From Dietzia sp. ANT_WB102 (GTDB lineage: Bacteria > Actinomycetota > Actinomycetes > Mycobacteriales > Mycobacteriaceae): 64,000 nucleotides of DNA. The notes beneath the pieces are model-generated. The model did not search any database. It was not told the origin of the DNA and was given only the letters and a program-made list of their open reading frames with translations. This document shows, piece by piece, positions 1 through 64,000 of this stretch. Each line of letters begins with the position of its first letter. Positions within the stretch are counted from its first letter, which is position 1. The stretch lies in contig NZ_VOBA01000001.1 of the NCBI RefSeq assembly GCF_008369165.1, forward strand, positions 1,419,630 through 1,483,629, given 5' to 3'. Both the position numbers and the translations under genes were made by a program.

Positions 1-13
1 CCCGGTGGCCGGG

Positions 14-814
14 TCACACCTCGCCCGGGTGCAGGACGGTTCGGCCGAGACGATGCGAGACCGCCGCGCCCCACGGCGGGTTCAGTCTGGCCGTGGCGAG
101 CAACTCGCGGTCCCGCAGCACGTCGTGGGCTGGCCCGCGGGTGAGTCGGCCCCCCGAGAGCACGACAGCCTCGGTCGCCCAGGCCCACGCGAGGTCCACG
201 TCGTGGGTGGCCATGACGATCGCCGTCCCCGTCTCGTGGAGCGCATCCAACGCGGCCACCAGGTCGTCGCACGCCAGCGGGTCGAGTCCCGCAGTCGGCT
301 CATCGAGGAGCAGGACGCGGGGCCGCATCGCCAACGCTCCGGCGAGTGCCACCCGCTTGCGTTGACCGAAGGACAAGTGGTGGGGGACGCGGTCCGCGAG
401 ATCGGTGATTGCTAGGGACTCCAACGCCTCGTCGACCCGTCGCGCCACCTCGTCGGAACCCAGGCCGAGATTGACGGGGCCAAACGACACGTCGGCGCGC
501 ACGGAAGTGGCAAAGATCTGATCGTCGGGCTCCTGGAGCACCATCTGCACGGACTCCCGGAGACGGGTCCGGTCCGCCCGCCGGTCCCGGAGCCGCACAC
601 CGTCGAGTTCCATCACGCCCGCCTCGAGGGGGGCCAGACCCACTAGCAGGCGCATCAGTGTGGTCTTGCCGCTGCCGTTCCCGCCGAGCAGCGCGATCCG
701 CGCCCCGGCAGACACCGCCAGGTCGACGCCGTCGAGCACGATGTGCCGTCGCCCGCCGGGCGTGTCGGCCCGCCGGTAGGAGAACCGGCCACCGTGGAGG
801 GCGAGGATCGTCAC
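14..814 (-). CDS. cbiO: Cobalt ECF transporter ATPase CbiO
   Basis: This is the ATP-binding subunit of a cobalt energy-coupling-factor importer, 266 residues, which hydrolyses ATP on the inner face of the membrane. In order it shows a Walker A motif (GGNGSGKT, near residue 38), the Q-loop, the CbiO-type signature LSFGQRKR, and Walker B with D-loop (LLLDEPTAGLD). The GTG start at 814 overlaps the cbiQ stop by four bases (GTGA), which implies translational coupling. It is the last gene of cbiMNQO. The frame stays open far upstream, but that extension only shadows cbiQ. The family also includes nickel and vitamin ATPases; the cbiM and cbiN neighbours make cobalt the likely substrate. Confidence 0.93.
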   Translation of the reverse strand: MTILALHGGRFSYRRADTPGGRRHIVLDGVDLAVSAGARIALLGGNGSGKTTLMRLLVGLAPLEAGVMELDGVRLRDRRADRTRLRESVQMVLQEPDDQIFATSVRADVSFGPVNLGLGSDEVARRVDEALESLAITDLADRVPHHLSFGQRKRVALAGALAMRPRVLLLDEPTAGLDPLACDDLVAALDALHETGTAIVMATHDVDLAWAWATEAVVLSGGRLTRGPAHDVLRDRELLATARLNPPWGAAVSHRLGRTVLHPGEV

Positions 815-1539
815 GTCACGACCCCCAGGGCGGCGACGGCCACGAGGACCACCCCGATCACGGCCACGCGGGCGGGGGAGACCGGACGCGCCGGAGCGAG
901 GACCGCGGTCTCGCCTCGTTCGGCCCGCATCGACATCGCGTCGTCGATCGCCCGGGCGCGAGTCACGGCCAGCACGAAGACCGAAGCGAACTGGGTGCCC
1001 ACCGAGCTGATCGCGGCGCGCGCGGTCCGGTTGCCCAGCCGGAGATCGTGGGCCTGGCGCAATGTGCGGGTGGTGCCGATGAGGATGCCGATCAGGCGAT
1101 ACGTGGTGTCCACGACGTGCGCGAGGGGGCCGGGAAGTCCCGCCCGCCGCCCGGCGGCCAGCAGGTCCGCGACCGGAGTCGTGCAGGCCAGCGTGATGGT
1201 GGTAGCGGTGGCCGCGCTCGCGCGACTCACCGTCCGCCACGCGGTGTCCACCCCGGCCGGGTCCACCACGAAACGCCAATCCACCAGATCCCAGATGAGG
1301 GGGCCGGTGCCCAGGAGGAGAAACACGACGGGCGCGAGTAGCGCCGGCACATAGACCCGGGCGGGCACCCGGGCCAGGACAAGCGCACACGCCGCACAGA
1401 TGGCCAGGATCACCGCGTGGCCTACCGGCGGCGGCACGAGAAGCGCCGCCACCAGCAAGCCACCGAAGAGCAGGAGCTTCTCCGCTGTGGGGAGGGCCGA
1501 CCAGCGGTTGTGGGAGGCCGCCAGTTCGATCGGATTCAT
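811..1539 (-). CDS. cbiQ: Cobalt ECF transporter transmembrane subunit CbiQ
   Basis: This 242-residue integral membrane protein is the T-component that couples CbiO to the substrate-binding CbiM/CbiN. Several hydrophobic segments are clear (about residues 22-65, 68-90, 105-125 and the C-terminal 20). The cytoplasmic stretch with AGLPGPLAHVVDTTYR and the later ARAIDDAMSMRAERG matches the coupling-helix region of CbiQ proteins, where A-R-G-like motifs dock into the ATPase. The ATG lies directly against the cbiN stop codon with no gap, and its own stop overlaps cbiO. Length and gene order fit the family. Confidence 0.9.
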   Translation of the reverse strand: MNPIELAASHNRWSALPTAEKLLLFGGLLVAALLVPPPVGHAVILAICAACALVLARVPARVYVPALLAPVVFLLLGTGPLIWDLVDWRFVVDPAGVDTAWRTVSRASAATATTITLACTTPVADLLAAGRRAGLPGPLAHVVDTTYRLIGILIGTTRTLRQAHDLRLGNRTARAAISSVGTQFASVFVLAVTRARAIDDAMSMRAERGETAVLAPARPVSPARVAVIGVVLVAVAALGVVT

Positions 1540-1902
1540 CTAGTGCCCGGCGGGGGCCGCGCCGGGAGTGGCAGTGCCCGCGGCAGCGATCCCGCTGTCC
1601 CGGCGGTGCCTGGACCGGGTCCGCAGGACGCCGATGCCGTAGCCGACGATCCCGCCGCCGATCCCGGCCTGGAGCGCGAACAGTCCCGATTCGACTTCTC
1701 CCGGCAGTTCGGGCACCAGCGGCTCGAACCAGGGCTCGTACTGCGGCGACACCTCGCCGATCGTGCCCTCAGCCTGTCCGTCGGCCCCCTCGAAGGCGCC
1801 GCCCGCCCCGGTGCCGTAGATCAGGGAGAACACCGCGATCGCGCAAGCCGCGGCGATCAGCCCGACGAGCACCCACACGTTGACGTGCTTGCGGCCGGTC
1901 AT
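1540..1902 (-). CDS. cbiN: Cobalt ECF transporter accessory subunit CbiN
   Basis: This 120-residue protein has an N-terminal membrane helix (about residues 8-28) and a C-terminal one (about 83-100) around an extracytoplasmic loop. That is the CbiN topology; CbiN helps CbiM load Co2+. The conserved loop features are GADGQAEGTI followed by YEPWFEPL. The start is taken at the ATG at 1902 because it overlaps the cbiM stop (ATGA). The tail after about residue 100 is rich in Ala, Gly and Arg and may be dispensable. Position between cbiM and cbiQ is diagnostic. Confidence 0.88.
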   Translation of the reverse strand: MTGRKHVNVWVLVGLIAAACAIAVFSLIYGTGAGGAFEGADGQAEGTIGEVSPQYEPWFEPLVPELPGEVESGLFALQAGIGGGIVGYGIGVLRTRSRHRRDSGIAAAGTATPGAAPAGH

Positions 1903-2669
1903 CGCGACACCTCCGTGGTCCCGACCCGAGCCTGGGAGCCGCCGGCGCCACCGTCGGCCCCGGTGGCGACTGCCTCGTCGTCGTCGTTTTCGGGGTCCGA
2001 GAGGCGTGCACGCCGGAAGAAGCCGAGGAGGTCGAGTTCGCGCGAGGCGATGCGCATCAGAACACTCACGATGACCACCACGACGAGCGCTTCGACGATC
2101 GCGAGCGGGATCTGCGTCAAAGCGAAGACCGCGAGGAACTCGCCCATCGAATACCACAGACCGTGCTCGGCACTCGGGAACGCCAACGCGAGCTGGGCGC
2201 TCGTGGTGATGTACGTCATGAGGTCGGCGAGGAACGCGGCGACGAACACCGCACCCAGCAGCGGCATCGCGACCCTCCGACACGCGACGAACGCCGCGTA
2301 GGCAGCCCACGGGCCGGCAACCCCCATGGAGAACACATTCGCGCCCAGTGTGGTGATCCCTCCGTGCGCGAGCAGCAACGCCTGGAACAACAAGACCACG
2401 GTGGCGACAAACGCCATCACCGGTGGTCGGAAGATGATCGTCCCCAGGCCCGTCCCGGTCGGGTGCGAGCTCGACCCCGTCACCGAGGGGAGCTTGATGG
2501 CCGACATGACAAACGTGAACGCCCCGGCGACGCCCAGGAGCACACCCGCCTCCGGCGTCCGACGGACAGTCCTGACGACCTCCCGCGCGCCGTGAATCAC
2601 GAACGGCGCCGCGACGGCGGTCCATGCGACGGCATGCGCCGACGGCAGGAAACCCTCTGCGATATGCAT
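1899..2669 (-). CDS. cbiM: Cobalt ECF transporter substrate-binding subunit CbiM
   Basis: This 256-residue membrane protein is the metal-binding S-component. It begins MHIAEGFLP: in CbiM/NikM proteins the free N-terminal Met-His region coordinates the metal, so the ATG at 2669 is secure. Further family marks are KLPSVTGSSSHPTGTGLG and FQALLLAHGGITTLGANVFSMG. About six hydrophobic segments follow, then a charged acidic tail. It is the first gene of the operon and sits some 50 bases below a cobalamin riboswitch, so uptake of cobalt should stop when B12 is plentiful. Confidence 0.94.
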   Translation of the reverse strand: MHIAEGFLPSAHAVAWTAVAAPFVIHGAREVVRTVRRTPEAGVLLGVAGAFTFVMSAIKLPSVTGSSSHPTGTGLGTIIFRPPVMAFVATVVLLFQALLLAHGGITTLGANVFSMGVAGPWAAYAAFVACRRVAMPLLGAVFVAAFLADLMTYITTSAQLALAFPSAEHGLWYSMGEFLAVFALTQIPLAIVEALVVVVIVSVLMRIASRELDLLGFFRRARLSDPENDDDEAVATGADGGAGGSQARVGTTEVSR

Positions 2670-2711
2670 CTGGTGGAACCTTTCTGCCCGTCACCTCGCG
2701 GGCACTCGTGG

Positions 2712-2900
2712 TGGCAGCCACGGCCGGTCTCCTGGCTCACGGTTTTCCCGGCCCATCTCATCGAGACGGGCCGAACCGCCGCCGGTCCGCCTTCCCGCCA
2801 GCACGACAAGTGCGGGCAGTGGCACGAAGGACCGGTGACATCACCGCTCACAGTGGCGAGGGCCGCCCCGGTCTCACACCGGGTTCCCGAACGCCGTAGC
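2712..2900 (-). promoter_or_regulatory. Cobalamin riboswitch upstream of cbiM
   Basis: Read on the minus strand, the leader has the conserved parts of a cobalamin riboswitch in order: GGGAACCCGGTGTGAGACC (about 2890-2872), CGCCACTGTGA (2858-2848), a second GCCACTG (2824-2818) followed by GCGGGAAGGC (2799-2790), and the B12 box GAGCCAGGAGACCGGCC (2738-2722). The cbiM ATG lies about 50 bases further on, so the switch probably controls translation or early termination of cbiMNQO. It fills most of the 313-base gap between cbiM and the diguanylate cyclase gene. The remainder, 2901-2982, shows nothing else. Confidence 0.9.
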
Positions 2901-2982
2901 TGCGCAAAGCGTATACCGTGGGCGCCTCCCGAGGGGAAGCGCGATGACGATGCCACAGGCCGACCGGCCGGGGGAAACGCAC

Positions 2983-4161
2983 CTAGGCGATCCGCCGACT
3001 CTCCTCGGGAGCCTGTCGCCGACGTTTGAGTTCCTGCCCGGCCAGTGCACCCAACGGGTGACCACTCTTGAGGTTGACCGGCGAGTCGGTGCCCTCGTCC
3101 TCGATCCCGGGTGTCCAGTGGATCGTGGGCGCGGTGCGCATCACCACCCGGTCCCGGCCGAGAGACTTGGCCCGGTACGCGCCGAGGTCCGCCTGCCGGG
3201 TGAGTTCATCAATGATCGCGGAGGCGTTCGGGCAGCCCTCGGACTCTGTGACGATCGAGGCGACCACGGCGCCCACGCTCACCGTCACCTCGCCTTCCGC
3301 CGCGACCGCCATCCGGATCCGTTCCGCGGCGGCGCTCACGTCCGCCTTGTTCTCGGCAGCGGACATCACCACGAACTCCTCGCCGCCGATGCGGCTCACC
3401 AGACTGTGCGGTGGCGCCGCTGCGGCGATGGTGGCTACGGAATTCACGAGCACCCGATCGCCGGCAGTGTGCCCGCGGCTGTCATTGACTGACTTGAAGT
3501 GGTCGATGTCGATGAGGAGGAAGCCCACCGGCAGGCCCCGGCGAACGCAGTGCTCGAACACCCGCGCGTGCCGCCTGGTGAGACCGCGGCGGTTCAACGC
3601 GTGGGTGAGTGGGTCGATCTCTCCGAGTCGCGCCACCTTCTCCATCGCGAACTCCAGGGAGCTCCGGAGGGCCACGACCAGGGCCACGGGTATCGAGACC
3701 GTAAGGATGGAGGCGGCGACCGCCACGAGTCGAGCGGTGAGGGAGGTCGACCAGAAAACGGAGAAGCCGGCGGCGAGAAGCAACGCTGCGACGGTGAAGC
3801 CGATCGTGGTCCGCCTGGTCGACGACATCGCGGCGATCGCGGGCATCGCGGACAGGAGCGCGACGATCGCCGGGGCGACGGCCGGGTCGGTCACGATGGA
3901 CGCGGAGATCGCGACGCCGACCATGGCGGTGATGCCGACCACCCCGAACTGCCTGTCCGTCAGCTTGCCGACCCGGATCGTGAAGACGAACAGGACGACA
4001 GCGCACATCCAGACCGCGACCAGTGCCGACATCGCGCCCGCGTGGAACAGCTCCGGACTGGCGATGGCGAGGAGCGGGAGCAGCAGCCCCCCGCAGCTAC
4101 TGACAAGAACGGCGGCGGACCGGGCGTCGTACCTCTCCCAGAGCTGCAGGGGCATAATCAT
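2983..4161 (-). CDS. Membrane-bound diguanylate cyclase (GGDEF domain)
   Basis: This protein of 392 residues makes cyclic di-GMP from two GTP. The N-terminal half holds about six hydrophobic segments and no recognisable sensory fold. The C-terminal GGDEF domain (about residues 185-345) has the substrate motif LLIDIDHFKSVND and the active-site motif RIGGEEF, so it should be catalytic. The RxxD inhibitory site usually found just before GGDEF is absent (the residues there are PPHSLVSR), so product inhibition may be lost. The ATG at 4161 overlaps the sugar transferase stop (ATGA), which ties its translation to that gene. An upstream extension of the frame only overlaps the neighbour. Confidence 0.88.
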   Translation of the reverse strand: MIMPLQLWERYDARSAAVLVSSCGGLLLPLLAIASPELFHAGAMSALVAVWMCAVVLFVFTIRVGKLTDRQFGVVGITAMVGVAISASIVTDPAVAPAIVALLSAMPAIAAMSSTRRTTIGFTVAALLLAAGFSVFWSTSLTARLVAVAASILTVSIPVALVVALRSSLEFAMEKVARLGEIDPLTHALNRRGLTRRHARVFEHCVRRGLPVGFLLIDIDHFKSVNDSRGHTAGDRVLVNSVATIAAAAPPHSLVSRIGGEEFVVMSAAENKADVSAAAERIRMAVAAEGEVTVSVGAVVASIVTESEGCPNASAIIDELTRQADLGAYRAKSLGRDRVVMRTAPTIHWTPGIEDEGTDSPVNLKSGHPLGALAGQELKRRRQAPEESRRIA

Positions 4162-5522
4162 GAGCCCGTGCCCCTGAGAACCGCTCTGGCGGTGAGTAGC
4201 AGGATTTTCACGTCGAGCCACACAGACCAGTTCTGGATATAGAAGTTGTCGTAGAGGGCGCGGTCGCCGATGTTCGTGTCTCCGCGTAGTCCGTGGATCG
4301 CCGCCCACCCGGTCAGCCCTACGGGGACCCGGTGACGGTCCTGATACGAGGGGACGCTGCGGGCGAACTGCTCAACAAAATGCGGACGCTCCGGTCTCGG
4401 CCCGACCAGTGCCATGTCCCCTCGCACGACGTTCCACAGCTGAGGTAGCTCGTCGAGTGAGGAGATGCGCAGCAATCGCCCGATCGGATCGATGCGGTCT
4501 TCGGGGTGCCAGTCGGTGTCGGAGTGCTCGGCGGTGACCGAGCGCATCGAGCGGAACTTATACAGCATGAATTCGCGGCCACCGCGCCCCACCCGCACCT
4601 GCCGGAACAGGATCGACGATTTGGGATCGGACACCGCCACGGACACCGCAATCAGCGCGAGCAGAGGCGAGAGCAGTAGTAGCGCGCCCCCGGCCACGGT
4701 GATGTCGAAGAGCCGCTTGGTTTTCCAATACCACGTCCGGTAGATGTGGCGCCGAACCCTGATCAACGGAATGGTGTGGATCCGGTCCATGTCCGAGCTG
4801 AGGTGAACGAACTCGTAGAGCCGCGGGACGATGAAGATCTCGCAGTCCAGCTCGTCGCACTGCCGCAGCGGGGATACCAGCGAGGAATCCGGACTGTGGC
4901 GGAACGCCACGATCACGGTGTGTACGTCCAGCTCCGTCACGACCTCGTTGAGCGGACGGTCGAGGACGGGGACGGGCAGCCGGCCGCCGCCAAGCAGCGG
5001 GTCGGCGTCGATCACCGCCACCGGTTCCAGGCCGAGCTCGGGGAACTCGCGGATGCTGTCCAGGAGTTCGGCGGCGACCTCCCCGCCCCCCACAATGATG
5101 GTCCGGCGCCGGGCCTCAGGAGAGTGGCGGCGGTGACGACGAATAGTCGCGTAGTAAACGGCGCGGGTGCACGAGAGCGCCACGAATATGCCGGTGGCCA
5201 TGAGAAGTAACTCGCCGATGGTGTCGTCCCCGCCGCGGGCGAACTCGATGGCCAGGGCGCCGACCAGCGAGGTCGCCCCGAGTCGGGGAATGTCGTTGAG
5301 CACCGAGAGGGTGAGGAGCGACCGGTAATTCCCCGACAGTTCCACCGCCAGGGCCACGACCAGGGCTCCTGCCACCGCCCCCGCCACCGTGTCCACGATC
5401 GTGGCCAGGACGACGGTCATGACCGCGAGGTCCAGTCCCGCCAGGACGAGGTCCGACCTGTGTCGCGCCAGGCGAAGGCGCCTGCGTTGCTGCGGAACGA
5501 TGGCCGCACTCCGGATCGCCAT
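4158..5522 (-). CDS. Exopolysaccharide polyprenyl glycosylphosphotransferase
   Basis: This 454-residue membrane enzyme should transfer a sugar-1-phosphate from a nucleotide sugar to undecaprenyl (or decaprenyl) phosphate, the first step of an exopolysaccharide or capsule unit. The N-terminal part has four hydrophobic segments, then a Rossmann-like domain (TIIVGGGEVAAELL, near residue 142). The catalytic C-terminal sugar-transferase domain begins near KRLFDITVAGG and contains YKFRSMR, DELPQLWNVVRGDMALVGPRPE and GLTGWAAI-type motifs in the usual order. The sugar cannot be told from sequence. It is co-transcribed with a diguanylate cyclase. No other polysaccharide gene is in the window. Confidence 0.88.
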   Translation of the reverse strand: MAIRSAAIVPQQRRRLRLARHRSDLVLAGLDLAVMTVVLATIVDTVAGAVAGALVVALAVELSGNYRSLLTLSVLNDIPRLGATSLVGALAIEFARGGDDTIGELLLMATGIFVALSCTRAVYYATIRRHRRHSPEARRRTIIVGGGEVAAELLDSIREFPELGLEPVAVIDADPLLGGGRLPVPVLDRPLNEVVTELDVHTVIVAFRHSPDSSLVSPLRQCDELDCEIFIVPRLYEFVHLSSDMDRIHTIPLIRVRRHIYRTWYWKTKRLFDITVAGGALLLLSPLLALIAVSVAVSDPKSSILFRQVRVGRGGREFMLYKFRSMRSVTAEHSDTDWHPEDRIDPIGRLLRISSLDELPQLWNVVRGDMALVGPRPERPHFVEQFARSVPSYQDRHRVPVGLTGWAAIHGLRGDTNIGDRALYDNFYIQNWSVWLDVKILLLTARAVLRGTGS

Positions 5523-5688
5523 GTCAGAGGTACCTCACGCGGGGCGGTCGAGAGCTCGCCACTGGGTCTCGCCGGGTGGGCACGCGCCGGGTGCCTAGCT
5601 GTCGTACGAGTCGGCCTTTCATGAGTGTGCCCCACTCCCCCCTGGGCGGGACGGGGTCTTTTCGTGCCCGCCCTCGCGCTGTAAAGTG

Positions 5689-5716
5689 AGGATATACTAA
5701 TCGATCTCAAGTGCAA
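5689..5716 (-). promoter_or_regulatory. Possible promoter for the sugar transferase-cyclase operon
   Basis: In the 309-base gap 5523-5831 the minus strand carries TTGCAC (5716-5711), a 16-base spacer and TATCCT (5694-5689), in the only AT-rich patch of the gap (about 5681-5730). This is a plausible housekeeping promoter with a leader of about 160 bases. No terminator or operator was recognised in the rest of the gap. Confidence 0.35.
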
Positions 5717-5831
5717 GAGGTTCTTACAAACGCTGGTGGGGATGGTGAGAGGGGCCGGTGGCGCGCCCGTCAGGGGTGCTCGCACCGGTACGGAGTGCGG
5801 TCTTCAGCCGGTGGCTTGACGTGGGCGGCCC

Positions 5832-7082
5832 TCAGTGGGCGGTGATCGCGTCCGCCGGAACGGGACGGCCGAAGTGGTACCCCTGGGCATGGGTGAATCC
5901 CATGTCGCGCAGGGCGGGGATCTGATCCTCGTCTTCCACTCCCTCGGCGACGGTGTCGATCCCCAGCGACCGGGATATGTCGCACACGGCGCTGACGATC
6001 TTTCGGATGGAAGGATCCGAAGCCATGCCGACCAGCGACCGGTCGACCTTGGCCACGCTCACCGGTAGATCCGCCAGGTAGCGCAGGGCGGCGAAGCCGG
6101 TTCCGAGGTCGTCTATGCAGATCACGCACCCCATGTCCGCGAGTGTCTCGATCGTCCGGACGGCAGGGGAGGCGACATCGATGATGTCGCGTTCGGTGAT
6201 CTCCACCCAGAGTGAGGAGGGGGCGACCGCAAGGTCATCCAGGGAGCGCTGGATTCGTGTGAGCAGGGACGGGTCTGCCAGCTGTCGGACGGAATAGTTG
6301 ATGGACACGAACAGCGGGTCGGCCGGTCGCTGGCTGTTCCACTGGGCGAGCTGTCCCACCGCCGCACGCGTCCCGGCCCGTCCGATCGGCATGATCAGGG
6401 AGGTCTCCTCGGCAGCCGGGAGGAATGCCGGCGGGGTGAGCAACCTGTCATTCCGGCGCCAGCGCAATAGGGACTCGTACCCCAGGGTTCGGGCATCGGA
6501 GAGGTCGACGATGGGCTGGTAGTGCATCTCGAAGTCGGCTCTGGCCGCTCGTGCCATCGCTGTACGCAGCTCCGAGGTCTCACGGACCTGTCGCAGTGTC
6601 GACCCGGTGGCCTCGTGGAGGTGGACGCCGGACTCCAACGCTTCGTGGGCGGCCGCGAACGCCGCGCGCAGGAGGAGGTCCGGGTCTGTCGTTCCGGTTT
6701 TCGATGCCGTCGCCATTCCCACCCGGGATTGGACGAAGTGTTCTTGCCCGCACAGGAGTAGAGGGAGCGCGAGGTGCTCCAGTAGGACCGCCGCCAGTTC
6801 GCTGGCGTCGTTGGCGTCGGTGTCGAAGAGGGCGATCAGTGTTCGATCCACGGGGCCGGGCAGGACGACTGCGCGTTCTCCCAGTGCGGCACGGAGCATC
6901 GACAGGCCGGTGGATCTGATCTGGTCAGCGCCGGCGAAGCCGAAGGTGGCGAGGAAGCTGCCGGACAGGTCTAGTCCCACGACGATCACGCCAGGCGCCG
7001 CTGAATCGAACGTGAAACCGGATGGGCAGCATTCTGCGAGACGTCGGGCCAGGTAGTCGTCATCGGGGCAGGACTCGAACAT
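5832..7082 (-). CDS. EAL-domain cyclic di-GMP phosphodiesterase
   Basis: About 416 residues. The C-terminal EAL domain (about 165-410) keeps the residues needed to hydrolyse c-di-GMP: the signature Glu in YESLLRW, the Asn in SINYS, the Glu in VEITERD, the metal pair in IDDLGTG, the Lys in VAKVDRS and the Glu in AEGVE. The N-terminal half has no membrane segment and looks like a degenerate GGDEF or other regulatory domain. Two ATG codons stand in tandem. The second (7082) is preferred because the strong AGGAGG at 7093-7088 is five bases from it and only two from the first (7085). It probably counteracts the cyclase encoded 1.7 kb downstream. Confidence 0.87.
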   Translation of the reverse strand: MFESCPDDDYLARRLAECCPSGFTFDSAAPGVIVVGLDLSGSFLATFGFAGADQIRSTGLSMLRAALGERAVVLPGPVDRTLIALFDTDANDASELAAVLLEHLALPLLLCGQEHFVQSRVGMATASKTGTTDPDLLLRAAFAAAHEALESGVHLHEATGSTLRQVRETSELRTAMARAARADFEMHYQPIVDLSDARTLGYESLLRWRRNDRLLTPPAFLPAAEETSLIMPIGRAGTRAAVGQLAQWNSQRPADPLFVSINYSVRQLADPSLLTRIQRSLDDLAVAPSSLWVEITERDIIDVASPAVRTIETLADMGCVICIDDLGTGFAALRYLADLPVSVAKVDRSLVGMASDPSIRKIVSAVCDISRSLGIDTVAEGVEDEDQIPALRDMGFTHAQGYHFGRPVPADAITAH

Positions 7083-7164
7083 CATTACCTCCTGCGTTAC
7101 CGGACGACCGTCATGGGAACTCTACCGAGGCAGCCATACTGAAGTGTTATTTGGGACACATTGC

Positions 7165-7203
7165 GGCCCGGCGCTACGGCCCGGCGCTACGGCCCGGCGC
7201 TGC
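7165..7203. repeat. Three tandem copies of a 13-bp GC-rich unit
   Basis: Three units of GGCCCGGCGCTAC lie head to tail (7165-7177, 7178-7190, 7191-7203); the third differs by one base (GCTGC). They sit in the gap between the oxidoreductase stop (7294) and the EAL gene start. No function is evident; number of copies may vary between strains. Confidence 0.8.
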
Positions 7204-7293
7204 GGGGTGTGCTCCCTGGAGCGGCTGCACCCGCCGGTGGCGACGTAGTGCCCCGAGTGGCAGCGGCTGATCTTGTCGTCGTCGTCGTTGTTG

Positions 7294-8412
7294 TCACCGC
7301 GGCCGGCGCCGCACCCCGCCGTAGATTCCCTGGCGGGTGATGAGCCGTTGGAGCACGACGTCGGACGCCCGCGCGGGGACGCGGACGCCCTGGCCGGTGG
7401 GCGCGAACACGATGAGGCCGTCACGCTGCGGACCGAGCACCGAGCCCCATCGGCGCGGTGGGGGACGGTAGTCGTGTAGCGGCGCCCCGGTGAGGTGCGC
7501 CCGGATGTTGCGTGCGAGCAGGACGTGTCCGCGGTTGCGGGCGGACGTGCGCAGCGGATCGGTGGCGGCCACATCACCCACCGCGAACACCTCGGGGTGC
7601 CCCGTCACCTGCAGCGTCGGCTCCACGGCGACGAAGCCGCGGTCGTCGAGTACCTCATCCGGAAGCCACCCGGTGTTGGGCGTGACGCGGCCGATCGCCC
7701 AGAGGACCACATCGGCACTGGTCGGGGGCTGCCCCGTGGACCAGGTGACGGGCTCGCCGGTGAGCTGGTGGGTGCCGTGGTCGGGAGGCGGCACCGCGCG
7801 GTGACCGGGGCGCAGGCCCACACCGAGGCGCACGAGGCGGGACTGGACCTGCTGCCAGACCCGGTCGTGGTGATGGGGGAGCGCACGGTCACCGGGAAAG
7901 TAGAGGTTCACCTCAGTGGTCGGCCACCGTTCGGCGATCTGCGCCGCCGCGCTCAGTGCTGCCGCGCCGCCACCGATCACCGCGACGGAGCTCGCCGCCG
8001 CGATACGCTGGTGGGGCGAGCCCAGGTCGGTATCGAGGCCTGTCGCGTCCTGGAGAGTGGGGTGGCGCCAGAATCCGTTGGTGACACCGGTGGCGACGAC
8101 GACGAGGTCGAACGGTTCCTCGATGATCGAGCCGTCCGCACGGGTGACGCGGACGAGCCGCGCCTCGGTGTCCAGGCCGGTCGCGCTGCCGTGCACGATG
8201 CGCGTTCGGTCGAGGCCGCGGAACCGGCTGTAGGCGATGCGGTAGTCCTTCTCCCACGCCTGTGGCCGGGCCAGGCGCAGGCCGAGTTCCTGGCCGCTGA
8301 CGAACTCCGGCTTGGAGGTGATGCCCACGACGTCGGCGAATTTACCGACCGTGATGGCGGTGAGGACACCCGTGTCGCCGAGGCCGACGATGACGACGCG
8401 GGGACGGCTCAT
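7294..8412 (-). CDS. FAD-dependent NAD(P)H oxidoreductase (NDH-2/AIF-like)
   Basis: This protein of 372 residues has the two-dinucleotide-fold layout of single-subunit NADH dehydrogenases and related disulfide-oxidoreductase-fold enzymes. The N-terminal fold begins RVVIVGLGDTGVLTA, where the usual GxGxxG is GLGDTG. A second nucleotide fold starts VAVIGGGAAALSAA (near residue 142). The FAD-contacting ATG and VFAVGDVAA motifs are present. No redox-active CxxC and no membrane anchor are seen, so the electron acceptor is unknown. The ATG at 8412 overlaps the stop of the DUF1295 gene (ATGA), so the two are translated together and may act on one substrate. Confidence 0.75.
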   Translation of the reverse strand: MSRPRVVIVGLGDTGVLTAITVGKFADVVGITSKPEFVSGQELGLRLARPQAWEKDYRIAYSRFRGLDRTRIVHGSATGLDTEARLVRVTRADGSIIEEPFDLVVVATGVTNGFWRHPTLQDATGLDTDLGSPHQRIAAASSVAVIGGGAAALSAAAQIAERWPTTEVNLYFPGDRALPHHHDRVWQQVQSRLVRLGVGLRPGHRAVPPPDHGTHQLTGEPVTWSTGQPPTSADVVLWAIGRVTPNTGWLPDEVLDDRGFVAVEPTLQVTGHPEVFAVGDVAATDPLRTSARNRGHVLLARNIRAHLTGAPLHDYRPPPRRWGSVLGPQRDGLIVFAPTGQGVRVPARASDVVLQRLITRQGIYGGVRRRPR

Positions 8413-9302
8413 GTGCGCGACAAGCTGGGATCGTTCTTTTTGGGCGGCCTGGGGAGGAACAGGGATACGCGCTGCACGACGTCGCGGTACTCGGGGCGGC
8501 GCTCTAGGCTGCGTTGTTCCATCAAGGGGATGCTCACGAGCAGGAACATGGCGAGCATGGCGGCGGTACCGACGAACACCCACCATGCGCCCGGCCAGGC
8601 AGCCAGGCCGAACAATCCCATCGCCAGCCAGATCCCGCATTCGCCGACGTAGTTCGGATGGCGCGACCACGACCACACACCGGACTGCATGACCTGGCCG
8701 GGCCTGCGGGTGGCGATGAAGCGGTGCATCTGCAGATCGGCGACCGTCTCCAGGGCCAGCGCGGCGACACCGACCACGAACGCGACGATGTCCAGGAGGC
8801 CGAGCGGCTCGCCGGCGCGGGTCGCCACGACGTAGACGGGGACGAGTCCGGCGAAGACCTGCAGGGTCGGGAAGACGTGGATGCCCATGAGGTCGGCGAC
8901 GATTCCGAACCGTCCGGCGCGGCCGCGAACCACCGCGTAGCGCCAGTCCTCGTGGTGCATGCCGGGGAAAGTGCGGACCCAGTTGGCGGTAAGGCGGATC
9001 GCCCACGCCAACAGCACGGCCATCATGAGCCACCAGCGGGTGTCGTTCACGCCGGCGTCGGCGGCGACCCACCAGTAGAACGCGAGCAGGGGCGGGATGA
9101 CGGACCAGTAGGCGTCATAGAAGCTCGAATTCCCGTGCATGCGGCTGGCCGCGAAGATCACCAGCGTCGCGACGAGGTCGGCGATCAGCCCGTCCAGCCA
9201 CAACTGCCCTGTATCCGGACCCCACACCAGCCACGCCAGGCCGGCGGCGATGGCGATCACGTAGGCGATGGTGATCCGCAGGAGGGACGCGCTTCTACTC
9301 AT
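8409..9302 (-). CDS. DUF1295 / steroid 5-alpha-reductase-like membrane protein
   Basis: A 297-residue polytopic membrane protein with about seven hydrophobic segments. It belongs to the DUF1295 family, related to steroid 5-alpha-reductases and isoprenylcysteine-type methyltransferases. The family core is visible: GRFGIVADLMGIHVFPTLQ, then LETVADLQMHRF, then VMQSGVWSWSRHPNYVGE with the conserved SRHPNY, and a C-terminal LMEQRSLERRPEYRDV. The start is the ATG at 9302, just ahead of the first membrane helix. An in-frame ATG at 9380 would add a hydrophilic leader. A partial copy of the first 30 codons exists near 12.5 kb. Substrate unknown. Confidence 0.8.
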   Translation of the reverse strand: MSRSASLLRITIAYVIAIAAGLAWLVWGPDTGQLWLDGLIADLVATLVIFAASRMHGNSSFYDAYWSVIPPLLAFYWWVAADAGVNDTRWWLMMAVLLAWAIRLTANWVRTFPGMHHEDWRYAVVRGRAGRFGIVADLMGIHVFPTLQVFAGLVPVYVVATRAGEPLGLLDIVAFVVGVAALALETVADLQMHRFIATRRPGQVMQSGVWSWSRHPNYVGECGIWLAMGLFGLAAWPGAWWVFVGTAAMLAMFLLVSIPLMEQRSLERRPEYRDVVQRVSLFLPRPPKKNDPSLSRT

Positions 9303-9600
9303 GGCGGGAGAATAACGCGGTGCCCGCGCCCTCGTTGACGGAACATCGAATACCGTCCGCCCCATGAGTTCGATGCTCACGGGGCGTCGTCAGCGCGAAC
9401 CTCCCCCCCGTGGCCGGTTCCGCATACCGGCGGACGTGTATACCCGTAACATTGCAAGTGGCCGTCAGGTGTCGTTGTCCTTGGCGGCGTCAACGTACCC
9501 GCGCACGCCGGATGGGCTGCGCACAGTGTGAACCACACGGCGTCTCGGCTAGCGGTCGTCAGCGGTCGGAACAGTGGCGGGTCGAGCGTAGGGTCGCGAC
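9303..9600. other. Divergent intergenic region, no gene seen
   Basis: This 298-base gap separates the DUF1295 gene (minus) from the hydrolase gene (plus). No credible open frame or hairpin was found. At its right edge TAGGGT (9589-9594) lies six bases before the hydrolase ATG and may be the -10 box of a leaderless transcript. Confidence 0.5.
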
Positions 9601-10371
9601 ATGACGCAGCTCGTCTTTCTCCCCGGACTCCACGGCGATGCGCACACGTGGAGTCCGGTGTTGCGCGCTCTGCCTGGCGAGTGGACCGCCACGGCCATGG
9701 ATCTCCCGGCCGTCTCCGACCTCGATGCCCTCGTCGACGAGTTGGCGGGGCAGGTGGCGAGTCAGGTCGCACCCAGCGGAGTCGTCGTCGGGCATTCGCT
9801 CGGGGGCGTGGTGGCCATGCACCTCGCCGAGCGGCACCCGGCCCTGATGGCCGGTCTCGTGCTGGTGACCGCACCCGTGGGTGCCGAGGATTCGGAGTCG
9901 GCCGCGGCGCGCGCTGCCCGCGCAGCAGGCTTGAGCCTCGGGGCGTACGAGGAGATCGCACTCGACGGCATGGAGGCGGTGTACTACGGCGACCGTGGCC
10001 ACGACCCACAGGTCCGGGCCGAGCGGCTGCGGGCGGCGCGTGCGTACGGACCGGAGCGGTTCGCTGCGCATTCGTTGGCCCTGGGCGCCCGCCCGGACCG
10101 CAGCCGGTTCCCCGTGCAGGCGCCCTGCCCCGTGCTGATCGTGGGGGCGTCGCACGACCAGGTGGTGCCTACCGCCGGCCAGCGACGCTGGGCTGAGGAC
10201 AACGGCGCCCGGGCCGCCAGCACTCAAACCGCCGGCATCGGGACCTCCAGTGGCGAAGCGTCCCGCGTGACCTACGTAGAGATTCCCGAGACCGGGCACA
10301 TGCTGCCGGTGGAGGCACCACAGCAGCTGGCCGGCGCGATCAGCGACTGGTGCCGCACCCTCGACATCTGA
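9601..10371 (+). CDS. Alpha/beta-fold hydrolase
   Basis: 256 residues, cytoplasmic. The alpha/beta-hydrolase elements are clear: oxyanion region FLPGLHGDAHTW near the start, nucleophile elbow VVGHSLGGVVA (Ser near residue 66), an acidic residue in VGASHDQVVP (Asp), and the catalytic His in IPETGHMLPVEAP near the end. It resembles small esterases and MhpC/BioH-type hydrolases; the substrate cannot be told. The region around 200-215 has a short insertion rich in Ala, Thr and Ser. The ATG is preceded by TAGGGT at six bases and by no ribosome-binding site, which suggests a leaderless message. Confidence 0.8.
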   Translation: MTQLVFLPGLHGDAHTWSPVLRALPGEWTATAMDLPAVSDLDALVDELAGQVASQVAPSGVVVGHSLGGVVAMHLAERHPALMAGLVLVTAPVGAEDSESAAARAARAAGLSLGAYEEIALDGMEAVYYGDRGHDPQVRAERLRAARAYGPERFAAHSLALGARPDRSRFPVQAPCPVLIVGASHDQVVPTAGQRRWAEDNGARAASTQTAGIGTSSGEASRVTYVEIPETGHMLPVEAPQQLAGAISDWCRTLDI

Positions 10372-10469
10372 TCTGGCGCGTGCTCGGCGACGACTTCGGG
10401 TCGAGCATGGGCGGTCGAGGGCCACCTCACTCGGATTGACACCATGATCGGCCCTCGGGTGCGACGCTG

Positions 10470-11183
10470 GTGCTGCGGCGGATTCGAGGTGTGCGCGTGC
10501 ATCAGTCACAGGGTGATCGAGAGCCCCAGGGTGATCGGACGACCTTCTGCGAGGCGCCGGCGGCCTACATCGTGGAGACGTACTTCGTTCTCCGGATGGT
10601 GATCGCGGGCGGCGCGGTCGCCCTGCCGCCTGCGCTACTGGTCTGGGCGGTGGTCGACAGACGCGTGGACGCTGTGAACTCGATCAGCGCCTTCTACTAC
10701 ACGCCGGCGCGCGGCCTGTTCGTGGGAACGCTGGTGGCGATCGGCGTCGCGCTCGTGGCGTACCGCGGCTACACGCGCGGCGAGAACCGGCTACTCAACG
10801 CTGCCGGCATGCTTGCGATGGTGGTCGCCCTGTTCCCGACCGAGGACCCGGCCCTGCCCGGACTGAACGCCGTGAGCGTGATCCACGCGGTGGCGGCGGT
10901 GTCGTTTTTCGTCCTCGCCGCGCTGTCAATCCTGTTCTACGGGCAGCAGACGATCAGCTCCATTCCCAACAGGGATCTCCAGAGAAGCTACCTGCTGGGC
11001 TATCGGATCCTGGTCGTACTGCTCTTGCTCCTCCCGGCCCTCGCGCTGCTCATCGCGTGGGTGATGGACTCCACCATGTGGCTGTTCCTGGTGGAAACTG
11101 CGGCGCTCTACGCGTTCGCGACGTTCTGGATCGTAAAGACGTACGAGCTGAAGTACTCGCATGTCGTGACGAGGGTGGTGTGA
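10470..11183 (+). CDS. Seven-helix membrane protein of unknown function (DUF998-like)
   Basis: Up to 237 residues with about six or seven hydrophobic segments. Recognisable patches are NSISAFYYTPARGLFVGTL followed by YRGYTRGENRLLNAAG and MVVALFPTEDP, a pattern seen in uncharacterised actinobacterial membrane proteins similar to DUF998. The GTG at 10470 is the first start. The GTG codons at 10491 or 10497 are equally possible, because the first 20 residues are hydrophilic and unlike a membrane-protein start. It stands alone between a hydrolase and a LysE-type exporter. Function unknown. Confidence 0.65.
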   Translation: MLRRIRGVRVHQSQGDREPQGDRTTFCEAPAAYIVETYFVLRMVIAGGAVALPPALLVWAVVDRRVDAVNSISAFYYTPARGLFVGTLVAIGVALVAYRGYTRGENRLLNAAGMLAMVVALFPTEDPALPGLNAVSVIHAVAAVSFFVLAALSILFYGQQTISSIPNRDLQRSYLLGYRILVVLLLLLPALALLIAWVMDSTMWLFLVETAALYAFATFWIVKTYELKYSHVVTRVV

Positions 11184-11213
11184 GGGTGCGGCCGTGATCC
11201 GGCGGAAGGACCG

Positions 11214-11879
11214 CTACGGGGTAGTGGCGCGGCTGGATCCCAGCGCGTCGGTCAGCAGGGTGGCACCGAATCCGATCAGGACCAGCCCTGTTACCGAATC
11301 GATCGCTGTCAGCGTTCTGGGGTTGGTGATTGCGCGCTGAGCGTGGGAGCCGCCGAAGATCACCACCCCGAACCACAGCAGGGTCAGTACCCCGTGCACC
11401 GCGGCCAGAGCTGCGCCCATGAGGAGTGGCGAGGTTCCAGGGGGCAGGAACTGCGGGATGGTGGCGATGTAGAAGACCCCGACTTTGGGGTTGAGCAGGT
11501 TGGTTCCGACTCCGATCGCATACCCCCGCCACAGTGGGGATGTCGCCTGAGTCGCGTCCGGCTCGATGCCGCCCGGCGCCCCGCCGCCCCTCGTGGCCTT
11601 CCAGATCAGCGAGGCCCCGAGCCACAACATGTATGCGGCGCCCGCGGTGGTCAGTAGCCGGTACGCCAGCTCCGACGCAGTCAGCAGGGCAGAGATTCCC
11701 GCAGCTGCGGCGATGCCCCAGATCATCGCTCCGGTAGCGATCCCGAACGCGGTGGCCCACGCGTACGAGCGAGAACGCGCGACCGAGGCGCGCAGAACCA
11801 AGGAGGTGTCCAGGCCTGGCACCAGGGTCAGGAGACCGGCCACCAACGCGAAGGCCAGCAGCGCCTCGAGAACAGTCAC
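11214..11879 (-). CDS. LysE/RhtB-family exporter
   Basis: 221 residues with six predicted membrane helices, typical for amino-acid exporters of the LysE/RhtB family. The family N-terminal signature is VAGLLTLVPGLDTSLVLRAS, where the Pro-Gly pair ends helix 1. The GVGTNLLNPKVGVFYIA motif in the middle is also diagnostic. The GTG start at 11879 overlaps the stop of the upstream reductase gene (GTGA), so the two are coupled. The exported compound is unknown. Confidence 0.87.
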   Translation of the reverse strand: MTVLEALLAFALVAGLLTLVPGLDTSLVLRASVARSRSYAWATAFGIATGAMIWGIAAAAGISALLTASELAYRLLTTAGAAYMLWLGASLIWKATRGGGAPGGIEPDATQATSPLWRGYAIGVGTNLLNPKVGVFYIATIPQFLPPGTSPLLMGAALAAVHGVLTLLWFGVVIFGGSHAQRAITNPRTLTAIDSVTGLVLIGFGATLLTDALGSSRATTP

Positions 11880-12499
11880 CCGGTCAGGGTAGGACGATCC
11901 GGGGGCTCACTGTCCTTCGTGTAGACCGCCGCAATGGTGCCCTTGCTGGTCGTGTTGATGCTCTTCAGCCGGAACGACCGGGGCTCGGGTACGCCGCCGA
12001 ACAGGCGTTTGCCGTCACCGAGCAGGAGGGGATGGATGAACAACCGCAGTTCATCAATGCGGTCGACTGCCAGCAACTGACGCACTACGTCGCCGCTTCC
12101 GAGGATCACCACGTCTCCCTCGCCCTCGGCGCGCAGTTGCTGCACCCCGGCGGTCAACTCTCCGCGAAGTCGGACTGCCCCTGCCCATTCCAGCGGGGGA
12201 GTGGATCGTGTGGCGACGTATTTGGGTGCAGAGTTCAGGCTGGCAGCCATCGGGTTGTCGTCCGGCTGTGTCGGCCAGAACGCGGCCATTTTCTCGTAGG
12301 TGCGCCGCCCGAACAGGTACGCCGAGGTGCCGGCCAGCCCGTTCGGATCGATGACCTCGTGCATCACGTCCCCGTACGGAACCCCCCAGCCGCCATGGTC
12401 GAAACCACCGGAACGATCTTCGGTGGGGGAGCCCAGTCCTTGCATCACACCATCGAGGGTGAGGAACTCGACGGCGACCAGTCTTCTCACGACACTCAC
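11876..12499 (-). CDS. RibD/dihydrofolate-reductase-fold protein
   Basis: 207 residues of the bacterial bifunctional deaminase-reductase C-terminal (RibD_C/DHFR-like) family, an NADPH-binding fold. Visible marks: EFLTLDGVMQG at the start, YLFGRRTYEKMAAFWP, KYVATRS and the nucleotide-binding GDVVILGSGDVVRQLL, then IDELRLFIHPLLLGDGKRLF. The start is taken as the GTG at 12499, whose first bases overlap the stop codon of a 35-codon relic of a DUF1295 gene. A GTG at 12490 is an alternative. Stand-alone members of this family are common in actinobacteria and mostly uncharacterised. Confidence 0.78.
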   Translation of the reverse strand: MSVVRRLVAVEFLTLDGVMQGLGSPTEDRSGGFDHGGWGVPYGDVMHEVIDPNGLAGTSAYLFGRRTYEKMAAFWPTQPDDNPMAASLNSAPKYVATRSTPPLEWAGAVRLRGELTAGVQQLRAEGEGDVVILGSGDVVRQLLAVDRIDELRLFIHPLLLGDGKRLFGGVPEPRSFRLKSINTTSKGTIAAVYTKDSEPPDRPTLTG

Positions 12500-12603
12500 T
12501 CGCCCTGTCCGGTGTTCAGTCCCCACACCAGCCACGCCAGGCCAGCGGCGATGGCGATCACGTAGCCGATGGTGACCCGCAGGAGGGACGCGCCTCGTCC
12601 CAT
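12496..12603 (-). pseudogene. 35-codon 5' relic of a DUF1295 gene
   Basis: An open frame of 35 codons begins MGRGASLLRVTIGY and continues to WLVWGLNTGQGE before a stop. It matches the first 31 or so codons of the intact DUF1295 gene at 8409-9302 (MSRSASLLRITIAY ... WLVWGPDTGQ) in both protein and DNA, with roughly nine in ten bases shared by eye over about 80 bases. The rest of the gene is gone. The relic stop overlaps the start of the reductase gene (GTGA). It may therefore act as a leader that delivers ribosomes to that gene. Confidence 0.8.
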
Positions 12604-12681
12604 GGCAGGAGGGTAGTGCGGCGATGCGTGGTCGACTGAGCGAACAGTGAATTCGGGTGGTCGGCGAAAACTGACCGATTG

Positions 12682-12754
12682 AGCGGATGACGGGATTCGA
12701 ACCCGCGACCCTCACCTTGGCAAGGTGATGCGCTACCAGCTGCGCCACATCCGC
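12682..12754 (-). tRNA. tRNA-Gly (anticodon GCC)
   Basis: On the minus strand a full cloverleaf folds: acceptor GCGGATG paired with CATCCGC, D arm GCGC-AGCTGGTA-GCGC, anticodon stem TCACC/GGTGA around the loop TTGCCAA (anticodon GCC), and T arm GCGGG-TTCGAAT-CCCGT. No CCA is encoded. The gene is flanked by a gene relic on each side, a typical footprint of past insertion and deletion near a tRNA. Confidence 0.96.
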
Positions 12755-12801
12755 ATCGCTCCGCAAGCGTGCTCTCGCTCGCTGCGCTGCGGATAAGAAC
12801 T

Positions 12802-13140
12802 TTAGCCCATGCCACCGCTGCAGGTGCGGGGAGGTGCCCCGAACAGCGTGTTGCCGGTCAGGTATCGGCTCGCCTCGGAGGCGAGGAACGTGGCCACCGG
12901 ACCGATGTCCTCGAACGGGTCGCCGACCCGGCCTTTGGCCGCGTTGTACGGCACCGAATACATGTGGGCGTTGACGCCATTGAGCGAGCAGAGGTTGATC
13001 ACGCGTCCCGTGCCCCGCTTCTCGAACTCCGGCAGGGCCGCCTGCATCGCCCAGAACGCGGCCACCACCACCGAGGCACCTTCTCGGGCCAACGCCCCGG
13101 CGATCCCACGACCGGCGTGAGAGCGCATCCCTAGTCCGGC
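12802..13140 (-). pseudogene. Short-chain dehydrogenase relic with internal deletions
   Basis: The frame reads as three pieces of one SDR joined without frameshift. The first is an N-terminal cofactor-binding piece (AGRGIAGALAREGASVVV). The second is the catalytic piece (ALPEFEKRGTGRVINLCS followed by YSVPYNAAKG, with the Tyr-xxx-Lys pair). The third is the C-terminal piece (RVGDPFEDIGPVATFLASEA followed by SRYLTGNTLF). The central NAG region and the stretch after the catalytic Lys, normally 60-90 residues each, are missing. About 115 residues remain of a usual 250, so the product cannot fold as an SDR. The open frame runs on to 13263, beyond the homology. An ECF42-type promoter of the next gene lies immediately beyond. 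Confidence 0.75.
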
Positions 13141-13164
13141 GCCCGACCACCCGCCCACGTCTGA

Positions 13165-13191
13165 TGTCGAGAACCCGGGACCGGTTACGTC
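13165..13191 (+). promoter_or_regulatory. Candidate ECF42 sigma-factor promoter
   Basis: TGTCGA (13165-13170), a 17-base spacer and CGTC (13188-13191) stand about 50 bases before the DGPF gene. As recalled from work on ECF42 sigma factors in Streptomyces, their targets carry TGTCGA at -35 and CGA/TC at -10, usually ahead of DGPF-protein genes. The match and its place in front of a DGPF-sigma gene pair suggest autoregulation. Confidence 0.6.
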
Positions 13192-13240
13192 CCCCCAGTG
13201 AAGCGACCACACTGGGTCGCACAGCACGAGGAGGACCGTC

Positions 13241-13648
13241 ATGGCCAAGTACCTACTGCTCAAGCACTACCGGGGCGCGCCCGAACCGCCCGATTGGGTG
13301 CCGATGAGCGAGTGGACGCCGCAGGAAGTGTCCGCCCACATCCAGTACATGAACGACTTCGCCTCCCGGCTCGAGGGGACCGGCGAGTTCGTGGAGGGCC
13401 ACGCACTGTCGGAGTCCGGCACGTGGGTGCGCTACGACGGCGAGGGAAAACCCCCGCTGACCGACGGGCCGTTCGCCGAGACCAAGGACCTTATCGCCGG
13501 CTGGATGGTCATCGAGGCCGCCACCTACGAGCGGGCACTCGAACTGGCGGCGGAGCTGTCCGCAGCCCCCGGCGCAGGCGGAGAACCCATCCGCGAATGG
13601 CTCGAGGTGCGGCCGTTCCTCGAGGCACCCGACGGGTTCGATCACTGA
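13241..13648 (+). CDS. YCII-related (DGPF) protein
   Basis: 135 residues, small, soluble, of the YCII-related family. It has the DGPF signature TDGPFAETKD near residue 79, the preceding SGTWVRYDGEGKPPL, and the family ending EVRPF. The strong GAGGAGG ribosome site ends eight bases before the ATG. DGPF proteins are usually encoded beside ECF42-type sigma factors and are their main targets; here the sigma gene follows after 37 bases. Their biochemical activity is not settled. Confidence 0.88.
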   Translation: MAKYLLLKHYRGAPEPPDWVPMSEWTPQEVSAHIQYMNDFASRLEGTGEFVEGHALSESGTWVRYDGEGKPPLTDGPFAETKDLIAGWMVIEAATYERALELAAELSAAPGAGGEPIREWLEVRPFLEAPDGFDH

Positions 13649-13685
13649 CAGGCCGAGCGGTCCGGTCAACGGGAGGACCGACGCC

Positions 13686-14873
13686 ATGAACACATCCGAC
13701 CTCCGGACCGTGACCCCTCAGGTCATCGGCGTCCTCGTCCGTCGCGGTGCCGATTTCGCGACGGCCGAGGACGCCGTCCAGGAGGCGCTCATCGAGGCGA
13801 TGCGCGTCTGGCCGGACGATCCTCCACGAGACCCCCGCGCCTGGCTGACCGCCGTGGCCTGGCGCAGGTTTATCGACATCATCCGCTCCGATGGCGCCCG
13901 CCGGCGTCGCGAGCACCAGGTGGCGGAGGAGGAGTCGCTGAGCGTGCCGTCGTCGGAGCGTCACGACATCGGGGTCCCGGCGGCGGCGACGGTGTGTGCC
14001 GGCGACGACACCCTCTGGCTCTACTTCCTGTGCGCGCACCCGTCGCTGCCGATACCGTCGGCGATCGCACTGACCCTGCGCGCGGTGGGCGGTCTCACCA
14101 CCCGGCAGATCGCGCGCGCCTTCCTGGTGCCCGAGGCCACGATGGGCCAGCGGATCAGTCGCGCCAAACGCACCCTCGCCGGCCAGCGATTGGACCGTCC
14201 CGGCGACGTGTCCACCGTTCTGCACGTGTTGTACCTCGTGTTCAACGAGGGGTACACCGGTGAGGTGGATCTGGCAGCAGAAGCGCTGCGCCTGACCCGG
14301 CACCTGTCCGCGTCCATCGACGACCCCGAGGTGCGGGGCCTTCTCGCCTTGATGGTGCTGCACCACGCGCGGCGCGCTGCGCGGGTCGACGACGACGGCG
14401 AGCTGATCCCCCTGGCCGAACAGAACCGCACCCGATGGGACGCACGCGCGATCGCGGAAGGCGTGGCGATACTGCAGGCAGCGCTCGCATGCGACCAGCT
14501 GGGGCAGTACCAGGCGCAGGCGGCGATCGCCGCCCTGCACGCCGACGCTGCGTCGACTGTCGACACCGACTGGCTGCAGATCGTCGAGTGGTACGACGAA
14601 CTGCTCGCACTGGCTGACAATCCCGTGGCCCGACTGGGGCGCGCCGTCGCGGTGGGGCATGCCGACGGACCTCACGCTGGGATGTCCGCGCTGGGCGACC
14701 TCCCGCAGGCCCTGCCCAGGCGCACCGCCGCGCAGGCGTATCTCCACGAACTGGCTGGGGAGGCCACTGCGGCCTCGGAGCTGTACGGCCGCGCGGCCGC
14801 CGAGGCGACGTCGATAGCCGAGCGCCGGTACCTGACGCGCAAGGCTCTTGAGCTGGCGCGGGCGCGCCCGTGA
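13686..14873 (+). CDS. ECF42-type RNA polymerase sigma factor with C-terminal extension
   Basis: 395 residues, about twice the length of a simple ECF sigma. Region 2 is at residues 10-70 (FATAEDAVQEALIEAMRVWP ... WLTAVAWRRFIDIIR), region 4 at about 120-165 (GGLTTRQIARAFLVPEATMG). The remaining 220 residues form the helical, TPR-like extension typical of this group (LHVLYLVFNEGYTGE; LALMVLHHARRAAR; LGRAVAVGHADGP). No anti-sigma gene is nearby, as expected for ECF42 proteins, whose own extension is thought to control them. It shares an operon with the DGPF gene, and the promoter upstream of that gene fits this sigma group. Confidence 0.9.
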   Translation: MNTSDLRTVTPQVIGVLVRRGADFATAEDAVQEALIEAMRVWPDDPPRDPRAWLTAVAWRRFIDIIRSDGARRRREHQVAEEESLSVPSSERHDIGVPAAATVCAGDDTLWLYFLCAHPSLPIPSAIALTLRAVGGLTTRQIARAFLVPEATMGQRISRAKRTLAGQRLDRPGDVSTVLHVLYLVFNEGYTGEVDLAAEALRLTRHLSASIDDPEVRGLLALMVLHHARRAARVDDDGELIPLAEQNRTRWDARAIAEGVAILQAALACDQLGQYQAQAAIAALHADAASTVDTDWLQIVEWYDELLALADNPVARLGRAVAVGHADGPHAGMSALGDLPQALPRRTAAQAYLHELAGEATAASELYGRAAAEATSIAERRYLTRKALELARARP

Positions 14874-14955
14874 GCGGTGTGTTGCGTCGGGCGCCGTCCC
14901 TCGCCGCAGGCCGATACGAGGTCTAGACTTTCGCCCAGAAGGCGAGGTGCTGGCG

Positions 14956-15597
14956 ATGACTCTTCAGGACCACAGGGTGTCAAGGAAGTTCGTGTCGGAG
15001 GACAGCGCGGAGCGCGCGCTGAGGGACCTCGACGACCGACACTTCACCGACGTGGTGCTCCGCGAGATGCGCCGCCGCAAGACCTTCGCCCGGGTGGCCG
15101 AGCAGATCGACAGCACACTCCGGACCGCGAGAGTCCCGATAGTGGACCCGTTCCGGTCGTCCGCGGAGCCCGCCGCGGCCGCCCGCCGCGCCATGATCGC
15201 CTCCGCGGTACACAGTTCTGTCCTGGAGGTGCCCCACGTCTGCTCGTCAGAGGCGTGCGAGATCCTCGTCGGGCGGGGCGTGGTGTCCGACTCGACCTCC
15301 GCGGATGCGCTGCGGACGTTCGCCCGGGACGGCCGACTCATCGTTCTCCGCGGTGACCGCCGGTGGGTGTACCCGCGGTTCCAACTCGACCACTTTGACC
15401 CGCGCGACCCGGCCAGCATCGTCGCCGTCATCAACCGGATGCTCGACGCCGGCCACTTCCCCGAAGCCGCGACCGCGTGGTGGGCCTCACCGGCCGACTC
15501 GCTACCCGAGCGCCGCGCACCCATGGAACTGCTCGGAGCGGACCACGCCACCCTGAGACAGCTCGCGACGGCGTACGCGGCCGCGGCCGACCTCTGA
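14956..15597 (+). CDS. Xre/MbcA/ParS-like protein of unknown role (orphan)
   Basis: 213 residues, soluble. The N-terminal half is charged and helical. Residues 125-150 (RDGRLIVLRGDRRWVYPRF) followed by ASIVAVINRMLD and AATAWWASPADSLPERRAPM-ELL resemble the C-terminal toxin-binding module of Xre/MbcA/ParS antitoxins and related actinobacterial proteins, in which a WL..P...LGGRTPxELL pattern is conserved. No RES-domain toxin gene is adjacent; the next gene is Ohr. TAGACT at 14922-14927 could be a -10 box. The ATG at 14956 is used, with a GTG nine bases upstream as an alternative. The assignment rests on the C-terminal pattern only. Confidence 0.55.
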   Translation: MTLQDHRVSRKFVSEDSAERALRDLDDRHFTDVVLREMRRRKTFARVAEQIDSTLRTARVPIVDPFRSSAEPAAAARRAMIASAVHSSVLEVPHVCSSEACEILVGRGVVSDSTSADALRTFARDGRLIVLRGDRRWVYPRFQLDHFDPRDPASIVAVINRMLDAGHFPEAATAWWASPADSLPERRAPMELLGADHATLRQLATAYAAAADL

Positions 15598-15681
15598 CCG
15601 GTTCCGGGCACCTCCTCAACTGCGAGCCGGTCGCAGCGTACGTTGGGCTCAACCTGCACGCGCACCCGAAGGAGACCTCAC

Positions 15682-16107
15682 ATGTCAGATGCGCTCTACT
15701 CCGTCGAAGCCCTGTCCACCGGCAGCGGCCGCGACGGGCACGTCGCCACCGCCGACAAGGCCGTCGACCTGACCATGGCCCCGCCCAAGGAGCTGGGCGG
15801 CTCGGGTGAAGGCCACAACCCCGAGCAGTTGTTCGCCGCCGGGTACGCCGCCTGCTTCCACTCCGCCCTGCTCAGTGCGGCGCGGACCAAGAAGGTGAAT
15901 ATCGACGGATCGTCCGTGGGAGCCCGGGTCTCGCTGGTGCGCTCGGGCGAGGAGAACATCGACCTGGCCGTGGATCTCGAGGTGATCATTCCCGGCGTGG
16001 AGTCCGAGCAGGCCGACGAGCTCGCCCAGCTGGCTCACCAGATGTGCCCGTACTCCCGCGCCACCCAGGGCAACATCGAGGTCAGCGTGTCGGTCGGCCA
16101 AGACTGA
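15682..16107 (+). CDS. ohr: Organic hydroperoxide resistance protein (Ohr/OsmC family)
   Basis: 141 residues, the normal Ohr length. It reduces organic hydroperoxides with two cysteines: the reactive Cys58 in GYAACFHSAL and the resolving Cys122 in MCPYSRAT, both in place. GHNPEQLFAAGYAACF and the C-terminal NIEVSVSV are typical. The start is the ATG at 15682 with AAGGAG seven bases before it. No MarR-type OhrR regulator is adjacent, so control must come from elsewhere. Dihydrolipoyl proteins normally re-reduce it. Confidence 0.92.
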   Translation: MSDALYSVEALSTGSGRDGHVATADKAVDLTMAPPKELGGSGEGHNPEQLFAAGYAACFHSALLSAARTKKVNIDGSSVGARVSLVRSGEENIDLAVDLEVIIPGVESEQADELAQLAHQMCPYSRATQGNIEVSVSVGQD

Positions 16108-16272
16108 CACCCGGGCCTCGGCTGGCTGGACGGTGCGGTGGCTCAGGCTTCCCGAAACACATCAGAACGGGAATGCCGAAGTGGATTGTTAACGCCCGTC
16201 CGCTGCGATAGCGTTCGATTAGCCGACCGAACTTCCCCGTACGGTCCGAGCAGCTCCAGGGACGGCAACGCC

Positions 16273-16806
16273 ATGCGCCACAGAGTGACCAGATCCACCA
16301 TCGCCCTACTTGCAGGGGTCTGCGTCCTCGCCGCAGCCGCGTGCACCCCCGACACGGCGGGCCAGACGGACAGGGGCATGACAGCGAACGGGAATGATTC
16401 ACTTTCGCCCGCCTCCACGATCGCGGGAACGCCGCCCGTCCTCGCCGTCGACATCGTGCAAGGCACGCGAGACCAGGCCGTCGACGTACAGGTTGATGGT
16501 GGCGACGAGGGCGTCTCTGTGACGTTCCGCGAGATCACCATCGAACCCGGGTCCAGCACCGGCGAGCACTGTCACCACGGACAGCTCATTGCCGTTGTGA
16601 AGCAGGGCGCACTCAACCACCACGCGGACGCCTACCCCGACGGCGTCCACATCTACCGGGCCGGTGACGCCATCATCGAGGCCGCCGGCTCCCTGTACGA
16701 GGGTCGGAATAACGGCATGGAGGACGTGATTCTGCTCGTGACCTACGTGACCCCGGTGGGGATGCCTCTCTCCGAGACGGACCTGACAAAGTGCTCGTCG
16801 CGCTGA
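16273..16806 (+). CDS. Cupin-domain lipoprotein
   Basis: 177 residues. A signal peptide ends in the lipobox LAAAAC (Cys near residue 24), so it should be anchored on the outer face of the membrane. A Ser/Thr-rich linker leads to a cupin domain (about 60-165) with clustered histidines: GEHCHHGQLIAVVKQG and NHHADAYPDGVHIY, which could bind a metal. The ATG at 16273 gives a normal signal peptide; the open frame further upstream does not. Enzyme activity unknown. It ends 21 bases from the convergent enoyl-CoA hydratase gene. Confidence 0.75.
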   Translation: MRHRVTRSTIALLAGVCVLAAAACTPDTAGQTDRGMTANGNDSLSPASTIAGTPPVLAVDIVQGTRDQAVDVQVDGGDEGVSVTFREITIEPGSSTGEHCHHGQLIAVVKQGALNHHADAYPDGVHIYRAGDAIIEAAGSLYEGRNNGMEDVILLVTYVTPVGMPLSETDLTKCSSR

Positions 16807-16827
16807 GCGGTCAAACCGAGGGGCCGA

Positions 16828-17694
16828 TCAGGAGAAGAGGTCGGGTAGCCCGTCGGAGACACGGTCCGGGAAGGCTGGTTCCTCCCTGGAGAAGAACGCG
16901 GTGACACCGGCGCGGACATCAGCGGACTTGCCTCGGGTATAGATGCCGATCGACTCGGCGCGGTGAGCCACCTCGGGGTCAGTCGCGCCGAGCATGCGCC
17001 ACATGAGTTGGCGGGTCAGCGCCGCTGACACCGGCGCGGTGCCACGCGTCATCTCGCGGGCGATCTCGAGGGCACGCGGGAGGACTTCGTCGGCCGGGAG
17101 CACTTCCCGAACCAGCCCGCGCTCCAAGGCCTCGGCAGCGAGGATCGTCTTGCCACCTACAGTCCATTCGACCGCCGCCGAGATGCCCACCACCCGGGGA
17201 AGGAACCACGACGAGCAGGCCTCCGGCACGAGCCCGCGGCGCGTGAACACGAATCCGAACTTGGCGTTGTCCGCCGCGATGCGGACGTCCGTCGGGAGGG
17301 TCATGGTCACTCCCACCCCGGCAGCCGAGCCGTTAATCGCCGAGATGATCGGTTTGGTCATGCGGAAGATCCGCAGCGCGACCTGACCGCCCTTATCCGG
17401 CGGGGCGTCGACGGTGTCCAGGTCGGGATCCATCGCGGACGTGTCGCCCCCGCCCGAGATATCGGCCCCGGCACAGAACGCCCGGCCGGTGCCGGTGAGG
17501 ACCACGGCGCGAATGTCGTCGTCGGCGTCGCACGCGTCGAGAGCCGTGATGACGTCGTCGAGGTTCTGCGCGGTCACTGCGTTGAGCCTGTCGGGCCGAC
17601 TGAGCCGGAGCACCGCGATCTCGTCGCGGCGCTCGAGGATGACTTCAGGCTGGTCGGGTGAGGTTTCGGACGCCGCGTCGGGCGAGGGCTGCAT
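16828..17694 (-). CDS. Enoyl-CoA hydratase/isomerase family protein
   Basis: 288 residues of the crotonase fold, likely hydrating or isomerising an acyl-CoA in fatty-acid or related catabolism. Motifs: the oxyanion-hole segments RAFCAGADISGG and INGSAAGVGVTMTLPTD, and FVFTRRGLVPEACSSWFLPR, which carries one catalytic Glu position. The second Glu typical of true hydratases is not obvious, so isomerase or another crotonase activity is possible. The start is set at the ATG at 17694 (MQPSPDAASE). The frame is open further upstream but without family similarity. Confidence 0.82.
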   Translation of the reverse strand: MQPSPDAASETSPDQPEVILERRDEIAVLRLSRPDRLNAVTAQNLDDVITALDACDADDDIRAVVLTGTGRAFCAGADISGGGDTSAMDPDLDTVDAPPDKGGQVALRIFRMTKPIISAINGSAAGVGVTMTLPTDVRIAADNAKFGFVFTRRGLVPEACSSWFLPRVVGISAAVEWTVGGKTILAAEALERGLVREVLPADEVLPRALEIAREMTRGTAPVSAALTRQLMWRMLGATDPEVAHRAESIGIYTRGKSADVRAGVTAFFSREEPAFPDRVSDGLPDLFS

Positions 17695-17818
17695 GGTGGG
17701 CGACGTTACCCCGATCAGCGAGCGAGATTGCAGGGATCCACTGGCAGCTCCCCAGAGACGAAGCGCCACACCACGTCGTCGCCACGACGCCGCAAGCCAC
17801 CGTAACTGTCACCGCGAA

Positions 17819-17864
17819 GAGGGTGTCCCGCATGTGTCTCTCGCACTATGCGCGCGACACCCTC
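17819..17864 (-). terminator. Possible terminator after aconitase
   Basis: GAGGGTGTC (17819-17827) and GACACCCTC (17856-17864) form a perfect 9-bp stem around a 28-base loop, about 40 bases past the aconitase stop. The loop is long and no T-run follows, so this is weak. Confidence 0.35.
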
Positions 17865-17900
17865 CTCGCTGTCAACGGAACGCGGTTGTGCGGCGTGAGG

Positions 17901-20708
<2,808 letters not shown>

Positions 20709-20855
20709 GATCGGCCCTTCCGTAGTGGCGCCGATCGAGCCGTGCTAGTGACGACGGTCACCGGCGTTGAGCCCGACCATACTCGCGTCCTTCAGAACAT
20801 ATAAGCAGTCATGCAAACCCGGGCGAGCGACCGAGAAGACTACGAGCAGGGTGGA

Positions 20856-20898
20856 TGAAGGGCGGGACCGACTCCATCGGAACCGGCCCCGCCCTTCA
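20856..20898 (-). terminator. Strong hairpin terminator
   Basis: TGAAGGGCGGG (20856-20866) pairs perfectly with CCCGCCCTTCA (20888-20898) around a 21-base loop. It starts 12 bases after the stop of the small acidic protein gene on the minus strand and precedes the aconitase promoter region. No clear T-run. Confidence 0.6.
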
Positions 20899-20910
20899 CG
20901 GAATCCCGAG

Positions 20911-21105
20911 TCAGGCGACCTCGTCGTCACCTTCCGGCTCGCCGTCGTCAACGGGCAGTTCGATGGCCTGCTCGGCGACGTCAGCGGGATTGGCCTCGCG
21001 GAAGGGGTCGTCGACGGTCACCTCAGGCACATACTCTTCCGCGGCGGTGATTGAATCCGGGCCCGGGGTGTACTCGTCCGGGTCGATGCGGTCCTCGGCG
21101 ATCAT
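20911..21105 (-). CDS. Small acidic protein of unknown function
   Basis: 64 residues, about a third acidic, no membrane segment. The body DPDEYTPGPDSITAAEEYVP followed by EVTVDDPFREANPADVAEQ has the look of a short, conserved actinobacterial family rather than chance. A very strong site AGGAGGAGGACGAG precedes the ATG at 21105. The frame extends upstream to 21267, but the extension is basic, unlike the rest, and has no good start. It ends with its own hairpin terminator. Function unknown. Confidence 0.7.
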   Translation of the reverse strand: MIAEDRIDPDEYTPGPDSITAAEEYVPEVTVDDPFREANPADVAEQAIELPVDDGEPEGDDEVA

Positions 21106-21224
21106 CTCGTCCTCCTCCTGGCGCAGGGGCGCGTCTACCCCCACCTTTAGCAGCCCCCGGCGGGCGGCGCCAGTGTGAGTACGAACAGCGAATCCTCCGG
21201 TCGAGTTGACCGCGTCCACGCGAG

Positions 21225-21689
21225 TCAGGAGTTCGCGAACGCCAAGATGATCCAGACCGGCAGCCACAGGCCGGCCGTCAGGATTGAAAGGACCAGGTGC
21301 AACCCGTGGTTAACCCGTTTGGTCTGACCGCCGTGGACGAACACCGTCTGCTGCATCGGCGGATAACCGAACTGAGGCGGGTAAGGGCCTTGAGGAAACG
21401 GCTGCGGCGGCACATAGAGATGCTGCGGGATATACGGATCTGCGTAACCGGAGGGCGCGGTGGGGCCATGAGGTGCCCCGGAACGGTAGGGGGCGGCTGG
21501 CGGCATGCCATACGGGAAGCCGCCCTCGTGGGCCAACGGCTCGGTCGGGCTCGCGAACGGCTGGGCCGATGGGAACGGCTGTGCGGAGGGGAACTGCTGG
21601 GTCGGGTTCAGCCGGTCCGGCGTCGCGGGCCGAGCGTACCGGTCCTCGGACCACGGCCCTTCCCGCGGCCGCGCGTGCTGCTCGTTCAT
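21225..21689 (-). CDS. Proline-rich protein with one C-terminal membrane helix
   Basis: 154 residues. The first 115 are rich in Pro, Tyr, Gln and Ala with short repeats (FPSAQPFPSAQPF) and are probably disordered. The end KRVNHGLHLVLSILTAGLW followed by LPVWIILAF is a conserved membrane segment seen in many actinobacterial proline-rich proteins (NHxLHLxLTxxTxGLWxPVW pattern). The topology suggests a cytoplasmic disordered tail tethered to the membrane. The ATG at 21689 is preferred to an upstream one at 21734. Function unknown. Confidence 0.65.
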   Translation of the reverse strand: MNEQHARPREGPWSEDRYARPATPDRLNPTQQFPSAQPFPSAQPFASPTEPLAHEGGFPYGMPPAAPYRSGAPHGPTAPSGYADPYIPQHLYVPPQPFPQGPYPPQFGYPPMQQTVFVHGGQTKRVNHGLHLVLSILTAGLWLPVWIILAFANS

Positions 21690-21896
21690 GCTGACTCGAT
21701 TCCAGGGTCGCTGGCGGGACAGAGACTCCAACATAGCCGCGCGGCACCATGTTCACACCAGCAAGGCCGGATCCCGTGATCGAATTCGGGCCCCCAAAGT
21801 GCGGCACGGTTCGCGCCGGAAACCTCGACTGTGAATACCCATCCGGTCGCGCGCAGTCTCCGAACCCTGCGTAGACGCCAAGACTGGAGACCCGCA

Positions 21897-22289
21897 ATGA
21901 GCAGCGCCCCCGCACGTCCTCGCCGCACGGTGAACACGACAGTCGTCATCGCCCTCGGCATTGTCGCAGCCGCCCTGGCGCTGGGCACGCGCCTGCTGAC
22001 GATCGGGCCGTCGTTGACCACCGCGATCGCCTCCGCCGAATTTGCGGCCGGCGCCGCACTGATGACCCGAACCACCTGGATATTGCCCGCTCTGTTCACC
22101 GTGACTGTCTTCGCGGGGATGGTGATCACGGTGCACCTGATCGGCGCCCGGCGCACCCCGCAGGTCACCGAGGCCCCGACGGGCACCCCTAACGCCCAAC
22201 CCATCAGCGTCATCCCGTTCGAACTCCGGGCTCCTGACAGGGCGCTTGCCGAAGCCAGCCGGGGCCTGTTCCGCAGCATCGACTCGTGA
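21897..22289 (+). CDS. Small membrane protein, unknown
   Basis: 130 residues. Two or three hydrophobic stretches (about 15-35, 45-60 and 62-82) sit between a basic N-terminus (MSSAPARPRRTVN) and a hydrophilic C-terminal tail of about 48 residues. There is no recognised domain. The ATG at 21897 follows CTGGAGACCCGCA, a moderate ribosome-binding match. It is convergent with nothing close and may be monocistronic. Confidence 0.55.
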   Translation: MSSAPARPRRTVNTTVVIALGIVAAALALGTRLLTIGPSLTTAIASAEFAAGAALMTRTTWILPALFTVTVFAGMVITVHLIGARRTPQVTEAPTGTPNAQPISVIPFELRAPDRALAEASRGLFRSIDS

Positions 22290-22365
22290 ACCTGCCCCGG
22301 AGGTGGGGGACCTCGTCGTCGTCATACCGTGGTCCTGGACATTCCGCCCATGCGACGATTGGCGC

Positions 22366-22554
22366 ATGGCCAAAAAGGACAAGCGGTTCGAGAAGATCCA
22401 CTCCGAGTCGATCGGGTTCGGCGGCGTCGTGGAGATCCTGCGCGACACCCGCACCGGCGTCTGTTACCTGTGGCGCTCGCCCGGAGGGGGCGGTGGCGGG
22501 CTCACTGTGCTCGTGGACGCCCAGGGCAAGCCGCTGATCGACTTCGCGATCTAG
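22366..22554 (+). CDS. DUF6440-like small protein
   Basis: 62 residues: MAKKDKRFEKIHSESIGFGG, then EILRDTRTGVCYLWRSPGGG and GGLTVLVDAQGKPL. The pattern (RFE..., DxxTGVxYL, GGLTxLxDxxGKP) matches the small DUF6440 family. Soluble; role unknown. Five glycines in a row separate the two beta-rich halves. It runs convergently with the next gene, eight bases apart. Confidence 0.65.
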   Translation: MAKKDKRFEKIHSESIGFGGVVEILRDTRTGVCYLWRSPGGGGGGLTVLVDAQGKPLIDFAI

Positions 22555-22561
22555 GCACCGC

Positions 22562-23191
22562 TTAGCGCGGGCATGACGCTCCTGCGCCGATTGTGTCGCC
22601 CGCTTCGTCGGTGTCGTCGCTCGTGCCTGATGCCGAACCGAGATCACCGCCCGCCTTCTCGGAGATCAGCGGCCCAACACCCGTCGGACTGGCCTCCGGG
22701 CACGGCCAACCCTTCCCCGGAGAGGTGGGGGAGGGCAGCCGGGCGGTGCCCGAGGTGGCGGTCTGCTGGGTCGTGGGCCGGGGTCCGCGCCCGGGTTGGA
22801 TGTTTGGACTGCCCACCGGGACCCGGATGATCAGGGGCTCCGAACCACCGGAGGGGTCTCGGGCATTGTCGTGGTCGGGTTCTGGTTCGGCGTCGTCGGC
22901 GTTGGGGCTGGCTTTGGCAACGGTCGACGAGAGCACCCAGGTCTCCGGGGCCGGCGATTGCGTGTCGTAGTCGGCCGAATTGGCCGGGATGACCGTCGGG
23001 GCCCTCTCCAGGCCGAACGGGACAAAGAGAACCAGCCCGGGGACGAGAGCAACACACAGCGCTGTCCAGCCGAACCCGATGGGCGATCTATCCCTCGCGG
23101 TTCCGTGGTTCGGGGTAACGGCGTTCGTGGCGGGGGCGTCAGGCCGAGGTGCCGAACGATCTGCAGGCTTGGATCGCCTCAAGCCGGTCAT
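22562..23191 (-). CDS. Single-pass membrane or exported protein, unknown
   Basis: 209 residues. A basic N-terminal 40 residues lead to one hydrophobic helix (FGWTALCVALVPGLVLFVPF, about 40-60). A long outer part rich in Pro, Thr, Ser, Gly and Asp has no domain that can be recognised. Topology suggests N-in, C-out anchoring. A Cys stands third from the end. The reading frame has the codon bias of its neighbours, but expression is unproven. Confidence 0.5.
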   Translation of the reverse strand: MTGLRRSKPADRSAPRPDAPATNAVTPNHGTARDRSPIGFGWTALCVALVPGLVLFVPFGLERAPTVIPANSADYDTQSPAPETWVLSSTVAKASPNADDAEPEPDHDNARDPSGGSEPLIIRVPVGSPNIQPGRGPRPTTQQTATSGTARLPSPTSPGKGWPCPEASPTGVGPLISEKAGGDLGSASGTSDDTDEAGDTIGAGASCPR

Positions 23192-23413
23192 CGTTGCTCC
23201 TTCGTCAAGTCACCGCCGTCGATCGGACGAGTGCGTCTCGGGAGACTCTCACCGCCTCTTCTCCTCGCAGAAGCAGCGCACACATCTTGGTGAACGTTAC
23301 TTCATCGTGACTGTACCGCGCTCGGTGAGCTGGGGCAACGAACGAAAGCGCACGTGAACCCGCTCACAATTGGGTGCTTGTGTGAGACGGCGAGGCCGAT
23401 CAATGGAGAGCCC

Positions 23414-24061
23414 CTACGGTGCGGGTCGGGCGAGTCCCGTCGCGAACCAGTCGATCAGGTCGATCACGTACGTACCGTGCCGGAGGCTTGACTCCGGGGG
23501 ATCGCAGGCGCGCGCCGCGAGCTCGGCGGTGAGCATCACGATCAACTGCCGGACCCGGTGCGTCGCGAGGTCCGACCCGCACCGGGCAGTCACGGCCGAC
23601 ACCAGCATCTCCAGCTGATCCTGCAGTGCGGTGTCCGCGACTGGCCCGGTAGTGACCGTCCGGCCCACCTCCGCGAGCGAACCCAGTTGCGCGATCACCC
23701 GGAGTGTCCAGCGGCCCTCGTCGTCGTCGAGAAGATCGGCCAGCGGCGACACTACCGCCCGCACGATCTCGGCGAGGCCGGGGGGCGCGGAGTTCCATTG
23801 CCGCAGATCGGCGCGACGCTCGTCCTCCATCCGGGCGACTCCGCGGCGCACTACCTCCTCGAGAAGTCCCGCTCGTCCTCCGAAGTGGTAGTTGATCGCC
23901 GAGTCGTTGCCCTGTCCGGCATCGGCGATGATGTCGCGGACCCGCGCCGTCCGCCAACCGTCCGCAGCGAATCGACGCAGGCCGGCGAGGTAGAGCGCCT
24001 CGCGGGTAGCGGCCGAGCGGGGCGTGATGGCGGGTCGGGGTGCGGCGGCGGGGCGGGGCAC
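23414..24061 (-). CDS. TetR-family regulator of the adjacent P450
   Basis: 215 residues. The N-terminal TetR helix-turn-helix is clear (LRRFAADGWRTARVRDIIAD then AGQGNDSAINYHFGGRAGLL). The ligand-binding half is helical and divergent. The recognition-helix segment AGQ-N-SA-YHFG is nearly the same as in the TetR at 40221. It is divergent from the P450 gene, with a perfect palindrome between them that covers the P450 promoter, so it very probably represses the P450 and itself. Confidence 0.85.
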   Translation of the reverse strand: MPRPAAAPRPAITPRSAATREALYLAGLRRFAADGWRTARVRDIIADAGQGNDSAINYHFGGRAGLLEEVVRRGVARMEDERRADLRQWNSAPPGLAEIVRAVVSPLADLLDDDEGRWTLRVIAQLGSLAEVGRTVTTGPVADTALQDQLEMLVSAVTARCGSDLATHRVRQLIVMLTAELAARACDPPESSLRHGTYVIDLIDWFATGLARPAP

Positions 24062-24092
24062 GAGCTCGAGTCTAGAGCGCCCTTCCCAACGA

Positions 24093-24109
24093 TTAACAGT
24101 CCGTGTTAA
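24093..24109. promoter_or_regulatory. Palindromic operator between TetR and P450 genes
   Basis: TTAACA-gtccg-TGTTAA, perfect 6-bp arms around 5 bases. It overlaps TTAAAT (24106-24111), a likely -10 box six bases before the P450 ATG, so a bound TetR would block transcription. The only AT-rich patch in the short divergent gap. Confidence 0.7.
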
Positions 24110-24117
24110 ATGGGCCC

Positions 24118-25362
24118 ATGACCCACGTACCGGCGCCCGCGTTCGATCCGTTCGACCCGGCGCACCTCGCGGACCCTTACCCCGGTTACCGGCACCTGCG
24201 CAAGGCCGACCCCGTGCACTTCCACCGCGGCGACGGGACCGCTGCCCATCCCGATTTTTGGGCGCTGTCGCGCTACGCCGACGTCGACGCCGCCGTGTGC
24301 GACCCCGGTACCTTCTCCTCCGCCAGCGGGCTGACCTTCTACCGCGACGAGATCGAGAAGCTCGGGCTCGCCCCGACCATCGTCATGATGGACCCGCCGG
24401 AGCACTCCGGAAAACGGCGACTGTTGGCTAAGGCCTTCTCCCCGAAACGGGTCGCGGCAACCGAGCCGCAGATTCGCGACTTCGTCCGTAGACGACTGGC
24501 GGAGATGGCCCAGAGATACGACGACGGCGAGGTCGTCGATCTCCACCGCGACTTCAGTTCCCAAATCCCGACGTTCGTGCTGGCCCACCTGTTCGGCCTG
24601 CCCCCCGCGGACCGGCCGCGGTTTGGCCCGTGGGTCAGCGCGCTCACGACCCTGCAGGAGGAGGGGTTCCGCCCGGCGGGCCTCGAAGGTGGGGCGGTCG
24701 CCGCGGTGGCCGAAATGTTCGGCTACTTCGGCGAGCTCATCACCGAGCGCCGGGCTCGACCCGGTGAGGACCTGATCTCCGCACTCACGCAGGCCGAGAT
24801 CGGCGGCGAGCGACTGGACGACTGGGACATCCTGGGATTCTGTTTTGTCATCGTCGCCGGGGGAAACGACACCACCGGCAATCTCATCTCGCACACGGTT
24901 GCCCTGCTCGACCAGCATCCGCGGCAGCGGGAGCTGCTCGTGTCCGACCCCGGGTTGATCCCCGGTGCGCTCTCTGAGTGCCTGCGATTCGAGTCCAGCG
25001 TCCAGGGTCTGGCGCGCACGACCACGCGCGAGGTCGCGGTGGGCGGGGTGACGATCCCGGCAGGGGAGAAGGTGATGATGCTCTACGGCTCGGCCAACCG
25101 CGACGAGCGCGAGTTCGGTCCCACCTCCGAGCAGCTCGACATCCGTCGCGAGATCACCGGACACCTGGGATTCGCCCGCGGTCCGCACTTCTGCATCGGC
25201 TCGCACTTCGCCCGCCTCCAGGCACGGATCGCCGTGGAGGAGCTCTACGCCGCGCACCCGACGATCGGGGTCGATATGGGCGCGGCCGTCCGGGCTCTCT
25301 CGCCGTTCACCCGCGGGTTCGACTCACTGCCCGCGACGGGTCTGGCCACGCCGCTGCCCTGA
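24118..25362 (+). CDS. Cytochrome P450
   Basis: 414 residues, soluble bacterial class. The I-helix motif AGGNDTTGN carries the Thr used in oxygen activation. The ExxR pair is in SECLRF, and the heme-binding loop FARGPHFCIGSHFARLQ places the ligand Cys at residue 359. HPDFWALSRYADV and MMDPPEHSGKRRLLAKAFSP are also typical. It resembles actinobacterial P450s acting on steroids, fatty acids or terpenoids, but the substrate is open. No ferredoxin or reductase gene is adjacent. The ATG at 24118 follows a -10-like TTAAAT directly, so the transcript may be leaderless. Confidence 0.93.
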   Translation: MTHVPAPAFDPFDPAHLADPYPGYRHLRKADPVHFHRGDGTAAHPDFWALSRYADVDAAVCDPGTFSSASGLTFYRDEIEKLGLAPTIVMMDPPEHSGKRRLLAKAFSPKRVAATEPQIRDFVRRRLAEMAQRYDDGEVVDLHRDFSSQIPTFVLAHLFGLPPADRPRFGPWVSALTTLQEEGFRPAGLEGGAVAAVAEMFGYFGELITERRARPGEDLISALTQAEIGGERLDDWDILGFCFVIVAGGNDTTGNLISHTVALLDQHPRQRELLVSDPGLIPGALSECLRFESSVQGLARTTTREVAVGGVTIPAGEKVMMLYGSANRDEREFGPTSEQLDIRREITGHLGFARGPHFCIGSHFARLQARIAVEELYAAHPTIGVDMGAAVRALSPFTRGFDSLPATGLATPLP

Positions 25363-25392
25363 CCGGCCTGCGGTCCTGGCACGGGAAGGGTG

Positions 25393-25824
25393 TCAGTCGA
25401 GGTCCGGGCGTTTGCGGTTGCGCTTGATTTCGGCGCGGCGGCGTTCGTCCTGGACGCGACGGCGGCGTGAACCGCGCGTGGGTCGGGTGGGTCTCCTGGT
25501 GACGGGAGGGGCCACTGCCTCGCGCAGGAGATCAGCGAGGCGCTGGCGTGCCGCGGCCCGGTTGCGCCGCTGTGACCGGTGTTCCTCGGCGCTGACGGTG
25601 AGCACCGTGCCTGACAGCGTGGATGCGAGAGTGCGAAGAACGCGGTCGCGCTGGACCTCGTCCAGGGCCGTCGTGGTGCCCAGGTCGATACTGAGCTGCA
25701 CTCGGGAATCTGACGTATTGACGTGTTGGCCGCCGGGGCCGGACGACCGCGAGAACCGCTCAACCAGCTCTGCCTCCGGCACTGTCAGGCCGCGGGGCGC
25801 GCCGGGCCCCGGGGTCACGCGCAC
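25393..25824 (-). CDS. arfB: Release-factor-like peptidyl-tRNA hydrolase ArfB
   Basis: About 143 residues. It has the GGQ motif in SSGPGGQHVNTSDSRV, which hydrolyses peptidyl-tRNA on stalled ribosomes, and a very basic C-terminal tail (RGSRRRRVQDERRRAEIKRN) that in ArfB enters the empty mRNA channel. There is no codon-recognition domain, as expected. The GTG at 25824 gives a family-like N-terminus; a further GTG at 25851 is possible. It sits between the P450 and acyltransferase genes without a functional link. Confidence 0.88.
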   Translation of the reverse strand: MRVTPGPGAPRGLTVPEAELVERFSRSSGPGGQHVNTSDSRVQLSIDLGTTTALDEVQRDRVLRTLASTLSGTVLTVSAEEHRSQRRNRAAARQRLADLLREAVAPPVTRRPTRPTRGSRRRRVQDERRRAEIKRNRKRPDLD

Positions 25825-25871
25825 GCCGTCCACTGCACCAGTGTCGCGCACCGGGGATCGCAGGTGGGAAT

Positions 25872-26486
25872 TCAGGAGTCGAGCTGGCCGAGTTCCCGCT
25901 CGTCGCCGGAGTCCGCCGTCCGGCTCTCATCCACCAGGCGCGGCTCGACCCGCTGCTCCGGATGGAATCCGGACTTGTCCGCGTAGAAGGCCCGGATTCG
26001 GTCCATGTCCTCCGCCACATCACCGGTCAGATCGATGGTCGGTCCCAGCCCGGTCGTCATCGTGGTGCGATCGACGTACCCCAGCGTCACCGGCAACCCG
26101 GTCTCCCGGGCGATGCGGTAGAAACCCGACTTCCAGTGGGTGTGTCCTGATCGGGTGCCATCCGGGGTGACGACCAACCCAAACGTCTCCCCGGCATGCA
26201 CCTTCCGGACCATGTCCTCGACGACCCGAGCAGGATTCGCCCGGTCCACGGGAACCCCACCGAGTGCGCGCATCACCGGCCCGCGCCACCCGGAGAACAG
26301 GCTGGCCTTGCCGAGCCAGTGCATATCGATACCCAGTCGCCAGGCGATGCCGAGCATCAGCACGAAATCCCAGTTGGACGTGTGCGGGGCACCCAGGAGC
26401 ACCGTCGGCCGGTCCGGGGCCGGTCGGGTCGCCAGCTCCCAGCGGCTGAAGAACCAGAAGATGCGGGAGATGAGACGTCGGAGCAC
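25872..26486 (-). CDS. Lysophospholipid-type acyltransferase (PlsC fold)
   Basis: 204 residues. The acyltransferase box HTSNWD (HxxxxD type, near residue 35) is followed by the glycerophosphate-binding-like region LGGVPVDRA and by VVTPDGTRSG, which takes the place of the usual EGTRS. This is the short 1-acyl-glycerol-3-phosphate acyltransferase-like family of actinobacteria. The acceptor may differ from lysophosphatidate. The GTG start has no ribosome site, but TAAGGT lies six bases before it, which suggests a leaderless message. Confidence 0.8.
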   Translation of the reverse strand: MLRRLISRIFWFFSRWELATRPAPDRPTVLLGAPHTSNWDFVLMLGIAWRLGIDMHWLGKASLFSGWRGPVMRALGGVPVDRANPARVVEDMVRKVHAGETFGLVVTPDGTRSGHTHWKSGFYRIARETGLPVTLGYVDRTTMTTGLGPTIDLTGDVAEDMDRIRAFYADKSGFHPEQRVEPRLVDESRTADSGDERELGQLDS

Positions 26487-26555
26487 CCCGTCACCTTAGA
26501 ACAGCGGCGGTGTGACGGGGTCGCGAAGAGTCCCTGGGGGACGGCAGGGGTCGCG

Positions 26556-27203
26556 CTACCTGCCGGGGGCCGCCGCGCCGGTGACGACGCGGGCCAGCAG
26601 GTCGGCGAGACGCTCGTCGATGTCGACGCGGTCGGTCTCGGGTATGTCGAGGGCGTCCAGCAGTGCGCCCCGCAGCACAGGCCAGGCGTACACGGCGGTA
26701 AAGACCAGCAGTAGTTCCACGTCGCCGACCGGCGGGGGAGAGGTCATCCGGCGCAGCGCGGCAGCCGGCCGCTGCGACGGATCGACCATCGGCGGAAAGG
26801 CCGCCTCGCGGTCCAGGGCCAGCCACGCCAGCAGCCGACTGATCTCCGGGTGTGACGAGGCGCCGAGCAGCATTCCTCGAACGGCCTCGCCGGCGTCGTC
26901 CTGTTGTTCCAGTCGGGAAGCGCCATGTCGTACGGCGTCCTGCATCACCGCGGTGAGCAGTGCGTCCTTGCGTCCGATGTGACGGTGGATCAGTCCGAGG
27001 TTGACCTGTGCTGCGTCGGCGATATCTCGAAGCGGGACACTCGGACCACGCTCCGACAGGAGCCTGCGGGCTTCCCGCATGACCGCCGAACGGACCTCGT
27101 CACGACCGGTTGGGCGGGAGGGGGTCGGGATGCCCTCGTCGTCGTTACCTTCGGCGCGTCCGGCGTGTCCGGCGCGTCCGGCGGCATTCTTACCGGTTTC
27201 CAT
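26556..27203 (-). CDS. TetR-family regulator of the catabolic cluster
   Basis: About 215 residues. The helix-turn-helix is in LLSERGPSVPLRDIADAAQV followed by NLGLIHRHIGRKDALL, an unusual recognition helix (LIHRHIG instead of xxYYHF). The C-terminal part resembles TetR_C domains of actinobacteria. The start is taken at 27203 because the next upstream ATG (27218) lies inside a palindrome that looks like its operator. It is divergent from the NTF2-like gene and probably controls the run of plus-strand genes to 32.5 kb. Confidence 0.8.
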   Translation of the reverse strand: METGKNAAGRAGHAGRAEGNDDEGIPTPSRPTGRDEVRSAVMREARRLLSERGPSVPLRDIADAAQVNLGLIHRHIGRKDALLTAVMQDAVRHGASRLEQQDDAGEAVRGMLLGASSHPEISRLLAWLALDREAAFPPMVDPSQRPAAALRRMTSPPPVGDVELLLVFTAVYAWPVLRGALLDALDIPETDRVDIDERLADLLARVVTGAAAPGR

Positions 27204-27209
27204 TCCCGA

Positions 27210-27231
27210 ACTGTACACACTTGACTACAGT
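27210..27231. promoter_or_regulatory. Possible operator for the TetR at 26556
   Basis: ACTGTA (27210-27215) and TACAGT (27226-27231) are inverted around ten bases, in the divergent gap between the TetR gene and the NTF2-like gene. A TTGACT lies inside (27221-27226). Six-bp arms are short, so this is tentative. Confidence 0.4.
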
Positions 27232-27281
27232 CGCTGTGTGCGCCCGACAGGCGCCCCCGACCCTCTGCGAAAGGCCACGCG

Positions 27282-27758
27282 ATGAGCACTCCCGACCGCC
27301 GCGACGATATCGACGCCATCAAGTCACTCAAGTACCGCTACCTGCGCTGCGTCGACCTGCGACTGTGGGACGAGCTCGCCGAGACGCTGGCGCCCGACGT
27401 CACCGCGTCCTACGGCAAGCGGCTGTCCTACACCGGCCGCGACGAGGTGGTCTCCGGACTGCAGGGGCAGATGACCGACGGCGTGATCACTGAGCACCAG
27501 GCCCACCACCCGGAGATCGAGGTCGACGGCGATACCGCCACCGGCCGCTGGTACCTGCAGGACCGGGTGATCGTCCCCGAGTTTGACACGATGATCTTCG
27601 GCAGCGCCTTCTACGAGGACACCTACGCGCGCATCGACGGCCGCTGGATGATCACGCGGACCGGCTACAAGCGCACCTACGAGGCCATGATCAACCTGAA
27701 GGACGTGCCCAGCTTCCAGCTCAACGACAACCACCTCGCGCCCGCCGAAGAGAAGTGA
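27282..27758 (+). CDS. NTF2/SnoaL-like protein
   Basis: 158 residues of the SnoaL-like/NTF2 cone fold, a family that includes dehydratases, isomerases and ring-opening enzymes. Visible family signs: IKSLKYRYLRCVDLRLWDEL, then TGRDEVVSGL, TEHQAHHPEIEVDGDTATG and RWYLQDRVI. The conserved Tyr/Asp/His positions of catalytic members are partly present (YRYLRCVD, HQAHHP), so enzymic activity is plausible. First gene of the likely operon; a GAAAGG site precedes the ATG. Confidence 0.78.
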   Translation: MSTPDRRDDIDAIKSLKYRYLRCVDLRLWDELAETLAPDVTASYGKRLSYTGRDEVVSGLQGQMTDGVITEHQAHHPEIEVDGDTATGRWYLQDRVIVPEFDTMIFGSAFYEDTYARIDGRWMITRTGYKRTYEAMINLKDVPSFQLNDNHLAPAEEK

Positions 27759-27840
27759 CGGCACGGGCGAGTGGCACGGCACCGAGTAGACGCCAGAGTC
27801 GGCACAGCGGCGGTCGCAGCGGCGGGTGCGACGGTGACGC

Positions 27841-28569
27841 GTGGGTCTGATCGCTGTCGCGGCGCTGTGCGTCGCGGCCGCCTCGGTGATCGGCGGGGCT
27901 ACCGGGTTCGGGACCGCGCTCATCGCCACGCCGCTCATGCTCATGGCGGGAATCGGGCTGGCGGAGACCGTCGCGGTCAACCTGGTGGTCGCGCTGATCA
28001 CCCGGGTCGGCGTCACCGTGCAACTGCGCAGGCACATCACCTGGCAGCGCGTTGCACTCCTCGGCGCCGCGAGCGTGCCGGGTGCCTGGCTGGGCGTGCA
28101 GACGCTGTCCTTACTACCGGAACAGCACCTGCAGCCGGCCGCCGGCGCGATCACCGTCCTGTGCGGTCTGGCGATGGCCCTGCCCACCACACACCACGCC
28201 CGCCAGCCCTCGGCACTCGCCACGGCCACCGCCGGAGCGATCGGCGGCTACCTGTCCACCACCACCTCGCTCAACGGGCCGCCCGTCGTGCTGCTGCTCG
28301 GCCGGGCACGGCTGCCACCACTGGGGTTCATCGGCGACCTCGCCGGCTACTTCGTCGTCACCAGCGTCGTCTCGCTGGCACTGCTGTGGTCGGGCACGGG
28401 CATCGACCTGCCCGGCCTTGCGCCGCTACTCGCGGCGTGCACCGTCACCGGAGTGGCGGCCAACCAGGCCGGCATCGCCATCGCCAAGCGCCTCCCCACG
28501 CACGTGTTCCGTTCGGCCGTGATCGCTCTCGTGGTGGTCGCCGGCCTCCTCACCATCGTCACCGCGTGA
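27841..28569 (+). CDS. TauE/SafE-family permease
   Basis: 242 residues with about eight hydrophobic segments. The TauE/SafE (sulfite exporter-like) family marks are IGGATGFGTALIATPLMLM at the start and the repeat-like GGYLSTTTSLNGPPVVLLLG in the second half. Such permeases move sulfonates, sulfite, sulfoacetate or other small organic acids. In this catabolic context it may take up or release the pathway substrate. The GTG start at 27841 is 82 bases past the NTF2-like gene. Confidence 0.82.
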   Translation: MGLIAVAALCVAAASVIGGATGFGTALIATPLMLMAGIGLAETVAVNLVVALITRVGVTVQLRRHITWQRVALLGAASVPGAWLGVQTLSLLPEQHLQPAAGAITVLCGLAMALPTTHHARQPSALATATAGAIGGYLSTTTSLNGPPVVLLLGRARLPPLGFIGDLAGYFVVTSVVSLALLWSGTGIDLPGLAPLLAACTVTGVAANQAGIAIAKRLPTHVFRSAVIALVVVAGLLTIVTA

Positions 28570-28648
28570 CGGCCGTCCTCCGGCCGCGCGCCCACAGCTA
28601 CACACATCCACTTCCACACACCTACCAACATCCACCACGGAGGATTCC

Positions 28649-29452
28649 ATGACCGAGAACACCCAGAACACGACCGGGCAGAACACGACCGCCACCCGAC
28701 TGGCGGGCAAGGTCGCGATCGTCACCGGAGGCGGCCAGGGCGTGGGCCGCGGCATCTCGCTCGGCCTGGCCGAATCGGGCGCCTCCGTGCTGCTCGTCGG
28801 CCGCACGATGCGCAAACTCGAGAGCGTGGCCGAGGAGATCCGTGCCGCCGGCGGCACCGCGGAATGCCTGGCCGGCGACATCGTCGAGGACGGCTCGCCC
28901 GAACTCATCATCTCCACAGCGGTAGAGCGGCTCGGAGGTGTGGACATCCTCGTCAACAACGCCAACATGGCAATGCCCCTGCCGCTGTCCGACTACCCCG
29001 ACGATGACTTCCGCAAAGCATTCGAAGGCGGGCCCCGCGTGACGCTGAGCCTGATGAAACTCGCCCGGCCCGAGATGGCCAAGCGCGGCGGCGGCACCAT
29101 CATCAACCTCGCGACCTCCGCGGCCGTGCGCTGGGATGCCTCGAACTACGGCGTCTACGCCGCGATCAAGGAAGGCGTCCGCGCCCTGACCCGCGCCGCC
29201 GCCTACGAGTGGGCCGCCGACGGCATCCGCGCGCTCAACGTGGCCCCGCACGCCCACAGCCCCGGGCTGGACTGGTGGATGGACAAGAACCCGGAAGAGG
29301 CCGCCGAGTTCGTCGCCAGCATCCCCGCCGGCCGGGTGGGCGACCCCGTCGCCGACATCGGCCGTCCCGTCGCCTGGCTGTGCTCGGCCGAGGCCTCCTA
29401 CCTTTCAGGCGCGACCATCCCGTTGGACGGCGGACAGTCCCGCTGGGGCTGA
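28649..29452 (+). CDS. Short-chain dehydrogenase/reductase
   Basis: 267 residues, classical SDR: cofactor motif VTGGGQGVGRGIS, DILVNNANM, Ser in INLATSAAV and the catalytic pair in YGVYAAIKEG. The C-terminal AGRVGDPVADIGRPVAWLCS followed by SYLSGATIPLDGG is standard. NAD(P)-dependent alcohol/ketone interconversion is expected; the residue after the second strand (VGRTMRK) leaves the cofactor choice open. Preceded by GGAGG and followed within 52 bases by the amidase. Confidence 0.88.
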   Translation: MTENTQNTTGQNTTATRLAGKVAIVTGGGQGVGRGISLGLAESGASVLLVGRTMRKLESVAEEIRAAGGTAECLAGDIVEDGSPELIISTAVERLGGVDILVNNANMAMPLPLSDYPDDDFRKAFEGGPRVTLSLMKLARPEMAKRGGGTIINLATSAAVRWDASNYGVYAAIKEGVRALTRAAAYEWAADGIRALNVAPHAHSPGLDWWMDKNPEEAAEFVASIPAGRVGDPVADIGRPVAWLCSAEASYLSGATIPLDGGQSRWG

Positions 29453-29504
29453 CCTCGTCGTCACCGTCGTACCCCGCCCCACGCCCCCTTTCGGAAGGCC
29501 CTCC

Positions 29505-30941
29505 GTGACCGACACCCCCACCCCGAACAGTCGTGACGCGCTCGCGCTGGCCTCCGACATCCGCACCGGCGCCACCAGCGCCGAGGCCGTGCTGGAGGAG
29601 GCGATCGCCCGTATCGAGCAACTCGACCCGCAACTGAACGCCGTAGTCTCCACGCGCTTCGACGCGGCGCGCGCCGAGGTCGAGGCCGGGCTACCCGACG
29701 GCCCGCTGCGGGGGGTGCCGATCCTCATCAAGGCGCTCGGCACCGACGTGGCAGGGTTGCCCGCTGCCGACGGCTCCCGGTTGTTCCGCGACGTGGTGGC
29801 GACCGTGGACGGCACCATCGTCCAGCGGTACAAGGCGGCCGGGATGGTCGTCCTGGGTACGAGCAACGTGCCGGAGATGGGCAAAACCACGACCACCGAA
29901 TCGCTGCTCCACGGCCCGTGCCGAAACCCGTGGGACACCGGCCACTCGTGTGGCGGATCGAGTGGCGGGTCGGCGGCGGCGGTCGCCTCGGGAATGGTGC
30001 CGGTCGCGCACGGCACCGACGGGGGCGGCTCCATCCGCATCCCGGCCGCGATGTGCGGTCTGGTGGGTCTCAAACCCAGCCGCGGACGCGTGCCGATGTG
30101 GCCGCACCCCGACGCCCTCTCCTCGCCCCTGTCCTATCACCACGCTCTGACAACCACCGTCCGCGACAGCGCAGCGTTGCTCGACGCCGTAGCCGGGCAC
30201 CGTCCGGGCGACTCGTACGGCGCCCCCACCCCGCCGCGGCCCTTCCTCGCCGAGGTCGGTGCCGACCCCGGCCACCTGCGCGTGGGGATGCTGCGCGTTG
30301 CTCCCGGACCGTTCCCCACCGACGCCGCCTGCACCGCCGTCGTCGACCACACCGCCGCCCTACTGACCGAGCTGGGGCACGAGGTGCGGGAGGTGGAGCT
30401 GGATGTCGACGTGATGGAGGTGATGTCGGCCGTCGGCACCATCATGGGCGCGCAGCTGCGCGCCACCATCGACGCGCGCCTCACCGCGCTGGGACGGGAG
30501 CTCCACGACGACGACATCGAGCCCTGGACCCGGGTGATCCTCGACAACGCCATGACCCACTCCGCGCCCGACGTGTCCAGAGCCCTACAGACCGCCACCC
30601 GGACCGGCTGGAGCGTGGCCGAACTGTTCGAGCCCGGCGGCGTGGACGTCCTGCTGATGCCGACACTGCCCTCCACCACCCCGGAGCTGGGCTACCTCGA
30701 CGTGACCGACCCCGAGTCCATGTGGACCCGGTCGTCGTCGTTCTCGGCGTGCGCCAGCATGTTCAACCTCTCCGGACAGCCGGCCATCTCCCTACCGCTG
30801 GGCACCGACGACGGAGGCCTGCCCGTGGGGGTGCAACTGGTCGCCGACTACGCGCAGGAGGACGTACTGCTGCGGTTGTCGGGACAACTCGAGGCGGCCG
30901 CGCCGTGGGCAACCGTGGCCCCGGGGTACGACGGGTGGTGA
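29505..30941 (+). CDS. Amidase-signature enzyme
   Basis: 478 residues. The Ser-cisSer-Lys triad of amidase-signature enzymes is complete: Lys near residue 76 ([10 protein letters not shown]), cis-Ser in [17 protein letters not shown] and nucleophile Ser in [19 protein letters not shown]. It should hydrolyse an amide (or ester) to a carboxylate. It starts with GTG after GGAAGG. With the adjacent SDR, dehydrogenase and permease it suggests a route for some amide or lactam, but the substrate cannot be read from the sequence. A UUCG-loop terminator follows. Confidence 0.9.
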
Positions 30942-30962
30942 CATCGGGCGCCGAGGGGGAGT

Positions 30963-30989
30963 GAGGGACGGGCCTTCGGGCCCGTCCTC
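30963..30989 (+). terminator. Rho-independent-type terminator with TTCG loop
   Basis: GACGGGCC (30967-30974), TTCG, GGCCCGTC (30979-30986), with the stem extended by GAGG/CCTC around a one-base bulge. It lies 22 bases past the amidase stop, so the next gene (aldehyde dehydrogenase) likely has its own promoter. Confidence 0.7.
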
Positions 30990-31108
30990 GCTGGTATCGA
31001 AGACGTCGGAGCTCAACGCGGTGCGGACGTCGGCATCCCTGCGGCGTCCGGTGATCGGGCGTACGGTCGGGATCAGACGCCTTCAATTCGCAAGGATGTG
31101 ATCAGGTC

Positions 31109-32473
31109 ATGAGCACGTACCGGACCCACAACCCCTCGACCGGACAGACCGTTGCCAAGTACGACGGCCTGACCGACGTCGACTCCGTTCTCACCCAAGT
31201 CACCCGTGGATTCGACCACTGGCGCGCCACCCCCGTGGGCGAGCGATCGGCCATCTTGGCCGCGATCGCCGGCGGCATGGAGGCGCGTAGTGACGAGCTG
31301 GCCGCAGCCATCTCCGAAGAGATGGGCAAACCCCTCGCTGAAGCCGCGGGCGAGGTAGCGCTGGCAGCCTCCATCTACCGCTGGTACTCCGAACACGGAC
31401 CCGCACTGCTCAAGCCGGAATCGCTGGACGTGGCAGGGGCACGGGAGAACACGGTCACCGTCGAACCGGTCGGCCCGCTGGTGGGCGTGATGCCGTGGAA
31501 CTTCCCCTACTACCAGGTGGCCCGGTTCGCCGCACCCAACCTCATGGCCGGTAACACCATCGTGCTCAAGCACGCGTCGATCTGCGCCAAGAGTTCCGCA
31601 CTGGTTGAGTTGATCCAGCGCGAGGCCGGCCTCCCGGAAGACGCGTATGTCAACGTCTACGCCTCGTCCGACCAGGTGGCCGAGATGATCGCCGACCCCC
31701 GCATCCACGGCGTCTCGCTCACCGGTAGCGAAGGCGCCGGAGCGGCGGTTGCCGAGGTGGCCGCCAAGCACCTCAAGAAGAGCGTCCTCGAGCTGGGCGG
31801 CTCCGATCCGCTCATCATCCTGGATGCCGAGAACCTCGACGAGCTCGTCGAGACCGTGGGCAGGGCTCGGCTGTCCAACTCGGGTCAGGCCTGTAACTCG
31901 CCCAAGCGGATGTTCGTCCCGGAGAAACTGTACGAGGACTTCGTGGCCGGGCTCACCGACCTGTACTCGCGGATCACCGTCGGCCCCGCCGACGAGGACA
32001 CCACCGAAATGGGCCCGCTGTCGAGTGAGGACGCGCGCGACGGCGTCGTCGAGCAGGTCCGCACGGCCGTCGAACAGGGCGCCAAACTCCGGGTGGGCGG
32101 CGACCCGATCGACCGGCCCGGTGCCTACATGGAACCGACCGTCCTCACCGACATCACCCCGGACATGGACGTCTACCACCAAGAGGTCTTCGGTCCGGTC
32201 GCGATGGTGTACCGGTACTCGGACCTCGACGAGGCGCTGCGGATCGCCAACGACACGCGCTTCGGACTCTCCGGATCCGTCTGGGGCACCGACGTCGACG
32301 AGGCGGCCCGTGTGGCCGACCGGATCGAGGCCGGCATGGTCTACGTCAACGAGCACGGCACCACTCGGGCCGGTCTCCCCTTCGGTGGGGTCAAGGCGTC
32401 CGGGTACGGCCGCGAGCTGGGCCGCTGGGGCATGAGCGAGTTCGTCAACACCAAACTGCGCCGGGTGCACTGA
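31109..32473 (+). CDS. Aldehyde dehydrogenase (succinate-semialdehyde type)
   Basis: 454 residues, close in length to the short GabD-like enzymes of actinobacteria. It oxidises an aldehyde to an acid with NAD(P)+. Motifs: MPWNFPYYQV, the general base Glu in VLELGGSDP, the catalytic Cys in SNSGQACNSPKR, and EVFGPV near the end. NMF and KASGYGRELG complete the family picture. It is separated from the amidase by a terminator and converges with the binding-protein genes across a shared hairpin. Confidence 0.9.
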   Translation: MSTYRTHNPSTGQTVAKYDGLTDVDSVLTQVTRGFDHWRATPVGERSAILAAIAGGMEARSDELAAAISEEMGKPLAEAAGEVALAASIYRWYSEHGPALLKPESLDVAGARENTVTVEPVGPLVGVMPWNFPYYQVARFAAPNLMAGNTIVLKHASICAKSSALVELIQREAGLPEDAYVNVYASSDQVAEMIADPRIHGVSLTGSEGAGAAVAEVAAKHLKKSVLELGGSDPLIILDAENLDELVETVGRARLSNSGQACNSPKRMFVPEKLYEDFVAGLTDLYSRITVGPADEDTTEMGPLSSEDARDGVVEQVRTAVEQGAKLRVGGDPIDRPGAYMEPTVLTDITPDMDVYHQEVFGPVAMVYRYSDLDEALRIANDTRFGLSGSVWGTDVDEAARVADRIEAGMVYVNEHGTTRAGLPFGGVKASGYGRELGRWGMSEFVNTKLRRVH

Positions 32474-32478
32474 GGCCT

Positions 32479-32515
32479 GCGGCCCCGGATCCTCTCATCA
32501 AGGGTCCGGGGCCGC
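32479..32515. terminator. Bidirectional terminator between convergent genes
   Basis: GCGGCCCCGGA (32479-32489) and TCCGGGGCCGC (32505-32515) pair perfectly over 11 bp around a 15-base loop. It lies between the aldehyde dehydrogenase (plus) and the first binding-protein gene (minus), five bases past one stop and 32 past the other. Confidence 0.7.
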
Positions 32516-32546
32516 CGCCCGTGCGCTCGTCAGCGCCGGTGGTGCG

Positions 32547-34145
32547 TCACTTCTCCACGTAGGCGCCGTCGTACATCATCGTGGAGAACAGGGTCGGGGA
32601 CACGCCCTTAACGGAATCGTCGACCACCACGTACTCCTCCGAGTTCGCGATCACCGCGAACGGCACCACACGGTTGTAGACCTCCTGGAGGGTGCTGGCC
32701 GCCTCCTTCTGGGCATCCAGGTCGGCAGCGGCCTTGAAGGCGGTGACGGCCGCGGTGAGTTCGGGATCGTTGATACCGGTCAGGTTCAGTGAACCGCCGG
32801 GTGCCATCGCGCTGGCGAACGTGGAGGCGAGATCCGCATCGGACGGCGACAAGCCACCGACCACGGCTTCGAAATCACCGTTGAACTGGCGGGCCACCAC
32901 CTGGGTGACCGGCGCGTTCTCGATAGTTACATCGAAGCCCACCGCATCGAGAAGGGCAGACAGGGCCACGCCGGTCTCCATGTTCTCGGCGCTGTCGGCC
33001 ACGAGGAGGCTCAAGGCGCCGTTCCACCCGGGCTGGTCCGCCTTCACCTCCTCGACGAGCGCCTTGGCCCGTTCTGGATCGAAGGCCGGTCCCTCCTGCC
33101 CGTCGTAGAAGCGCGACGACTCGGCGATCAGGGCAGACGTCGGCAAGCCGACCCCGCCGGTGAGTCGCTGGTCGATGAGGTCACGGTCAAGCGCATGGGC
33201 GATGGCCAGCCGGACCCGCTCGTCGGTGAGTACGCCGCTGTACCCGGCGGCTCCGGAGTTGAGATTGACGATCGACCCCGAACTGGTGACCACCTCGAAG
33301 CCCCGCTCGCCCGCGTCCTGGGCCGCAGTCACCGTCTTGGCGCCCCGGAGGAAGCCGGTCTGCAGTTCACCGGTCTGGAACGCTTCGTACGTGCCCTGGG
33401 AGCCCGGAATGCGGATGAAGCGCAGGGTGGGGCAGACGGGGCCGCCGTAGTAATTCGGGTTGGGTTCGAGAACGACTTCCTGGTCAGGGGTGTACTTGGA
33501 GAGGGTGAAGGCACCGGCGCCGATGGGGTTGCGTGCCCAGTCCTGCGGGGTGGAAGCCGTGTAGGCCTTCTCGGGGATGACCTCACCGACAGTGCCCGCG
33601 AGCAGGATCGGAAAGCCGGCCCAGGGTTCGGTGAGGGTGAACTCCACGGTGGTGGGGTCGAGGACCTTGGCATCGGTGACCTGCATGGCATCCGTCATGG
33701 CGCTCGAGCGCGTGGCGGGGTCCTTGTGTAGGCCGATCGTGAAGGCGACATCCTCGGCGGTGAGGGGGTCGCCGTTGGAGAAGGTGACGCCGTCGCGGAG
33801 CGTCAGAGTCCAGACCGTGTTGTCATCGTTGGCTTCGAGGGATTTGGCGAGCTTGGGTTCGAACGCGGTGGTCTCCGGGTTCCAGCGCATGAGCCGGTCG
33901 TAGACGGCCGCTGCCTCGGCACCGCCCCGCACCCCATACATGCTCTGCCCGGGGGCGAAGGACGGAAGCATCGCGTATTCACCGGCGGTGATGGTGCCGC
34001 CTGCCCGCTCGGCAGTGCAGCGTTCGGACTGGTCGGGTGCCGAGGCCCCGGAGGCGGAACGGTCGGAATCCTGGCCTCCACCGCATGCGGTGAGGGTGAG
34101 GGTGGCGGTGGCCAGGACGGTCAGGGCGCGGGTAGCGCGGGACAT
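32547..34145 (-). CDS. Peptide/oligopeptide-type binding lipoprotein, copy 1
   Basis: 532 residues of solute-binding protein family 5 (DppA/OppA type). The signal peptide ends in LTACGGG (lipobox Cys near residue 21). The mature protein has TLRDGVTFSNGDPLTAEDVA followed by FTIGLH and NPIGAGAFTLSKYTPDQEVV. It is very similar along its whole length to the next gene upstream (34317-35921), so the pair is a tandem duplication. It is separated from that gene by a long stem-loop and may be expressed at a different level. Ligand unknown; peptides, nickel chelates and sugars occur in this family. Confidence 0.88.
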   Translation of the reverse strand: MSRATRALTVLATATLTLTACGGGQDSDRSASGASAPDQSERCTAERAGGTITAGEYAMLPSFAPGQSMYGVRGGAEAAAVYDRLMRWNPETTAFEPKLAKSLEANDDNTVWTLTLRDGVTFSNGDPLTAEDVAFTIGLHKDPATRSSAMTDAMQVTDAKVLDPTTVEFTLTEPWAGFPILLAGTVGEVIPEKAYTASTPQDWARNPIGAGAFTLSKYTPDQEVVLEPNPNYYGGPVCPTLRFIRIPGSQGTYEAFQTGELQTGFLRGAKTVTAAQDAGERGFEVVTSSGSIVNLNSGAAGYSGVLTDERVRLAIAHALDRDLIDQRLTGGVGLPTSALIAESSRFYDGQEGPAFDPERAKALVEEVKADQPGWNGALSLLVADSAENMETGVALSALLDAVGFDVTIENAPVTQVVARQFNGDFEAVVGGLSPSDADLASTFASAMAPGGSLNLTGINDPELTAAVTAFKAAADLDAQKEAASTLQEVYNRVVPFAVIANSEEYVVVDDSVKGVSPTLFSTMMYDGAYVEK

Positions 34146-34224
34146 CGGTTCTCCTGAGGGATGGGGGCGGTACCGGCCGGGCGGCCGGGGAACAGGGGAG
34201 CGACGGGAGGTGTCGACAGGGGTC

Positions 34225-34270
34225 GGGCCCCGGATCGCCTCGCAGGTGAGGGCGAGGCAATCCGGGGCCC
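34225..34270 (-). terminator. Long stem-loop between the two binding-protein genes
   Basis: The 19-base arms at 34225-34243 and 34252-34270 pair at 18 positions around an 8-base loop. Read on the minus strand it follows the copy-2 gene by 46 bases and precedes copy 1 by about 80. It could be a leaky terminator or an mRNA-stabilising stem that raises the level of the binding protein over the other subunits. Confidence 0.6.
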
Positions 34271-34316
34271 GGAGGCACAGAGTGGGCGACCTGAGCAGGT
34301 CAGAACCCGGGTGGGG

Positions 34317-35921
34317 TCACTTCTCCAGGTACGCGCCGTCGAAGAGCATGGTGGACGACAGCGACGGGACGACGCCCTTGAGCGACTCGTCGATCACCAC
34401 GTACTCCTCCGCGTTCGCGATCACCGTGAACGGCAGGATCTCATTGTGGATCTCCTGGAACTTCTTGTACGCGGCCTTCTGGTCATCGATCGACTGGGAG
34501 GCCTTGATGTCGGAGATCGCCTTGACGAACCGCGGATCGTTGATCCCAGTGATGTTGCTCATGCCCTCGGGCAGCAGGTTGCTGGCGAACGCCGAGGACG
34601 GGTCGGCCTCCGACGTGGCCAGACCGCCGATGACGATTTCGTAGTCACCGGTGAACTGACGCGCCGTCACCTGGGAGACCGGCGCGTTCTCGATGGTGAC
34701 ATCAAAACCGGCGGCGTCAAGGAGGGCCTTGAGCACCACGCCCGACTCGACGCTCTCGGGGGAGTCCGCCGCGAGCAGCGTCAGCTTGCCGTTCCAGTCG
34801 GGCCTTTCGGCCTTGAGCTCCTCCACCAGCTGCTTGGCCTTCTCCACGTCATACTGCGGCCCCTGCTCGCCGTCGAAGAAGCGCGAGGACTCGGCCAGCA
34901 GAGCCGAGGTGGCCTGGCCCTTGCCGCCGGTCAGTCGCTGGTTCATGAGATCGCGATCCAGCGCGAAGCCCACAGCCTGACGAGCCCGGGCGTCCGTGAG
35001 CACCCCGTCGTACCCGGCGGCGCCGGAGTTCATGTTGACCACCGAACCGGAGCTGGTGATCTCGTAGAACCCCTGCTCATCGGCGTCACGGGCGGCCGAG
35101 ACGAACTTCGCACCGCGGAGGAACCCGGCCTGGATCTCACCGTTCTGGAACGACTCGAGGGTGCCCTGCCCGCCCGGGATCCGGATGAACCGGAGCGTGG
35201 GGCAGACCGGTCCACCGTAGTAGTCCGGGTTGGGCTTGAGCACGACCTCCTGGTTGGGGGTGTAGGTGTCAACGAGGTAGGCACCCGCCCCGATCGGGTT
35301 CTGCGCCCACTTCTCCGGCCCGGCCTCCGTGTACGCCTTCTGCGGGAGGACCTCTCCGGCCGCACCGGCCAGGAGGATGGGGAAGCCCGTCCACGGCTCG
35401 GTCAGCGTGAACTCGACGGTCAGAGGATCGACCACGCGGGTGTCCTTGACCTGGATGGCGTCGGTCAGGGTGACCGCGCGGGTCGCCGGGTCCTTGTGCT
35501 GGTCGATCGTGAAGGCTACGTCCTCGGCGGTGAGGGGATCGCCGTTGGAGAACTTCACGCCATCGCGGAGCTTGAGGGTCCACACCGAGTTGTCGTCATT
35601 GGACTCCAACGACTCGGCGAGCTTCGGCTCGAACTCCTCGGTTGCGTTGTTCCAGCGCATAAGGCGGTCGAAGACCGCAGCGGACTCCGCGGCTCCGCGG
35701 ACGCCGTACTGTCCCTGGCCCGGGGCGAAGGTCGGCAGCATGGAGTACTCACCCATCGTGATGGTGCCCCCGACCTTGTCCTCGGTGCAGCGGCCGGACT
35801 CGGCCGGGGTGTTGCCGGGATCACCGGCAGCGTCGTTTGAGGACTCCCCGCCCCCGCCGCAGGCGGTGAGAGTGAGGGCGGCGGCCGCAAAGATCGCGGC
35901 GGCGGTGGTGGTGCGTTTCAT
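34317..35921 (-). CDS. Peptide/oligopeptide-type binding lipoprotein, copy 2
   Basis: 534 residues, family 5 solute-binding protein. The lipobox is LTACGGG, after which the mature chain parallels copy 1 (CTEDKVGGTITMGEYSMLP; LRDGVKFSNGDPLTAEDVAF; NPIGAGAYLVDTYTPNQEVV). The ATG at 35921 overlaps the stop of the upstream ATPase gene (ATGA), so translation is coupled to dppF. It delivers the ligand to the DppB/DppC permease encoded in the divergent operon. The open frame upstream of 35921 (nine codons) is not needed. Confidence 0.9.
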   Translation of the reverse strand: MKRTTTAAAIFAAAALTLTACGGGGESSNDAAGDPGNTPAESGRCTEDKVGGTITMGEYSMLPTFAPGQGQYGVRGAAESAAVFDRLMRWNNATEEFEPKLAESLESNDDNSVWTLKLRDGVKFSNGDPLTAEDVAFTIDQHKDPATRAVTLTDAIQVKDTRVVDPLTVEFTLTEPWTGFPILLAGAAGEVLPQKAYTEAGPEKWAQNPIGAGAYLVDTYTPNQEVVLKPNPDYYGGPVCPTLRFIRIPGGQGTLESFQNGEIQAGFLRGAKFVSAARDADEQGFYEITSSGSVVNMNSGAAGYDGVLTDARARQAVGFALDRDLMNQRLTGGKGQATSALLAESSRFFDGEQGPQYDVEKAKQLVEELKAERPDWNGKLTLLAADSPESVESGVVLKALLDAAGFDVTIENAPVSQVTARQFTGDYEIVIGGLATSEADPSSAFASNLLPEGMSNITGINDPRFVKAISDIKASQSIDDQKAAYKKFQEIHNEILPFTVIANAEEYVVIDESLKGVVPSLSSTMLFDGAYLEK

Positions 35922-36955
35922 CGGGACTCCGTAAGGGGGTGGTGGCACGCGACCTTATGGCCGGGTGCGATGTCGGTCAGCTGTGGTCGTTCGGTGGCGC
36001 AGATCTCGGTTGCCCGGGGGCACCGGGTTCGGAATCTGCATCCGGACGGTGGGTTGAGGGGCGAGGGAAGCTCGGAGCTCGTGGCTTCGATGGGCGCCTC
36101 GCCCAGGGAGTCGGCAAGGGTTCCGCCGAGAGTGGGGGCCGAGGAGATGAGCAGCATCGTGTACGGATGCGCGGGCGCACGGTAGAGGGCAGAGGTGTCA
36201 GCGACCTCGCACACCTGGCCCAGATACATCACGGCGACCTGGTCGGCGATGTTGTGCACGACCGACAGGTCATGCGAGATGAACACCATCGTCAGGTGGT
36301 AGCGCTCCTTCATCTCCTCGAGCAGGTTGAGGATCTGGGCCTGCACGGAGACATCGAGCGCCGAGACCGGCTCGTCGCACACCAGCACCTCGGGCTCGAG
36401 CACGAGCGCGCGGGCCAGAGCGATGCGCTGGCACTGCCCGCCGGAGAACTCCGACGGGCGTCTGTCGCCCGCGTGCTCGGGGTCCAGCCCCACCGCCTCC
36501 ATCGCGGCATCGACCCGGCGCCGGACCTCCTCCCGGCCTCCATCGGTGCCCTGGATCTCCAGACCCTCGGCCACGATGTCACGCACCTTGCGGCGCGGGT
36601 TGAGCGAGGACACGGGGTCCTGGAAGACCATCTGGATCATCTTCCGGGCCCGCTTGAGAGAGGCGCCGGAAAGTGAGCACAGGTCGGTGTCGTCAACGCT
36701 CACGCGGCCGGCCGTGGGCCGGGGCAGCTGAAGCAGTGCGCGGCCGAGACTCGACTTGCCGCAGCCGGACTCGCCGACGAGCGCGAGGGTGGTGCCGCGG
36801 GCGACCTCCAGCGAGACATCCGTGACGGCGTGGACCGTTCCCTTGCGGGTGGCGTACTCGACGGTAACGGCGTCGATGACCAGTTTGGCCTCGGGCGACC
36901 CACCTGACTCCTGCGTATCGGGCACATCGGCGGTGTTCAAGGGAGAGCTGGTCAT
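35918..36955 (-). CDS. Peptide ABC transporter ATPase, DppF/OppF type
   Basis: 345 residues. Walker A GESGCGKSS, Q-loop VFQDPVSSLNPR, signature EFSGGQCQRIALARAL, Walker B LVCDEPVSALD and H-loop ISHDLSVV are all intact. The C-terminal cysteine-containing segment SGCRFRTRCPRATEICA is the oligopeptide/dipeptide transporter domain. The ATG at 36955 overlaps the stop of the preceding ATPase gene. It forms the heterodimeric motor with the protein from 36952-38016. Confidence 0.92.
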   Translation of the reverse strand: MTSSPLNTADVPDTQESGGSPEAKLVIDAVTVEYATRKGTVHAVTDVSLEVARGTTLALVGESGCGKSSLGRALLQLPRPTAGRVSVDDTDLCSLSGASLKRARKMIQMVFQDPVSSLNPRRKVRDIVAEGLEIQGTDGGREEVRRRVDAAMEAVGLDPEHAGDRRPSEFSGGQCQRIALARALVLEPEVLVCDEPVSALDVSVQAQILNLLEEMKERYHLTMVFISHDLSVVHNIADQVAVMYLGQVCEVADTSALYRAPAHPYTMLLISSAPTLGGTLADSLGEAPIEATSSELPSPLNPPSGCRFRTRCPRATEICATERPQLTDIAPGHKVACHHPLTESR

Positions 36956-38016
36956 GATGCCTCGCTGCTGGTGCCGGCGGAGTAAGCGGGGATGAGCGGG
37001 TGCAGGCAGCCGACGCGGTGGACGGCGCCCGTCGCGGTGGGGAGGTCCTCGAGCGGGGGATCGACCGCCAGACAGTCGTCCTGCACGCGCGGGCACCGCG
37101 GGGCGAACCGGCACCCCGTCGGCATCTCCCGCAGATTCGGCGGACGACCCTCGATCACCGTCAACACAGTGTGGGGAGGCAGGTCAGGCCGGGGGATCGA
37201 ACTGAGCAACGCCCCCGTGTACGGGTGCGCGGGCTCATCCAGCAGCACGCGGGTGTCGCCCACCTCGAGGAATCGACCTGCGTACATCACACCAATCCGG
37301 TCGGTGTGCTGGGAGACCACCGCGAGGTCGTGGCTGACGAGGATCATCGCCATGTCGCTATCGGCTTGTAGGCCGTGCAGGAGGTCCAGGATCTCGTGCT
37401 GGACCGTCACGTCGAGCGCGGTGGTGGGCTCGTCGGCGATGAGCAGTTTGGGTGAGCAGGACAGCGCGATCGCGATGCCGACCCGCTGGCGCATGCCGCC
37501 GGAGAGCTGGTGGGGGTATTCGGAGAGGCGCGAGCGGGCCGAGGGAATACGAACCCGCTCCAGGAGCTCGACCGCACGGTCTTCGGCCTCTCGCCGGCTC
37601 AGCTTGAGGTGGTGCCGCAGCGGGTCGGTGATCTGTCGACCGATCGTGCGAATGGGGTTGAGTGAGGTGAGCGGGTCCTGGAAGACCATGGCGATCTCAC
37701 GCCCCCAGAATTTCTGGGCCTGCCGCTGCGACAGGCTCAGAACGTCGCGACCGTCGAAGCGGACCGTCGACGTCGGGTCGACTGTCGCGGCGCTGGGGGC
37801 GATGCCCATGATCGACCGGACGAGCATCGATTTGCCCGAGCCGGACTCGCCCACGATGCCGATCGTCTCGCCACGACGCAGCGAGATGTCGACCCCGTCG
37901 ACCGGAGTGATCCGTCCGGAAGGAGTGTCGATGTGGGTGCGGAGACCCCGGACCTCGAGGAGTAGGTCGTCGGGGTCGGAAGGGGAACCCGACCCGCGGG
38001 GTGGTACGGCGGCGAT
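36952..38016 (-). CDS. Peptide ABC transporter ATPase, DppD/OppD type, apparent ATC start
   Basis: About 354 residues. Walker A VGESGSGKS, VFQDPLTSLNPIR, signature QLSGGMRQRVGIAIAL, Walker B LIADEPTTALD, and the C-terminal GCRFAPRCPRVQDDC are complete. The first ATG/GTG/TTG in frame is the GTG at 37854, which would cut off the first beta-strand and start inside Walker A. Codons upstream encode a normal N-terminus (LLLEVRGLRTHIDTPSGRIT then PVDGVDISL). The frame is open back to a TGA just beyond. A strong AAGGAGG stands five bases before an ATC codon (38016-38014), which is taken as the start. Confidence 0.8.
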   Translation of the reverse strand: MAAVPPRGSGSPSDPDDLLLEVRGLRTHIDTPSGRITPVDGVDISLRRGETIGIVGESGSGKSMLVRSIMGIAPSAATVDPTSTVRFDGRDVLSLSQRQAQKFWGREIAMVFQDPLTSLNPIRTIGRQITDPLRHHLKLSRREAEDRAVELLERVRIPSARSRLSEYPHQLSGGMRQRVGIAIALSCSPKLLIADEPTTALDVTVQHEILDLLHGLQADSDMAMILVSHDLAVVSQHTDRIGVMYAGRFLEVGDTRVLLDEPAHPYTGALLSSIPRPDLPPHTVLTVIEGRPPNLREMPTGCRFAPRCPRVQDDCLAVDPPLEDLPTATGAVHRVGCLHPLIPAYSAGTSSEAS

Positions 38017-38044
38017 GACTGCCTCCTTGTGTGTTGGACCCGGT

Positions 38045-38061
38045 TTAAGTCAACTACTTAA
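38045..38061. promoter_or_regulatory. Shared palindromic operator of the divergent dpp-type operons
   Basis: TTAAGT-caact-ACTTAA, perfect 6-bp arms around 5 bases, in the 141-base gap between the ATPase operon (minus) and the permease operon (plus). It has the same length and TTAA ends as the operator at 24093. The TetR encoded third in the plus operon is the likely ligand-controlled repressor. Confidence 0.65.
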
Positions 38062-38067
38062 TCCGTC

Positions 38068-38096
38068 TTGATGTGACGAGTATCACGGCATAGTGT
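38068..38096 (+). promoter_or_regulatory. Probable promoter of the permease operon
   Basis: TTGATG (38068-38073), 17-base spacer, TAGTGT (38091-38096). The start would fall near 38103, giving a leader of about 55 bases to the GTG at 38158. The palindrome at 38045-38061 lies just upstream of the -35 box. Confidence 0.5.
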
Positions 38097-38157
38097 GTCT
38101 ACGTCAAGGCAATTAAGAAACCGCTTCATGCGGTGCCTCAATCGAAGGGTCCCCTAC

Positions 38158-39276
38158 GTGCTCAGGTTCATTGGTGAACGCGCTCTCCACGCGGTCATCG
38201 TCGTCGTCCTCGCGGCGGTCGGCGCGTTCTTCCTCATGGAGGCGGTGCCAGGCGATGCCGCCGGTTCCGCCGTCGGCTCAGGCGCTACCGCCGAGCAATA
38301 TCAGCAAGCTCGAGAAGAGCTCGGTCTCGACGACCCCGTCATGGTCCGGTTCTCCGAATGGGCCGGCGGGATCGTCCGCGGTGACCTGGGCAATTCGCTC
38401 ATCCCGCCCAACCAGCCGGTCGTCGAGATGATCGGCAATGCGCTGCCCGTCACCATGCAGCTCGCCTTCCTGGCGATCGTCCTCTCGCTGGCGACCGCTG
38501 TCCCGGTTGCGGTGTGGTCGGCCTACCGGCGTGGCAGCGTGTTCGACCAGGTCTCCTCCGTGGTCGCATTCGCGTTCATCTCCGTGCCCAGCTTCGTGGG
38601 CGGCCTGCTGCTCATCTACCTGTTCGTCTTCAACCATTCGTTGGCACAACAGCTCATCCTGGGGGCGGCCGTCATCATCGGCCTCCTCGTGGCGCTGTCC
38701 CCGATCGGTCGCCGCGGCGGCCGCCGGGAGCCGGGCGTGATGTGGGGCCGCGCGATGCTCGGCGGTCTCGTGGTGGGTGGTGTGTTGGCGCTCGTCGCGC
38801 TGTTCCTGCCGGAATTCCCGCGTCAGGGGTACGCCCCATTGGCTGACGGGCTGGGGGAGAACCTGCGCAGCATCGCCTTGCCGGCCATCACCCTGGCCCT
38901 GATGGAGGTCGCGATCTTCACGCGAGTCCTCCGCACCGACATGATCTCCACGCTGCAGCAGGACTTCGTACTCTCATCGCGCGCCAAAGGCATGCCGACC
39001 GGGCATGTCCTGGTCGCCGAGGCACTGCGCCCGTCGACCGTCTCGGTGATCACGCTCGCCGGCATCAGCCTCGGCAGGCTCATCGGGGGAACGGTCGTCG
39101 TCGAGCGACTGTTCAACCTCCCCGGGATGGGCTCGATGATCGTCGACGCCGTCCAGAACGACAACCTCCCCGTCGTCCTCGGCGGCGTGATCGTGATCGC
39201 CGTCTTCTACGTCCTGGTCAACATGGCCGTCGACGTCACCTACGCACTTATCGACCCGAGGATCCGCCGTGGCTGA
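38158..39276 (+). CDS. Peptide ABC transporter permease, DppB/OppB type
   Basis: About 372 residues, six or more membrane helices. The N-terminal helix with FFLMEAVPGDAA, ELGLDDPVMVRF and GDLGNSL is typical of DppB. The EAA loop in the C-terminal half reads SRAKGMPTGHVLVAEALRPS, which contacts the ATPases. The start is set at the GTG at 38158 because GAAGGG lies eight bases upstream. An ATG at 38128 and the longer open frame lack such a site. The next gene overlaps by eight bases. Confidence 0.9.
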   Translation: MLRFIGERALHAVIVVVLAAVGAFFLMEAVPGDAAGSAVGSGATAEQYQQAREELGLDDPVMVRFSEWAGGIVRGDLGNSLIPPNQPVVEMIGNALPVTMQLAFLAIVLSLATAVPVAVWSAYRRGSVFDQVSSVVAFAFISVPSFVGGLLLIYLFVFNHSLAQQLILGAAVIIGLLVALSPIGRRGGRREPGVMWGRAMLGGLVVGGVLALVALFLPEFPRQGYAPLADGLGENLRSIALPAITLALMEVAIFTRVLRTDMISTLQQDFVLSSRAKGMPTGHVLVAEALRPSTVSVITLAGISLGRLIGGTVVVERLFNLPGMGSMIVDAVQNDNLPVVLGGVIVIAVFYVLVNMAVDVTYALIDPRIRRG

Positions 39277-40201
39277 TATCGCTCCTGTCCGAACCGACGT
39301 CTCCATGGCCCCGGCGACTTCGACAGCCCCGCCGGCCCCGGCAGCCCCGGCCCGCCGTCGACCCCGGTTGCCGAAGATGTCCGGTTTCAGCACGGGGTTC
39401 GCCCTGGTCTGGACAACCCTGATCGTGCTCGGCGCGCTGGTCGTGGACTTCCTACCGGTCGCGGAGTCCCGCGACCCGTCAAAGGCGCTGACGACGGGGT
39501 CGAACCTCGCACCCGACCTGTTCACCGCACACCCGCTCGGCACCGACAGTCAGGGCCTGGACATCCTCGGCGGCCTGCTCTACGGCGCTCGCGTCTCACT
39601 CGTCGTGGGGATCGGAGGCGTGCTCATCGGCGCGCTGATCGGCGGCGCCCTCGGACTTCTCGCCGGCTATCGAGGCGGCTGGACCGACAGAGTCGTCTCC
39701 ATCCTCATCGACACGCTGTTGGCGTTCCCGTCCCTCATCCTGCTCATCGCGATCATCACGGTGCTCGACCCGACGCTGCCCAACGTCACGCTCGCCCTCG
39801 GGATCATGGTGATCCCGGCGTTCGCCCGACTCGTCCGGGCCAACGCCATGAGCTACGCGGGACGGGAATTCGTCACCGCCGCGAGATCGCTGGGAGCCGG
39901 AGAGATCCGCATCATGTTGCGCGAAGTAGCGCCGAATATCGTCGCGCCGGTGTTCTCGTACAGCTTCATGCTGATCGCCGTTCTCATCGTCGCCGAGGCG
40001 TCGTTGAGCTACCTGGGCCTGAGCATCCCGCGCCCCGAGCCGACCTGGGGCAACATGATCAGCGCTGGCCAGTCCGACTTCCAGAAGTACCCCTACCTCG
40101 TCGGAGTCCCGGCCACGGTGCTGTTCCTTACGGTCCTGAGCTTCAATCAGTTGGGCGAGGCAGCCGGTCGGAAGTGGAGCCCCGGTGCGGCGAAGATCTG
40201 A
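39269..40201 (+). CDS. Peptide ABC transporter permease, DppC/OppC type
   Basis: 310 residues. A disordered Ala/Pro-rich N-terminus of about 35 residues precedes the first helix. HPLGTDSQGLDILGGLLYGA is the DppC periplasmic signature, and the EAA loop is in ARSLGAGEIRIMLREVAPNI. SYLGLSIPRPEPTWGNMI closes the family pattern. The GTG start lies inside the end of the dppB-like gene. The TetR gene follows after 19 bases, in the same operon. Confidence 0.91.
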   Translation: MADIAPVRTDVSMAPATSTAPPAPAAPARRRPRLPKMSGFSTGFALVWTTLIVLGALVVDFLPVAESRDPSKALTTGSNLAPDLFTAHPLGTDSQGLDILGGLLYGARVSLVVGIGGVLIGALIGGALGLLAGYRGGWTDRVVSILIDTLLAFPSLILLIAIITVLDPTLPNVTLALGIMVIPAFARLVRANAMSYAGREFVTAARSLGAGEIRIMLREVAPNIVAPVFSYSFMLIAVLIVAEASLSYLGLSIPRPEPTWGNMISAGQSDFQKYPYLVGVPATVLFLTVLSFNQLGEAAGRKWSPGAAKI

Positions 40202-40220
40202 TGCGGGCCACGGCATCCCG

Positions 40221-40946
40221 GTGAGCCCGGCCCGTCTTCAGGGAAGTGGCGACGTCGACTCGCAGAGCCCGGACGCCAAGTCGGCGATGATAGAAATCGC
40301 CGAGAAGCTCATCGGCGAGCGGGGCCTGGACAACGTGTCCATGCGCGACGTGGCCTCGCTCGCCGGTCAGCGGAACAACTCGGCGGTGCAGTACCACTTC
40401 GGTAGCCGCGACGGGCTGATCATCGAAGTCCTGCGTCGCAGGCTCTCGGAGATCGTCATCGACCGGCAACAGCGGCTCGCGGAGATCGACGAGGCGGGCC
40501 TGGGCACTGACCTGCCGTCGCTCGTCCACGTGCTCCTGGGGCCGATCGTCGACCTCGTCCGTCGGCGACCAGAAGCGACCCACTACGCACGCTTTCTCCA
40601 GCGGGTCGGGCCGGTGATGGCTCCCGGCGTGCCGGAGACAGATCTGCGCACGGCCACCGACGACGCCGTGGTGCGGCTGATCGATGCGATGTCCCACCTG
40701 CCCCGTCGGGTGGCATTCGAACGGATCGACCTGGCCACCCAGATGTTCACCGGGGCGTTGGCCGTATTCGAGGACCGGCGCGACGTCCGCAATACCGTGG
40801 TCAACGCCGACTTCGAGAAAGTCGTAGCGCACCTGTACGACATGGTTGAGGCTGCTCTGCGTGCCGGGATCAGTTCGCCCTCAGAGTCAGCGTCGCCGTC
40901 GTCCGAGGTCGATGGCGACGCGGAAACCCGCGCCGACGTTCGCTGA
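40221..40946 (+). CDS. TetR-family regulator of the ABC importer
   Basis: About 241 residues. DNA-binding part: IGERGLDNVSMRDVASLAGQ then RNNSAVQYHFGSRDGLI; the recognition-helix region is almost that of the TetR at 23414. A helical ligand-binding domain and a Ser/Glu-rich tail follow. It is the third gene of the permease operon, so it should autoregulate through the palindrome at 38045. The GTG at 40221 is chosen since the upstream GTG at 40185 lies inside the previous gene. Confidence 0.85.
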   Translation: MSPARLQGSGDVDSQSPDAKSAMIEIAEKLIGERGLDNVSMRDVASLAGQRNNSAVQYHFGSRDGLIIEVLRRRLSEIVIDRQQRLAEIDEAGLGTDLPSLVHVLLGPIVDLVRRRPEATHYARFLQRVGPVMAPGVPETDLRTATDDAVVRLIDAMSHLPRRVAFERIDLATQMFTGALAVFEDRRDVRNTVVNADFEKVVAHLYDMVEAALRAGISSPSESASPSSEVDGDAETRADVR

Positions 40947-40982
40947 GTCCGTAGAGGTCGTTGTCCGACCAACCGGCGGTCG

Positions 40983-41017
40983 TGCTCCGCGGGCGGGTCA
41001 CACCCGCCCGCGGAGCA
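40983..41017. terminator. 16-bp bidirectional terminator
   Basis: TGCTCCGCGGGCGGGT (40983-40998) and ACCCGCCCGCGGAGCA (41002-41017) are perfectly complementary around a 3-base loop. It ends both the TetR gene (plus) and the oxidoreductase gene (minus); the stop codon of the latter lies within the stem. Confidence 0.8.
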
Positions 41018-42182
41018 ATTTGCGGAAATAGACGACCGGCTGGACATAGCGGTCAAAGGCGTACGTCAGCCGTCGGGGCTTGGTCAGGTCGACGGCGCTG
41101 ATCGACGGTGCGGGTCGACCGTCCCGGTCGACCTCCGCCAATACCAGCCGGTCGCGGCTCACCGCTACGGGGATGACGGTATAGCCGTCGTAGTGAGCCT
41201 CTCTCCCTCCGTGCTGGTCGGCGCGCATATTGTCGGCCACCACGGACACCTGGGCGCGGAGGGCCCCGCCGGAGGGGCGGGTGCCGACCGTGGCCGCGTC
41301 TCCCAGGCCCCACACCGAGGCCGCGTCTACGTGCCGCAGGGTGCGGGGGTCCACCGCAGCGAGCCCAGCGTCGCCGCCGTCCCCCAAACCCGAGTCGGCA
41401 ACGAACCGCGGGGCGCGGCTGTGCGGGGTCACGTAGGCCAGGTTGACCTGCTCGATGGTCGCGGGACCCTGGCCGTCGAGGGAGATGCTGCGCGCGTGGT
41501 GGTCGACGGCGTCGACTCGAGTCTGATCGTGCACGGTGATGCCGTACTCGCCTATGAACGGCCGCAGTCGCGAGTCCACAGGCTCCAGGCCGAGCAGACC
41601 ACGGAACGGGGTCACCAGGTGCACGTCGATCCGGCCGAGCACATCCTCGCGCTGCCATCGGTCGCACGCCAGGAACATCGCCTTGAGGACGGTTCCGCCG
41701 CAGGACGCGGGCTCGGGCGGTATCGAGAACACCACGGTCCCCTCGCGTTCCCGGACCAGGGCGGCGCATGCGCGACCGGCGTATTCAGGCACATGGGCGG
41801 ACACTGCCCAACCGTCGATGTAGGCGTCGTGCAGCCCCGGGGTCTCCTCCCAGTGGGGGGTCAGTCCCGGGCACAGCACGAGGTCGCGGTAGCTGACGGA
41901 GGGGCCGTTGTCGAGGGTGACGGTCTGGGCGTCGGGGTCGATGCGGGTGGCCGCGTGCGGCACGAGTTCGACCCCGTCCGGGACAACGGTCGCCATGGGG
42001 CGCTCGTAGCGGGACATTCGCGCGTGCCCGGCCGCGGCATAGTTGAGCATCGGTCGGTACCGGTGCAGCGGACTGGGATCGACGAGCGCGACGCTGCGCA
42101 CGCCGTCACGCTTGAGGCGGGCAGCCAAGGAAACCCCGGCATTGCCGCCCCCGATGATCACGGTGTCGAACGCGGCGGGCAT
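40998..42182 (-). CDS. Sulfide:quinone-reductase-like FAD oxidoreductase
   Basis: 394 residues, two-dinucleotide-fold flavoprotein. The FAD fold starts TVIIGGGNAGVSLAARL. VVFSIPPEPASCGGTVLKAM holds a cysteine at the position of a redox Cys in sulfide:quinone reductases. The terminal FAD motif is ASVWGLGDAATVGTRPSGG, and the C-terminal RYVQPVVYFRKLLRG resembles their amphipathic membrane-binding helix. Only one of the usual two or three cysteines is obvious (SCGG, then ACDRW), so the electron donor may not be sulfide. Confidence 0.75.
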   Translation of the reverse strand: MPAAFDTVIIGGGNAGVSLAARLKRDGVRSVALVDPSPLHRYRPMLNYAAAGHARMSRYERPMATVVPDGVELVPHAATRIDPDAQTVTLDNGPSVSYRDLVLCPGLTPHWEETPGLHDAYIDGWAVSAHVPEYAGRACAALVREREGTVVFSIPPEPASCGGTVLKAMFLACDRWQREDVLGRIDVHLVTPFRGLLGLEPVDSRLRPFIGEYGITVHDQTRVDAVDHHARSISLDGQGPATIEQVNLAYVTPHSRAPRFVADSGLGDGGDAGLAAVDPRTLRHVDAASVWGLGDAATVGTRPSGGALRAQVSVVADNMRADQHGGREAHYDGYTVIPVAVSRDRLVLAEVDRDGRPAPSISAVDLTKPRRLTYAFDRYVQPVVYFRKLLRGRV

Positions 42183-42186
42183 GGCG

Positions 42187-42453
42187 CTAGAACGCTTCGA
42201 TCGCGTAGCCCACGAGCCCGATCACCAGGATGAGGACGACGACGGCGATGACGCCGATCCACACATAAGCACCCTTTCGGGAGTTCGTGGGGGGCGGGCT
42301 CTGTCGTTCGGTGGGCGCCAGTGCGCGGCTGGCGCTGTCTGACGTCATGGATGTCGAGTCGAAGTCAGGGATCACACCTGCAGGTGCGGAGCCCGTGCTG
42401 TCGACGTCCGGACTCTGGCCGGGATCTGGGTCTGACGGTCGAGCGTTGGTCAT
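42187..42453 (-). CDS. Small single-pass membrane protein
   Basis: 88 residues. The first 60 are hydrophilic, rich in Ser, Pro and Asp. One strong membrane helix follows (YVWIGVIAVVVLILVIGLVG, about 64-84) with a short end. The stop is four bases before the oxidoreductase start, so the two probably form an operon. No family recognised. It might anchor the oxidoreductase or be unrelated. Confidence 0.6.
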   Translation of the reverse strand: MTNARPSDPDPGQSPDVDSTGSAPAGVIPDFDSTSMTSDSASRALAPTERQSPPPTNSRKGAYVWIGVIAVVVLILVIGLVGYAIEAF

Positions 42454-42504
42454 ATTGCACCTCGTGATCGAGTGGACCCATACGTTAGAACGTCGTCGTC
42501 CGGT

Positions 42505-43338
42505 CTACCACCGGTCGGCGCCGAGCACGACGACGCCCGGCCCTGCGCCCGCCGCGAGCGAGACGAGGACCTCCGCGACCGACCACGCGGTGATCGCCGA
42601 GGTGCGGCCGCCGGAGTCGGGATCGACGGAGTTCTCGAACTGCAGCTCGTAGTCGCCCACCGGTGATTCCCACTCCACCACGTGGCGGGTGCGCTGCACC
42701 TCCGGGTCGGCGACCACTATCACCTCGGTCCGGTCCAATCCGAGGGTGGCCAGCGCGAGTGCGACCGAAGCGTTGGACGTGAGCGGAAACTCGAGCGCCG
42801 CCTGGCGGGCCGAGCCGCGAAAGACCTCGCGACGCTGGGTGAGGTGCTCTTCGACGTTCAAGGCGGCCGGGCTCTTGATGGTGTAGTGGCGGAGGTGAGC
42901 GTCGTCGGTGCCCGCGCGCGCTGCCGCCGAGAGCACGTCGAGCCCCCCGATCGCCCCGGCGGGCACGAGCACGCGGCCGGCGCTTGGCCCGCGCGCGAGG
43001 AGTTCGCGGGGGTCCTTATGACGGGCAAACACGCCGCACGAGCACACGATCATGTCCTTGCCGGCCGCCGTGACGCGCGGGATGTACTCCTCGGCAGCCT
43101 CGACGCTGCTGGCTTCGACCACGACGTCGGCCGCTCCGATGGCGTCGGTGATCTCCTCGTCCGTACTGCGGGAGCGGAGCACCGCGCCGAGCCGGACGCC
43201 GGGGACCGCGCCCTGCTCGAGCGCCTCGATCACAGCGCCACCGATCGCGCCGGCGCCGATCATGGCCACGACCAGGGGTCGGGTACGCGCGGGCTGGTCG
43301 GTCGCCGGTTCGGGTGAAGAAGACTGGGCAGGGGTCAT
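42505..43338 (-). CDS. Aspartate-dehydrogenase-like protein (NadX/DUF108 type)
   Basis: 277 residues. Rossmann start VVAMIGAGAIGGAVIEALEQ, ADVVVEASSVEAAEEYIPRV, then MIVCSCGVFA and VPAGAIGGLDVLSAA, and TIKSPAALN and NASVALALATLGLDRTEVIV, match the L-aspartate dehydrogenase family, which oxidises aspartate to iminoaspartate for NAD synthesis. In actinobacteria such enzymes also appear in catabolic clusters, and no other NAD genes are nearby, so another amino acid or imine substrate is possible. The start is the ATG at 43338. Confidence 0.75.
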   Translation of the reverse strand: MTPAQSSSPEPATDQPARTRPLVVAMIGAGAIGGAVIEALEQGAVPGVRLGAVLRSRSTDEEITDAIGAADVVVEASSVEAAEEYIPRVTAAGKDMIVCSCGVFARHKDPRELLARGPSAGRVLVPAGAIGGLDVLSAAARAGTDDAHLRHYTIKSPAALNVEEHLTQRREVFRGSARQAALEFPLTSNASVALALATLGLDRTEVIVVADPEVQRTRHVVEWESPVGDYELQFENSVDPDSGGRTSAITAWSVAEVLVSLAAGAGPGVVVLGADRW

Positions 43339-43466
43339 GATGAGGCCACCGTACCCACAGTGAGCAGCCCTGACTCGTGAGCACGAAAACCCCCGCGGGA
43401 GCGGTTCCTCGTCACCGCCGCTCAAAAGTGTTGCCCGCGTCACACGTAGCGTGTAATCTCCATCAC

Positions 43467-43487
43467 AACTTGACGGAGCGTCAAGTT
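43467..43487. promoter_or_regulatory. Perfect 21-bp palindrome upstream of the monooxygenase gene
   Basis: AACTTGACG-gag-CGTCAAGTT, 9-bp arms around 3 bases, 64 bases before the monooxygenase ATG. A clear candidate binding site for the EthR-like TetR encoded just downstream of the monooxygenase. Confidence 0.75.
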
Positions 43488-43550
43488 TATTCAACGGCTC
43501 GTCCGTGGCCCCCTTTCCGCGGACGCCCCTTCACCAAAGGACACACCAGC

Positions 43551-45389
43551 ATGGCCTTCACCCTCCCCGAGTCGAAGCTCGCCCTCGACATCGACTTCGA
43601 CCCCGACCACCTTCGCCAGCGTTTCGAGGCGGACAAGCAGGCTCGGCTCCGCACAGACCAACTCGCCCAGTTCCAAGGGTTGGAGGATGTGCTCGAGGTC
43701 GATGACCACGACCCGTTCTCCGAGCCGATCACCCGCGAGCCGGTCACCGAGGAGCTCGACACGCTGGTCCTGGGTGGCGGGTTCGGTGGTTTGACCGCCG
43801 GTGCGTACCTCACGCAGAACGGCGTCGAGAACTTCCGGATCGTTGAATACGGCGGGGACTTCGGAGGGACCTGGTACTGGAACCGCTACCCGGGTGTGCA
43901 GTGCGACATCGAGTCCCACATCTACATGCCACTGCTCGAGGAGACCGGGTACGTCCCCAGCCAGCGTTACGCGGACGGCTCCGAGATCTTCGAGCACGCA
44001 CAGCGCATCGGGCGGCATTACGACCTCTACGGCAAGACGTATTTCCAGACCCGCGCCACCCACGCGAGGTGGGACGAGCAGTCCCAGCGCTGGGAGGTCA
44101 CCACGGATCGCGGCGATCGGTTCCTCGCGCGGGTCCTCATGCGATCAAACGGCGCACTGACCAAGCCGCAACTGCCGAAGGTGCCCGGAATCGGGGACTT
44201 CGACGGCAAAATCTTCCACACCAGCCGTTGGGACTACGACTACACGGGGGGCTCCGCGGCCGGTGACCTAGAGAATCTCCGCGACAAGCGTGTCGCCGTG
44301 GTGGGCACGGGTGCCACCGGCGTGCAGGTCGTGCCGTACCTGGGGCGGGACGCCAAGGAGTTGGTCGTGGTGCAGCGCACGCCGAGTGTCGTGCAACCGC
44401 GCAACAACCGCAAGACCGACCCGCAGTGGGCCGAGTCGCTCCGGCCCGGTTGGCAGTACGAGCGGCACGACAACTTCAACGGGATCATCTCCGGGCACGA
44501 GGTGGACGGGAACCTGGTCGACGACGGCTGGACCCACCTGTTCCCGCAGTTGACCGGCCAGCCCCTGGTGGACACGCCCGTCGGTGAGCTCCCGGAGGCG
44601 GACCAGGCACTGGTCGCCGAGCTCGCGGACATGAAGCTGCTCATGGGCGCCCATCAGCGGGTCGACTCGATCGTGACGGATCCCGCGACCGCCGACAAGC
44701 TCAAGCCGTGGTTCGGCTACATGTGCAAGCGGCCGTGCTTCAACGACGAGTACCTGCAGACATTCAACCGTCCCAACGTCACCCTCGCCGCGTCACCGAC
44801 CGGGATCGACGGCATCACTTCCACGGGGATCGTCGTGGCGGGCACCCACTACGAGGTCGACTGCATTGTCTTTGCTACCGGCTTCGAGACCGGTTCCGGG
44901 CCGGCTGGCATCTACGGCTACGACGTGATCGGGCGCGGCGGTCATTCGATGCAGGAGTATTTCTCCGAGGGGGCGCGGACCTTCCACGGCTTCTTTACCC
45001 ACGGTTTCCCGAATTTCGTCGAGCTGGGGATGTCGCAGACCGCCTACTACGTCAACTTCGTCTACATGCTCGACCGCAAGGCCCGCCACGCCGCGCGACT
45101 CGTTCGCCACATGCTGGATAACGACCTGGCAACCTTCGAGCCGACGGCCGAGGCCGAGGCCGACTGGGTCGCGGAGGTGCGCCGGTCCAACGAGCCGCGT
45201 GAGGCCTACTGGGGTGCGTGCACCCCGGGGTACTACAACGGCCAGGGCGAGGTGTCGAAGGCAGTGTTCCGCGACGTGTACAACTCGTCAGAGATCGACT
45301 TCTGGAACATGATCGAGGAATGGTGGAACTCGGGTCGCTTCGAGGGACTGGCCTTCGAGCCCTCCCGCACCGCCGTCGCTCACTCGTGA
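43551..45389 (+). CDS. Baeyer-Villiger-type flavin monooxygenase
   Basis: 612 residues. A 60-residue N-terminal extension precedes the FAD fold (LVLGGGFGGLTAGAYL, near residue 68). FRIVEYGGDFGGTWYWNRYP and IESHIYMPLLEE are typical. The fingerprint FDGKIFHTSRWDYDYTGG matches FxGxxxHTxxW of Baeyer-Villiger monooxygenases, and the NADPH fold is VAVVGTGATGVQVVPYL. It should insert oxygen next to a ketone. The long form and extension resemble enzymes acting on large cyclic ketones or steroids. The ATG at 43551 is chosen; the frame is open 58 codons upstream across the palindrome, which argues against an earlier start. Confidence 0.92.
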   Translation: MAFTLPESKLALDIDFDPDHLRQRFEADKQARLRTDQLAQFQGLEDVLEVDDHDPFSEPITREPVTEELDTLVLGGGFGGLTAGAYLTQNGVENFRIVEYGGDFGGTWYWNRYPGVQCDIESHIYMPLLEETGYVPSQRYADGSEIFEHAQRIGRHYDLYGKTYFQTRATHARWDEQSQRWEVTTDRGDRFLARVLMRSNGALTKPQLPKVPGIGDFDGKIFHTSRWDYDYTGGSAAGDLENLRDKRVAVVGTGATGVQVVPYLGRDAKELVVVQRTPSVVQPRNNRKTDPQWAESLRPGWQYERHDNFNGIISGHEVDGNLVDDGWTHLFPQLTGQPLVDTPVGELPEADQALVAELADMKLLMGAHQRVDSIVTDPATADKLKPWFGYMCKRPCFNDEYLQTFNRPNVTLAASPTGIDGITSTGIVVAGTHYEVDCIVFATGFETGSGPAGIYGYDVIGRGGHSMQEYFSEGARTFHGFFTHGFPNFVELGMSQTAYYVNFVYMLDRKARHAARLVRHMLDNDLATFEPTAEAEADWVAEVRRSNEPREAYWGACTPGYYNGQGEVSKAVFRDVYNSSEIDFWNMIEEWWNSGRFEGLAFEPSRTAVAHS

Positions 45390-45408
45390 GCGAACCTCCC
45401 CGGAACTG

Positions 45409-45442
45409 GCCGTCGCCTGACCCTGTGGTCGGGCGACGGCCA
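45409..45442 (+). terminator. Hairpin terminator after the monooxygenase
   Basis: Arms 45409-45423 and 45428-45442 pair at 14 of 15 positions around a CTGT loop, 20 bases past the stop. It separates the monooxygenase from the regulator gene, which has its own promoter. Confidence 0.7.
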
Positions 45443-45511
45443 CATTCAGATCGCGAGATACGACGCTGGTCCGCATGTCGGTGAACAAGTGACCCCTGCG
45501 ACACACGGCAC

Positions 45512-45517
45512 TACAAT
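45512..45517 (+). promoter_or_regulatory. -10 box of a leaderless EthR-like gene
   Basis: TACAAT ends seven bases before the ATG at 45525, so transcription would begin at or next to the start codon. The -35 region is weak. This placement is the reason the ATG rather than the upstream GTG (45489) is used for the gene. Confidence 0.55.
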
Positions 45518-45524
45518 TCCGCCC

Positions 45525-46178
45525 ATGGTTCCCGGCCCGTCAGCAACAGAAGCCTCCGACGCGATTGGTGGCCGTCGGAGACGTATCCCGCGAGGTGAGG
45601 TCCAGCGCCAGGTCATCCTCGACGGCTTCGAGAGCCTTCTCGGCCGGATGCCGGTGGCGGACATCTCGGTCAAGGACATCACCGACGCCGCAGGGATCAA
45701 GCGACCCAATTTCTACTTCTACTTCGAATCCAAAAGCGATGTCCTGGGCGAGTTGGTCGGCGGGGCGTGGGACGACTGGGCCGAGACCATCGGGAGCTAT
45801 CACCGGAGGGCCGGCGAATCGCACTCCGGCTATTTCGACCGGCTGTTCGGCCAGTCTTACACCGCGTGGGTGGAACACGACCAGGTGATGGTCGCGGGTG
45901 TCCAGGCAACAGGGTACGACGACAAGGTGAGGTCACGCTGGACCGAACTGGTGGACGGGTTGAACAGTCACCTCTCGGAGCAGATGGGGCGCGACGCGGA
46001 GGCCGGACTGATCAACCCAGTGTCCGACGACTACACGGCGATCGTCGAGAGACTCACGGACATGATCGTCATGGCCTTCTACCAGGACCGCTCGCTCAAG
46101 CCGGCCGAGGCCGAGTCGGCTCGGATGCTGGCAGCGCTCAAGGCGATCTCGCTGGGGGCGTGGGGAGTGACCCAGTAG
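45525..46178 (+). CDS. EthR-like TetR-family repressor
   Basis: 217 residues. MPVADISVKDITDAAGIKRP followed by NFYFYFESKSDVLGELV closely follows the DNA-binding domain of mycobacterial EthR (LADISVDDLAKGAGISRPTF YFYFPSKEAV). EthR represses the Baeyer-Villiger monooxygenase EthA; here the preceding gene is such a monooxygenase with a palindrome upstream, so a comparable circuit is likely. Unlike ethA-ethR, the genes run in the same direction. The ligand-binding half is helical and divergent. Confidence 0.85.
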   Translation: MVPGPSATEASDAIGGRRRRIPRGEVQRQVILDGFESLLGRMPVADISVKDITDAAGIKRPNFYFYFESKSDVLGELVGGAWDDWAETIGSYHRRAGESHSGYFDRLFGQSYTAWVEHDQVMVAGVQATGYDDKVRSRWTELVDGLNSHLSEQMGRDAEAGLINPVSDDYTAIVERLTDMIVMAFYQDRSLKPAEAESARMLAALKAISLGAWGVTQ

Positions 46179-46374
46179 TTCGGCCGAGGGCGCGGCACAA
46201 GCGGTGTGGATCAGCATCGGTGCCTAGATCACCGTGTTCCATGTGATGGCCACACTCACCGAGCCGATGTCGGTCGTCACTGTGCTGCTCCAGCGGGTGG
46301 TCGTACCGTGGGGTGAACCGAGTCCAACGCTGAAGCCGGCTTCCCGCCACCGCCCATTTCGAGGAGATCTCACG

Positions 46375-46851
46375 ATGACCACAATCACCACCGTCGATCG
46401 CGGCCCCCGGGTCGTCGCCCGCAGGGTCGCCGTCAACGCCCCCGCGGAGGAGCTTTTCGCGCTCGTCAACGACCCGCGCAAGCACGGCCTCGTTGACGGT
46501 TCGGGGACCGTCCACGACAACGTCAAGGGGCCGTCGGCGTTGTCCGAGGGCGCAAAGTTCACCACCGCGATGCGCATGTACGGGGTCCCTTACCGCATCA
46601 CCTGCACAGTCACCGAGCACATAGATACTCCAGAACACAAGGTGATCGAGTGGGCGCACCCCGCCGGGCACCGCTGGCGCTGGGAGTTCACTCCGACCGC
46701 GGAAGGGCGAACCGAGGTCACCGAGAGTTTCGACAACCGACGCTCGAAGCTCGGGAAGCTCTTCGAGATCGTCGGTATGGCGAACCAGAACGCCGCCGGG
46801 ATCACCAAGACGCTCTCGCAGTTGGCCGCCAAGTACGAGACTGCGGGTTAG
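46375..46851 (+). CDS. SRPBCC-family (START-like) protein
   Basis: 158 residues of the polyketide-cyclase/START-like fold: RRVAVNAPAEELFALVNDPR at the N-terminus, a beta-rich middle (RITCTVTEHIDTPEHKVIEW) and a long C-terminal helix (FEIVGMANQNAAGITKTLSQ). Members bind hydrophobic ligands; enzymatic activity is not implied. The ATG at 46375 follows GAGGAGAT. It stands alone. Confidence 0.8.
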   Translation: MTTITTVDRGPRVVARRVAVNAPAEELFALVNDPRKHGLVDGSGTVHDNVKGPSALSEGAKFTTAMRMYGVPYRITCTVTEHIDTPEHKVIEWAHPAGHRWRWEFTPTAEGRTEVTESFDNRRSKLGKLFEIVGMANQNAAGITKTLSQLAAKYETAG

Positions 46852-46983
46852 GCCCACTCACGCAGTCCCGGGGGAGTGCAGCCGCGCGCAGCGACACGCC
46901 GCGGCCGAAGTCGGGTCCGAACCGCGGATCACCGGCGCTTGCGACCCTTGCCCGGCGCTGCCCAGGTGGGGGAGGCTGGTGGC

Positions 46984-47349
46984 ATGCAGCTCCCCCCGGC
47001 CACCTCCCCGCGAACTGCCATGGGTCGGCGAATCGCGGAGGCAGAGGCTGCTGTGTACGAGCTTGATCAACGCCTGGCCGAATGGGACGAGCAGCGAGCG
47101 CTCATTGTCGCAGACGAACTCGGGGGCGACCCCCGCCGGCATGTACCCGCAACCTGGCCGTCCGTTGCCGAGGCGCGGGCGTCCGCGGCCGGTCGTCTCG
47201 CGGCTCCGCTGTCGCCCACTGCTCTCGAGGCGGAGTGTTCGGAGCTCCGATGGGCGGGACTGGGGAAACTGGTCGGCGCCGGCATATCGGCAGTAGTTCT
47301 GCTGTCGGTTCCGCTGACGCTCGTCCTGCACGCGCTGGGAGGATCATGA
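46984..47349 (+). CDS. Small tail-anchored-type membrane protein
   Basis: 121 residues. The hydrophilic, helical N-terminal 90 residues (RRIAEAEAAVYELDQRLAEW could be a coiled coil) are followed by one C-terminal membrane helix (LVGAGISAVVLLSVPLTLVL, about 95-115). GGGGGAGG precedes the ATG by eight bases. Its stop overlaps the start of a 27-codon frame, and the next gene also encodes a membrane protein. The three look like one unit of unknown role. Confidence 0.6.
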   Translation: MQLPPATSPRTAMGRRIAEAEAAVYELDQRLAEWDEQRALIVADELGGDPRRHVPATWPSVAEARASAAGRLAAPLSPTALEAECSELRWAGLGKLVGAGISAVVLLSVPLTLVLHALGGS

Positions 47350-47429
47350 CCGCCCCGCCGCTTCACGTCGGAGATGGCGACGCGGGCTGCTGTGTTGTGA
47401 CCAGCGGCGGCGAGGTCCCGCGGTGGTGA
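47346..47429 (+). CDS. 27-codon coupled small open frame
   Basis: The ATG overlaps the stop of the preceding gene (ATGA) and the frame stops at 47427-47429, four bases before the GTG of the next gene. It encodes MTAPPLHVGDGDAGCCVVTS then GGEVPRW, with two adjacent cysteines. Too short for a family match. It may be a real microprotein or only carry ribosomes across the junction. Confidence 0.35.
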   Translation: MTAPPLHVGDGDAGCCVVTSGGEVPRW

Positions 47430-47433
47430 CGTC

Positions 47434-47925
47434 GTGCCCCTGATCCTCGCGTTGCTGCTGCTCACGATCATCGCCGGGGTTGTGGCCTGGGTCGCGCTGA
47501 CCGGGTGGCTGGTGCGCTCCGGGCTGGAGGACTTGTCCCGACGACGCCGGCTCCGGAGAGGGGCCGACCCGGTCCAGCTCACCGCCGAGCGGGCAGTGGA
47601 TGCGGCGAGGCGCTCGTACCTCATGGCGCTGGAATCGCTGACCGAGACCCTCGACGGCTGGTACGCGCTCCGGCCCACCTTGGGCATCGGCACTCCGCTC
47701 GAGCGCACTTACCCCGATCTGAGGGACCGCACCGATGCCGACCCCGGGTTCGTCGAGCTCGTCGAGAGGGCGAACTCCGCGAGCCTCGCCAACCGTGCGA
47801 ACCCGCCAGCGACCGTCGCAGAACTGCTCGCGGAGACCGCGCGCATGGACTCACTGATGCTCGCCCTCCGCGCCCGCATCCACCACGCCGGGCGCTCGCC
47901 GGAGACAGGGCCCGGGGACGGGTAA
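47434..47925 (+). CDS. Membrane-anchored protein of unknown function
   Basis: 163 residues. An N-terminal membrane helix (LILALLLLTIIAGVVAWVAL, about 3-23) is followed by a basic stop-transfer segment (RRRRLRR) and a helical soluble domain without known motifs (LTAERAVDAARRSYLMALES; SLTETLDGWYALRPTLGIG). Topology suggests N-out with a cytoplasmic domain. GTG start four bases after the small frame. Operon partner of the gene at 46984. Confidence 0.55.
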   Translation: MPLILALLLLTIIAGVVAWVALTGWLVRSGLEDLSRRRRLRRGADPVQLTAERAVDAARRSYLMALESLTETLDGWYALRPTLGIGTPLERTYPDLRDRTDADPGFVELVERANSASLANRANPPATVAELLAETARMDSLMLALRARIHHAGRSPETGPGDG

Positions 47926-48045
47926 ACCAGTGCGCTCAGAGGCGGTGGGCGTGCCGGAGGTTCCAGACAAAGTCGCTACGCCGCCTCGCCCCACTACAGG
48001 GGTTGGCGGCGCAGAAGAGGCAACAGCGCTGTCGGCTGGCCGGGC

Positions 48046-48270
48046 TCAGGCAATCCCGGTGCCCTCATCGGCCGCAGGCGAGGTATTGGTGCCACCGTCG
48101 TTGATCTCGAAGCGCGTCCACTTCCCGTCCATGTCGACCTCCATGGCGTAGCCGAGCGCATCGTCCGGGACCTCGACCGTCTTGAACCAGTCGTAGGCCT
48201 TGGTGTCGTCAGCAAACTCCTTCTCCTCGATCACGTTCTGCTCGGGGTCAATCACGCGGTAGCGGGGCAT
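48046..48270 (-). CDS. Small acidic soluble protein, unknown
   Basis: 74 residues: MPRYRVIDPEQNVIEEKEFA then DDTKAYDWFKTV and YAMEVDMDGKWTRFEINDGG. Two short alpha/beta segments can be seen, and it has no membrane part. A good site (AAGGAG, seven bases upstream) and strong codon periodicity support it as a gene. Divergent from the SDR at 48403. Function unknown. Confidence 0.6.
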   Translation of the reverse strand: MPRYRVIDPEQNVIEEKEFADDTKAYDWFKTVEVPDDALGYAMEVDMDGKWTRFEINDGGTNTSPAADEGTGIA

Positions 48271-48402
48271 GCTCGCTCCTTCGTCTCGGGGGAAGTCTGT
48301 CGTCTTCCGAAGTGTGGGGGATTCGGCGCGAACGTGCATCCGGACGGGCGCCCGGCAGAAACGCGTACCGTCGACCCGGAAACTCGACCCAGGAGGCCAC
48401 CA

Positions 48403-49326
48403 ATGAGCACCGATCCGACCGCCTCGCCCTCCGGCCAGCCCGACGACGCGATGCTCGTCGACCCCACCTCCAAGTACGAGGTGGAGATCCCGATGCAAGC
48501 GCAGCCCGTTCCCGGGCTCGCGTCAGAGCTCGTGCCGCCTGCCGATCACGGGGAGACGTCCTACGTCGGCCACGGCCGGCTCACCGGCCGACGAGCACTC
48601 ATCACCGGCGGCGATTCGGGAATCGGACGGGCCGTCGCGATCGCGTACGCCCGAGAAGGCGCCGACATCGCTATCGGCTACCTGCCGTCAGAGCAGTCGG
48701 ACGCCGACGAGGTCGCGGGGTTGGTCCGCGAGGCCGGACGGACGTGTGTGCTGCTGCCCGGCGATGTGGGTGACGAGGAGGTGGCGCGGGGGATCGTCCG
48801 CGATGCAGTCGCCGGGCTTGGCGGGATCGACGTGCTGGTGCTCAACGCGGCCCGGCAGACGTACGTGGAGAACCTCGAGGACCTGACCTCCGAACAATGG
48901 GCCGAGACGATGAACGTCAACATCTCGGCCCCGTTCTGGATGATGCAGGAAGCACTGGGTCACCTGCAGCCCGGGGCGAGCGTCATATTCACCTCGTCGG
49001 TGCAGGCCTACACGCCGTCGCCGGGGCTCGTTGACTACGCGACCTCGCGCGCGGCGGTCAACACGATGTCCAAGGCGCTGGCGCAGCAGCTCGCGCCGCG
49101 GGGGATCCGCGTCAACGCCGTGGCTCCGGGACCGTTCTGGACCGCGCTGCAGGTCACCGGTGGACAGAAGCCGGAGAAGCTTCCGTACTTTGGGCAGAAG
49201 AATCCGCTTGGCCGGCCCGGCCAGCCGGTGGAGATGGCCGGTGCGTACGTGTACCTCGGCTCCGAGGAGTCGTCGTACACCACCGGCAACACGCTGTCGG
49301 TGACGGGCGGCGCACCTACTCCCTGA
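48403..49326 (+). CDS. SDR-family oxidoreductase with Tyr-xxx-Arg active site
   Basis: 307 residues, the longer SDR subgroup with an N-terminal extension of about 60 residues (PMQAQPVPGLASELVPPADH, similar to stress-linked YghA/YdaD-like SDRs). Cofactor motif ALITGGDSGIGRAVAIAYAR, DVLVLNAARQ, Ser in IFTSSVQAY. The catalytic Lys of YxxxK is replaced by Arg (DYATSRAAV), which normally lowers activity. AGGAGG precedes the ATG by six bases. Reducing or dehydrogenating activity is therefore uncertain. Confidence 0.82.
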   Translation: MSTDPTASPSGQPDDAMLVDPTSKYEVEIPMQAQPVPGLASELVPPADHGETSYVGHGRLTGRRALITGGDSGIGRAVAIAYAREGADIAIGYLPSEQSDADEVAGLVREAGRTCVLLPGDVGDEEVARGIVRDAVAGLGGIDVLVLNAARQTYVENLEDLTSEQWAETMNVNISAPFWMMQEALGHLQPGASVIFTSSVQAYTPSPGLVDYATSRAAVNTMSKALAQQLAPRGIRVNAVAPGPFWTALQVTGGQKPEKLPYFGQKNPLGRPGQPVEMAGAYVYLGSEESSYTTGNTLSVTGGAPTP

Positions 49327-49491
49327 GACGAGTCGCGCATCGCCGGCAGGATGTCTGCTTTCGGGTCGGACGCTCCCGCGGGCCTTTCGCTGAAACCCGC
49401 CCCCCGCAGCCGCGACCGCCCCCGCCAGTCCCCGCCGCTCCCGCTGCCTTCGCCGCTTCCGCTGCCTTCGCCGCTTCCGCCCTCGCCGCAG

Positions 49492-49553
49492 CCGCGCGCA
49501 ATTACTGCAGCCGCTCGTGAAATTCCGTGAGCGGCTGCAGTAATTACGCGCGC
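49492..49553. repeat. Long palindromic repeat, left copy
   Basis: The 17-base arms 49500-49516 and 49529-49545 are perfectly complementary, and the stem extends to 49492/49553 with two mismatches. The core arm contains TACTGCAGCCGCT. The 12-base loop reads gtgaaattccgt. The same core and a closely similar loop recur at 50637-50696 on the other side of the AbiEi-like pseudogene. Just before it (49417-49490) the DNA is low-complexity, with an 18-bp unit repeated at 49441-49476. Confidence 0.85.
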
Positions 49554-49578
49554 ATGGCGATGGGTCGGTTAGGCATGG

Positions 49579-50517
49579 TCAGCGGAGCTGCGCTCGCCGG
49601 AGCCCACCGAGCAATAGCTGCTCGAATCTCTTCGGCATGAACAGGTCGTTCCAGACCCAACGGATCACCACCACGCCGAGATCCCGCAGTCGGTCCTCGC
49701 GTAACTTCTCCCGCCACACGACCTCACCGGGGTCTGCACCGTCGACCGCACGCCCTGAGTACTTGATCCGGCCATCGAACTCTCCGGCCAACGCGCCGTC
49801 GCCCCAGGAAAAGTCCGTGCGCGCGACAGCGTGACCTTCAGCGGACAGGTACTGGTGTTACAGCCGAGGAATCGGGATTGTGCCCAGGGATCTCATGACG
49901 CAACGAGAGAGCGACTCGCCTGGACTCTCCGCTAGCGGGTCGGCGAAGTTTATGGCATCCCGCGCGATCGCGACCCCTGTGCGGCCGCGGTGTAATTCGA
50001 GTTCGTCCATGAGAGACCGGCGGGTTGCCAGCTCACTTCTCAGCGCGTGGTCCGCTGCGCATACGCCTGCATCGAAACCCGCCGAGCGGGCTAGGTCGAC
50101 AATCGTTCTGTCGATACTGGTGACGGGAATGCCCTCGACTTCGGTAATGGACAAGGAGTTCGCGGGGGAGGTATGGATCTGAACGTGGGCAGCGTTACGC
50201 CCACCGGTAGGTCGGTCGACAGTGAGGTGAGCCCGGTTAGCTCTGGCTCGTACCAGAGGTAGGCCGTGCAGCTCTGCCGCAGTGTGGTGGCTGATCACTG
50301 CATCGGCCGGCCCCTCCGCGAGCGCGATCTTCGATGCCCGCACGGCGGCTTGTATTCCGCTCTCGCCAGGTGCGGGCAAGTGGAACCATCCGTGCCTGCT
50401 CTTAACCAGCTGTCCGGCGGCAGTCGCCGCGGCGAGAGTGCGGTGCGACAGTCCCGCCCTGATGGCCTCTGCGGTGGTGAACGGCTGGCCCGGGATGAAC
50501 GGGATCTGTGGCGTCAT
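49579..50517 (-). pseudogene. AbiEi/DUF559-type protein gene with an in-frame stop
   Basis: One frame of 313 codons is interrupted only by TAA at 49860-49858. The N-terminal 219 residues (FTTAEAIRAGLSHRTLAAAT; GQLVKSRHGWFHLP; IPVTSIDRTIVDLARS) match the AbiEi family of type IV toxin-antitoxin-associated proteins. The part after the stop (GALAGEFDGRIKYSG and VWREKLREDRLRDLGVVVIR) is the DUF559 endonuclease-like C-terminus. The residues across the stop read IPRL-stop-HQYLSAEG, so a single C-to-T change of CAA (Gln) explains it. Sequencing error is possible. The partner toxin is not adjacent; such solo genes are frequent in actinobacteria. Confidence 0.8.
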
Positions 50518-50636
50518 GCCGGCCACGGTGCCAGGGCCGCCGAGCTTGATCCGGTCCTAGAACGGGCTCGCTGGCACATGCTGTGGAGGGGGCCAGCCTG
50601 TGAAATTTCGTCCAGGTCCAGCCTTCCCATCGCAAA

Positions 50637-50696
50637 CGCGCGCAAGTACTGCAGCCGCTGAAGAAATTTCGTGAGCGGCTGCAGTACTTGCGCGCG
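50637..50696. repeat. Long palindromic repeat, right copy
   Basis: Arms 50637-50659 and 50674-50696 are perfectly complementary over 23 bases around a 14-base loop (gaagaaatttcgtg). The arm contains TACTGCAGCCGCT as in the copy at 49492, and both loops share a GAAATT core. A further GAAATTTCGT stands at 50602-50611. It lies upstream of the AbiEi-like pseudogene and downstream of the alcohol dehydrogenase gene. Confidence 0.88.
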
Positions 50697-50753
50697 GATG
50701 CGGGATGCGGGAGGGGCGGATGCGGGATGCGGGAGGGGCGGATGCGGGAGGGG
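50695..50753. repeat. 22-bp tandem repeat next to the right palindrome
   Basis: Two exact 22-bp units (50695-50716 and 50717-50738) and a partial third (to 50753), each built from cggatgcggga and gggagggg pieces. It joins the palindrome directly and precedes the end of the alcohol dehydrogenase gene by about 30 bases. Confidence 0.8.
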
Positions 50754-50781
50754 CCGCGGGTGTGCCGCGCAGGGCGGAGCG

Positions 50782-51894
50782 TCAGGAGTCGTGAATGATC
50801 ACTCCACGCATGATCTTCCCGTCCTTCAGGTCCTGGTAGCCCTGGTTGACCTCGTCGAGCGTGTACGTCGTGGTGATGAGTTCGTCGAGCTTGAGCTTGC
50901 CCTCGTCGTACAGGCGCAGCAGCTTGACGATGTCGTACTGCGGGTTGGCCGAACCGAACAGCGAGCCCTTGATGGTCTTGCCGAACAGGGCCATCATCGT
51001 GCCACTGACCTGCACGGTCTTGTCGGTCATGTTCCCCAGGCCGGTGATGACCACCGTGCCGCCCTTGCCGATCACGTCGAACGCGCTCGAGACGACCTCC
51101 TCCTCGACCGTGCCCACCAGGATGAGGGCCTGGTCGGCCATCTGACCCCAGGTGAGCTTCTCGACCTCGGCGTGGGCCTCGGCCGCGTCGGCGAATGCGT
51201 GGGTGGCGCCGAATTTCAGCGCCTCGTCCCGCTTGAACTGCACGGGATCGACCACGACGACGTGCCGGGCACCCGAGTGGACGGCGCCTTGGACGGCGTT
51301 GATGCCGAGCCCGCCGATGCCGTAGATGACCACGGTGTCGCCCTGGCGGACGTTGCCGGCGTAGGTGGCGGTGCCCCAACCCGACGGGACACCGCAGCCC
51401 ACGAGCACGGCCTTGTCCAGCGGCAGCCAGTCGTCGACCTTGACCACCGAGTGCTGGGAGATGACCGAACGCTCGGAGAAGGTGCCGAGCATGCACATGG
51501 CGCCGAAGTCCTTGCCTCCCGAGTGGAAGCGGAACGTGCCGTCGGGCATGTGGCCCTCGAGGATCGTCGCGCCCATGTCACATAGGTTCTGGCGGCCGGT
51601 GGAGCAGTACCGGCATGTGCCGCAGTTGGGGATGAACGAGCACACGACGTGGTCGCCGGGCTTGACCTTGGTGACGCCGACTCCGACTGCCTCGATCACG
51701 CCCGCTCCCTCGTGGCCACCGACGATCGGGAAGCGGGGTGGGAGTGAACCGTCGGACAGGTGGAGGTCGGAGTGGCACAGGCCCGCGGCCGTGTACTTGA
51801 TGAGGACCTCGCCGGGGCCGGGATCGTCCAGGTCGAGCTCGATGATCTCGAACGGCTTGTGGAGGTCGAACAGTACTGCTGCCTTGGTCTTCAC
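50782..51894 (-). CDS. NDMA-dependent (mycofactocin-linked) alcohol dehydrogenase
   Basis: 370 residues, zinc-dependent medium-chain dehydrogenase. Catalytic zinc ligands in AAGLCHSDLH and GGHEGAG, structural zinc cysteines in CGTCRYCSTGRQNLC, cofactor motif YGIGGLGINAVQGA. MKTKAAVLFDLHKPFEIIEL and the KFGATHAFAD and GNPQYDI-like (SANPQYDIVKLL) segments follow the NDMA-dependent alcohol dehydrogenase family, whose tightly bound NAD is recycled by the mycofactocin system. The GTG at 51894 has AAAGGA upstream. It lies 152 bases below the aldehyde dehydrogenase, likely in one operon. Confidence 0.88.
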   Translation of the reverse strand: MKTKAAVLFDLHKPFEIIELDLDDPGPGEVLIKYTAAGLCHSDLHLSDGSLPPRFPIVGGHEGAGVIEAVGVGVTKVKPGDHVVCSFIPNCGTCRYCSTGRQNLCDMGATILEGHMPDGTFRFHSGGKDFGAMCMLGTFSERSVISQHSVVKVDDWLPLDKAVLVGCGVPSGWGTATYAGNVRQGDTVVIYGIGGLGINAVQGAVHSGARHVVVVDPVQFKRDEALKFGATHAFADAAEAHAEVEKLTWGQMADQALILVGTVEEEVVSSAFDVIGKGGTVVITGLGNMTDKTVQVSGTMMALFGKTIKGSLFGSANPQYDIVKLLRLYDEGKLKLDELITTTYTLDEVNQGYQDLKDGKIMRGVIIHDS

Positions 51895-52046
51895 AGGTGG
51901 TCCTTTCGGGGAGAGCTCACAGCGCAGAAGCGAGCGGAGGGTTGAGGGAAGCGAGCGGAGAGCGGAGGGGAAGCGGGGACAGGCTCGTGTCATAGGGAGT
52001 CGCCGACGTCCCCGGAGGGGGGGCACGGGGACGCCGGGTCCCGGTC

Positions 52047-53576
52047 TTAGAGCTGGATGTTGACCGAGCGGGTCTGGGTGTAGAGGTCGAGCGCACCCTG
52101 GCCTAGCTCGCGGCCCCATCCGGACTGCTTGAAACCGCCGAAGGGCATCGCGGTGTCGAAGCCGTTGTACTGGTTGACCCACACCGAGCCGGCGTGCAGG
52201 CGACTGGCGACCTTGTGGGCCTTGGAGATGTCCTGGGTCCACACGCCGGCGGCCAGGCCGTACATCGAGTCGTTGGCCTGGCGGACTGCGTCGTCGATGT
52301 CGGTGAATCGCAGGGCCGCCACGACGGGGCCGAAGATCTCCTCCTTGACCACCCGGTGGTCCGGCTCCACGTCGACGAACACGGTGGGTTCGACGAAGAA
52401 GCCGGTGTCACCGTGGCGGTTGCCGCCGGTCAGGGCGCGGCCGCCGTCCTCGATCCCGGCGCGTAGGTAGTAGGACACCTTGTCGAACTGGTCCTGGTCG
52501 ACCAGCGGGCCGAGTTCGGTCGCCGGGTCGAGCCCGTGGCCGATGGTGGCCTTGGCTGCGGCGTCGGCCACGGCCTGCGTGAACTCTTCGTAGATGGAGT
52601 CCTCCACGTAGAGGCGGGTGCCCGCGGTGCAGGCCTGGCCGTGGTTGAACATCCACGCGGCCACGGACCCGGCGACGGCGGCCTCCATGTCGCAGTCGGC
52701 AAAGACGATGTTGGCGCTCTTGCCACCCAGTTCGAGGGAGACCTTCTTGAGGTTGCCCTTGGCCGCGTCCACGATGAGCTTGCCCACCTCGGTGGACCCG
52801 GTGAAAGCCACCTTGTCGACGTCGTCGTGGGCGGAGATGGCGGCGCCGGCGTCGCCGAAACCGGTGATGATGTTGACCACGCCGTCCGGGACCCCGGCCT
52901 CGGCGATGATCTCGCCCAGGAGGAGCGCGGTGAGGGGGGTCTGCTCGGCGGGCTTGAGGACGAGCGTGTTGCCGGTGGCCAGTGCGGGTGCGAGCTTCCA
53001 CGAGGCCATGAGGAGCGGGAAGTTCCACGGGATGATCTGGCCGCACACGCCTACGGGGACGCGCTGGGTGTAGGCGTGGAACTGCTTGTCGCCGGCGAAG
53101 GGCATGGACACGTTGACGGTGGAGCCCTCGATCTTGGTGGCCCAGCCCGCGTAGTAGCGGAACACGTCGGCGGCCCAGGCCACGTCCACCGCGGTGGCGA
53201 TGGCCACGGATTTGCCGTTGTCGAGTGCCTCGATTTGTCCGAGCATCTCGGCCTTGGCATCGAGCAGGTCGCCGATCCGCCACAGGATCTGCTCGCGCTT
53301 GTTGGGCTTCATGTTTGCCCACGCGCCGTCGTCGAATGCGCGACGGGCGGCGGCGACGGCGCGGTCGACATCCTCGGGCCCACCGTGGGCGACCTGTGTG
53401 ATCTCAGCGCCGGTGGCGGGGTCGAAGGTGCCGAAGGTGCGGCCGTCGGCGGCGTCGACCCACTGGCCGTCGATGAACAACTGGTGCGGTCGCGCGAGGA
53501 ACTCGCGGGCCTCGCTGCTGAGCCGCTCGTCGACCCGGCTGGTGGCGCCGGTGTCGCGGGAGAGTGTGCCGGTCAT
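52047..53576 (-). CDS. Aldehyde dehydrogenase
   Basis: 509 residues of the class 1/2 (AldA-like) family. Motifs: IIPWNFPLLMASWKLAPALA, general base Glu in SLELGGKSANIVFAD, nucleophile Cys in FNHGQACTAGTRLYVED, EEIFGPV, and MPFGGFKQSGWGRELG at the end. It should oxidise the aldehyde made by the alcohol dehydrogenase next to it. GGAGGT precedes the ATG. An inverted repeat 77 bases upstream and the AcoR-like gene behind it point to inducible control. Confidence 0.94.
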   Translation of the reverse strand: MTGTLSRDTGATSRVDERLSSEAREFLARPHQLFIDGQWVDAADGRTFGTFDPATGAEITQVAHGGPEDVDRAVAAARRAFDDGAWANMKPNKREQILWRIGDLLDAKAEMLGQIEALDNGKSVAIATAVDVAWAADVFRYYAGWATKIEGSTVNVSMPFAGDKQFHAYTQRVPVGVCGQIIPWNFPLLMASWKLAPALATGNTLVLKPAEQTPLTALLLGEIIAEAGVPDGVVNIITGFGDAGAAISAHDDVDKVAFTGSTEVGKLIVDAAKGNLKKVSLELGGKSANIVFADCDMEAAVAGSVAAWMFNHGQACTAGTRLYVEDSIYEEFTQAVADAAAKATIGHGLDPATELGPLVDQDQFDKVSYYLRAGIEDGGRALTGGNRHGDTGFFVEPTVFVDVEPDHRVVKEEIFGPVVAALRFTDIDDAVRQANDSMYGLAAGVWTQDISKAHKVASRLHAGSVWVNQYNGFDTAMPFGGFKQSGWGRELGQGALDLYTQTRSVNIQL

Positions 53577-53652
53577 GAATACCTCCGAAGAACCGACCGC
53601 CTCGGTGTGAGGCCGGTCACAACCCATCATGGGGTCGGGTCGACAGAGCGAA

Positions 53653-53671
53653 GTGTCCAATTTCTGGACAC
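53653..53671. promoter_or_regulatory. Inverted repeat upstream of the aldehyde dehydrogenase gene
   Basis: GTGTCCA-atttc-TGGACAC, perfect 7-bp arms, with a further TGGACAC at 53677-53683. It lies between the regulator stop (53686) and the aldehyde dehydrogenase start (53576) and is a likely activator site for the AcoR-like protein. Confidence 0.6.
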
Positions 53672-53685
53672 CGTGATGGACACGG

Positions 53686-55392
53686 TCAGGACAGTCCGAA
53701 CTCCCGCATCCGCGCGTACAGGGTGGTCCTGCTGATGCCCAGGCGACGGGCCGCCCGGGAGCGCACCCCGCCACACTCGGACAGCGCGGCGACGATCGCG
53801 TCGTACTCCCCGCGGGCCAATTCGCCGGGCCTGGGTGGTCGGGCCGACCGGGAGCGGGAGGGCAGGGCGTCGACGTCGAGTGTCCCCGAGCCTTTCTGTG
53901 ACAGCGTCTCCAGGCATTCGGCGAGTACCGAGCGCAGGGTCGCGAGGCCGTTGGGTAGATCGAGGGTGCAGGCCGCGTCGACGAACCGTGGCGTCACCGT
54001 GGGGGGTCGCGCCCCGCGCCGCGCGGCCAGGTCGGCAACCATCCGGCGGACGATCTCCTCGCCCTCGGCGCCGCGCTCGTGCAGGGGTCGGACCGTCGTC
54101 CGTCGGTCACACGAGTCGAGGACGGCCGCAACCGCGGGGCGCGGGTCGTCGCGACTGGTGACGACGACGAGCTCGGCCACGGCGGACTCCAGGCGTGCCG
54201 CCAACCGGCGCAGGTCCGCGTCGTCCAGTAAGTCGATGTCGTCGAGGATCAGCGACCCGCCCCGTTCGCGCAGGGCGGGAGCGGCCAGTTCCCGCCACGC
54301 GGCGGCGGCGTGATCGGCTTCGGCCAGCCGGACATGGCTCGCCTCCGGGCCGGCGATCGTTCTCGCCGTCGTCGTCCTCCCTGACCCGGAGGGGCCCTGG
54401 ACGGCGTGGCTCCGCACCACGGTCGGGGCGCCCACCACGGGGGGCATGTCGCCACCGCCCGGGGCCGCTCCCGCTGCCGCGGAGGCTCCGCTCGGCTCGA
54501 CTGTGCGCCAGGGTCCGCGGGCGACCACGTGGACGCCGGGGGCGATCGGGGGGCCCGGGTCCGGGAACGTCAGGTCCAGCAGGTGTGCGCGGCGACCTAC
54601 CCGGCTCGCGAGCACGCCCACGGTGCCCACAGAGAGCTCCACGGCCTCGCCGATCTCGTCACGTTCGACCAGGCGCCGGAGCGTGGCGAGGTCACTGGAG
54701 TCGAGACGTTCGAGGCTGGAGTGCGATGCCAGCACCACCTCGTCCCCGAACGCGCAGGTGGCCGTGTCCGAGGAGCGGGTGCGCTCGACGAAGCGACGCC
54801 ACAACTCACGGTCGTCGGCGCGGGCGGTGTCGATGTAGCGGGCTTCGATGTCCGCCACGATCTTCCGGACGAACGGGGCGAACATGCGGGAGGCGTCGGC
54901 GTCCATCCCCGTCAGGTCGACGGCGCCCACGAGTCGGTGGGTGAGCGGGTCGACGATGGGGTGGCCGTAGCAGACGAAGTCGCGCAGGACCTCGGCGAAG
55001 TGTTGCTCGCCGTGGATGAACACCCCGGCCCGCGTCTCCAACGCCGTGCCGATGCCGTTATTGCCCACCGCCTCTTCTGTGAGCGTCGCGCCGTCGTCGA
55101 CCCCTCGCCGGAGGAGCATGCGGGAAATCCGCGCGTTGTCGCGAACGGTGCGGATGACCCGGCCCTCACGGTCGGCCAGCAGGAAGGTCGCACCGGTGTC
55201 ACGGAGGACGGCGTCGAGGCCGTCCATCACGGGGCGCGCGGCCTCGGCGAGGCGATGCGAACGTGACCCGCCCGGGTCCGGGGCACCGGGGCGAGCGCTC
55301 TGCGGGGTGAGTCCGCTCAGTTCAGACCGGCGCCACGCCTGACCCAGCTGGTCTGGGCTGAGCTCAATGGGTGTGCGGACGGTCTGGGGCAA
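53686..55392 (-). CDS. AcoR-like GAF/Fis regulator lacking the sigma-54 contact motif
   Basis: 568 residues. A GAF-type sensory region (about 60-210; TEEAVGNNGIGTALETRAGV and HFAEVLRDFVCYGHPI) is typical of AcoR. A reduced AAA+ region (P-loop QGPSGSGRTTTART; Walker B-like GGSLILDDIDLLDD) has no GAFTGA loop, which is needed to open sigma-54 promoters. The C-terminal Fis-type helix-turn-helix is VRSRAARRLGISRTTLYARM. It should thus work with ordinary RNA polymerase. The start is taken as TTG at 55392, six bases after GGAGG; no ATG or GTG fits. Confidence 0.83.
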   Translation of the reverse strand: MPQTVRTPIELSPDQLGQAWRRSELSGLTPQSARPGAPDPGGSRSHRLAEAARPVMDGLDAVLRDTGATFLLADREGRVIRTVRDNARISRMLLRRGVDDGATLTEEAVGNNGIGTALETRAGVFIHGEQHFAEVLRDFVCYGHPIVDPLTHRLVGAVDLTGMDADASRMFAPFVRKIVADIEARYIDTARADDRELWRRFVERTRSSDTATCAFGDEVVLASHSSLERLDSSDLATLRRLVERDEIGEAVELSVGTVGVLASRVGRRAHLLDLTFPDPGPPIAPGVHVVARGPWRTVEPSGASAAAGAAPGGGDMPPVVGAPTVVRSHAVQGPSGSGRTTTARTIAGPEASHVRLAEADHAAAAWRELAAPALRERGGSLILDDIDLLDDADLRRLAARLESAVAELVVVTSRDDPRPAVAAVLDSCDRRTTVRPLHERGAEGEEIVRRMVADLAARRGARPPTVTPRFVDAACTLDLPNGLATLRSVLAECLETLSQKGSGTLDVDALPSRSRSARPPRPGELARGEYDAIVAALSECGGVRSRAARRLGISRTTLYARMREFGLS

Positions 55393-55466
55393 CGGGCACC
55401 TCCGGGCGGGCGAGGGGTGTGATCTACACCATACGCGCAGCGGGGGCGGGGTCGAGAACGGAGCGG

Positions 55467-56414
55467 TCAGGTCGCTGGTGCGTGGCGGGACGCGTGCGCA
55501 GGGTGTACGGGGTGCGGAGGCAGGCCAGCCGGGCGTCGGCTGCGCGACCGCGAGGCGACGCGGGCGGAGACGGCGTCCGCGCACTCGGTCACCGCCTCGA
55601 CGGCCCGGGCGACTGCGCGGCCGGTCATGCGGCGGCCTGGAGCCACGGCCACTGAGCCGATCGCCCGGCCGTCCCCGCGCACGACGGGGGCAGCCACTGA
55701 CGCCACCGCGAGGTCGGAGGCTGCGCTCAGCTCGGCATCGGTCACGTCGATCTCGGACAGTTCCACGAACAACTCCGACACGCGGTCGCGGACCAGCGCG
55801 CCGATGCCGGAGGCCTCCAGGGAGTCGGCCATTCGCAGCAGTTCGCGGCGGGAGGGGGTGAGCCGCTCGATCGACCAGCCGCGACGTGCGATCTGTGGCA
55901 GGACGATGTCGAGCCGGTCCCGGGCAGTCGAGGTGAGTCGCGCGGAGTCGGCGAGCCAGTGGCGCTGGTCGACCACCGGGAGGCGGGCTGCCAGTTCGCG
56001 GGCGAAGGGAGCGCGCACCGGGATCACGTGTCCGACGGGAATGATGTCCCGCGCCGCGGTCCGCGGCCCGGCCCCGACCGAGTCGACGACCTCGGCCATC
56101 CCGTCCCGGACCTCGAATACGACCGCCGCGATCCCGGTGGCATCGACCAGTGCCTCGAGGGGCTCCCGGGCCGCCCGGACCAGATCGACCTCCGCGGCCA
56201 GTGCCATGCCCACCTCGTGCAGCCTCGGCCCCGCTCGCCACCCCCCGGCGGCCTTCTCGGCCCAGCCCTGAGAGTCCATCTCGGCGAGTACCGCGTGGAG
56301 CGTGGTCCGGCTGGCACCGGTGAGGCGGGCGATCTCGGCCAGCGGGAGGGGAGGGCCGTCGACCGACAGTGCCTCGACCACCGCGAGCACCCGATGGGTC
56401 GGTTCGTGTCGCAT
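55467..56414 (-). CDS. IclR-family regulator
   Basis: About 315 residues. The N-terminal winged helix (PLPLAEIARLTGASRTTLHA then VLAEMDSQGWAEK) and a C-terminal IclR effector domain are seen (AVVFEVRDGMAEVVDSVGAG; VGHVIPVRAPFARELA; SVAAPVVRGDGRAIGSVAVA). The ATG at 56414 is used because TAGGAT lies seven bases before it, as in leaderless genes; the ATG at 56423 overlaps that box. Divergent from cysD. Its target is not evident; it may control itself or the alcohol genes. Confidence 0.82.
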   Translation of the reverse strand: MRHEPTHRVLAVVEALSVDGPPLPLAEIARLTGASRTTLHAVLAEMDSQGWAEKAAGGWRAGPRLHEVGMALAAEVDLVRAAREPLEALVDATGIAAVVFEVRDGMAEVVDSVGAGPRTAARDIIPVGHVIPVRAPFARELAARLPVVDQRHWLADSARLTSTARDRLDIVLPQIARRGWSIERLTPSRRELLRMADSLEASGIGALVRDRVSELFVELSEIDVTDAELSAASDLAVASVAAPVVRGDGRAIGSVAVAPGRRMTGRAVARAVEAVTECADAVSARVASRSRSRRPAGLPPHPVHPAHASRHAPAT

Positions 56415-56513
56415 AGTCGTCATCCTATGTCGACTAATCGTCAACCAGCCGGCATTTGCGTCGGGGGAGAGGGAAAAACCGTCGGGCGGGCGCACGATGG
56501 TCCAGATGCCCGG

Positions 56514-56533
56514 GGCAGACAGACCTGTCTGCC
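56514..56533. promoter_or_regulatory. McbR-like palindrome upstream of cysD
   Basis: GGCAGACAG-ac-CTGTCTGCC, 9-bp perfect arms. Its centre reads CAGAC-N6-GTCTG, one base different at each end from TAGAC-N6-GTCTA, the site of the corynebacterial sulfur repressor McbR. It is 46 bases before the cysD start, where a sulfur-metabolism repressor would be expected. Confidence 0.55.
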
Positions 56534-56578
56534 ACCTGCCGTCCGGAGACCTGGACGGCCCACGACACTGGAGGTCGC

Positions 56579-57496
56579 ATGACGACAAGGTCGGCGGTGA
56601 CGCTCTCGCATCTCGACGCGCTCGAGGCGGAGTCCGTCCACATCTTCCGCGAGGTAGCCGCGCAGTTCGAACGCCCGGGGATGCTCTTCTCCGGCGGCAA
56701 GGACTCGGTGGTGATGTTCCACCTCGCCCGCAAGGCCTTCTGGCCCGCGCCGATGCCGTTCCCGCTCATGCACGTGGACACGGGGCACAACTTCGATGAG
56801 GTCATCTCCTACCGCGATCGGATCGTGGCCGAGACCGGCGTCCAACTTCTCGTCTCCCACGTGCAGGACGACATCGATGCCGGCCGCGTGGTCGAGGAGA
56901 CCGGTCCCGGCTCGAGCCGCAACCGGCTCCAGACCACCGCACTCCTGCGCGGCATCCAGGAGAACCGCTTCGACGCGGTCTTCGGTGGCGCCCGGCGCGA
57001 CGAGGAAAAGGCCCGCGCCAAGGAACGTGTTTTCTCGTTCCGCGACGCGTTCGGCGCCTGGGATCCCCGCGCGCAGCGCCCAGAGCTGTGGAAGCTCTAC
57101 AACGGTAAGCACCGCAAGGGTGAGCACATCCGCGTGTTCCCGCTGTCCAACTGGACCGAGCTGGACATCTGGCAGTACATCGAGCGCGAGGACATCGACC
57201 TGCCCCCGATCTACTACGCCCACGAGCGCGAGGTCATCGAGCGCGACGGCATGCTCCTGGCCAAGACCCGGTTCCTCGAGACGCTGCCCGGCGAGGAGTC
57301 CCGCACAGAGCTGGTCCGCTTCCGCACCGTCGGCGACGCGACCTGCACCGGCTGCGTGGAGTCCGATGCCGCCGACAACGCCGCCGTCGTCGCCGAGGTC
57401 GCGGGCACCCGCGTCACCGAGCGCGGCGCCACCCGCGCCGACGACCGGATTTCCGAGGCAGGCATGGAAGACCGCAAGAAGGAGGGCTACTTCTGA
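56579..57496 (+). CDS. cysD: Sulfate adenylyltransferase small subunit CysD
   Basis: 305 residues, normal CysD length. It activates sulfate with ATP to adenosine phosphosulfate together with CysN. The PP-motif [19 protein letters not shown] near residue 40 binds [21 protein letters not shown] and [20 protein letters not shown] are diagnostic, as is the C-terminal [21 protein letters not shown] ending ([15 protein letters not shown]). The ATG at 56579 follows TGGAGGT. The stop shares a base with the start of cysNC (TGATG). Confidence 0.95.
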
Positions 57497-59427
57497 TGAG
57501 CACCCCGACCACCGCAACCACGGCGTCGGCGACCGTGTCCGTGCCGTCCGCCGGCCAGGGCTCTGCCGAGCAGCTGCAGACCATGTCCGACCAGGCCCAG
57601 CTGCTGCGCATCGCCACCGCCGGGTCGGTCGACGACGGCAAGTCCACCCTCATCGGGCGCCTGCTGTTCGACTCCAAGGGCATCTTCGAGGACCAGCTCG
57701 CCTCGATCGAAGCCACCTCGGCCAAGCGCGGCGACGAGTACACCGACCTCGCACTGCTCACCGACGGGCTGCGGTCCGAGCGCGAGCAGGGCATCACGAT
57801 CGACGTGGCCTACCGCTACTTCTCGACCCCGCGGCGCAAGTTCATCATCGCCGATACCCCGGGCCACGTGCAGTACACGCGCAACATGGTCACCGGCGCC
57901 TCCACGGCCGACGTGGCGATCATCCTCGTCGACGCCCGCAAGGGAGTCCTCGAGCAGACCCGCCGCCACGCCTTCCTGTCGGCGCTGCTGGGCATCCCGC
58001 GTCTGGTGGTCGCGGTGAACAAGATGGACCTCATCGACTACGACGAGGCCACCTTCGAGGCGATCCGCTCCGAGTTCACCGACTTCGCCGCCAAGCTCGA
58101 GGTCCACGACGTCACCTTCGTCCCGCTGTCCGCGCTCAAGGGCGACAACGTGGTAGACCGCTCCGAGGCCATGCCCTGGTATACCGGCCCGGCACTGCTG
58201 GACCACCTCGAGAACGTGCACATCGCCTCGGACCGCAACCTCACCGACGTCCGGTTCCCGGTGCAGTACGTGATCCGCCCCCAGCGTGCCGACGGGCTGG
58301 ATCACCGCTCGTTCGCCGGCACCGTCGCCGGCGGCATCATCAAGACGGGCGACGATGTGGTGGTCATGCCGTCCGGTCGGCAGTCCACGGTCAAGGCGAT
58401 CTGGGGTCCGGGCGGGGCGGAGCTGGACGAGGCCGCGGCGCCCGCCGCGGTGACGATCGCCCTGAACGACGAGATCGACATCGTCCGCGGGGAGATGATC
58501 GCGCGTCCCGGCAACCGCCCGCACCAGGGCACCGAACTCGAGGCGATGGTCTGCTGGTTCGCCGACGACACCACCCTGCAGACCAACAAGCGCTACGTCG
58601 TCAAGCACACCACCCGCGAGACCAAGGCGATCGTCACCGGGATGGAGTACCGACTCGACATCAACACCCTGCACCGGGATCCGGACTCGACCGAGCTCGA
58701 GCTCAACGAGATCGGCCGCATCGGCCTGCGCACGCAGACCCCGCTGATGTACGACCCTTACCGGCGCAACCGCGACACGGGTGCGTTCATCCTGGTCGAC
58801 GAGATCACCGGCAACACCGTGGGCGCGGGCATGATCATCGGGCCGGCAGCGACGGGCTCCAACGTGGTCTGGCACGCCGGTGCCGTCCAGCGTGGGGACC
58901 GGGGGCAGGGCCGCACGCTGTGGCTCACCGGGCTCTCGGGCTCGGGCAAGTCCACCGTCGCCTCGGAGATCGAGCGACTGCTCGTCGAGGCCGGGCATCC
59001 CGCCTACATCCTCGACGGAGACAATCTGCGGCACGGACTCAACGCCGACCTCGGGTTCTCGGCCGACGACCGTGCGGAGAACATCCGCCGCACCGCGGAG
59101 GTGGCGGCACTGTTCGCGGACGCCGGCGTCGTCGTCATCTGTTCTCTCATCTCGCCCATGCGCGCCGACCGCGACGCGGCGCGGGCGGTCCACACCGCGG
59201 CGGACCTGCCGTTCACCGAGGTGTTCGTGGACACCCCGCTGGCCGAGTGCGAGGCCCGCGATCCGAAGGGCCTGTACGCCAAGGCCCGCGCCGGTGAGAT
59301 CCCCGAGTTCACCGGAGTCTCCGCACCGTACGAGCCGCCGCTGACCCCCGACCTGCACGTGCGCCCCGAGGACGGGACGGCGGAAGAGGTCGCACAGCGG
59401 ATCCTCAGCTCGGTCCTGGGAATCTGA
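57496..59427 (+). CDS. cysNC: Bifunctional sulfate adenylyltransferase subunit 1 / APS kinase
   Basis: 643 residues, two enzymes in one chain. Residues 30-445 are CysN, a GTPase: P-loop [20 protein letters not shown] and NKMDLID, which drives APS synthesis with CysD. Residues 470-643 are CysC: a second P-loop [37 protein letters not shown] and the CysC body [11 protein letters not shown], phosphorylating APS to PAPS. This fusion is common in mycobacteria and relatives. It is translated in overlap with cysD. Confidence 0.95.
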
Positions 59428-59431
59428 GCCG

Positions 59432-60343
59432 GTGCCCGAGGCCCTCTGGACCTACGAGTCGCTCGGCCTCCTGGTCGTCAGCGCCGTCATCGGCGTGGTG
59501 ATCGGTCTGACGGGGATGGGCGGCGGCGCACTGATGACGCCGGCGCTCATCCTCGTGGGCATCCCGCCGACGGCGGCGGTCGCCAACGACCTGGTGGTCA
59601 ACGCGGTCAACAAGGTCGTCGGCGCCGGCGTGCACTGGCGGCACGGCAAACCCAACCTCGCAATCGCGTTCTGGCTGATCCTGGGCTCCGTGCCGACGGC
59701 ATACTTCGGGGCGTGGCTGGTCCACGCGATCGGCGCGGACGACGTGCAGGGGCTGCTCAAGAAAGCCATCGGCGCGACGCTGATCGTGGCGTCCACCGCC
59801 TACTTCCTGCGGGCGTTCTTCGAGATGTCCGGCAGGATCAGCACCGGAAATGATCCGAACCCCCCGGTCAAGCCGGTCCTGACACTGCTGGTCGGCGTGA
59901 TCGGCGGACTCATGGTCGGCATCACCTCGGTGGGATCTGGCACCGTCATCATGATGTGCATCATGCTGCTGTACCCGACCTTGGCAGCGTTACGTCTCGT
60001 CGGCACCGACCTGGTGCAGGCGGTCCCGCTGGTCATCGCGGCAGCGGTCGGGCACGTGATGGTCACCGGCGTCGACTGGAACCTGTTGGTCCCGCTGCTG
60101 ATCGGTGGTGCGATCGGGACGTACTTTGGTTCGAAGTTCGCGAGTCGCGTCCCGGGGGGGCTGATCCGGCGGGGGATCACGATCGTGCTGGCGGTGACCG
60201 CCTCGGCGATGCTGGGCGCGTCGCCACTGTTCATCGGGCTGATCGCGCTGGTGCTCGTGACCGTCGGCCCGCTGGTGTGGCGACGGCTGGTGCGCCGGTA
60301 CTCGGTGCACACAGAGGAGCCGGCGGGGGCCGTAGTCGTCTGA
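59432..60343 (+). CDS. TauE/SafE-family permease of the sulfate activation operon
   Basis: 303 residues with eight to nine hydrophobic segments. TauE/SafE signs: GVVIGLTGMGGGALMTPALI, NDLVVNAVNKVVGAGVHWRH, and in the second half GLMVGITSVGSGTVIMMCIM. The GTG start is four bases past cysNC, so it belongs to the operon. In sulfur operons such permeases are thought to carry sulfate in or sulfite out; direction cannot be told here. A hairpin follows. Confidence 0.87.
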   Translation: MPEALWTYESLGLLVVSAVIGVVIGLTGMGGGALMTPALILVGIPPTAAVANDLVVNAVNKVVGAGVHWRHGKPNLAIAFWLILGSVPTAYFGAWLVHAIGADDVQGLLKKAIGATLIVASTAYFLRAFFEMSGRISTGNDPNPPVKPVLTLLVGVIGGLMVGITSVGSGTVIMMCIMLLYPTLAALRLVGTDLVQAVPLVIAAAVGHVMVTGVDWNLLVPLLIGGAIGTYFGSKFASRVPGGLIRRGITIVLAVTASAMLGASPLFIGLIALVLVTVGPLVWRRLVRRYSVHTEEPAGAVVV

Positions 60344-60372
60344 TCCGGCTGAGGTCGCGGGGCCCGGTTCCC

Positions 60373-60407
60373 GCCGCCGGCGACGCCGCCCGGGCGTCAC
60401 CGGTGGC
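60373..60407 (+). terminator. Hairpin terminator after the cys operon
   Basis: Arms 60373-60387 and 60393-60407 pair at 13 of 15 positions around a 5-base loop, 30 bases past the permease stop and 33 before the antiporter start. Confidence 0.5.
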
Positions 60408-60439
60408 GCAGTGGGCCCTGGGGCGCCCACACTCCAGCA

Positions 60440-61696
60440 GTGGTGAACACCGACCTCATGTACGCGGTCATCGGAGCGGCGCTGCTCGTCGGGTCGCTCC
60501 TGCCGCGACTGCTGCGCGACCGGGTCCTGTCCGCGCCGATCGTCGTCGTGGGCGTGGGCATGCTCATCGGATGGCTCATGCCCACCGAGTCACAGCTCGT
60601 CGACGTCATCGAGCACGCGGAGCTCGCCGAGCGGATGGCCGAGATCACCGTGATCGTCGCGCTGTTCGGCGTTGGACTCGCACTCGACCGTCCCCTGTCC
60701 TTCCGGGGTTGGAGCACCACCTGGCGCCTGCTCGCAATCGGGATGCCGCTGTCCATCGCAGGTGTCGCGTTCCTCGGGTGGTGGGCCCTGGGCGTCACCC
60801 CGGCGGTCGCGGTGCTGCTCGGCGCGGTGCTCGCCCCGACCGACCCGGTCCTCGCCTCCGATGTGCAGGTCGAGGGGCCGGGCACGGCGGAGGGGGTGAC
60901 CGACGAGGCAGACGAGGCGCGGTTCGCCCTCACCTCCGAGGCGGGTCTCAACGACGCTCTCGCGTTCCCGTTCGTGTACCTGGCGATCTACTTGGCGACC
61001 AAGGGCGTGCCGACGGAGTGGGTGTGGTCCTGGCTGGCATGGGACCTCATCGGCAAGACCGTCATCGGGGCCGTGGCCGGCTGGCTGATCGGTCGGCTCG
61101 TGGGCGCGGCCCTCTACCGCGTCCGCATCGGCGACCACCGCCTGATCGGGTATGCCGACCCCGCCGCCGCGGTGGCCACCCTGACGCTGGCGTACGGCGT
61201 CGGCGAGCTGGTGGGCGGATGGGGGTTCCTCTCCGTGTTCTGCGCGGCCCTCGGCGTCCGGGCGGCCGAGCGTCACGACGAGAAGCACGCCCGGGCCCAC
61301 GAGTTCATCGAATACACCGAGCATCTGCTCACCCTGCTCGTCCTGCTGGTGATCGGGGCATCGTTCATCTCGGACGCCGTCTCCCGGCTGGAATGGTCGC
61401 ACGTCCTGGTAGCGGCCGGGGTGCTGTTTGTCATCAGGCCGCTGTCCGCGTGGATCGCACTGCTCGGCGACGGCCGGCTCCAGCCCGTGGAACGTGTGTT
61501 CGTCTCGGCGTTCGGGGTCAGGGGCGTCGGCTCGCTGTTCTACCTCTGCTACGCGATGGGGTACTTCTCGAAGGATGACGGTTGGTCACTCTGGCCAGCG
61601 GTGTCGCTGGTGATCGTCTCTTCCATCGTCCTGCACGGGGCGGCGTCGTCGCCAGCCGTGAAGGCGCTCGACCGTCTCCGCGGGCGGTCCACCTGA
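60440..61696 (+). CDS. Cation:proton antiporter (CPA1/NhaP-like)
   Basis: 418 residues with 11-12 hydrophobic segments, sodium/proton exchanger family. The ion-binding motif region ALTSEAGLNDALAFPFVYLA carries the conserved Asn-Asp pair of CPA1 proteins, and GAVLAPTDPVLASDVQV has the TDP motif of the crossed helices. It exchanges Na+ or K+ for protons at the membrane. The family also has bacterial members with C-terminal regulatory domains, absent here. GTG start; own terminator follows. Confidence 0.9.
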   Translation: MVNTDLMYAVIGAALLVGSLLPRLLRDRVLSAPIVVVGVGMLIGWLMPTESQLVDVIEHAELAERMAEITVIVALFGVGLALDRPLSFRGWSTTWRLLAIGMPLSIAGVAFLGWWALGVTPAVAVLLGAVLAPTDPVLASDVQVEGPGTAEGVTDEADEARFALTSEAGLNDALAFPFVYLAIYLATKGVPTEWVWSWLAWDLIGKTVIGAVAGWLIGRLVGAALYRVRIGDHRLIGYADPAAAVATLTLAYGVGELVGGWGFLSVFCAALGVRAAERHDEKHARAHEFIEYTEHLLTLLVLLVIGASFISDAVSRLEWSHVLVAAGVLFVIRPLSAWIALLGDGRLQPVERVFVSAFGVRGVGSLFYLCYAMGYFSKDDGWSLWPAVSLVIVSSIVLHGAASSPAVKALDRLRGRST

Positions 61697-61698
61697 GG

Positions 61699-61732
61699 CC
61701 AGCCGGGATCAGCCGGGGGGTGGGCCGGCTGG
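61699..61732 (+). terminator. Possible terminator after the antiporter
   Basis: CCAGCCGG (61699-61706) and CCGGCTGG (61725-61732), 8-bp stem with an 18-base loop, starting three bases past the stop codon. Alternative pairings exist inside the GC-rich loop. Confidence 0.45.
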
Positions 61733-61857
61733 TGGATCGGCAATTGTGACGGCGTCCGGCGGGTGTCGATGGCAACACTGTCATGCAGTAAAAATTTATG
61801 ACATGCTTCCCTTCTGTGCGTCGGCTATGGGCGGACGCCATTGCCCCGAGGGGAACG

Positions 61858-62073
61858 ATGAACGAGGGCGGAGAGCGTCACTGTTACGTCGAGGAGACGG
61901 CTGACGGCGCGGTCTGGGGGTGTCGTCGCTGCGACTCGCGTAGTGGTGTCCTGCCATCGCGCGGGGCAGCCCGCGTGGCGGCCGACGCGCACCGCTGCCC
62001 GGACGAGCCCGCCCGCGTCGTGCGCGAATACGGGCATGGTCGGCGCCGGGGCTTGCGCTCACGCTGGCGTTAG
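61858..62073 (+). CDS. Small cysteine-containing protein, unknown
   Basis: 71 residues: MNEGGERHCYVEETADGAVW then GCRRCDSRSGVLPSRGAARV and DAHRCPDEP. Four cysteines, two in a CxxC, and two histidines suggest a small zinc-binding fold. GAGGGGAACG precedes the ATG at a good distance. The basic tail (GHGRRRGLRSRWR) might bind nucleic acid. Upstream, AAATTTATGACAT (about 61790-61803) is an unusually AT-rich patch that may hold the promoter. Confidence 0.6.
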   Translation: MNEGGERHCYVEETADGAVWGCRRCDSRSGVLPSRGAARVAADAHRCPDEPARVVREYGHGRRRGLRSRWR

Positions 62074-62118
62074 GCATCCCGTGTCCGTGTTGCTGGCGTG
62101 CCTTCTAGGCTGGTGGTC

Positions 62119-62967
62119 ATGACCGCCGCCACGCGTACCCCGGATCAACAGCTCGCCGTCGACCTCGCAATGGAGGCGGGGCGCCTGCTGGTGGACCTGC
62201 GGTCCTCCGGTCCGTCCGGGCGAGAGCTCGGTGACCTCGGCGACCGGCGCGCCAACACCGTGCTGCTCGAGCGGCTCGCCGCCGATCGCCCCGATGACGC
62301 GGTCCTGTCCGAGGAGTCCGCCGACGACCTCGCGCGAGTGGACTCCGATCGAGTGTGGATCATCGACCCCGTGGACGGCACGCGCGAGTACGGACTCGGC
62401 GACCGACCGGACTGGGCCGTTCACGTGGCCCTATGGGAACGCGACGGAGACCCGGCGTTGTCACGGCTCACCGCCGCAGCAGTCGGTCTGCCGGCCCTCG
62501 GCGTGGTGGCGGGGGTTGACGACGACGAGATCTACGCCGCACCCGTAGGCAACGGCGGGGTTCACGGGGGCGGCCTTCTTCCTCCGCGATCGGGCTCCCG
62601 TCCGCGGATCGTCCTCTCGGCCTCCCGGCCGCCGCGATTCGCGGACGCGGTGGCGGAGGCGGTAGGTGGCGAGCTCGTGCCGCTGGGGTCGGCCGGCGCC
62701 AAAGCGGCAGCTGTCGTCCGCGGTGAGGCGGACGCCTATATTCACGCCGGCGGGCAGTATCAGTGGGACTCGGCGGCGCCGGCCGGGGTGGCGTTGGCCC
62801 GCGGGTTCGTCGCAGTGCGAATCGACGGCTCGCCGCTGGAGTACAACGTGGCGGACACTTACCTTCCGGACCTGCTCGTCTGCCGGTCCGACCTTGCCGA
62901 CGCGATCCTGGGCGCGATCGCGGACCACGACGGCCCGGCCCCGCATAGAGCGGGACCGGGCCGTTAG
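62119..62967 (+). CDS. cysQ: 3'(2'),5'-bisphosphate nucleotidase CysQ
   Basis: 282 residues of the inositol-monophosphatase fold. It removes the 3'-phosphate from PAP, the by-product of PAPS use, so it complements cysDNC encoded nearby. Metal site: DAVLSEESADD, WIIDPVDGTREYG and the late YQWDSAAPAG. It could also act on inositol phosphates or fructose bisphosphate, as in mycobacterial homologues. TAGGCT lies seven bases before the ATG and no ribosome site is seen, so the message is probably leaderless. The coding end lies in a hairpin. Confidence 0.88.
   Translation: MTAATRTPDQQLAVDLAMEAGRLLVDLRSSGPSGRELGDLGDRRANTVLLERLAADRPDDAVLSEESADDLARVDSDRVWIIDPVDGTREYGLGDRPDWAVHVALWERDGDPALSRLTAAAVGLPALGVVAGVDDDEIYAAPVGNGGVHGGGLLPPRSGSRPRIVLSASRPPRFADAVAEAVGGELVPLGSAGAKAAAVVRGEADAYIHAGGQYQWDSAAPAGVALARGFVAVRIDGSPLEYNVADTYLPDLLVCRSDLADAILGAIADHDGPAPHRAGPGR
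62930..62964 (+). terminator. Hairpin spanning the end of cysQ
   Basis: Arms 62930-62944 and 62950-62964 pair at 14 of 15 positions around a 5-base loop; the stop codon follows immediately. It probably ends both cysQ and the convergent DoxX gene region. Confidence 0.6.
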
Positions 62968-63017
62968 TTCCGGCTGTTGCCGGGTGCCGTCGGGTTGGCG
63001 TCCCGCCGGCGGATCGT

Positions 63018-63413
63018 TTACTTGGCGGTGATCAGCGCGCCGGCGATGGCGGCCATGAACGCGTCCTTGGACAGGGGGATGCCCTCCTGGCTGGGGCGAA
63101 TGCCGTCGGCCTCGGTCATGGTGGGGTTGCGGAAGTACATCGCGAGCAGGCCGGCGGAGAACGCGCCGAGGGCGGCGCCGGCGATCTTGCGGGGCACGAT
63201 CGGGGTGAGCAGGGCGGCGCCGATCCCGATCTCGGAGTAGGCGACGAACTTGCCGAACGAATCCGGGTCCATCTTGTTCACGGCGGGCACTCCGGTCGCG
63301 GCGAAGCCCTGCAGTCCCTGGGCGGCTTCGGTCGGCATTCCGCGCTTGCCGAGGCCGGAGTTGAGAATGAAGGCTCCGGTGACTCCGCGGAGGATGGCGT
63401 TGGACAGGCTCAC
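63018..63413 (-). CDS. DoxX-family membrane protein
   Basis: 131 residues with about four hydrophobic segments: ILRGVTGAFILNSGLGKRGM at the start, FVAYSEIGIGAALLTPIVPR in the middle and IAGAALGAFSAGLLAMYFRN near the end. This layout fits small DoxX/DoxD-like proteins of actinobacteria, often linked to redox stress but without a proven activity here. The GTG at 63413 with AAGGGG eight bases upstream is preferred over an upstream start at 63452. Confidence 0.7.
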   Translation of the reverse strand: MSLSNAILRGVTGAFILNSGLGKRGMPTEAAQGLQGFAATGVPAVNKMDPDSFGKFVAYSEIGIGAALLTPIVPRKIAGAALGAFSAGLLAMYFRNPTMTEADGIRPSQEGIPLSKDAFMAAIAGALITAK

Positions 63414-63577
63414 GGCGTTCCCCTTGTTCGGTAACGGTGTAGTGGGTGGCAACTAGCTGATACGACACTTTGGTGACGTGGCATCAATCAGGGTAACGCA
63501 TCCGGCCCCGGTTGTAATCCCGCGCGAGACGGCGGGGTCGGGTGCGGTCGAGGCGCAGTGATGGGAAAGTCCTAGGC

Positions 63578-64000
63578 ATGAGTTCACTTAGCCCCGACAT
63601 CACCGACAAACCGCACCCTGACGCAGACCCGGACGCCGGGAAGCCGGACTCGCCCACCTCCTTGAAAAGAGGCACCTGGAAGCTCGGACTCAAACGCGCG
63701 GCGGTGGAGTTCAGCAAGGACAACTGCACCGACCTCGCCGCCTCGCTGACCTACTTCGCGGTCCTCTCGCTCTTCCCGGCGCTGCTCGCCGTGGTCTCTC
63801 TGCTCGGCGTGTTCGGCCAAGGCCAAGCCACAGTCGATGCCGTGATGGACATCCTCGATGGGTCGGTCCCCGAGGAGACCCTCGCAGCGCTGCGCGGGCC
63901 GATCGAGGGGCTGATCAACACGCCGGCGGCCGGGTTCGCCCTGGTCACCGGTGTCGTCGGCGCACTCTGGACGGCCTCCGGATACGTGGGCGGTTTCGGT
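63578..64000 (+). CDS. YihY/BrkB-family membrane protein (partial, runs off the window)
   Basis: The first 141 codons are present. After a hydrophilic 45-residue N-terminus (Asp/Pro-rich), LAASLTYFAVLSLFPALLAV is the family signature, with further helices after it (FALVTGVVGALWTASGYVGG). These six-helix proteins are often annotated as inner-membrane or virulence factor BrkB, formerly ribonuclease BN; function unproven. The stop lies beyond base 64000. Confidence 0.88.
   Translation, partial: MSSLSPDITDKPHPDADPDAGKPDSPTSLKRGTWKLGLKRAAVEFSKDNCTDLAASLTYFAVLSLFPALLAVVSLLGVFGQGQATVDAVMDILDGSVPEETLAALRGPIEGLINTPAAGFALVTGVVGALWTASGYVGGFG

Follow-up and report, generated by a model that had tools for sequence, protein, structure and literature searches.

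How the start of one gene comes to stand directly before another is the question raised by this locus. In the window (the whole 64,000-nucleotide stretch of Dietzia sp. ANT_WB102 analysed here), a short frame resembling the start of a DUF1295 gene precedes a reductase gene, and the intact DUF1295 gene lies about 3.15–3.3 kb away, with the genes for the reductase, a LysE transporter, DUF7103 and a hydrolase in between (Table 1). We ask where this relic came from and whether it could serve the reductase gene as a leader.

Table 1. Positions of the features discussed, numbered within the window
Feature	Position	Strand	Basis
Relic cistron: DUF1295 codons 1–33, two new codons (GE), stop TGA	12496–12603	−	translation, BLASTN
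Relic copy of 117-nt direct repeat, 85% identical to 9204–9320	12505–12621	−	repeat finder
TACCCT, −10-like element ending 7 nt before relic ATG (leaderless spacing)	12610–12615	−	start comparison
TATTCT, −10-like element of intact DUF1295 copy	9309–9314	−	start comparison
GTGA, relic stop overlapping GTG12499	12496–12499	−	sequence
Intact DUF1295 gene	8409–9302	−	Pfam PF06966
Pyridine nucleotide-disulphide oxidoreductase, ATGA overlap with DUF1295 stop	7294–8412	−	Pfam, sequence
RibD_C-domain reductase, native start by homology GTG12490	11876–12490	−	Pfam PF01872, start comparison
LysE-type transporter joined to the reductase stop by GTGA; start GTG preceded at 6 nt by TACCCT	11214–11879	−	Pfam, sequence
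tRNA-Gly(GCC), in G019 upstream neighbour of full DUF1295 gene	12681–12754	−	congener comparison
Approximate inserted segment between both copies	9351–12504		congener alignments, repeat; boundaries inferred

A gene start present twice

The relic is a 35-codon frame with the translation MGRGASLLRVTIGYVIAIAAGLAWLVWGLNTGQGE-stop. The preliminary description had taken it for a near copy of the DUF1295 start that is then cut off, and the comparison bears this out: the alignment of both start regions with BLASTN gave 93 identical nt of 107 (E = 7e-35), and the copy runs over 33 codons. When further copies were sought across the assembly with protein and DNA, only the relic and the intact gene matched. 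A Pfam search with the relic found no match, and thus no DUF1295 domain (PF06966), since this domain of the intact protein begins only at residue 50. Judged by its sequence, the relic is a leftover 5′ end of a DUF1295 gene and not a member of the DUF1295 family.

The overlaps described earlier at the ends of the relic (GTGA, 12499–12496) and of the intact gene (ATGA, 8412–8409) are both present, and with the GTGA between reductase and LysE they make up RTGA links at three junctions. RTGA was also seen in congeners where the DUF1295 stop meets the oxidoreductase, in all six loci printed (L064–L068 and L072). The reductase itself scores 60.6 bits against RibD_C (PF01872; cutoff 24.1) and belongs to that domain family. 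Between tRNA-Gly and a YCII gene, a broken short-chain dehydrogenase was noticed (12805–13263, minus strand); here Pfam places adh_short 109–154 and adh_short_C2 202–229 in consecutive residues, so that the middle part of the dehydrogenase is missing.

The ancestral site in congeners

Close DUF1295 genes (E below 1e-130) were found in 12 of 22 congeners. In G019, a full DUF1295 gene follows tRNA-Gly after about 125 bp, and a single alignment spans the tRNA gene, the intergenic stretch and the full-gene start when compared with the relic side of the window. Because the full gene of G019 sits there, directly behind tRNA-Gly, the relic marks the old DUF1295 site, and the search for a full gene at this place in related species, proposed earlier, thus had a positive outcome. 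In G015, DUF1295 adjoins the YCII gene, which in the window lies beyond tRNA-Gly. In G016, tRNA-Gly adjoins a truncated DUF1295 gene with codons 1–54 missing and one stop codon; its start (L075, 10900–11020) is rearranged and, by eye, includes a short stretch of the gene in inverted orientation. In G017, tRNA-Gly and DUF1295 are 5 kb apart; they were probably once adjacent, since a 15-mer about 128 nt before the DUF1295 start is the one found in G019 8 nt after tRNA-Gly. A tRNA gene was sought in the 12 fetched DUF1295 regions and eight had none, so that support for the adjacency is confined to near relatives and does not extend across the genus.

Upstream of about −49/−50, ancestral DNA is found only on the relic side, and non-ancestral DNA precedes the intact gene. 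In G014 too, DUF7103 is situated between tRNA-Gly and DUF1295, and G002 and G003 have DUF7103 with the hydrolase upstream of DUF1295; the inserted stretch may therefore have been built in several steps and not in one event. Two full close DUF1295 copies in one genome were found in none of the 81 genomes searched.

Some match to the reductase exists in 71 of 81 genomes. Close relatives were found only in G017 (74%, at another place) and G050 (67%) among 80 relatives, which identifies the reductase as an accessory gene, and its best named relatives come from Tessaracoccus (79%) and Brevibacterium (74%). The reductase–LysE pair, sought in 46 loci, was present only in its own genome. A plasmid source was considered and rejected: 244 plasmid records match the reductase, none of them at 60% identity or more. 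As a separate observation, G019 (L065, 6406–6960) and G017 (L064, 4945–5511) each carry a distant RibD_C relative (about 32%) close to tRNA-Gly.

Promoter element and reductase start

At all 13 DUF1295 starts compared (11 congeners, the relic and the intact copy), TAnnnT ends 7 or 8 nt before the ATG, the number of independent cases being below 13 because G002/G003 and G021/G022 are identical over the compared start. As a control, TAnnnT occurs at −6 to −9 before only 19 of the 3,946 ATG/GTG triplets of the window. Most DUF1295 copies also have a GTT element near −41 in common. Within the window, frames of at least 200 aa open at 9 of the 14 TAnnnT-N6/7-RTG sites (relic and intact starts included) versus 679 of 3,928 other RTGs (Fisher P = 1.2e-4), and the spacing control peaks at gaps of 6 and 7, with small counts. 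Since this spacing marks long frames in the window, the relic is probably a leaderless cistron. No Shine-Dalgarno pairing precedes its ATG. A scan of 9250–12900 for consensus sigma-70 promoters found none, and only the −10 element is argued for; nor was a terminator-like site found on the minus strand, that of tRNA-Gly, in the same interval. It is likely that the relic donates a promoter to the reductase gene. Note that TACCCT also occurs within the reductase end (11879–11891), and LysE may also have a leaderless promoter of its own.

GTG12499 is in frame with the reductase, and a start there adds three residues compared with GTG12490. Of 20 reductase relatives (two from the genome set and 18 of 80 loci), 19 have an ATG or GTG start that aligns with GTG12490, three codons inside GTG12499; in the 20th, L093, the match begins at residue 3 and the start is not evaluable. 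GTG12499 is therefore probably a new, accessory or unused start. The preliminary description had let the relic end exactly where the reductase begins and had seen in it a possible leader cistron. The overlap and the layout of such a leader (frame, GTGA) stand, and the conserved −10-like element at leaderless spacing, which that description had not mentioned, comes in addition; GTG12499, however, may not be the native start, and the GTGA overlap is probably not where the reductase ancestrally began. A relative with the same start context and no relic would speak against the leader; in the part of this comparison that was run, relatives devoid of the relic have a different context, and the proposal was not refuted.

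Before GTG12490, the Shine-Dalgarno duplex reaches −7.6 kcal/mol, an ordinary value attained by 12% of random 19-mers, and owing to this potential GTG12490 may initiate alone. Contiguous pairing to the anti-SD extends over at most 4 nt in the window; of 19 relatives, 13 reach 5–7 nt and the other 6 also 4 nt. Relic stop and reductase start overlap by 4 nt with GTG12499 and are 5 nt apart with GTG12490. Coupling depends strongly on short distance and is nearly abolished at about 20 nt, according to the consulted part of PMC10666635, which places both GTG codons in coupling range; translational coupling from the relic to the reductase is plausible. A further idea, that RNA structure holds the reductase start, was tested and dismissed: the RNA around the junction is no more stable than shuffled versions of it (z −0.37).

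Divergence of the two copies

With G017 or G019 as outgroup, private changes number 10 vs 3 and 9 vs 4 (relic vs intact copy); with G003, G015 and G014 they are 5/6, 4/5 and 5/5. The two copies differ with dN 0.097 and dS 0.282, a dS similar to that of close congeners (0.21–0.38). This divergence is compatible with relaxed constraint on the relic, at low power. Relative to G017/G019, the changes of the relic fall mostly at amino-acid-altering sites, and its peptide therefore looks unselected; chance alone would be expected to leave the frame open through nine changes (P about 0.78). On these grounds a selected micropeptide was set aside, 33 codons giving little power. The tree groups relic and intact copy with weak support (50), so that the two may have originated in different species; codon 15 has a third base found in these two only, which favours common descent within this lineage.

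Origin of the arrangement

Altogether, we regard an insertion with partial duplication of the DUF1295 5′ end, leaving a leaderless relic cistron coupled to the reductase, as the best explanation, and we believe it somewhat more than we doubt it. The original site would have held tRNA-Gly, a leaderless promoter, DUF1295 and the oxidoreductase. A segment with the reductase and LysE would have inserted at the DUF1295 5′ end, DUF7103 and the hydrolase coming with it or arriving later. Integration of the segment would have duplicated roughly −49 to +99 of DUF1295, as one-ended homologous or single-crossover integration would do. The intact gene would thereby end up downstream with one promoter copy, the other copy and 33 codons staying behind tRNA-Gly. 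Transcription would then start at the relic ATG; having translated the 35 codons and terminated at TGA, ribosomes would begin again at GTG12499 or GTG12490, and later at the GTGA-linked LysE. Direct repeats do flank the new DNA, one of them truncated, as in an integration product, an arrangement with which other histories are also compatible.

The preliminary description had invoked a deletion that kept the start of the lost gene. This is not upheld, given the distance of the intact gene and the non-ancestral DNA upstream of about −49; an insertion with 5′ duplication fits better than a simple deletion and is preferred, as the survival of the intact copy behind non-ancestral DNA means that such an insertion explains both copies in one step. 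The deletion could be rescued by a tandem duplication of the whole DUF1295 gene, followed by loss of the body of the first copy and entry of other genes: it yields the same end product, and the dS within the range of close congeners leaves enough time. However, more steps are required, no genome of the 81 searched shows two full close copies, and ancestral DNA lies upstream on the relic side only, which makes this history improbable. Pure decay, in which the relic is a role-less random scrap with a chance junction and the reductase is expressed by read-through from tRNA-Gly or an internal promoter, could point to nearby scraps such as the broken dehydrogenase, to the rearranged DUF1295 start of G016, and to the same-strand tRNA gene with no terminator-like site behind it; the −10 element kept intact at leaderless spacing speaks against it, and we give it very little credence.

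A less far-reaching alternative is that the relic provides a promoter only, the reductase starting alone at GTG12490 and the 35-codon frame being an inert by-product. The start position of the relatives, the duplex before GTG12490 and the unselected look of the peptide suit it, whereas the anti-SD match, shorter here than in most relatives, and the GTGA overlap with an in-frame GTG12499 suit reinitiation; on balance we consider promoter donation alone unlikely, if a serious contender.

Relation to known systems and meaning

In mycobacteria, the parts of PMC4633059 and PMC9094748 consulted describe hundreds of leaderless small ORFs, most with no sign of selection on the peptide; those whose TGA overlaps the RTG of the next gene are overrepresented, and the RTGA linkage is sometimes kept while the peptide is not (PMC4633059). 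The relic resembles these ORFs in a −10-like element spaced as for a leaderless ATG, in a TGA that overlaps an RTG (though the reductase relatives start three codons further in), and in an apparently unimportant peptide. What sets it apart is that a piece of a nearby gene can be recognised in it. Its 4-nt overlap, or the 5-nt gap, is likewise akin to termination–reinitiation at 4-nt overlaps as covered in the consulted parts of PMC10666635 and the review PMC12548453. Homology-facilitated illegitimate or single-crossover integration, as far as PMC3240628 was consulted, predicts new DNA between a full and a truncated shared copy, as found here. In the portions of the literature consulted on leaderless leaders, pseudogenes and promoter capture with coupling, no same case was recognised, which does not prove its absence. 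The layout is thus already known in related bacteria, and this case is instructive because the origin of the putative leader cistron is visible.

If our proposal is true, an insertion just inside the 5′ end of a leaderless gene would acquire both promoter and translation start in a single step. The locus suggests one way in which leaderless small ORFs can arise: an insertion leaves the start of a host gene behind. That gene-start relics generally supply acquired genes with leader cistrons in leaderless-rich actinobacteria is a tentative and rather doubtful extension; if it were general, it would help to explain why the linkage can matter but the peptide does not, and how newcomer genes get expressed.

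Follow-up and report, generated by a model that had tools for sequence, protein, structure and literature searches.

Paired long palindromes around AbiEi-like nuclease genes in Dietzia: a possible two-part selfish system resembling REP/RAYT

RAYT transposases are a frequent explanation of dispersed bacterial palindromes, and another known class, the ERIC-type or MITE-like palindromes, is long and intergenic, inserts in a species-specific manner and has no transposase of its own. Closest in arrangement to the locus described here are the REP/RAYT systems, which are described as dispersed, lineage-specific extragenic palindromes with a solitary gene between two of them and solo copies elsewhere (PMC2817692, PMC3116915, PMC3733652). 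Type IV antitoxins provide a relative of a different kind: the promoters of AbiEi and Rv2827c carry pairs of 23-bp inverted repeats to which these proteins themselves bind (PMC7319586). A third point of comparison is the free-standing EDxHD/Vsr-like homing endonuclease I-Bth0305I. No description of palindromes flanking AbiEi-like genes was found in the openly accessible literature.

The window, a stretch of 64,000 nucleotides from Dietzia sp. ANT_WB102, contains a single AbiEi-like gene set between two palindromes of one family, which we call family A. The features of the locus, in window coordinates, are:

48334 to 49326, plus strand: SDR-family oxidoreductase gene, the conserved left neighbour
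49433 to 49468, no strand: 18-bp tandem repeat adjoining the left palindrome
49487 to 49556, no strand: left palindrome, family A copy, at a distance of 22 bp from the AbiEi-like gene's stop, in the convergent junction with the SDR gene
49579 to 50526, minus strand: AbiEi-like gene with a C-terminal Vsr/I-Bth0305I-like nuclease domain, a pseudogene in this strain
49858 to 49860, minus strand: in-frame TAA stop within the AbiEi-like gene
50602 to 50611, no strand: GAAATTTCGT, third core-like fragment, between the right palindrome and the start of the AbiEi-like gene
50631 to 50700, no strand: right palindrome, family A copy, between the 5' end of the AbiEi-like gene and the 3' end of the alcohol dehydrogenase gene
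50694 to 50754, no strand: tandem repeat (GCGGATGCGGGATGCGGGAGGG and a shorter unit) adjoining the right palindrome
50782 to 51894, minus strand: zinc-dependent alcohol dehydrogenase gene, the conserved right neighbour

Both elements are near-perfect palindromes of about 70 bp, 86% identical to each other over 70 nt. Their perfect stems of 17 bp (left) and 23 bp (right) and the GAAATT core in both loops were measured exactly as the initial annotation had described them, and the GC-rich tandem repeat that it joined to each palindrome and its third fragment are likewise present at the positions listed. Among the intergenic hairpins of the window these two are the strongest. In a 464 kb sample of the same genome, 15 hairpins reached a score of at least 15, against 2 in a mirror-repeat control, with the right copy ranking first and the left copy third. 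Searching the whole genome (G000, 3.28 Mb) revealed eight family A copies, the two in the window and six solo copies, none of which adjoins another AbiEi gene; the family is thus not confined to this locus. Because of these eight copies, the reading of the pair as unrelated local terminators is ruled out, in agreement with the earlier proposal of one repeat family. An alignment of 27 family A copies from several genomes showed covariation between the arms, with 48 double-change cells where shuffled alignments gave a mean of 24.8 and a maximum of 39; the conserved blocks are CGCGCGCAA, CTGCA and CCGC.

The repeats differ from REP sequences, which are 20–40 bp long and carry a GTAG/CGTC tag at one end, in being about 70 bp long and often containing inner direct repeats of 19–20 bp; no such tag was found at the ends of the symmetric family A palindromes. 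As a separate observation, GAAATTTCGT at 50602–50611 matches the palindrome core and may be a half-site or a promoter element, and a related sequence, GTGAAATT(C), lies at the same place upstream of the gene in two relatives (G019 and G016).

The gene itself was first annotated as a lone AbiEi-type gene. It is indeed solitary, with no AbiEii nucleotidyltransferase toxin gene adjacent and the SDR and alcohol dehydrogenase genes as its neighbours, but it is not intact: since its frame is interrupted by the TAA codon while the orthologues in three relatives (G019, G016, G007) are open, we consider it a pseudogene in this strain. The AbiEi assignment of the N-terminal part comes from PADLOC (E 3e-23). 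The Pfam AbiEi_4 match stays below its cut-off, the C-terminal domain has no Pfam name, NCBIfam has no family for the protein, and a sequence search of the PDB with it returned nothing, so that the structural matches derive from fold search only. An AlphaFold2 model of the intact G019 orthologue reached a mean pLDDT of 91.5 and a pTM of 0.87, from an alignment (A1) that included two rows, L245 and L304, in the wrong frame (19–20% identity). With Foldseek, the N-terminal part of this model matched AbiEi (6y8q, E 8e-6) and Rv2827c (1zel, E 2e-4), and the C-terminal part matched the catalytic domain of I-Bth0305I (3r3p; TM 0.73 by target length, probability 0.99, with a weak E of 0.095) and also Vsr (1vsr). 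Five residues, E201, D235, E246, D248 and K252, are near-invariant and would fit a PD-(D/E)XK/Vsr-type active site. The predicted structure therefore suggests a protein with an AbiEi antitoxin-like N-terminal part and a C-terminal domain resembling Vsr and I-Bth0305I. The label of an immunity-type gene given to it at first is unproven, the fused domain being predicted to be of the homing-endonuclease or Vsr-like kind.

Compared with the type IV antitoxins of S. agalactiae (AbiEi) and M. tuberculosis (Rv2827c), the protein shares the N-terminal fold and family matches, and those antitoxins likewise bind inverted repeats beside their own gene; it differs in having no AbiEii partner gene in the window, in the extra C-terminal Vsr-like domain, and in repeats that also lie downstream and dispersed. 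To the homing endonuclease it may be linked by the predicted fold of the C-terminal domain (3r3p) and by a patchy presence at fixed loci, as expected for homing genes; here, however, the gene stands outside any intron or intein and is bracketed by whole palindromes.

To place this arrangement in a wider context, the left and right 600-bp flanks of the Dietzia AbiEi-like genes and of their top matches in the family's other genera were compared with each other, a score of at least 40 bits counting as positive. Matching flanks were obtained at 25 of 30 Dietzia loci, at 10 of 20 further Dietzia loci and at 17 of 26 loci in other genera, giving 52 of 76 overall, with 24 of 76 lacking a pair at the threshold used. 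Among controls, which were taken from Dietzia only, solitary genes with 100 bp or more of free sequence on each side had matching flanks in 2 of 119 cases, both tandem IS duplications, and random genes in 2 of 245. The difference is significant (Fisher's p = 4.5e-26 for 52/76 against 2/119) if loci are taken as independent, although they are not, because the AbiEi-like genes occupy fixed orthologous loci and those of Dietzia amount to about 17 orthologous positions. The two-sided arrangement around an AbiEi-like gene thus recurs at most loci tested.

Which palindrome family is present depends on the locus and the species (C on both sides, E on both sides, F on both sides, and others elsewhere), and in genomes with several families, such as G009, G016 and G019, the same family stands on both sides at most loci. 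In our own genome and in G007, each with one AbiEi-like gene at the search cut-off, that gene is bracketed by the sole family found repeated in the genome. The family also tracks the AbiEi clade: mapping it on the protein tree required five changes, which is the minimum, when shuffles required 13.3 on average and none of 200 came as low. This test left out 15 of the 50 proteins, including the pseudogene and the G007 protein, and the agreement is helped by the orthology of the loci. Beside one AbiEi-like gene, in G003, lies a perfect 60-bp palindrome without a loop (L245:1377-1436).

We then compared the SDR/alcohol dehydrogenase junction between our genome and 16 others. The gene lies between two A palindromes in our genome, G019 and G016, and between two B palindromes at the same junction in G007. 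The 13 species that lack the gene have neither A nor B there; in their place stand palindromes resembling C, D or E, or plain hairpins. The A pair thus accompanies the gene in its three A-type carriers and is missing from the 13 non-carriers. The carriers are scattered on the species tree, which calls for four changes, gain or loss, and the sister of G016, G012, lacks the gene at this junction.

This co-occurrence, together with the paired repeats at many AbiEi loci, would be expected if palindrome, gene and palindrome moved as one cassette through their palindromic ends with help in trans, as the initial annotation had considered. We regard such movement as very unlikely. Throughout the genus, the genes sit at a few shared orthologous loci, their carriers are scattered, and most palindrome copies, including those of family A, are solo; no case was found of the whole unit at a new site facing a clean empty site in a relative. 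A helper of the known kind is also missing: RAYT (Y1_Tnp, PF01797) or IS200 genes were found in none of 23 Dietzia genomes, positive controls being recovered in 5 of 14, which rules out RAYT/IS200 as the mobiliser.

The solo copies, on the other hand, behave as insertions. At junction J1, between a TetR gene and a tRNA, only a short spacer and a conserved hairpin on the tRNA side are present in most species, and the spacer contains palindrome A in our genome, F in G019 and C in G004, G005, G008 and G009; three families have therefore entered the tRNA-side slot independently. At J2, cobN runs directly up to, or overlaps, the following cob gene in most species. Palindrome A is inserted there in our genome and in G016, where it lies in frame in the part of a cobalamin-synthesis gene that encodes the N-terminus (L134, G016:C1:219300-220300), and the sister species G012 has an empty site; other, unrelated palindromes occupy the same place in G001, G006 and G020. 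Because of such empty sites in sister species, we take the solo copies to be real insertions, and what moves or multiplies is mainly the solo palindrome. Sites also persist through changes of sequence. Four family B sites in G007 are orthologous to family A sites in our genome, two at the AbiEi locus and the others at J3 and J6, the B copies on C1, C6 and C34 (L057, L112, L111) matching our J0, J3 and J6. The same sites hold a different family in the two genomes, which indicates that the sequence has been exchanged in place.

The traffic at J1 and J2, slots that receive several unrelated palindromes, could be read as mere coincidence at hot spots, with REP-like repeats of unknown origin piling up around weakly constrained and patchy genes such as the AbiEi-like ones, one of which is broken here. 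This is the least probable of the explanations we weighed, given that the same family stands on both sides at most loci despite several families per genome, and that matched controls showed such flanks in only 2 of 119 cases.

A different account treats the palindromes as bidirectional terminators at gene 3' ends, homogenised by gene conversion or duplication, so that an AbiEi gene would simply happen to have two 3' junctions beside it. Most copies do lie just 3' of genes, often convergent ones; the long hairpins of the genome sample are mostly at 3' junctions, and the gene-less versions of the SDR/alcohol dehydrogenase junction keep one or two other hairpins. We nevertheless find it unlikely, since no T-run follows the family A hairpins at the copies seen despite their 3' position, the conserved tRNA-side hairpin of J1 is still in place with the palindromes added beside it, the J2 palindrome separates cob genes that are coupled, with its G016 copy continuing in frame into the protein downstream, and matching hairpins on both sides of ordinary solitary genes are rare (2/119).

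The position of the repeats around the gene raises a further alternative. One palindrome of a pair commonly precedes the gene start by 95–270 bp, its partner often lying near the stop, and the upstream copy could be an operator through which an AbiEi-like regulator represses itself, just as paired inverted repeats mediate the repression by AbiEi and Rv2827c of their own promoters (PMC7319586). The copies downstream and elsewhere in the genome would then form a small regulon or act as insulators, the nuclease-like domain would play no part in spread, and the palindromes would co-evolve with the DNA specificity of the protein; the pairing maintained by covariation is in keeping with this. Such a regulatory role is rather improbable as the full explanation: the solo copies of our genome are found 3' of genes or inside an operon and not at promoters, a copy at the stop codon is in no place for an operator, the insertions at J1 and J2 are species-specific, and the nuclease-type residues are conserved.

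The internal structure of the repeats offers a hint of what may be recognised. In most of them a short motif occurs twice per arm, 19–20 bp apart, and the motif differs by family: GCAGCCGC in A, ATCCGCTACT in E, GCTCCACTT in the family of another genus (g10) and GCGCGGGTTGCA in L304. The best internal lag was 19 or 20 bp in 47 of 84 segments, against 3.0 under a Markov null (maximum 7) and 31 of 554 real intergenic windows; it was not seen in the consensus sequences tested for families B, C, D and F.

The families differ in distribution, with roughly 5 to 50 palindrome copies per genome. Family B is found in G007 only, most copies of C are in G004, G005, G009 and G010, and E and F are further families of the relatives. 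The GCTCCACTT family of g10 has many copies per genome, some of which flank AbiEi-like genes. Family D (GACAAGAGCGTTCCGAACA), with most copies in four Dietzia species (G011, G012, G013, G018), reaches about 20 loci per genome at the 3' ends of ordinary genes, and no AbiEi partner was found for it. We also considered D pairs as the borders of a mobile gene and rejected the idea, as these pairs flank ordinary genes. In the metagenome-assembled genome HGW-Actinobacteria-2, an independent family of long palindromes with a GCAGCCGCTACCGAAATTCCGGTAGCGGCTGC core occurs at two convergent junctions (L039:2918-2949 and L040:6364-6395).

Taken together, we favour, with a probability of roughly one half, a reading in which recognition of the cognate palindromes by the AbiEi-nuclease is what homogenises and spreads them, the locus of the window being a decayed two-part selfish system. 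The parts would be a gene for an AbiEi-type DNA-binding protein with a Vsr- or homing-like nuclease, and two bracketing copies of its own recognition element, a palindrome of about 70 bp with, in most families, a motif twice per arm. Mechanistically, the N-terminal winged helix would bind the repeated motifs of the cognate palindrome, a step that we propose by analogy with AbiEi and Rv2827c, each of which binds inverted repeats at the promoter of its own gene. The nuclease domain may then nick or cut at the palindrome, and repair from other copies would keep the palindromes alike throughout the genome and occasionally seed new solo copies, mostly in tolerant intergenic spots. That this protein binds, cleaves and is the driver of the spread is what we infer; such a cycle would explain the cognate pairs, the changes in step on both sides, the solo insertions and the absence of RAYT.

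Among described systems, REP/RAYT (REPtrons, REPINs, TIRtrons) shares the overall plan of a solitary gene that stands between two copies of a palindrome also dispersed as solo copies elsewhere, except that the gene here is AbiEi-like and not RAYT, and the enzyme an AbiEi-nuclease instead of a Y1/HUH tyrosine transposase. ERIC and MITE-like elements are also long intergenic palindromes with species-specific insertion and no transposase of their own; here, in contrast, cognate copies are maintained to the left and right of the members of a gene family. An AbiEi-nuclease system that works like REP/RAYT with an unrelated enzyme is thus the best reading of these likenesses, and its recurrence with different palindromes in several genera suggests a selfish system of gene and repeats of a kind not previously described. 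Generalised to a class, the proposal becomes more tentative. Actinobacteria of the Mycobacteriaceae type may harbour selfish elements in which an AbiEi domain joined to a Vsr or homing nuclease spreads and homogenises its own target of about 70 bp, with new recognition sequences arising in concert to the left and right of the gene and in the dispersed copies, and with an ancestor recognising inverted repeats in common with the AbiEi antitoxins.

REP-like repeats occur here without RAYT and are associated with a different enzyme family. Should the AbiEi-nuclease act on the palindromes, REP-like repeats would have a second, independent origin. This would also give a reason for the common "orphan" AbiEi genes of these Actinobacteria, and would supply matched families of proteins and DNA sites, a natural series from which changes of recognition could be read directly.
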